A stretch of 20,609 nt of DNA. Source: a virus. The DNA lies in IMG/VR virus record IMGVR_UViG_3300035698_002781, positions 1 to 20,609 of that record; one strand, given 5' to 3'. Shown here piece after piece: positions 1-20,609 of the stretch. Each line of letters begins with the position of its first letter. The first letter of the stretch is position 1. The notes beneath the pieces are model-generated. The model was given only the letters and a program-made list of their open reading frames with translations. It was not told the DNA's origin and made no database searches. The position numbers were made by a program, and so were the translations under genes.

Positions 1-42
1 ATGGCCTTGATTAGATCAATTGCTCGTCCAACAACATTTTAA
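1..42 (+). CDS. 3' end of an upstream gene (partial)
   Basis: An open frame runs from the first base of the window to a TAA at 40-42, and the DUF2815 gene follows 25 bases later on the same strand. The 13 visible residues end in RPTTF. They are too few to identify a family. In many phages the gene next to a DUF2815 single-strand binding protein encodes a DUF2800-type nuclease, but nothing here shows that. The other two forward frames also close quickly, so this assignment rests on position and frame only. Confidence 0.3.
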   Translation: MALIRSIARPTTF

Positions 43-67
43 TGATTAAAAGAAAGAGACTGAAGAA

Positions 68-688
68 ATGACTACTGATATGAAGAAATGCCACGTTGCC
101 AAATCAGGTAACATTATCCTACCAATGGGCCGTTTATCTTATGCCCAATACTTGCTCGAACCGCAGGAAAATCAAAACGGTAAACTCAAATATAATATGA
201 GTCTCGTTGTGCCAGACGGTGCTGATTGGAATGAATTGATAAATAAAATGGGCGGCATCGCATTGGAAAACTGCGATGGTGACAAAGCACACGCTAAAGA
301 ACTTGTGATGAGACGGTTCCTTGACCCGAATAAATTACCTGGTGGCGGTAAACCAATGGGTGACGAGTTTAAGGGTTGGACACTAATTCGTGGATCATCC
401 GATTACAAACCCAAGTTTGCATATCCAAACGGTCAAGCAATCCCAGATGAAGAAGTTAAGAACGAACTTTATTCAGGCCGTTGGGCACGTGCAACAGTGA
501 ACCCTTATTGGTCTCCGAACAAAAAGAACCCTGGCGTATTCTTGGGTCTTCAAAACGTTCAACTGTTGGATCATGCTGACAACCTTGGTGTATCAATCCC
601 GAATGCAGATGATGAGTTCGAAGATACAACCGGTGGTGCAGCGACACCAGCGGCATCTGAGAGCGATGTTGATGCGATGTTTGGTTAA
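68..688 (+). CDS. ssDNA-binding protein, DUF2815 (Enc34-like)
   Basis: This 206-aa protein resembles the DUF2815 family, whose characterised member is the Enc34 phage single-stranded DNA-binding protein with an OB-like fold. Supporting features are an N-terminal segment reading GNIILPMGRLSYAQYL, a central block with DYKPKF and NELYSGRWARATVNPYW, and a disordered acidic, Ala/Thr-rich tail ending in DVDAMFG. That ending recalls the acidic-aromatic tips that SSBs use to recruit replication partners. It would coat single-stranded DNA for the polymerase encoded downstream. The ATG at 68 is preceded by a purine-rich AAAGAGA; an in-frame ATG at 80 is a weaker alternative. A strong intrinsic terminator follows the stop directly, so this product may be made in excess over the rest of the operon. 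The family call is from recognised sequence pattern. Confidence 0.88.
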   Translation: MTTDMKKCHVAKSGNIILPMGRLSYAQYLLEPQENQNGKLKYNMSLVVPDGADWNELINKMGGIALENCDGDKAHAKELVMRRFLDPNKLPGGGKPMGDEFKGWTLIRGSSDYKPKFAYPNGQAIPDEEVKNELYSGRWARATVNPYWSPNKKNPGVFLGLQNVQLLDHADNLGVSIPNADDEFEDTTGGAATPAASESDVDAMFG

Positions 689-695
689 ATCAATC

Positions 696-734
696 ACGGG
701 ACGGTTGTATAAATGACCGTCCCGTTTTTCTTTT
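696..734 (+). terminator. Intrinsic terminator after the SSB gene
   Basis: A perfect 10-bp stem pairs ACGGGACGGT (696-705) with ACCGTCCCGT (716-725) around a 10-base loop, and is followed by TTTTTCTTTT. This is a textbook rho-independent terminator on the + strand. It lies inside the replication operon, before four more genes, so it probably works as a partial terminator that lets some transcripts through. Confidence 0.9.
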
Positions 735-735
735 C

Positions 736-741
736 AAAGGG
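736..741 (+). promoter_or_regulatory. RBS setting the start of the 77-aa gene
   Basis: AAAGGG lies 10 bases before the ATG at 752. It supports starting the next gene there, rather than at an in-frame ATG at 713, which lies in the loop of the terminator hairpin. Confidence 0.7.
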
Positions 742-751
742 ACACCATAAA

Positions 752-985
752 ATGAATATTCCAATTTTAGGCCAGGTTGTTGAACAAGAACTCATCGTTA
801 CTTTTTCGAAAGAAACAGATGGTTCAGGTAATGTTAGTTTTGCATTTAAGCCTGACATTATACCAGGTAATCCAACATCACCTGAGCAACAGGCAGCATT
901 AAATGTTGCTCAATCAATAATTAATAATTTCGAACTCAACAGAGAAGGAGAGCAAAATGCCGAGACAAGCACAACAGACAATTGA
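752..985 (+). CDS. Small phage protein of unknown function (77 aa)
   Basis: I do not recognise a family. The frame is open from 713, but the first 13 codons would be read from the terminator hairpin, so the ATG at 752 with AAAGGG upstream is the better start. The 77-aa product starts MNIPILGQVVEQEL and has a hydrophilic, glycine-containing middle. A predicted helix (PEQQAALNVAQSIINNF) is followed by a polar tail rich in Glu, Asn and Thr. It has no cysteine, signal peptide or membrane segment. It overlaps the GapR-like gene by 29 bases, so the two are translationally linked. Lying between an SSB and a nucleoid protein suggests a role in DNA replication or its control, but that is inference from position alone. 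Confidence 0.75.
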   Translation: MNIPILGQVVEQELIVTFSKETDGSGNVSFAFKPDIIPGNPTSPEQQAALNVAQSIINNFELNREGEQNAETSTTDN

Positions 986-1247
986 TGCACTACCCATTGG
1001 TGGTAATGCCGGTAGCATGCTCCAAAGTTTTGTACAACGTATTGAACGCCTTGAAGAAGAAAAAGCCGCCATTGCCGATGATATCAAAGAAGTTTACGGC
1101 GAAGCCAAAGGCACCGGTTTTGATGTCAAAATTCTTCGTAAGGTCGTTGTTCGACGCAAGATGGGTAGTGAAACACGTCAAGAACAAGATTTAGTTATTG
1201 AGATATACGAAAAATCACTCAACAGCTTAACGGAGATGATGGAATGA
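957..1247 (+). CDS. GapR-like (DUF2312) DNA-binding protein
   Basis: This 96-aa protein matches the DUF2312/GapR family. The core at about residues 25-70 reads VQRIERLEEEKAAIADDIKEVYGEAKGTGFDVKILRK in overlapping pieces, the family's signature coiled-coil helix and following helix, and it ends in the basic VVVRRKMG. In Caulobacter, GapR is a nucleoid-associated protein that clamps overtwisted, AT-rich DNA ahead of moving polymerases and helps topoisomerases. A phage copy could manage supercoiling during phage replication or compete with the host protein. The start at 957 has AAGGAG seven to twelve bases upstream. The stop overlaps the next start as ATGA. The N-terminal 20 residues (with TIDALPIGGNAG) look like a non-conserved extension. 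The family points to an alphaproteobacterial host. Confidence 0.88.
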   Translation: MPRQAQQTIDALPIGGNAGSMLQSFVQRIERLEEEKAAIADDIKEVYGEAKGTGFDVKILRKVVVRRKMGSETRQEQDLVIEIYEKSLNSLTEMME

Positions 1248-1570
1248 CAATTCTATGCCCACACTGCCTAGACGGTAATTGTTATATTTGCCGAAAGATA
1301 CCAGCACGTCCATGGATACCAGATGAACTTGTGAAACTTGAGCCACACGACTTTGTGAACCGTCCGCCTCATTATAATGATCACCCAAGCGGGATTGAGT
1401 GTATTGAAATCACACGTCATGAAACGTTCAATATCGGCAATTCAATTAAGTATCTTTGGAAACGCGGTAAGAAGAACGACATTATTCAGGACATGGAAAA
1501 AGCAATTTGGTATATCAAAGACGAAATTAACAAAATTAAGAATGAAAGATTAGGTGATAAAAATGCGTGA
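1244..1570 (+). CDS. DUF3310 protein with Cys-rich N-terminus
   Basis: Residues 38-95 of this 108-aa protein match DUF3310, a small phage family: VNRPPHYNDHPSGIECIEI, then RHETFNIGNSIKYLWKRGKKN, then a helix with DMEKAIWYIKDEI. DUF3310 proteins are common in phage replication regions and are sometimes labelled nucleotide kinases, but their biochemical role is not settled. The first 16 residues add CPHC and CYIC (Cys 5, 8, 13, 16), a spacing that could hold a zinc ion and is not part of the core domain. The start is fused to the GapR-like stop (ATGA), and the end overlaps the polymerase start by 8 bases, placing it firmly in the replication operon. Confidence 0.85.
   Translation: MTILCPHCLDGNCYICRKIPARPWIPDELVKLEPHDFVNRPPHYNDHPSGIECIEITRHETFNIGNSIKYLWKRGKKNDIIQDMEKAIWYIKDEINKIKNERLGDKNA
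1552..1556 (+). promoter_or_regulatory. RBS setting the DNA polymerase start
   Basis: AGGTG lies six bases before the ATG at 1563. A GTG at 1554 is in the same frame but would fall inside this site, so the ATG at 1563 is preferred. Confidence 0.6.
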
Positions 1571-3533
1571 TATGATCCACGATATTGAGACGTATAAAAA
1601 CTTGTTTTCGATTGTTTTCTTAAATGTGAAAACGGGCCAACTCAAGATATTTGAAATGTCACCTTGGCGCAATGATTGGACCGAATTTAGAGCGTTTACC
1701 AAAACCTGTTCAAACGGGTTCGTTAGATGGGTTGGATTTAATAATTATTCTTTTGATTATCCGGTCATCCATTACATGCTTAAAAACTTCAGGGGTGAAC
1801 ACACTGGTGAGGAATTAGCATTAGCCGCACACAACAAAGGTACACAATTAATCTATGCGCCGAAAGAGGAAAAATTTGCACAAACAATATGGGACAATAA
1901 CCAAATAGTGCCGCAACTTGATTTATTTAAAATTCACCATTTTGATAATCTAGCACGATCAACATCACTTAAAGTTTTAGAATTCAACATGCGGTCTGAC
2001 ACCATTCAGGATTTACCGTTTGATCCATCTGTGCCGCTTACCTATGAACGATCAAGAATTATCATTAAATACAACATCCACGATGTGAGAGAGACTTTTA
2101 AATTCTACCTTGAGACATTGGATATGATCAAATTCCGTGAGGAATTAACTGAGAAATACGGCAAGAATTTCGTCAATCATAATGACACCAAGATTGGTAA
2201 AGATTTCTTCATTATGGAACTCGAAAAAGCGGGTATTAAATGTTACAAGTTTGACGATGATGGCCGGAAACCTGTACAGACGAAACGGCCCGTTATCCGT
2301 CTAAATGATGTGGTATTCAAATACCTCCATTTTGAGAGACCAGAATTCAACGCTATTTTAAAATGGATGCGGCGGCAGGAAATCACCGAGACGAAAGGTG
2401 TGTTTACAGAATTAGACGAGTGTCAAGAGTTTATTGATGCTAATTCCAATTTAAAAAAGAAAAAAGGTAAAATTAAGAACCTGAATTGCGTCATAGACGG
2501 CTTCCAATTCGATTTTGGTACCGGAGGTATCCACGGATCAATTGACCCAACAATACTGGTCGAGTGCGACAAATACGCAATACTTGATTATGATGTTACG
2601 TCTTATTACCCGACAATCGGTATCGTCAATGATATTTATCCGCAGCATCTCACCAAACAGTTCTGTTTAATTGGTGCAAAATTAAAGAAACAACGTACAT
2701 CATATGATAAGGGTACTGCTGAAAATGGAATGCTGAAACTAGCACTCAACGGTGGTATGTTCGGTGACACGAATAGTGAGTTTAGCCCATTCTTTGACCC
2801 GCAATACACGATGGCGGTCACGATCAATGGTCAACTGATGTTGTGCATGCTGGCTGAAAAATACATGGCGATTGAAGGTGTAAAAATTATCCAGATGAAT
2901 ACCGATGGTGTGACGATTAAATGCCCACGTGATAAAATTGACGACATTGAGCGCGTCAATAAAGAATGGGAAGAATTAACAAAACTCGATCTTGAACGGG
3001 CCGATTACAAACGCATGTTCATTCGTGATGTCAATAATTACATTGGTGAATATACGGATAGTAAATTGAAGCGTAAAGGCGCGTATGAGTACGAGATTGA
3101 TTGGCATCAGAACCACTCATCACTTGTCATACAAAAAGCCGTTAATGCTCATTTAGTTCATGGAACATCAGTTGAAGATTTCATTACGGGTCATGATGAT
3201 ATTCATGATTTCATGCTTAGGACCAAGGTGCCGCGGTCATCCAGATTAACGCATGGTGATGAGCAGGTGCAAAATGTCACCAGATATTTTATGAGCATGG
3301 ACGGTAAACCATTGGTGAAAATTATGCCACCAAATCCTAAGAAACCTGAGTTAGGTGAACGTCATTTTAAACAACATATTAAGAATTTAAAAACCAAGGA
3401 ACAATGGTGCACAACACCAATGAATGTAATGGATATCGACAATGTTAAAAACATCGATCATCAATGGTATATTGATGAGGCATATAAATTAATTGATCCA
3501 TTGAGTGAAGGTATGTTATCAGATATGATGTAA
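1563..3533 (+). CDS. Divergent family-B DNA polymerase with 3'-5' exonuclease
   Basis: This 656-aa protein copies phage DNA. The N-terminal part is a DnaQ-like proofreading exonuclease: Exo I HDIETY near residue 6, Exo II VGFNNYSFDYP near 58-68, and Exo III YNIHD near 175. The polymerase half has family-B-like motifs: motif A DYDVTSYYPTI (D342/D344), motif B KLALNGGMFGD (from K392), and motif C MNTDGV (D448). Motif C normally reads DTDS. Here the first Asp is Asn, but the second, metal-binding Asp is kept, so an active enzyme is expected. There is no obvious TPR1/TPR2 domain of the protein-primed group, so the priming mode is unknown. It closes the replication operon, overlapping DUF3310 by 8 bases, and runs convergent to the integrase. 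A highly derived family A member is less likely, because no O-helix motif is seen. Confidence 0.85.
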   Translation: MRDMIHDIETYKNLFSIVFLNVKTGQLKIFEMSPWRNDWTEFRAFTKTCSNGFVRWVGFNNYSFDYPVIHYMLKNFRGEHTGEELALAAHNKGTQLIYAPKEEKFAQTIWDNNQIVPQLDLFKIHHFDNLARSTSLKVLEFNMRSDTIQDLPFDPSVPLTYERSRIIIKYNIHDVRETFKFYLETLDMIKFREELTEKYGKNFVNHNDTKIGKDFFIMELEKAGIKCYKFDDDGRKPVQTKRPVIRLNDVVFKYLHFERPEFNAILKWMRRQEITETKGVFTELDECQEFIDANSNLKKKKGKIKNLNCVIDGFQFDFGTGGIHGSIDPTILVECDKYAILDYDVTSYYPTIGIVNDIYPQHLTKQFCLIGAKLKKQRTSYDKGTAENGMLKLALNGGMFGDTNSEFSPFFDPQYTMAVTINGQLMLCMLAEKYMAIEGVKIIQMNTDGVTIKCPRDKIDDIERVNKEWEELTKLDLERADYKRMFIRDVNNYIGEYTDSKLKRKGAYEYEIDWHQNHSSLVIQKAVNAHLVHGTSVEDFITGHDDIHDFMLRTKVPRSSRLTHGDEQVQNVTRYFMSMDGKPLVKIMPPNPKKPELGERHFKQHIKNLKTKEQWCTTPMNVMDIDNVKNIDHQWYIDEAYKLIDPLSEGMLSDMM

Positions 3534-3579
3534 TTGTTATAGAGGATTTGACCCCACAATGCCCTAGAGAGCTGGTGGT
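3534..3579. other. Convergent intergenic gap, possible attP region
   Basis: These 46 bases separate the polymerase stop from the integrase stop. No terminator hairpin with a U-tract was found. Apart from the int promoter region, this is the only non-coding DNA touching the integrase cassette, and temperate phages often keep attP beside int. It contains a GC-richer core (ACCCCACAATGCCCTAGAG). No tRNA-like end could be shown. The attP idea rests on position only. Confidence 0.2.
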
Positions 3580-4467
3580 TTAATCACAATTACTTAACAT
3601 TGATGATTTAGAAAGTTCATCTTCTAGTGAACTCATGCAAATATGCCCGTAAGTGGTCTGTACAGTCGTGGGTGCGTCACCAAGTAACTTTGCGACCGCA
3701 TATATCGAAACACCATCCTCAAGCAAGTGTGTGGCCCGTGTGTGACGTAAAATATGAGGGGTGATCTTACCAGCTGGACGACCATCAACCTCATCCACGT
3801 GTAGTAAATCAGCAGCAACACATGTTTTCTCAAAGTCGTAAAGTAGGTCACGGTTCGATCCCAATACAAAATTCGTTTGACGTGCGTCATAAAGATCGGT
3901 GAGAAGATCATATAATTCACCCATTGGTACGGTGGGTCGTTTCTTCTTTGTCTGTTTCTCACCTTGTTTTGACAAACTAATTGTCCGGCGTGAGAAATTG
4001 ATTTGACTCCATTCAAGTTCCTCAATAGCGCGTCTACGAGAACCCGTCCCGTAACAGATTTTAATGAAGTTTTGTATGTTCTTCGGAGCATGCTGTAGTA
4101 GCACCAACAATTCATCTTTTAACAACCATACGTCTCGTGTTGGTAAATTGGTCGGTATCTCAAACATTGGTATTTCAGCCTGTACGATGCGCCCCCATTT
4201 ACGGGCATGATTAACAGCGGCACGAAGTACCGTCAATTCTCTGGCAACCGTGCTTACGGCAACCCCCTCACTTAATCTGAAATACAGGTATTCACGGCAA
4301 GTCACAATATTGATGTCGCTTACCCTTTTTGCCGTAAAATACCGGCGCAATGCCTTAATCGCATATTTCGTGCGTTCCCAAGCTGATACATTGTGTTCAC
4401 GCGCATATTGCTGAAGGATCGTTATAACATCATTTGTTCGAGTAATTGTCTGTTTTTTTCGTGACAT
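3580..4467 (-). CDS. int: Tyrosine recombinase (phage integrase)
   Basis: This 295-aa protein is a tyrosine site-specific recombinase that would integrate and excise the phage genome. An N-terminal core-binding, SAM-like helical domain covers about residues 10-95 (with VARELTVLRAAVNHARKWG). The catalytic domain follows: Box I TGSRRRAIEEL with Arg144, a beta-hairpin Lys in KKKRPTVP (about 174-176), Box II HILRH (His238, Arg241), and the nucleophile Tyr273 in TTYGH. The second His/Trp position, usually LGH, is LGD here (Asp264). The ATG at 4467 has AAGGA six bases upstream and overlaps the excisionase gene by 46 bases in another frame, so the two are co-translated. It is shorter than lambda Int (356 aa), mainly because no separate arm-type DNA-binding domain is evident. 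It is the last gene of the leftward cassette. Confidence 0.93.
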   Translation of the reverse strand: MSRKKQTITRTNDVITILQQYAREHNVSAWERTKYAIKALRRYFTAKRVSDINIVTCREYLYFRLSEGVAVSTVARELTVLRAAVNHARKWGRIVQAEIPMFEIPTNLPTRDVWLLKDELLVLLQHAPKNIQNFIKICYGTGSRRRAIEELEWSQINFSRRTISLSKQGEKQTKKKRPTVPMGELYDLLTDLYDARQTNFVLGSNRDLLYDFEKTCVAADLLHVDEVDGRPAGKITPHILRHTRATHLLEDGVSIYAVAKLLGDAPTTVQTTYGHICMSSLEDELSKSSMLSNCD

Positions 4468-4607
4468 ATTTGTTCCTTTGAATAGCGTGAGTGTTTACCA
4501 GGTGTGCGCCTGTCAGGCATAAAACGGCCCGTAGACCGCCAGCGTTCAACTGTGCGAACGGTTACACCAAATTCACTGGCGACATCTTTCGTTGTGTACC
4601 AGTTCAT
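4422..4607 (-). CDS. xis: Excisionase-like MerR-type helix-turn-helix protein
   Basis: This 61-aa basic protein has the short winged helix of MerR/excisionase families: TTKDVASEFGVTVRTVERWR (residues 5-24) forms the helix-turn-helix, and GKHSRYSKEQI the wing. A protein of this size next to an integrase is typical of recombination directionality factors, which bend DNA at att sites and switch integrase from integration to excision. A small transcriptional regulator of the cassette is the alternative. The start overlaps the stop of the 50-aa upstream gene as ATGA, and the 3' end overlaps int by 46 bases, so all three genes are coupled. The symbol is by analogy. Confidence 0.8.
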   Translation of the reverse strand: MNWYTTKDVASEFGVTVRTVERWRSTGRFMPDRRTPGKHSRYSKEQICHEKNRQLLEQMML

Positions 4608-4756
4608 TTTTTTTCGATTACTGCGCCCTCGTGTTCCCTGATGATTTTTATGGCTTGCGCAGGTGTCACGGTTCTATCGAAGACATACTCAGTGTCTTCG
4701 AACTTCTTAGTGTCGGTGTTTAAAACACTAAATGTATATGTGGTTGATTGTCTCAT
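4604..4756 (-). CDS. Small protein opening the int cassette (50 aa)
   Basis: A 50-codon frame on the - strand begins with ATG at 4756 and stops with a TGA at 4604-4606 that overlaps the excisionase start (ATGA). Reading it by hand gives MRQSTTYTFSVLNTDTKKF, then EDTEYVFDRTVTPAQAIKII, then REHEGAVIEKK. The product is a mixed-charge soluble protein with a likely beta-strand first half and a helix around residues 31-42. AAGGA lies nine bases before the ATG, a convincing ribosome binding site, and the local promoter gives a leader of about 29 bases. I do not recognise a family. Being first in the xis-int operon, it may assist or regulate recombination, or simply set translation of xis by coupling. 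RBS, stop-start overlap and promoter together make a real gene likely. Confidence 0.75.
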   Translation of the reverse strand: MRQSTTYTFSVLNTDTKKFEDTEYVFDRTVTPAQAIKIIREHEGAVIEKK

Positions 4757-4763
4757 AATAAAA

Positions 4764-4792
4764 TATCCTTATTAATCAATTCAATAAGGATA
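4764..4792 (-). promoter_or_regulatory. Inverted repeat hiding the RBS of the int cassette
   Basis: TATCCTTATT (4764-4773) and AATAAGGATA (4783-4792) form a perfect 10-bp inverted repeat with a 9-base spacer. In leftward RNA the promoter-distal arm contains the AAGGA ribosome binding site of the 50-aa gene. The predicted start point of the local promoter (about 4785) lies inside the other arm. RNA started there lacks most of that arm and leaves the site open, while RNA reading in from the virion operon can fold and hide it. It could instead be a protein-binding dyad. Confidence 0.65.
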
Positions 4793-4820
4793 CAATACCC
4801 GACATGTGTTTAAATGTCAA
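4792..4820 (-). promoter_or_regulatory. Promoter of the int cassette, near sigma70 consensus
   Basis: Read on the - strand, a perfect TTGACA -35 box (4815-4820), a 17-base spacer and TATTGT as -10 box (4792-4797) form a strong sigma70-type promoter. It is the only promoter this close to consensus that I found in the window. The expected start is the A at about 4785, giving a 29-base leader before the ATG at 4756. Confidence 0.8.
4801..4818. promoter_or_regulatory. Dyad operator inside the int promoter
   Basis: GACAT (4801-4805) and ATGTC (4814-4818) form a perfect inverted repeat separated by 8 bases. It covers most of the -35 box and most of the spacer of the int promoter, where a bound dimer would block RNA polymerase. 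The ligand could be a phage repressor encoded elsewhere, the excisionase-like protein acting on its own promoter, or the 50-aa protein. Confidence 0.55.
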
Positions 4821-4836
4821 TGGGAATTTCCAACAT

Positions 4837-7668
4837 TTATTCTTCGGTGTCTTTTTCCGTAGAAGTGGATGCCTTAACGGCGAGTAATTGGTTGAGTTCA
4901 GTGACCCAACGACCAGTGTCAACTTTCAATGGTGTGACCTCAAGAACATGTTTTGCGACCTTAGGATCAAACGCCATGCGCTCAAGAAGTTCTTCAACGC
5001 GGACCACGCGACCCTCTGGCCCCAACAATCCATTTCTCAACTGTCTGATAATTTTGTTATAACCGGCACCACGTAGCATGCCGAATTTGATTTTTAATGC
5101 ACCCTCGATCACAACCATGGTCTGTTTCTCACGCATGGTCATCTTGTCCATTGTATCTGAACCAGAGGTTGCCCTGCGTCCCAAATTACCCTGTTTAGAC
5201 ATGATTTTATGAATTCGATTTAATGTATTCATTTCGTCAGGATCAAAGATTTTACTTAATGCTTCACGATTATCATCAAGAACACGAGTAAGCTTGGAAT
5301 AAACAACAGGGCGACCACTTGTGTCAGTGTCAGGAATGTCCGTATCAGATGCTGCGGTACCTTTGATCTTTTTCTGTAACCAACGCACTGTAGCCTCTTT
5401 AAAACCATCCATTGCCTCTTTATCGCTACCGATTTGAGCAATAACATCATCGATCTGTTTAACGCGATCCTTTGCATCCATGATGTCACCAACGTATTTA
5501 TCGGAATCGTACTTTGATATTTTACCTAATGGTCCAGATTGTAATTTGCGTTCCTGTTTCTTGAGGTCGCCTTCAGCTTTTCTGATGTTGGTTTTCAACT
5601 CTTTCAGCTGCGTCAACGATTGGTCCGTTATGTCGTCGTTCTTCATCATTGACGATACAATACCTTCGTATTTCGATTTAAGGTCATCTGGTAGAATATC
5701 AGCATTATCTGCAATAAAGTTACGAATAACCTTCGGATTAAGGCTCGACTTACGGGCCAATGTCGCGTCAAAATACAATTCAATAGCATCATTAGCTGAT
5801 TGTGTATCGGGTGCTTCATCTATGATTCTTTTCAGGTCATCTGCTGCGGATGATGTCTTGTTTAAGAAAAATGATGCCATGTTTTCAGCATCGGATGACC
5901 CGGTGCCATCACCGCGCTGGACATTATCACGATATTTCTTACCATATCCTTCGGCAAAGAAAGGCGCATAATTTTCTTTATAGTTGGTGTTCGCTTCCTT
6001 GAACTTAGGATCATTTTCAATGGTTTCATTAATACGTTTTCTGATTTTCTTGAGCGTATCGGCCTTTGAAAATTGACCAGCAGTTTGAGCAGATTCAATT
6101 TCCTTACTCAAGTTACGGCGCATTTTGAGAACTTCATCTGCTGGTATCTTACCGGCTGTTGATCCTGGTCCTTCTAGTGTGCCTTTTTGCGGGATGAAAC
6201 TTTTAATACCTTCAATAATATAAGTAGGTACACGTGCTTCTGGTGTTTCCAGCTTAGAAACATTTTTATCAATATCAGTAATTGTTCGAAGGAGACTATC
6301 GGCATCAACAAATGCACCTTCAGCTGAGTCCTCAAACTTCTGATTTTTAACTGTTGTTTTTTCACTCAGTGTCGCATCTAATTGTTCATTCAATTGTGCA
6401 GACGCACGGCCCTCAGCGCCCCTACGTGCTTCAACACCGGCTGTAATACCTTCTTTTTCACGCTGAATGTCGCGCAGTGATTGCTCAGCTTCGATCTCAC
6501 CTTTTTTCAGATCATCAATACCAGCCTGGGATGTCGATAATTCTTTATCGATAATATCAGCTGACTTTTTCTGAGGTGCCGTTACGTCTGCCTCAGGGTC
6601 CCTAAATTCGTTTAATTTAGATGACACACCTGTGCGAATTTGTTGATCACGCTCCATGAATGGTTGCGGATTTATACCGCGTTGTTTTACCTCAAGCATG
6701 GACAACCCGACATCACCTGAAGCCGGTCCAATCGTGGGGTCAGCAATACCAAGATTATCAGCGTCCTGGATACTCTCGTCAATATTTTTAATTGCCTGAT
6801 TTTTATCTGTTACAATACCACGGTTGAAATTACCATCTTTATCATAGGAACCTTTTATAACATCGCTTGTGTCACTCAGAGCATCACGTCTCACGTATGA
6901 TCCGTCAGGTAATTGAACCTCGCCCCGCCCGTACATTCCACGCCCCATGCCCTCAGCTAATTTTGCAGTTGATGTACCGGTTATACCACCAAATAAGGTC
7001 ATCAATAATGTTGCAATCGGACCTTGACCTGTTTCCTGTGCGGCGGTTAAACCAGTACCAGCAGCAATGCCACCAGCAACATCTGTTGCAAGCTGAGATG
7101 TTGCGCGACCTTTATATGCTCGTGCGGCACTATCTAGTAATTCAGGTAAACGTTGCAAACCTGTTTTGATACCATGGGCCACCTCAGGTATGTGCCGCGC
7201 TCTTGCGGCTAAACCAGCGCCACCAATTGCGGCTTCACCACCAAGATCAAGTGCATTACCGAGTAATCGTTGACCACGTGAATATTGATCTCGATCTACA
7301 ACTTCTTTGAAAACGTTGTCTTTAAACCACTGACTACCGCCAGTAGGGTTTTCATTAATTGGTGTATATGGTTGATCACCATCACCTTGTAAAAATTGAA
7401 CACCCGCGCCAACCGCATCCATCAACAGATTACTTATGTCAACTGGTGCACCAAGAATATTTGACGGTATGTTAGCCGATAATGATTGACGTGCAACATC
7501 CCAGTTTGAGGGATGTTGATCAACAGGTGGCGCAACTTGTTGCTGTTGAACGGGTGTATTTATTTCAGGTGTGATCGGCCCACTAGAGAGTGCTTTCGAA
7601 ATCTCATCTTGTGAGAAATCGTCTGGAAATTCATGAACTGAACCTTTGAATTCTATTCTTTGTGGCAT
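4837..7668 (-). CDS. Large internal virion (ejection) protein, gp16-position
   Basis: This 943-aa protein ends the virion operon, the place of T7 gp16. It is inferred to be packaged inside the capsid and to leave with the DNA, helping to form the channel through the host envelope. The N-terminus IEFKGSVHEFPDDFSQDEI resembles a short segment found at the start of many phage structural proteins. Gly/Ala-rich hydrophobic stretches at about 143-156 and 198-235 could contact membranes. Charged, probably coiled-coil segments lie at about 370-430 and 690-740. No lytic transglycosylase motif was seen, unlike T7 gp16; the lytic domain is in the neighbouring gene. The ATG at 7668 overlaps that gene's stop as TAATG. 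No terminator separates its stop from the int promoter 17 bases on. The role rests on gene order and composition. Confidence 0.75.
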   Translation of the reverse strand: MPQRIEFKGSVHEFPDDFSQDEISKALSSGPITPEINTPVQQQQVAPPVDQHPSNWDVARQSLSANIPSNILGAPVDISNLLMDAVGAGVQFLQGDGDQPYTPINENPTGGSQWFKDNVFKEVVDRDQYSRGQRLLGNALDLGGEAAIGGAGLAARARHIPEVAHGIKTGLQRLPELLDSAARAYKGRATSQLATDVAGGIAAGTGLTAAQETGQGPIATLLMTLFGGITGTSTAKLAEGMGRGMYGRGEVQLPDGSYVRRDALSDTSDVIKGSYDKDGNFNRGIVTDKNQAIKNIDESIQDADNLGIADPTIGPASGDVGLSMLEVKQRGINPQPFMERDQQIRTGVSSKLNEFRDPEADVTAPQKKSADIIDKELSTSQAGIDDLKKGEIEAEQSLRDIQREKEGITAGVEARRGAEGRASAQLNEQLDATLSEKTTVKNQKFEDSAEGAFVDADSLLRTITDIDKNVSKLETPEARVPTYIIEGIKSFIPQKGTLEGPGSTAGKIPADEVLKMRRNLSKEIESAQTAGQFSKADTLKKIRKRINETIENDPKFKEANTNYKENYAPFFAEGYGKKYRDNVQRGDGTGSSDAENMASFFLNKTSSAADDLKRIIDEAPDTQSANDAIELYFDATLARKSSLNPKVIRNFIADNADILPDDLKSKYEGIVSSMMKNDDITDQSLTQLKELKTNIRKAEGDLKKQERKLQSGPLGKISKYDSDKYVGDIMDAKDRVKQIDDVIAQIGSDKEAMDGFKEATVRWLQKKIKGTAASDTDIPDTDTSGRPVVYSKLTRVLDDNREALSKIFDPDEMNTLNRIHKIMSKQGNLGRRATSGSDTMDKMTMREKQTMVVIEGALKIKFGMLRGAGYNKIIRQLRNGLLGPEGRVVRVEELLERMAFDPKVAKHVLEVTPLKVDTGRWVTELNQLLAVKASTSTEKDTEE

Positions 7669-9185
7669 TATTGATCACCTAATAAAACAGGATTACCATT
7701 TGCATCCCTACCCCATTTTTGAACTGGTGTTTCAATGACGGTTTCCTGTTGTGGGGTTTGACCAGCTTGACCAACACCGCCTTGACGCAATTGATTAACA
7801 CCTGCCATTCGTTTTTCAATTCTTGCTCTTAAATCGTCCAGCATTTTCACTGCTGATGTGTCATCTGTGCCAGCACGAAGTATGCTAATTGCTTCTTGTG
7901 CTGCTTTTCGGTCATCATTGGAAAAACGATCTGCGTTTGTACCGTTAACAATAAATCTACCAACCTCATTAACGGTTTGGTGCATCTGTGCACGATTGGA
8001 TTTAATACGGGTCATATCTTCTTCACCTAGACCAATTTGATCAAATCCCTGATCAAGACCTGGTATTTGTTTAGCGATACCAAGCGCGTTTGATCCACCA
8101 ATGTTGCCAGGGATACCCGTAGACTTCCATGCGTTATCACCCTCAGATTCGATAGCGGCTGTTGTCTCATCGATTGAACGCAATATACCGTCAAGCGTGA
8201 TCGTTTGTTTATCCAGCGCATTTTGACCGGTGGTACCAAATGGTTGACCACCGTCGATAGAAATTACCGTACCGTCAGGTTGCGTGATGTATGAACCACC
8301 ACCTTCTTTAAATGGTGCAGACGCCAATTCATTACCATCAGCATCGAACCGAACACCACCTGGTGACAACGTAAACGGCTCATTCTGGCTATCATTGAAA
8401 CCAGCTTGCGTATTCGCATAATTAACGCCAGCACCAGACTGAATATTAGCCATCTGCTCAGGCGGTAACTGCATCGCACCAGCAATCATTTGAAGCACAT
8501 CAGCGCCTTGAGAAGGATTCTCAATTGCAGCTTCCATCGCGCCCTGGAGCATTTTCGGCATGTATTGACCATAAAGATCAGAAGCGCCTTGGCCACCTTC
8601 CATCTCAATCATCGCTGGCATCAACGCGTCAAGATTTTCAGGTGTCAAAATTTGATCAGGTTGGAAACCAGTTTTGTTAGCAACAAAATTCAAATAACCA
8701 CCAGTGTCATTCTCAGATGGTGGAGCCCACGTGTTAATGACATTCGCTAAGGTCGGCTCATAAGCTTCACCAAATTTAGCCGCCATCGCACCACTGCGTC
8801 CTGTAACTTTTGCGTTAAGATCACCACGCATTGCATCCAGACCAGCCTGTGGTGAAGCAAAAGTTTGAAAACCATCTTCGCTACCAACGGGACGCATGTT
8901 ACCAGGATTATTATTTCTAACGTTTAACGGCGCATTTTGATCACCAAAATACTGACTCATGAGATCACCCATTTTTGATGGTGCATCGTTACGCATTTGA
9001 AGACCGTCAGCATCCAATCCAATTCGACGTTGGTCAGCCATCTCGGTTCCATAACGGGCCGATAAAAGTTCATTTTCTAATTGCTTTTGCTGTTGATCAA
9101 GTGCGTTAGGTTGCGTTGCATAATGTTTGTACAACGCACCTACACCCTTATTCATGGCATCGGCCCAAGGGTTGTTATTTGTCAT
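7668..9185 (-). CDS. Internal virion protein with peptidoglycan-lytic domain
   Basis: The frame is open back to 9314, but the ATG at 9185 sits one base after the stop of the previous gene and starts MTNNNPWADAM, so that start is chosen (505 aa). Residues 89-200 match a phage virion-associated lysozyme/transglycosylase-like domain: RNNNPGNMRPVG at 90-101, a GFQTFASPQAGLDAM block, and WAPPSENDTGGYLNFV at 153-168. Such domains open the cell wall locally during DNA entry. The rest is Gln/Gly-rich, with probable helical segments and no signal peptide, as expected for a particle component rather than a lysis enzyme. It occupies the gp15 position of the T7 order, before the gp16-like gene. Cleavage chemistry (muramidase or transglycosylase) cannot be told from sequence alone. 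Confidence 0.83.
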   Translation of the reverse strand: MTNNNPWADAMNKGVGALYKHYATQPNALDQQQKQLENELLSARYGTEMADQRRIGLDADGLQMRNDAPSKMGDLMSQYFGDQNAPLNVRNNNPGNMRPVGSEDGFQTFASPQAGLDAMRGDLNAKVTGRSGAMAAKFGEAYEPTLANVINTWAPPSENDTGGYLNFVANKTGFQPDQILTPENLDALMPAMIEMEGGQGASDLYGQYMPKMLQGAMEAAIENPSQGADVLQMIAGAMQLPPEQMANIQSGAGVNYANTQAGFNDSQNEPFTLSPGGVRFDADGNELASAPFKEGGGSYITQPDGTVISIDGGQPFGTTGQNALDKQTITLDGILRSIDETTAAIESEGDNAWKSTGIPGNIGGSNALGIAKQIPGLDQGFDQIGLGEEDMTRIKSNRAQMHQTVNEVGRFIVNGTNADRFSNDDRKAAQEAISILRAGTDDTSAVKMLDDLRARIEKRMAGVNQLRQGGVGQAGQTPQQETVIETPVQKWGRDANGNPVLLGDQ

Positions 9186-9186
9186 C

Positions 9187-9888
9187 TTAGAACCCCGCGT
9201 ACATTGGTTTTGAACCAGGTATAATTGTACCACCTGGTGAAGTTGCATATGGTGAACCACCGAACGCAAATCCCGATGTGCCAGGGTTTGCAGCACCATA
9301 CATTGCAGCGGCACTACCGGCTGCTTTTAGAAGTTGTGGGAACAGTGATGGTGCCTTATTTGCATTGTTTCCAGCAGCACTCATCTCAATTGGTAACAAC
9401 CGCGCATCTCGTGATGCCGTGTCCTGAATATTACCAAACGCTCTTGCATATTTATTCCGGTCAAGACCTTGATTAAACAACGCGCCACTGAAGCCCTGTA
9501 ATCCAGCAAGACCATCAACATTACGATCTGTCTCAGCAGTAGCTTTGTCTGATTCTGCCTGACGTGATAACACTACGTTTTTCGGTGTCGATCCTGATAA
9601 ACCAATATTGTAATCTGGTTCTGTGCGGCGCTCACCAAATGCTTGTGTAAGTTTTGCGGCATCAGCATCCTTTTGCTCGTCAAAAGATTCACGACCCTGA
9701 CCTTCAACATTTTCACTAAATTTTGCACCGGCTTCATCGGCAAATTTGCGTTGACGCGTCATGCTTGACGCGAATGCATCGTTCTTAGCACTTTGTACAC
9801 GATTGGCATTTTTACCTGCCTCGCGTTGCTGTAAAAAACTACCACCTGCTGAAGCAGCAAGTGCAGCCATGGTCATCGGTTCACACAT
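9187..9888 (-). CDS. Internal virion protein, T7 gp14-like
   Basis: This 233-aa protein lies where T7 encodes the ejection protein gp14, and has the same kind of start: MCEPMTMAALAASAGGS, a Cys at position 2 followed by an Ala/Gly-rich hydrophobic helix. The middle is polar and helical, with many Lys/Asp/Gln (NANRVQSAKNDAFASSMTRQ). The end has another Ala/Gly-rich segment (LLKAAGSAAAMYGAANPGTS). In T7, gp14 enters the outer membrane as part of the DNA-ejection tunnel, and the two hydrophobic segments fit that. The start overlaps the previous gene by 8 bases, and the stop is one base from the next start. The assignment is from position and composition, not strong similarity. Confidence 0.7.
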   Translation of the reverse strand: MCEPMTMAALAASAGGSFLQQREAGKNANRVQSAKNDAFASSMTRQRKFADEAGAKFSENVEGQGRESFDEQKDADAAKLTQAFGERRTEPDYNIGLSGSTPKNVVLSRQAESDKATAETDRNVDGLAGLQGFSGALFNQGLDRNKYARAFGNIQDTASRDARLLPIEMSAAGNNANKAPSLFPQLLKAAGSAAAMYGAANPGTSGFAFGGSPYATSPGGTIIPGSKPMYAGF

Positions 9889-10345
9889 TATTTAATTCGA
9901 ACTTATGAAAGTTCGCTCCTTTTATTCCAATTGGTTCAGCTTCACCAACTCTAAAACCTAACCATTTCAACCATCTCATTGACGCTTTATTTTCCGAATG
10001 AATATAATTGAATATGTAAAAATATCCCTCAATCATCTTATCGAAAAACTCACGATGCCCTTTAGTAAAAACCCTAATATGTTTATTAAAATTCTTTGTT
10101 GCCAGTAACCAAATTACACCGACACCATCATGACCCTCAACATCTGTTATACCGAATATACACAAAACCTCACCGTCTGCTTCCCATACCTGTGAATTCT
10201 CTACAATATTGGGTGTTTCTGCAAAAACCGTCTCGATTGTTAAACCACGCAGTGCTGCAATTTCTGCTATATCTTCTTCCCTCACATTATCAATAATGTA
10301 CTGAACATCTGATTGTTTTGTTTTCCGTACTACATCTCGTCGCAT
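9881..10345 (-). CDS. GNAT-like acetyltransferase fold protein, gp13-position
   Basis: This 154-aa protein resembles phage GNAT-like proteins (DUF2833), which include T7 gp13. Typical features are an N-terminal helix region with TKQSDVQYIIDNVREEDI, strands around GEVLCIFGITDV and GVGVIWLLAT, a helix HREFFDKMIEGYFYIFNYI, and the C-terminal block MRWLKWLGFRVGEAEPIG, which corresponds to the GNAT motif near the acetyl-CoA site. T7 gp13 is needed for proper assembly of internal proteins, and no substrate is established. The lack of a clear Q/RxxGxG/A acetyl-CoA loop makes catalysis doubtful. It starts at a TAATG junction and overlaps the gp14-like gene by 8 bases. Confidence 0.75.
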   Translation of the reverse strand: MRRDVVRKTKQSDVQYIIDNVREEDIAEIAALRGLTIETVFAETPNIVENSQVWEADGEVLCIFGITDVEGHDGVGVIWLLATKNFNKHIRVFTKGHREFFDKMIEGYFYIFNYIHSENKASMRWLKWLGFRVGEAEPIGIKGANFHKFELNNV

Positions 10346-10962
10346 TATCGCCCTACGTTATAAACACTGGAATTACCACCACTACCACTGAAGCTTTGAA
10401 CACCACCACCCTCAGTTAAGTTACGCGCATTATTCACAGCGGACACATTACCTAAATTACTAAAGAAGTCACCAAATACATCCGCTAATGGGTTTGTTGG
10501 TTCAGCTGGTTGTAATGCTTGAGCAGCTGACGCGGCAGCACTCGTTGCATTACCTGGATCAGCTGCTGCACGGTTGTCAGAATATAGTTGTGATTTTCGA
10601 GTATCAACATTACCGCGAAGCTGGTTCGTGGCATTGAGTGCTTGATTTGTAACCGACAACTTCTGATCGTCGTAATATTTCTGTAAATTACCGAATTGAG
10701 TTGCACCGACCGAACCAGTCAAATTACCTGTACGGGCCAATTGCAATGTTAATTTTTTGTTCGCGTCCTGGTATTGATCTGTCAATTGAGGATTGTAATA
10801 ATCTAAATATTGATTTTGATAACCATCGTAAAAGCCATCATCAAAGCCAGCAAATGACGTGTCAATATTTGATTGACCCTCAGTAATACGATCTTGACGT
10901 GCGGCTTCTTCTGCTCGCGCTATCTCTGCTGAATTGTCTTTAGGGGCACTAGGTGTACACAT
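10345..10962 (-). CDS. Virion protein of unknown role (205 aa, MCTP start)
   Basis: I do not recognise a named family. The 205-aa protein starts MCTPSAPKDNSAEIARAEEAARQDR, given here only in part as MCTPSAPKDN and a charged helix. A Tyr/Asp-rich block follows (DDGFYDGYQNQYLDYYNPQL), then a long polar helix and a Gly/Ser-rich tail (GGGVQSFSGSGGNS). It lies between the tail nozzle and gp13-like genes, and shares the MC-x-P opening with the gp14-like protein two genes on. These suggest a second small ejection or internal protein. Its start is 6 bases after the nozzle stop, and its stop overlaps the next start as TAATG. Confidence 0.72.
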   Translation of the reverse strand: MCTPSAPKDNSAEIARAEEAARQDRITEGQSNIDTSFAGFDDGFYDGYQNQYLDYYNPQLTDQYQDANKKLTLQLARTGNLTGSVGATQFGNLQKYYDDQKLSVTNQALNATNQLRGNVDTRKSQLYSDNRAAADPGNATSAAASAAQALQPAEPTNPLADVFGDFFSNLGNVSAVNNARNLTEGGGVQSFSGSGGNSSVYNVGR

Positions 10963-10968
10963 ATCCGT

Positions 10969-13065
10969 TTATCCATCCTCGAAAATACCATTATAATGCA
11001 TGGCGAGTGCGGAAAACGTAGCCTTACCTGCTTCTGAGCAAGTTAGATTTACAGCAAACATTGGTCCTACACCGGTTGCACCAAAGCGTTGTTTACCATA
11101 AGTAGTTTCTGAAACAGTACCCTGAGTGACTTTAACAGCGTCATTAGTCGGATCAGGTAAAATTTCAACCTTCCAGTTATTTATACAGACAATATCGAAA
11201 CCCTGCAAGTCTTTATACCCTGCTGGGTTCTTAGCGTCAAAATAAGGAAGTTCAATTTCAATAACACCAGCATTTAAATCTGGGTAAGTGACATTGTTCG
11301 GACCACCATATAAATACAAATAGTCAACACCACTATCGGTGCCACGGACATAAATTCGATTACCAACCTTAGCGAATGCTTTTATGTCAAAATCAACCTC
11401 GTAGAATGACCATGCTGAAACCTTAGAAGATGGGAAATATGACAAAATATAAATACGATTTTTAATACCAATCCAGTATCGACCATCAATCGGTTCAATA
11501 ACACTGTATGCTGCCGCAACTTCAGCCTCAGTAAGCGTGTCCAGATACTCACGGACGTGCGTGTCGATAGATGTGCCTACATCAGACACATAAGCAGCAT
11601 TAGAACTATCACGAGCCTTTATAGAGCGAATACCGGACGTAGCCGGATAGAATACATCGTTATTACCATAAGGTTCAACACCAGCTGGTGCCACTGTACC
11701 TGTATTCTGTAAAGTTTGAATAAACACATTCGCAGATGAATCTTCAGATATAGACCAAATTCTAATATTGTTTTCAGAGAAAATGGCCATAAGACCTTGA
11801 TATTCTTCTGCAACGGTTAGTATTTCCTGACCAGCTGTTTCAGAGGCCATATTAATAAATCCATAATCAACACCAGATATCCATTGTGTCGGCCCGTTTA
11901 GGGCTGAGAAATATAAATTCGACGCTGCTGTTGAATACAGTTTCTTTTTAAACGTGAGAATACTTGTGCCTGTGCCAGATGCGGCACCTGTTACAATATA
12001 ATCTTGCGTTAGGTTAATAGTAATTTTGAATTGATCAGCTGTTTCAAAGGTGCCACCAATTGTTGCTGTATAAACTTGTGCAACAGCCGAAACAGTTGTG
12101 ATACCACCCGACATTGTTGCGTCATGTGTTGATGTGACATCGCCACCCTCATTTGTCACAATCACAAACGTGTTCGGTGTCGCACCGGTACCAGCTGCTG
12201 CGGTAACAGTGATTATTGGTCCAGCATTTACAGCTGTGTAATTTGGGCTGGACGTGTTTGATGTAATTTGGTCCGCAATATCACTCGCGGTCTGTGAATT
12301 TGACACATCCCAATCAATTGCGGCACCCATGATATCAACACCATCAACCGTGATGGTGGTCATTTTATTGACACCTACGTTTCTTGTGCCGCCCGTGATT
12401 TCGATTTCGCCAGTCGCCTGGACCTCTGTAACTGCTGCAACGTTTGCTTGTGTCTCTGCGAGGGTGATTGTCTCATCTGGGTTCGATCCATTGTTTGTGG
12501 TTTGCTGGGAAATTAAAAATGATGTACCGGCTGTTGCAGCCGTAATTGTAGCAACATTTGTTGCGGCTGACGCATTCACATCAGCTGAGTTACTAATTGC
12601 CGATGCAAGCGCAGACGCAACAGCATTATTGGAACCAATAGTTGAAGCTAATGTATCCCAATCCGTAACACGATTAGCGCCATAATAATGATAAATATTA
12701 CCATCGCTGAACTCCACAATTGAATACAATGTACCGTCGAAACCAGTCGCGTCAAGCACTCGTGTAATCGCCGTTGCCGGTGTCGGGTGTTGGGTAAGAA
12801 TATGACTAACACCAGCTGGCACATTACCAGCCTCGGATGCATCATAACCGAGTGTGAATAATGTATCACCAACAGCATACAAACCATTAGTTGTTGAAGG
12901 GAAACTACCCGTTTGTTGTACGAATTTTTTGCGACGATCTATATCGCCACCACGTGTTAAATGACCATTTTTGATTGTCCAAGCTGAACCGAGTGGACCA
13001 ACAACACGGTTCGCACGTGTTCGGTTCATACCAAGCCTGACATCCTGCATTTGGATATACGGCAT
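10969..13065 (-). CDS. Tail nozzle protein (tail tubular B, gp12-like)
   Basis: This 698-aa protein follows the adaptor gene, as T7 gp12 follows gp11, and would form the hexameric nozzle closing the short tail. The ends are typical of the family: MPYIQMQDVRLGMNRTRANR at the start, then GGDIDRRKKFVQQTGSFPST, and after residue 380 beta-propeller-like segments (ASNLYFSALNGPTQWI, LMAIFSENNIRIWSI, GRYWIGIKNRIYILSYFP). Residues 137-330 look like an insertion: Thr/Ala/Val-rich beta sequence with two similar units, one with ATNVATITAATAGTS and one with AGPIITVTAAAGTGATPNTF. Such insertions could face outward and touch the host. It starts one base after the adaptor stop. Confidence 0.87.
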   Translation of the reverse strand: MPYIQMQDVRLGMNRTRANRVVGPLGSAWTIKNGHLTRGGDIDRRKKFVQQTGSFPSTTNGLYAVGDTLFTLGYDASEAGNVPAGVSHILTQHPTPATAITRVLDATGFDGTLYSIVEFSDGNIYHYYGANRVTDWDTLASTIGSNNAVASALASAISNSADVNASAATNVATITAATAGTSFLISQQTTNNGSNPDETITLAETQANVAAVTEVQATGEIEITGGTRNVGVNKMTTITVDGVDIMGAAIDWDVSNSQTASDIADQITSNTSSPNYTAVNAGPIITVTAAAGTGATPNTFVIVTNEGGDVTSTHDATMSGGITTVSAVAQVYTATIGGTFETADQFKITINLTQDYIVTGAASGTGTSILTFKKKLYSTAASNLYFSALNGPTQWISGVDYGFINMASETAGQEILTVAEEYQGLMAIFSENNIRIWSISEDSSANVFIQTLQNTGTVAPAGVEPYGNNDVFYPATSGIRSIKARDSSNAAYVSDVGTSIDTHVREYLDTLTEAEVAAAYSVIEPIDGRYWIGIKNRIYILSYFPSSKVSAWSFYEVDFDIKAFAKVGNRIYVRGTDSGVDYLYLYGGPNNVTYPDLNAGVIEIELPYFDAKNPAGYKDLQGFDIVCINNWKVEILPDPTNDAVKVTQGTVSETTYGKQRFGATGVGPMFAVNLTCSEAGKATFSALAMHYNGIFEDG

Positions 13066-13066
13066 G

Positions 13067-13771
13067 TTAACTCACAATCACTCTTGTTTTAAGCCTGTTC
13101 GACTGATCACCCTGCTTATTACCAAGACCAATCTGTATTGGTTCTGAAGCAGCTTGAGAATTTTTACGGAGAGTAAGTAATCTATTACTAGCCTTTTGTG
13201 CCATCAATTTCGCATCTGCTGATTTCTGCCTAGCGAGTATTCCAGCCGCGGCAAAAAACACAATGAGGTGATCATCAAGATCAGCACGATCAGCTTCTTG
13301 AATTAAATCACCGAGCGACTTTGTACCGAAAAAATATACTTCCCTAACAGCATTCGGAATCGGCCAAATTTCAAGTTGCTCACCACTGCCTGTGTCCCTA
13401 ATATCCCATTTCAACGCTGGTTCTGATCGCTCAGGTGTTGACGCATTACTATCAAAAATCGAATAATCGTCAAATGTAATACCGCGAGTTAATTTGGTAT
13501 AAACAGTATTATATTTATACTTGGCCTCTTGAATTCGATCAAAGTTTAAATCACTTGGGAAGTTATAATAACGAGAACCAGCCGCTAATGCAACGGTACG
13601 TTGGACACGCATATGCGGCCACTCGTAATCCTCATACAAAGTCTCTTGTGTACTACGTATAATTCGTTTAAGATTTTCGACTTCATCAGTACCAACAGAG
13701 ACCTGTTGTGTACGGCCCGTTTCGGCTCTCAGCTGAGCGATCAATTCTAGTAATTGTGTTCCACGGGCCAT
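13067..13771 (-). CDS. Tail adaptor protein (tail tubular A, gp11-like)
   Basis: This 234-aa protein has the features of podovirus adaptors that ring the portal and receive the nozzle. It starts with a helix (LLELIAQLRAETGR), followed by EVENLKRIIRSTQETLYEDY and the conserved block YEWPHMRV. A strand region follows with YYNFPSDLNFDRI and the EIWPIPN segment, then a C-terminal helix bundle (FFAAAGILARQKSADAK). It comes directly before the nozzle gene (one base between them), as in T7. The start has AGGA eight to eleven bases upstream and lies 3 bases after the previous stop. Confidence 0.87.
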   Translation of the reverse strand: MARGTQLLELIAQLRAETGRTQQVSVGTDEVENLKRIIRSTQETLYEDYEWPHMRVQRTVALAAGSRYYNFPSDLNFDRIQEAKYKYNTVYTKLTRGITFDDYSIFDSNASTPERSEPALKWDIRDTGSGEQLEIWPIPNAVREVYFFGTKSLGDLIQEADRADLDDHLIVFFAAAGILARQKSADAKLMAQKASNRLLTLRKNSQAASEPIQIGLGNKQGDQSNRLKTRVIVS

Positions 13772-13774
13772 ATT

Positions 13775-14227
13775 TTATCCTGCCATATCCTCAAGTGATA
13801 CCTGTTCTGGGGGTACAACCGCTTCTATTCGATCTGCTTGTGTTTGATTTTGTGGTAAACGTTGTGACTTGTCAATTGATTTGTCCCTTCGGGTCACGCT
13901 CTTAACTGCCGAAATCATATCGTCTGTGTCAATAATATTGAATTGTTCAGTCAACTCGTCCGGTAATACGGTTGGTAGCGAAGCTAACGGGCCGAATATG
14001 GTGTCCACCGATTGATCACGCTTAACTAATGCTTGATCATAAAGAGCCTTTAATCGGCTTTTTTCGGCACTCAAATTGATTAATTCTTTCTTACATACCG
14101 AAACCTTAACGACCGCATCCACACCGTGTACATATTGGAGGATTAGGACCTCAGGTGCCGTTAGGGTTTTTTGAACCTCGTTCATTGTTGATCCGGCTAA
14201 GCGGATCGTTGCATTGTAATACTGCAT
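13775..14227 (-). CDS. Conserved-looking phage protein of unknown function (150 aa)
   Basis: The N-terminal half starts MQYYNATIRLAGSTMNEVQK, followed by LTAPEVLILQYVHGVDAVVKV. This is a pattern I associate with small proteins lying between capsid and adaptor genes in alphaproteobacterial podophages; no function can be named. A Lys-rich helix follows (SAEKSRLKALYDQALVKRDQ), then an acidic, disordered tail rich in Gln and Arg. Position suggests a role in head completion or head-tail joining. It is the first gene after a strong terminator, so its level probably depends on readthrough. The start has AAAGG ten bases upstream. Confidence 0.75.
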   Translation of the reverse strand: MQYYNATIRLAGSTMNEVQKTLTAPEVLILQYVHGVDAVVKVSVCKKELINLSAEKSRLKALYDQALVKRDQSVDTIFGPLASLPTVLPDELTEQFNIIDTDDMISAVKSVTRRDKSIDKSQRLPQNQTQADRIEAVVPPEQVSLEDMAG

Positions 14228-14257
14228 TTTTCATTGCCTTTCGCAGTTAGAGTGAAA

Positions 14258-14288
14258 AAAAAGGTGGTGCGGCGAACACCACCTTTTT
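14258..14288. terminator. Bidirectional intrinsic terminator after the decoration gene
   Basis: A perfect 12-bp stem pairs AAAAAGGTGGTG (14258-14269) with CACCACCTTTTT (14277-14288) around a 7-base loop. On the - strand it is followed by T residues, so it ends leftward transcripts after the capsid and decoration genes. The A/T ends also make it work in reverse. As it is inside the virion operon, it probably lowers, rather than stops, expression of the tail genes. Confidence 0.9.
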
Positions 14289-14298
14289 CGTGAAAAGA

Positions 14299-15192
14299 TT
14301 AACCACCGTATTGGGTTACACCTTTATATTTAGGATCAGGTATCGCAACAATGAGTTTAAACACTGCTGCACCATCTGCTGCACTATTTGGATCATACGT
14401 TCCGCGAACATCACCAGTCGTTGCTGTAGCAGCGGCTGATACACCGGCAACAATAGTACCGGCTGTTGGTGCAGCACCATCTTCTAGTTCAACCAGCACA
14501 TATGCTGTGCCTGGGAGGAATACTGGAAGACCAAGAACATCACCTGTACCAACAAACACACCGTTTGATGTAGTGGCGCTTGAAACGACACCGGTAACAG
14601 TTTTGAATGCTTTTTTACCAGCAACGGCAGTTGCACCGTTCAAAGTAATATTCTCAACCATTGTGGTGCCATATTCGTCTGTACCAGTGACTGTCAATAC
14701 AGCTGTATCGGCACCACCGGAATCGACAATAATGTTACGAGGCACATCAAGTGTCGCAACACCACCTGCAACCAATGCACCATCTAACGTTTGTGCACCA
14801 GCGGCTGCCGATTGCGCCTCACAAATACCATTCGGGTCAGATACATCAGCTGCACCAAGTGTCAATGTGAGAAGTGCTGTGTCAGCAGAATTGTTGATAA
14901 CAATTCCCTCATCAACCGCACCATCGGTACCAAGAACATTAAACTGAGCATTCATACGGGCACCAACTGGAATTGAAGTCGCACCCAGATAAGTTACCGT
15001 AATATTTGAAGCACCGAAGGACACAGTGAAATCGGTTGGTGACGCCAGCAAACGCTGAAATTTATCAACCCAAATCTTGTGACCAAATGCCGTAAATGAA
15101 CCAGCGTTTGTGTTAGCGGGGTACGAAAAAGTAGCCGTGCCGCTTGTCGCAATCGCTGAACCAGCAGTAGTTTCAGAAGTTTTAAAAGACAT
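14299..15192 (-). CDS. Capsid decoration/structural protein with Ig-like domain
   Basis: This 297-aa protein, rich in Ala, Thr, Val and Gly, lies directly downstream of the major capsid gene. The N-terminal part (about 20-90) is all-beta, with FGHKIWVDKFQRLLASPTDF. Residues about 145-225 resemble an Ig-like beta domain found in several phage head proteins, with AVLTVTGTDEYGTTMVENIT, KKAFKTVTGVVSS and VGTGDVLGLPVF. The C-terminus contains GDVRGTYDPN, also recurrent in such proteins. It probably binds the outer capsid surface for stability or weak adhesion. AAGGA lies before the ATG, and the terminator just after it suggests co-transcription with the capsid gene for high yield. A head-fibre role is the alternative. 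Confidence 0.72.
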   Translation of the reverse strand: MSFKTSETTAGSAIATSGTATFSYPANTNAGSFTAFGHKIWVDKFQRLLASPTDFTVSFGASNITVTYLGATSIPVGARMNAQFNVLGTDGAVDEGIVINNSADTALLTLTLGAADVSDPNGICEAQSAAAGAQTLDGALVAGGVATLDVPRNIIVDSGGADTAVLTVTGTDEYGTTMVENITLNGATAVAGKKAFKTVTGVVSSATTSNGVFVGTGDVLGLPVFLPGTAYVLVELEDGAAPTAGTIVAGVSAAATATTGDVRGTYDPNSAADGAAVFKLIVAIPDPKYKGVTQYGG

Positions 15193-15214
15193 GATTTTAT
15201 TCCTTTCTTCTCAA

Positions 15215-16258
15215 TTAAGCGATTGTAACAATACCGGAGGTATTGCGTTGTTTACAAACAAGACCGCAAACATCAGTCATCGCACGATACATAACATACT
15301 TGTCATGTGGTCGAGCAGGTGAGTGACGTTTATTGCGTTCACCATCCATGTACATAGGGTAAATCGCGTTACAATCGATAATGTACAAGTATTTGCTTTC
15401 ATTTTCTTCATCCAATGTCGGATCGTAGAAAATGTTAACACCTTTAAATTGGGTGTCAGCAACACTCATATCGATTGAACCTTGACCGGCCCATCCGTTG
15501 TCAGTGTAGGTGCCGTTCGTGCGAAGTTCTTTTTCAAGAGCATCTAGGAAATCGGAACCAGCAAACATGATGTGTTTTGGTGAACCATATCGTTTCAACT
15601 GACGGAATTCAACCTGTAGAGCCTGAGCAATTGTCGAACTCGCAGGTGACGCTGTTGAAAGTGCTAGGTTCGCACGATTTCTCCACCATGTATTTGTTGA
15701 CTGATCAATACCACCAACGATTGTTGCTGATGTCGGATCGGTTAACAACAATGACTTCAGACCAGGAACAAGTTCGCTGTCTGCTGTACCATCACGCCAA
15801 AACATGTTGTTCATGCCACGTGCGCGACCTTCCATCATGTCTTCAATCTTATCATCAAGCAAATCAGCAAGTGCTGTTACTTCACGATCAGAGTGACGAG
15901 ATTCACCGCGGCCATTTGAAGTTTCCGTAATAGAAATACCATTACGTTGCAATTCATCAAACGTAACTTCAATACCTGAGTGGATACGTTTATATGGGAA
16001 AGTTGCGGTTTTGATGTTAGCAGGATTTGTGTAACTCACACTGTCATCATGTGAGAAACCCTGGATAGTCGTTGAGTATTCACCTTTGACCCGAAGGGTA
16101 AGGAATTCCTTACCAGCTGGGAACTTCTTAGATTTTTTATCAAAAGCTTGAAGTAAAGGTTTGTCTTGGATCGTTTGAGAATAAATCTTTCCACGTTCCA
16201 TGTGATGATCAAGAGTAGCATTAGAAATGTTCTCAAGTTCTTGGATTGTAAATGCCAT
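15215..16258 (-). CDS. Major capsid protein (HK97-like fold inferred)
   Basis: This 347-aa protein follows the scaffold gene and builds the icosahedral shell. Supporting features are an extended N-terminal arm with helix (MAFTIQELENISNATLDHHM), a strand pair around KEFLTLRVKGEYSTTIQGF, and a spine-type helix ALADLLDDKIEDMMEGRARG. An A-domain region follows with the block YGSPKHIMFAGSDFLDALE, and the C-terminal segment includes KYVMYRAMTDVCGLV. Length is close to T7 gp10A (about 345 aa). The start has a strong AAGGAG eight bases upstream, as expected for a highly made protein. The HK97 fold is family knowledge, not read from the sequence. Confidence 0.9.
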   Translation of the reverse strand: MAFTIQELENISNATLDHHMERGKIYSQTIQDKPLLQAFDKKSKKFPAGKEFLTLRVKGEYSTTIQGFSHDDSVSYTNPANIKTATFPYKRIHSGIEVTFDELQRNGISITETSNGRGESRHSDREVTALADLLDDKIEDMMEGRARGMNNMFWRDGTADSELVPGLKSLLLTDPTSATIVGGIDQSTNTWWRNRANLALSTASPASSTIAQALQVEFRQLKRYGSPKHIMFAGSDFLDALEKELRTNGTYTDNGWAGQGSIDMSVADTQFKGVNIFYDPTLDEENESKYLYIIDCNAIYPMYMDGERNKRHSPARPHDKYVMYRAMTDVCGLVCKQRNTSGIVTIA

Positions 16259-16279
16259 GTGATTCGCTCCTTTGGCAGT

Positions 16280-17320
16280 TTATTGGTTTAATGTCCTACG
16301 AATCACGTCTGATGTATCTTTCGGTGCAGGTAAAGAGGAACTTGAACTACCACCATCAACAGTTGTAACAGCTTTCTTTGGTTTATATTTCTGCATTTCC
16401 GCTTCTATATACCCCTTGGCATTATTCGCCAATTCAATAGCCTGTTCAGCCGTTCTTGGTAACGTTCCGTTCTTACTTCCCCTGACCAACAACAACTCGA
16501 TGTGATCGTGAACACGGGTTTTCTTAGCCGCGTAGTCAGGGTCTGATGTCGACCATTGCTTTTCCCAATTAGTTATACGTGATTGGATTTCCGCAACGTT
16601 CGTCTGCTGACGGTTGACCTGTTGTTGTTGCTGATGATGGGCTTGTTCATTTCTAATAACTTGCTGTGTCTGACCGTTCGCCCTTAATTGTGACAATTCT
16701 TGAGCAGCTGGTTGGGTTATAAAACCCTGATCAACTTGCTGTTTCAAATCATCAGGTAAAACACGACCTGTCATCGTAAGCAATTTATTATAATGAGGTG
16801 CAATAAGCGCGAGAGCCTTTTCAGGATCGCTCTTCATCATTGCACCAATATCAAACAGTTCGTTGGCTTCATTCTCACTAATACGATTAGTGGTCAAGAA
16901 CTCAGTAAACTGCCTATAATTACCAGCATCAACCTTGGTTTCTTCGAGTTGCTGATTTACATCTCGATACTTGGCCTGAAGGTCTTCAAAGCGTTTACGT
17001 GTTTTAGGCTTCCATGCCTTTAACTCGTCTTCACTAGGTTCGTCAGAACCATCACCTTCTGCCTCAGCTTCGTCTTTCGGCTTAGCATCAGCTTCTTGCG
17101 ATGTATCATCATCTGAACTACTCTCATCGTCGTCAGATTTGTCACCTTCTGGTTTAATGGCGTCCATGACGACATCAAATGTAGATGGTTCTTTCTCTGG
17201 CGTTTTCGAGACGGACGAACCCTCGGTAGTATCTGTGTCCTGTACCTCAGAAGTGGACGAATCCTCCGGTAACTGGTCCTTTTCGGGTTTTTGTCTCTCG
17301 ACATCGGTTGGCGAATCCAT
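16280..17320 (-). CDS. Capsid scaffolding protein
   Basis: This 346-aa protein fits a podovirus scaffold in position (portal, scaffold, capsid) and composition. The first 115 residues are highly acidic and disordered, with runs of Asp, Ser and Glu (DDDESSSDDDTSQEADAK). A helical middle includes KTRKRFEDLQAKYRDVNQQL, followed by a Gln-rich segment (NEQAHHQQQQQVNRQQ). The basic, Ser-rich C-terminus (KPKKAVTTVDGGSSSSS) is where scaffolds usually bind the coat. It would guide procapsid assembly and then leave. GGAGG lies seven bases before the ATG at 17320, and a promoter-like site lies further upstream. Confidence 0.87.
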   Translation of the reverse strand: MDSPTDVERQKPEKDQLPEDSSTSEVQDTDTTEGSSVSKTPEKEPSTFDVVMDAIKPEGDKSDDDESSSDDDTSQEADAKPKDEAEAEGDGSDEPSEDELKAWKPKTRKRFEDLQAKYRDVNQQLEETKVDAGNYRQFTEFLTTNRISENEANELFDIGAMMKSDPEKALALIAPHYNKLLTMTGRVLPDDLKQQVDQGFITQPAAQELSQLRANGQTQQVIRNEQAHHQQQQQVNRQQTNVAEIQSRITNWEKQWSTSDPDYAAKKTRVHDHIELLLVRGSKNGTLPRTAEQAIELANNAKGYIEAEMQKYKPKKAVTTVDGGSSSSSLPAPKDTSDVIRRTLNQ

Positions 17321-17346
17321 TAAACAGCCTCCATTAAAGGTTCCCT

Positions 17347-17362
17347 AACGTTTAACAACGTT
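17347..17362. repeat. Two AACGTT palindromes, 10 bp apart
   Basis: AACGTT occurs at 17347-17352 and 17357-17362, one helical turn apart, between the promoter-like site and the scaffold RBS. Spacing by one turn would place two protein contacts on the same face of the DNA. It could be an operator, or chance in AT-rich DNA. Confidence 0.35.
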
Positions 17363-17373
17363 TGGTTGTACTT

Positions 17374-17402
17374 AGTGTGTCAAACCCCGACAATCAAGTC
17401 AA
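17374..17402 (-). promoter_or_regulatory. Promoter-like site before the scaffold gene
   Basis: On the - strand, TTGACT (17397-17402), a 17-base spacer and CACACT (17374-17379) match a sigma70-type promoter in the -35 box. The -10 box keeps only the second, fourth and last positions. It lies in the longest non-coding gap of the virion operon (17321-17425, 105 bases) and could boost scaffold and capsid transcription. Confidence 0.45.
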
Positions 17403-17425
17403 GAATTAAAACACTTAAATTTCTA

Positions 17426-19516
17426 CTATACCATTGGCGGCTCATACGATGGTTGGGCACCAGGTTCATTGGTCACCGTTGATTGTGCATTGGCTCCACC
17501 TTCTTGACCTTGGGCCTGAGCATCACCCTCCGCATTTACAGCATCACCTTGTGCACCACCCATTTGCGCGTTTAATGCTTGAATAGATGGCATACCTTCA
17601 ACGATAATTTCATCAAGATCAATTTCAAGAAGATCAGCATAGCGTTGACCAAGTGGATACGGATTGACACCTGGTAACTGAAGCAGGTACGGCATACCGC
17701 GTTCCATGTTTGCAAGTTCAGCCGCCTTATTCGGTCTACCGGATGATCCGGCCCGTATCTTAAGGTGGATTTGTTTCGCAACTTGCTCCTTATCGAGTTG
17801 TGGCCACACGGCACCTGGTCCGACAATTTCAGTGATTGTTTCAGGTGATAATTCCATGATTAATAATTGACCGAGTGCGCCAAAAACATCTGTTAAAAAC
17901 TCATCAAGATCATCCACATTCGATGACAACGATGTCATGCGTGATCCTTCACCGATGCTTGCTTCTGTTGCCGTGGCACCGCTAGACCCACCAAGATTAG
18001 CTTCCTGTGCACCAACTGTGCGTAACGTATCCTCCATCTCAGAATTCGTTTCGTATAGGGCCGGATCAATTGGCACACTCTCAAAACGCTGAACAAGATC
18101 ACCAATTTTCTCACCTTGACCCATGCCCTCAAACTCGATCACAGAATGCGCTGGTGAGTTAGCTAATAGTGCTTTATCTTTTTCACTCAATCTACCCCTA
18201 ACAGCCGCATATTTTGGTTTATTCGCCTCACGATGCATCCGTCTGTATTCACGTGACCGGTTGTATTCAGCCTGGACGTGCTTTAACTGATGAACATCAG
18301 ATAATGGGAAAATATCTTCTTCGCTTTCACAATCATTGAATGTCAAAGCAAACACTGGCCAGAAACCTTCCATCCAGTAATCAGGTTCCTTTGGTGATAC
18401 GAGATAACCACTATATCCATCGGCGATTGTGAATGTTTGACCAAGTTCTTTATTGTGAACTTCCCATACACAAATCATGCCTTTTTTATCAGGATTATCA
18501 CCATCGTATTCACTGCTTGAACGACGATGGTATTCAGCTAGTTCACCCTGACCGTGTTGTAAATATGGCGTGAAAGAACCACCAACATCAACATTATATA
18601 ATTTTTGAATTTCGTCATTTGTTTTATGGAACTCACGGGTGATCCAACCGGCACCAACAAATCCCATAAGCTGTGTGCAACGAGGGTCAGGTATAATGTG
18701 TGTTGATTTAGGAAACATAATTTTCGGACCTTCACGCAACAATACATTTTGTTGTTTCTCGAAGTCGCCAATCATTGTTTCAAGTTCAAATATCTCATGC
18801 TCATTCGCTGGATCGATCTCACCGTCCTGAACATCCTGCATACGTCTTTGTAACTCACCCATTTTCTCACGGGCATCCTCAAGACGCATTGTGTCATCTG
18901 GCGATAACTCACCAATATCACGCTGGAAACCAAGCATTGTGTATCCGACACCACATGTTTTAGCGCGACGAACAAACGATTTCATCAATGGTTTCAAACG
19001 TGGTTTTTGCTCATTCGCATAATAATCAAATGCTATTTCCAGTGTCTTACCAATCTTGGTAATCATCTCGTGGTTTTGGCGACCCTGCTCAATATCTTGG
19101 TACAACATCATCGCATTAATATCACCAGATTGCACACCCTGTAATGCTTGCATTGCACTCTCAGGTTTACCATCCCATATTTTGTAATCGAGTGTCTTAC
19201 GTTTCTCAGCTGTTGCCGTTGGGTTCTTGGCATACAATGCCGCAACAGCTTGGTTTATGTAACGATTGACAATTGGGACAGTGTAGTTACCATTCTCAAT
19301 CCATTCTTTTGACGCACCTTGACGAGCAATCATCATGTCGTCGCGCATACGTTTGAAATCTTTTTCGAAGAATTTCTTCGCGGCTATAATGGCTTGTGTC
19401 CACCTTTTTACGGATTCACGCTCACCTTTTTGCAAATCAGGTTCATCGCGTTGAACACCACTATTCACCTCAGGATCACTGATTTGAACACCACTTTGTT
19501 CTGCTTCTTGTTCCAT
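17426..19516 (-). CDS. Portal protein
   Basis: This 696-aa protein forms the dodecameric portal ring where DNA enters and leaves the head. It lies between terminase and scaffold, the standard portal place. Recognisable parts are an N-terminal helical region (RESVKRWTQAIIAAKKFFEK), the segment VPIVNRYINQAVAALYAKNP, the stretch FVRRAKTCGVGYTMLGFQRD, and a long helix-rich region with HQLKHVQAEYNRSREYRRMH. The ATEASIGEGSRMTSLSSN segment is typical of portal clip/stem-to-crown regions. The C-terminal 70 residues are Gly/Ala/Gln-rich and probably disordered. The ATG at 19516 overlaps the terminase stop as TAATG and has GAGGG upstream; an in-frame TTG at 19522 is less likely. Length is nearer P22 portal than T7 gp8. 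Confidence 0.9.
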   Translation of the reverse strand: MEQEAEQSGVQISDPEVNSGVQRDEPDLQKGERESVKRWTQAIIAAKKFFEKDFKRMRDDMMIARQGASKEWIENGNYTVPIVNRYINQAVAALYAKNPTATAEKRKTLDYKIWDGKPESAMQALQGVQSGDINAMMLYQDIEQGRQNHEMITKIGKTLEIAFDYYANEQKPRLKPLMKSFVRRAKTCGVGYTMLGFQRDIGELSPDDTMRLEDAREKMGELQRRMQDVQDGEIDPANEHEIFELETMIGDFEKQQNVLLREGPKIMFPKSTHIIPDPRCTQLMGFVGAGWITREFHKTNDEIQKLYNVDVGGSFTPYLQHGQGELAEYHRRSSSEYDGDNPDKKGMICVWEVHNKELGQTFTIADGYSGYLVSPKEPDYWMEGFWPVFALTFNDCESEEDIFPLSDVHQLKHVQAEYNRSREYRRMHREANKPKYAAVRGRLSEKDKALLANSPAHSVIEFEGMGQGEKIGDLVQRFESVPIDPALYETNSEMEDTLRTVGAQEANLGGSSGATATEASIGEGSRMTSLSSNVDDLDEFLTDVFGALGQLLIMELSPETITEIVGPGAVWPQLDKEQVAKQIHLKIRAGSSGRPNKAAELANMERGMPYLLQLPGVNPYPLGQRYADLLEIDLDEIIVEGMPSIQALNAQMGGAQGDAVNAEGDAQAQGQEGGANAQSTVTNEPGAQPSYEPPMV

Positions 19517-20609
19517 TACCAACCCTCAGACTGCATTTCGCTTTGACGTTTACGTTGCTCACTATCGTGTATCACCCACCCCATTGTACCAGTTTTCGGA
19601 ATATTATTTTTAGGCGGTCTGTAACTGGATGCAGCAAGTTCCTTACTTAATCCTAAACCAATCCATGCCAACCAGTCAACGAAGTCATCGTTAGCACCAT
19701 TCGGAAATTTCATTAACTGATTTTTCGCATCTTGGTACCAAGGTGCGAACGCAGGAAAAAACACTTTTTTCATTGACATACGGCCCTGAATTGATCGCGC
19801 ACGTGACATTTTATCTTTTGTCGGTGTAACGGGATCAAGCATTGTGTATGTCTGCGTTTCAACCATTCTCTTACGTAAAAACGGACCAAATGATTTCGAT
19901 ATTAATTCACTCTCCATCCACCACACAGACGGTGTATTACGCCGCATACTTGCTATCAATTCCTCAACTGTTCTATCAGTTTCCATCTGTTCCCAAACTA
20001 AATCGGGTAGGATATAAATATCATCATTTTCATCAATACCAACACAACCAACAACGGTTTTATCTCGTCGTTGTTTCTGGCTGACAGCATGATCTGACGC
20101 ACCATATTTACGTAAATTGGTTGGTAATTCATTCAGTTGATACTCCATAATCATATCTGTTGTGAAGTAAATACCGTTATCCGGCGTTGGTGAACCCATG
20201 ACAAGCGCAGAAAATGACAATGGATCACCGCGTTTCCATTGCGCGAAAAACTCAAGTGATTTTTCTGTTGACCATAATGCTGTACATGGTGCTTCACCAA
20301 ATTGTTCAATAATCTTCGGGTCCTTGGGTACACTCATTTCCAGGCCCAAAGCGGTTGCCAATTTCTCATCACGGATGACACCTGGGATATTCATAAATTC
20401 CCAATCATCTGATATACCCCTGAAACGTTTATCCCTCTCAGGGTGAGTTGGATCACACAATCGACCGATCAAATCATCTTCGTTCCACCTCGTATTATGG
20501 CTAACTAAACCGTTTGCAATGAAATTTTTAGTAATTGCAACTTCAATGTCAAACACATCCTCAAAACCATCTTCTATAATCTCAACAACCTCATCATCCA
20601 CAATCTTCA
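19516..20609 (-). CDS. terL: Terminase large subunit, C-terminal part, with intein end (5'-partial)
   Basis: The frame is open to the window edge. The first visible residues are the end of an intein, then the C-extein of about 325 aa starts TRWNEDDLIGRL. That matches the TRW-ExDL-GR block near the end of the TerL ATPase domain. The rest is the RNase H-like nuclease that cuts packaged concatemers: D170 in GASDHAVSQ, an acidic position in WWMESEL (E230/E232), and D305/D306/D309 in NDDFVDWLAW (numbered from the GTG at 20601). Walker A and B lie outside the window. With the portal downstream it powers DNA packaging. Its stop overlaps the portal start, so the two are coupled. Activity requires removal of the intein. 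Confidence 0.93.
   Translation of the reverse strand, partial: KIVDDEVVEIIEDGFEDVFDIEVAITKNFIANGLVSHNTRWNEDDLIGRLCDPTHPERDKRFRGISDDWEFMNIPGVIRDEKLATALGLEMSVPKDPKIIEQFGEAPCTALWSTEKSLEFFAQWKRGDPLSFSALVMGSPTPDNGIYFTTDMIMEYQLNELPTNLRKYGASDHAVSQKQRRDKTVVGCVGIDENDDIYILPDLVWEQMETDRTVEELIASMRRNTPSVWWMESELISKSFGPFLRKRMVETQTYTMLDPVTPTKDKMSRARSIQGRMSMKKVFFPAFAPWYQDAKNQLMKFPNGANDDFVDWLAWIGLGLSKELAASSYRPPKNNIPKTGTMGWVIHDSEQRKRQSEMQSEGW
20494..20609 (-). mobile_element. Intein, C-terminal splicing domain (partial)
   Basis: Immediately before the TerL block TRWNEDDL, the frame reads VFDIEVAITKNFIANGLVSHN. Its parts correspond to intein block F (VFDIEV) and block G (NFIANGLVSHN), with penultimate His and terminal Asn at 20494-20499 and Thr as the +1 extein residue (20491-20493). 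All residues needed for the second half of protein splicing are present. The N-terminal splicing blocks, and any homing endonuclease, lie beyond the window. Intein insertion at conserved ATPase sites of phage terminases is known. Confidence 0.92.

Follow-up and report, generated by a model that had tools for sequence, protein, structure and literature searches.

A conserved hairpin at the promoter of a phage integration cassette as a probable insulator of its first gene against virion-operon readthrough

When the virion genes of a phage run into its integration genes on the same strand, what keeps the latter from being expressed by RNA that enters from upstream? The question is raised by the window, by which we mean the whole stretch of DNA analysed, here a 20,609-base virus record from IMG/VR. 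Its minus strand carries a virion operon, followed by a three-gene cassette; a replication block on the plus strand, with a DNA polymerase gene at its end, runs convergently towards this cassette. The virion operon comprises a terminase fragment, portal, scaffold, capsid and further ORFs up to a 943-aa ORF ending at 4837; the names scaffold, portal and capsid were assigned from gene order and relatives, without a family match. At the end of the record, a C-terminal intein splicing motif (PF14890, E 2e-4; 20490-20607, minus strand) lies in frame and upstream of the apparent C-terminal part of the terminase, which suggests a terminase gene with an intein, cut by the record end. The genes at the junction are as follows.

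4837-7668, minus strand: last virion-operon ORF, 943 aa, presumed source of readthrough; stop codon at 4839-4837
4604-4756, minus strand: first cassette gene, a 50-aa ORF with no known relatives and with a stop that overlaps the start of the HTH gene
4422-4607, minus strand: 61-aa MerR/excisionase-like helix-turn-helix (HTH) protein; own Shine-Dalgarno (SD) sequence absent
3580-4467, minus strand: tyrosine integrase (int), starting within the HTH gene; own SD, predicted accessible

No tRNA marking an attP was found in the window. In a distant relative (L198), a tRNA-Glu gene (ARAGORN) and an apparent tRNA-Tyr (by eye), at about 3723-3914, separate the virion operon from the HTH/int cassette.

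The first-pass annotation of this sequence had proposed that a hairpin in the cassette leader hides the first SD in late readthrough RNA, and that a promoter with its start inside the other arm yields RNA unable to form the stem. The elements that it described are present in the sequence:

4821-4835, minus strand: conserved block TGTTGGNNNTNCCCA directly upstream of the -35 element, candidate protein site
4815-4820, minus strand: -35 hexamer TTGACA of the cassette promoter, invariant in 8 of 8 members
4798-4805, minus strand: ATGTCGGG motif in the promoter spacer, candidate operator, whose orientation flips in relatives
4792-4797, minus strand: -10 hexamer TATTGT, following a 17-bp spacer and ending with the first base of the stem
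4785, minus strand: predicted transcription start (from promoter geometry), 7th base after the -10 element, inside the 5' arm
4783-4792, minus strand: hairpin 5' arm TATCCTTATT, reaching 4793-4781 with G-U pairs
4764-4773, minus strand: hairpin 3' arm AATAAGGATA, whose extension reaches 4775-4763
4766-4771, minus strand: Shine-Dalgarno TAAGGA of the first cassette gene, within the 3' arm, 9 nt upstream of the ATG

The two arms form a perfect 10-bp inverted repeat (minus strand 4792-4783 and 4773-4764, 9-nt gap) directly after the promoter. As RNA, the stem comprises 13 pairs including two G-U, with -15.1 kcal/mol for the 61 nt from 4800 to 4740 (z -3.0; 2 of 200 shuffles were equally good). 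A stem of at least 10 bp was obtained in 0.2% of dinucleotide-shuffled leaders, and perfect stems of at least 10 bp occur at three places in the whole window, against 0-2 in each of 20 window shuffles. The other perfect inverted repeats of at least 10 bp, at 14258-14288 and 696-725, lie in or beside short intergenic gaps. The promoter (minus strand 4820-4792) is a 10/12 match; since 11 promoter-like sites of such quality were found and 11.6 expected, the match alone is not rare, and the promoter is credible because it is conserved in relatives. As had been claimed, no terminator is visible after the virion stop: the scan of the minus strand from 4837 to 4757 returned no terminator-like site. 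The Rfam search gave only a chance-level DnaX match (E 0.68).

Seven further uncultured phages (L055, L056 (=L025), L057 (=L026), L058, L059, L074 and L109) were found to carry the same promoter block and an HTH gene adjoining the virion operon. They were located via integrase, HTH and motif searches, and relatives were also found with capsid, DNA polymerase and integrase-alignment searches. Neither a viral-contig search with the integrase as single protein nor blastn against phage records gave a match, none of the other promoter-pattern matches encodes the window proteins tested, and a scan of genome contigs pointed to no host, its only matches being distant integrases at 22-49% identity. The five integrases that were aligned share 61-68% identity with that of the window, and the promoter block TGTTGGNNNTNCCCATTGACA is common to the relatives, with one mismatch in L109. 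A related integrase frame with one internal stop codon (TAA) was seen in L060 at 6001-6849.

The hairpin is kept, directly downstream of the -10 hexamer, in five of the seven relatives, with covarying and G-U pairs. The arms are ATCCTTATT/AATAAGGAT in the window, ATCCTTATA/TATAAGGAT in L074 and L059, ATATCCTT/AAGGATAT in L056, and TTCTTGT/ACAAGGA, with one G-U, in L055; L057 has a 10-pair stem around TTCTTATAAG/CTTATGAGGG with G-U pairs, nested in ATGTCGGGGTTT/AAACCCCGACAT. All six of these hairpin members have the SD in the 3' arm and the expected start in the 5' arm; the first gene varies among members and the device is retained. An A-U pair is replaced by G-C in L055, and U-A by A-U in L074, L059 and L057 (covariation was taken from folds and arm-swap energies; the MAFFT alignment misplaces the L055 3' arm). 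The compensatory changes that the first-pass annotation had suggested looking for were thus found together with pairing in five of the seven. In L058, which is without this stem, the SD segment GGAATATCC pairs with GGATATTCC, located upstream of the -35 element and found only in readthrough RNA. The same phage has a strong terminator before the promoter (A-tract/stem/U9, -20.1 kcal/mol), identified from sequence and fold and absent from the plus-strand list of the pattern scan. The pairing is lost in L109, where the promoter is present with neither terminator nor SD-sequestering stem and the SD opening cost is 1.3 kcal/mol.

Could the stem itself be a weak intrinsic terminator of the virion operon, sparing RNA started within it? 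The stem of the window is followed by UUUUAUUAU, as a terminator might be; but the perfect 10-bp repeat has just two G-C pairs, the scan did not score the stem as a terminator, and there is no long U-run 3' of the stem in L074, L059, L056, L055 or L057. For lack of a G+C-rich stem with a conserved U-run this reading was rejected, and we consider it highly improbable.

The dyad could also act as DNA. It would then be an operator centred near +7, occupied by a dimeric repressor or by the HTH protein so that the promoter is shut off, and the hairpin in RNA would be a by-product. Operators are typically positioned over the start site, three members have a long perfect DNA dyad, and the dyad centre is at a fairly constant distance from the -10 hexamer (~12.5-14 bp) in the six hairpin members. 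However, arm length and gap are variable and symmetric half-sites are not found in all members: those of L055 and L057 are imperfect as DNA and complete as RNA via G-U pairs, and L058 and L109 have none. The G-U pairs of L055 and L057 stand at positions where the SD requires G, so that RNA pairing fits better than a DNA dyad, and the distant partner that L058 substitutes again pairs the SD. The stem dyad occurs only once per genome, for which reason a multi-copy operator was rejected, and both the ATGTCGGGG motif (35 exact 9-mer matches vs 3 for a control) and the block before the -35 element look more like protein sites. An operator at the stem is therefore regarded as unlikely.

The motifs just mentioned deserve a description of their own. 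ATGTCGGG(G) is found in the cassette promoter spacer, in either orientation, in 8 of 8 members, and the ATGTCGGGG motif is present in the cassette promoter, in the apparent capsid-operon promoter, and repeatedly genome-wide. For the 9-mer ACCCCGACA the control was the reversed form, and the matches were counted in eight records; the 9-mer also lies in the spacer of the apparent capsid-operon promoter, in the window (17392-17384) and in relatives.

17379-17402, minus strand: candidate virion-operon promoter region TTGACT...TGTCGGGGTTTGA, with a spacer motif common with the cassette promoter

The TGTCGGGGT motif (window 17384-17392, minus strand, and L208-L227 of relatives) occurs repeatedly in promoters and intergenic regions and has the look of an operator for a regulator that acts throughout the phage. 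In the leader 3' of the candidate capsid-operon promoter there is an inverted repeat AACGTTGTTAAACGTT (17347-17362, minus strand), with GCGTTGTGAAACGC there in relatives. A distant relative (L200) has a perfect 26-bp palindrome, TGTCAAATGGAAATTTCCATTTGACA, at 3718-3743 over the -35 element of its HTH-gene promoter; the TGTTGGNNNTNCCCATTGACA block in the window group resembles a degenerate version of this palindrome. The motif common to the cassette and capsid-operon promoters makes a shared DNA-binding regulator likely, so that their timing is perhaps not independent; it suggests shared DNA-level control of the cassette and virion promoters. This bears on the earlier proposal that recombination genes are kept off during late expression: the predicted occlusion of the first-gene SD stands, whereas separate timing was an assumption, both promoters having a ATGTCGGGG-type motif.

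The effect of the pairing on the SD was estimated by folding long RNA and promoter-started RNA, as had also been suggested for the window. The predicted costs of opening the SD (kcal/mol, long/promoter-started RNA) are 9.8/2.9 in the window, 5.6/0.5 in L074, 10.9/2.5 in L059, 7.5/2.1 in L056, 5.2/1.1 in L055, 7.3/3.5 in L057 and 8.0/4.0 in L058. The cost is higher in the long RNA in 9 of 9 members, although the gap is as small as 0.8 in L109 and 1.8 in L198, a distant relative. The difference holds with 60-500 nt of upstream RNA, and in most members the SD is predicted to be accessible whenever RNA starts at the 5th base after the -10 element or later, in L057 at the 6th or later. The mean over nine members is 6.9, against 3.1 +/- 0.5 with the upstream part of the leader shuffled. 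In the arm-swap test each member's own arms pair better, equally good permutations numbering 5 of 720 for the six hairpin members and 2 of 40320 for all eight; the shuffle and arm-swap figures are guides and not exact probabilities, as the eight close members share ancestry.

These results bear on the view that the stem is ordinary leader structure, the start region being kept for the promoter and the SD for translation, with a complementarity that is coincidental or inherited. UCCUUA and UAAGGA are complementary by the nature of the SD, structured SDs are found in many phage genes, and some members are weak against shuffles: single p values range from 0/400 (window and L059) to 0.69 (L109), and L074, L055 and L057 are individually unexceptional (p 0.03, 0.08 and 0.18). 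Among 115 other phage ORFs, an opening cost of at least 5.2 was found in 28 and of at least 9.8 in 3, which puts the window in the top few percent and makes the weaker members not unusual singly. Against this view stand the arm-swap test, covariation at inner pairs that lie beyond the SD core, the perfect 11-bp stem of L059 (10.9 kcal/mol) and the alternative SD partner in L058, and we judge it quite improbable.

Which genes would a sequestering hairpin control? It would occlude the SD of the first gene only, which is a 50-aa ORF or the excisionase-like HTH gene; the latter comes directly first in L057, L058, L059, L074 and L109. In the window, translation of the HTH gene is probably coupled to that of the 50-aa ORF, since the HTH gene lacks an SD and its start overlaps the ORF's stop. 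The integrase gene has an SD of its own with a predicted opening cost of 0.4-3.7 kcal/mol among members (0.5 in the window); because this SD is predicted to be accessible, silence of int in readthrough RNA is unproven. The target is narrower than had been proposed. L074 and L109 keep the promoter and the HTH gene, no match to int was found anywhere in either record (both may be incomplete), and the full stem is kept in L074. In these two phages the HTH gene with its promoter (L074 253-393, minus strand; L109 1299-1490, plus strand) has a C-terminus that diverges at the usual int overlap, and the ends look, from the sequence, as if int had been deleted. What is targeted throughout is the HTH gene or the ORF preceding it, and the claim is best limited to the first gene of the cassette.

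We therefore favor, with fair but not strong confidence, the reading that the hairpin is a readthrough insulator for the first cassette gene. Sequence and computation provide the repeat, the match to a promoter, the position of the SD, the covariation and the difference in folding; readthrough, the start site, the translational effect, the coupling and the purpose we infer. RNA entering from the co-directional virion operon would hold both arms, so that the stem could fold, hide the first-gene SD and leave that gene untranslated, and in the window the HTH gene with it, by coupling. RNA from the sigma70-type cassette promoter would start within the 5' arm, lose most of that arm and expose the SD. 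Expression of the excisionase-like HTH protein would thereby be tied to its own promoter, and ill-timed HTH or recombination functions would be avoided while virion genes are expressed. A more specific version is tentative: the promoter-in-stem insulator may be specific to the excisionase-like HTH gene and selected against virion-operon readthrough; since the int SD is open, readthrough RNA might make integrase without HTH protein, and the insulator might have been rebuilt with different partner arms, plus a terminator in one lineage. We regard the hairpin as a real and conserved feature at the RNA level, known in kind but new in its location, and the mechanism as likely.

In phage T4, the genes e, soc, 49 and I-TevI have a promoter placed inside or next to the 5' strand of a stem that sequesters the SD, and the long upstream-started RNA is occluded whereas the promoter-started RNA is translated (PMC3014915). 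The present device is similar in that the SD of the long transcript is paired in a helix (predicted folds), RNA from its own promoter is without the 5' strand of the helix (predicted start), and the pairing is conserved among related phages. The likeness to T4 gene e that had been drawn from the window thus holds at the level of predicted folds and conserved pairing, but its extension to a silent int is not supported. In T4, readthrough from early and middle transcription is silenced and late promoters are used, whereas here the readthrough would come from the virion operon and the promoter is sigma70-type (TTGACA-17-TATTGT, without the T4-type late promoter TATAAATA). The gene concerned also differs, belonging to an excisionase-like HTH/int cassette, and no homology is claimed; the device works like that of T4 but is not a T4-type member.

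Lambda int is subject to promoter-dependent control by sib (cited in PMC5300877). There too, a promoter-dependent RNA structure decides whether RNA of an integration gene is productive. The sib element lies downstream of int and acts via RNA processing and decay, whereas the element described here is upstream and predicted to block initiation. In IS10/Tn10 and IS50, RNA that enters from outside adopts a fold in which the initiation site of the recombinase is hidden, and the element's own promoter starts within an arm. There a transposon is guarded against flanking host promoters and the protected gene is the recombinase, whereas here a phage cassette would be guarded against the phage's own operon and the first gene is not a recombinase. 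Our literature search, with most subscription journals outside its coverage, retrieved no report of such a device on a phage integration cassette. The device can be searched for in other phages and easily tested with reporters. The logic is known from T4, and what is new is its proposed application to an integration cassette that readthrough from the virion operon would enter; if the proposal is true, the SD-hiding trick of T4 and IS10 also guards phage integration genes that are reached by virion genes without a terminator, and is one answer to how integration functions are separated from virion expression in genes packed end to end.
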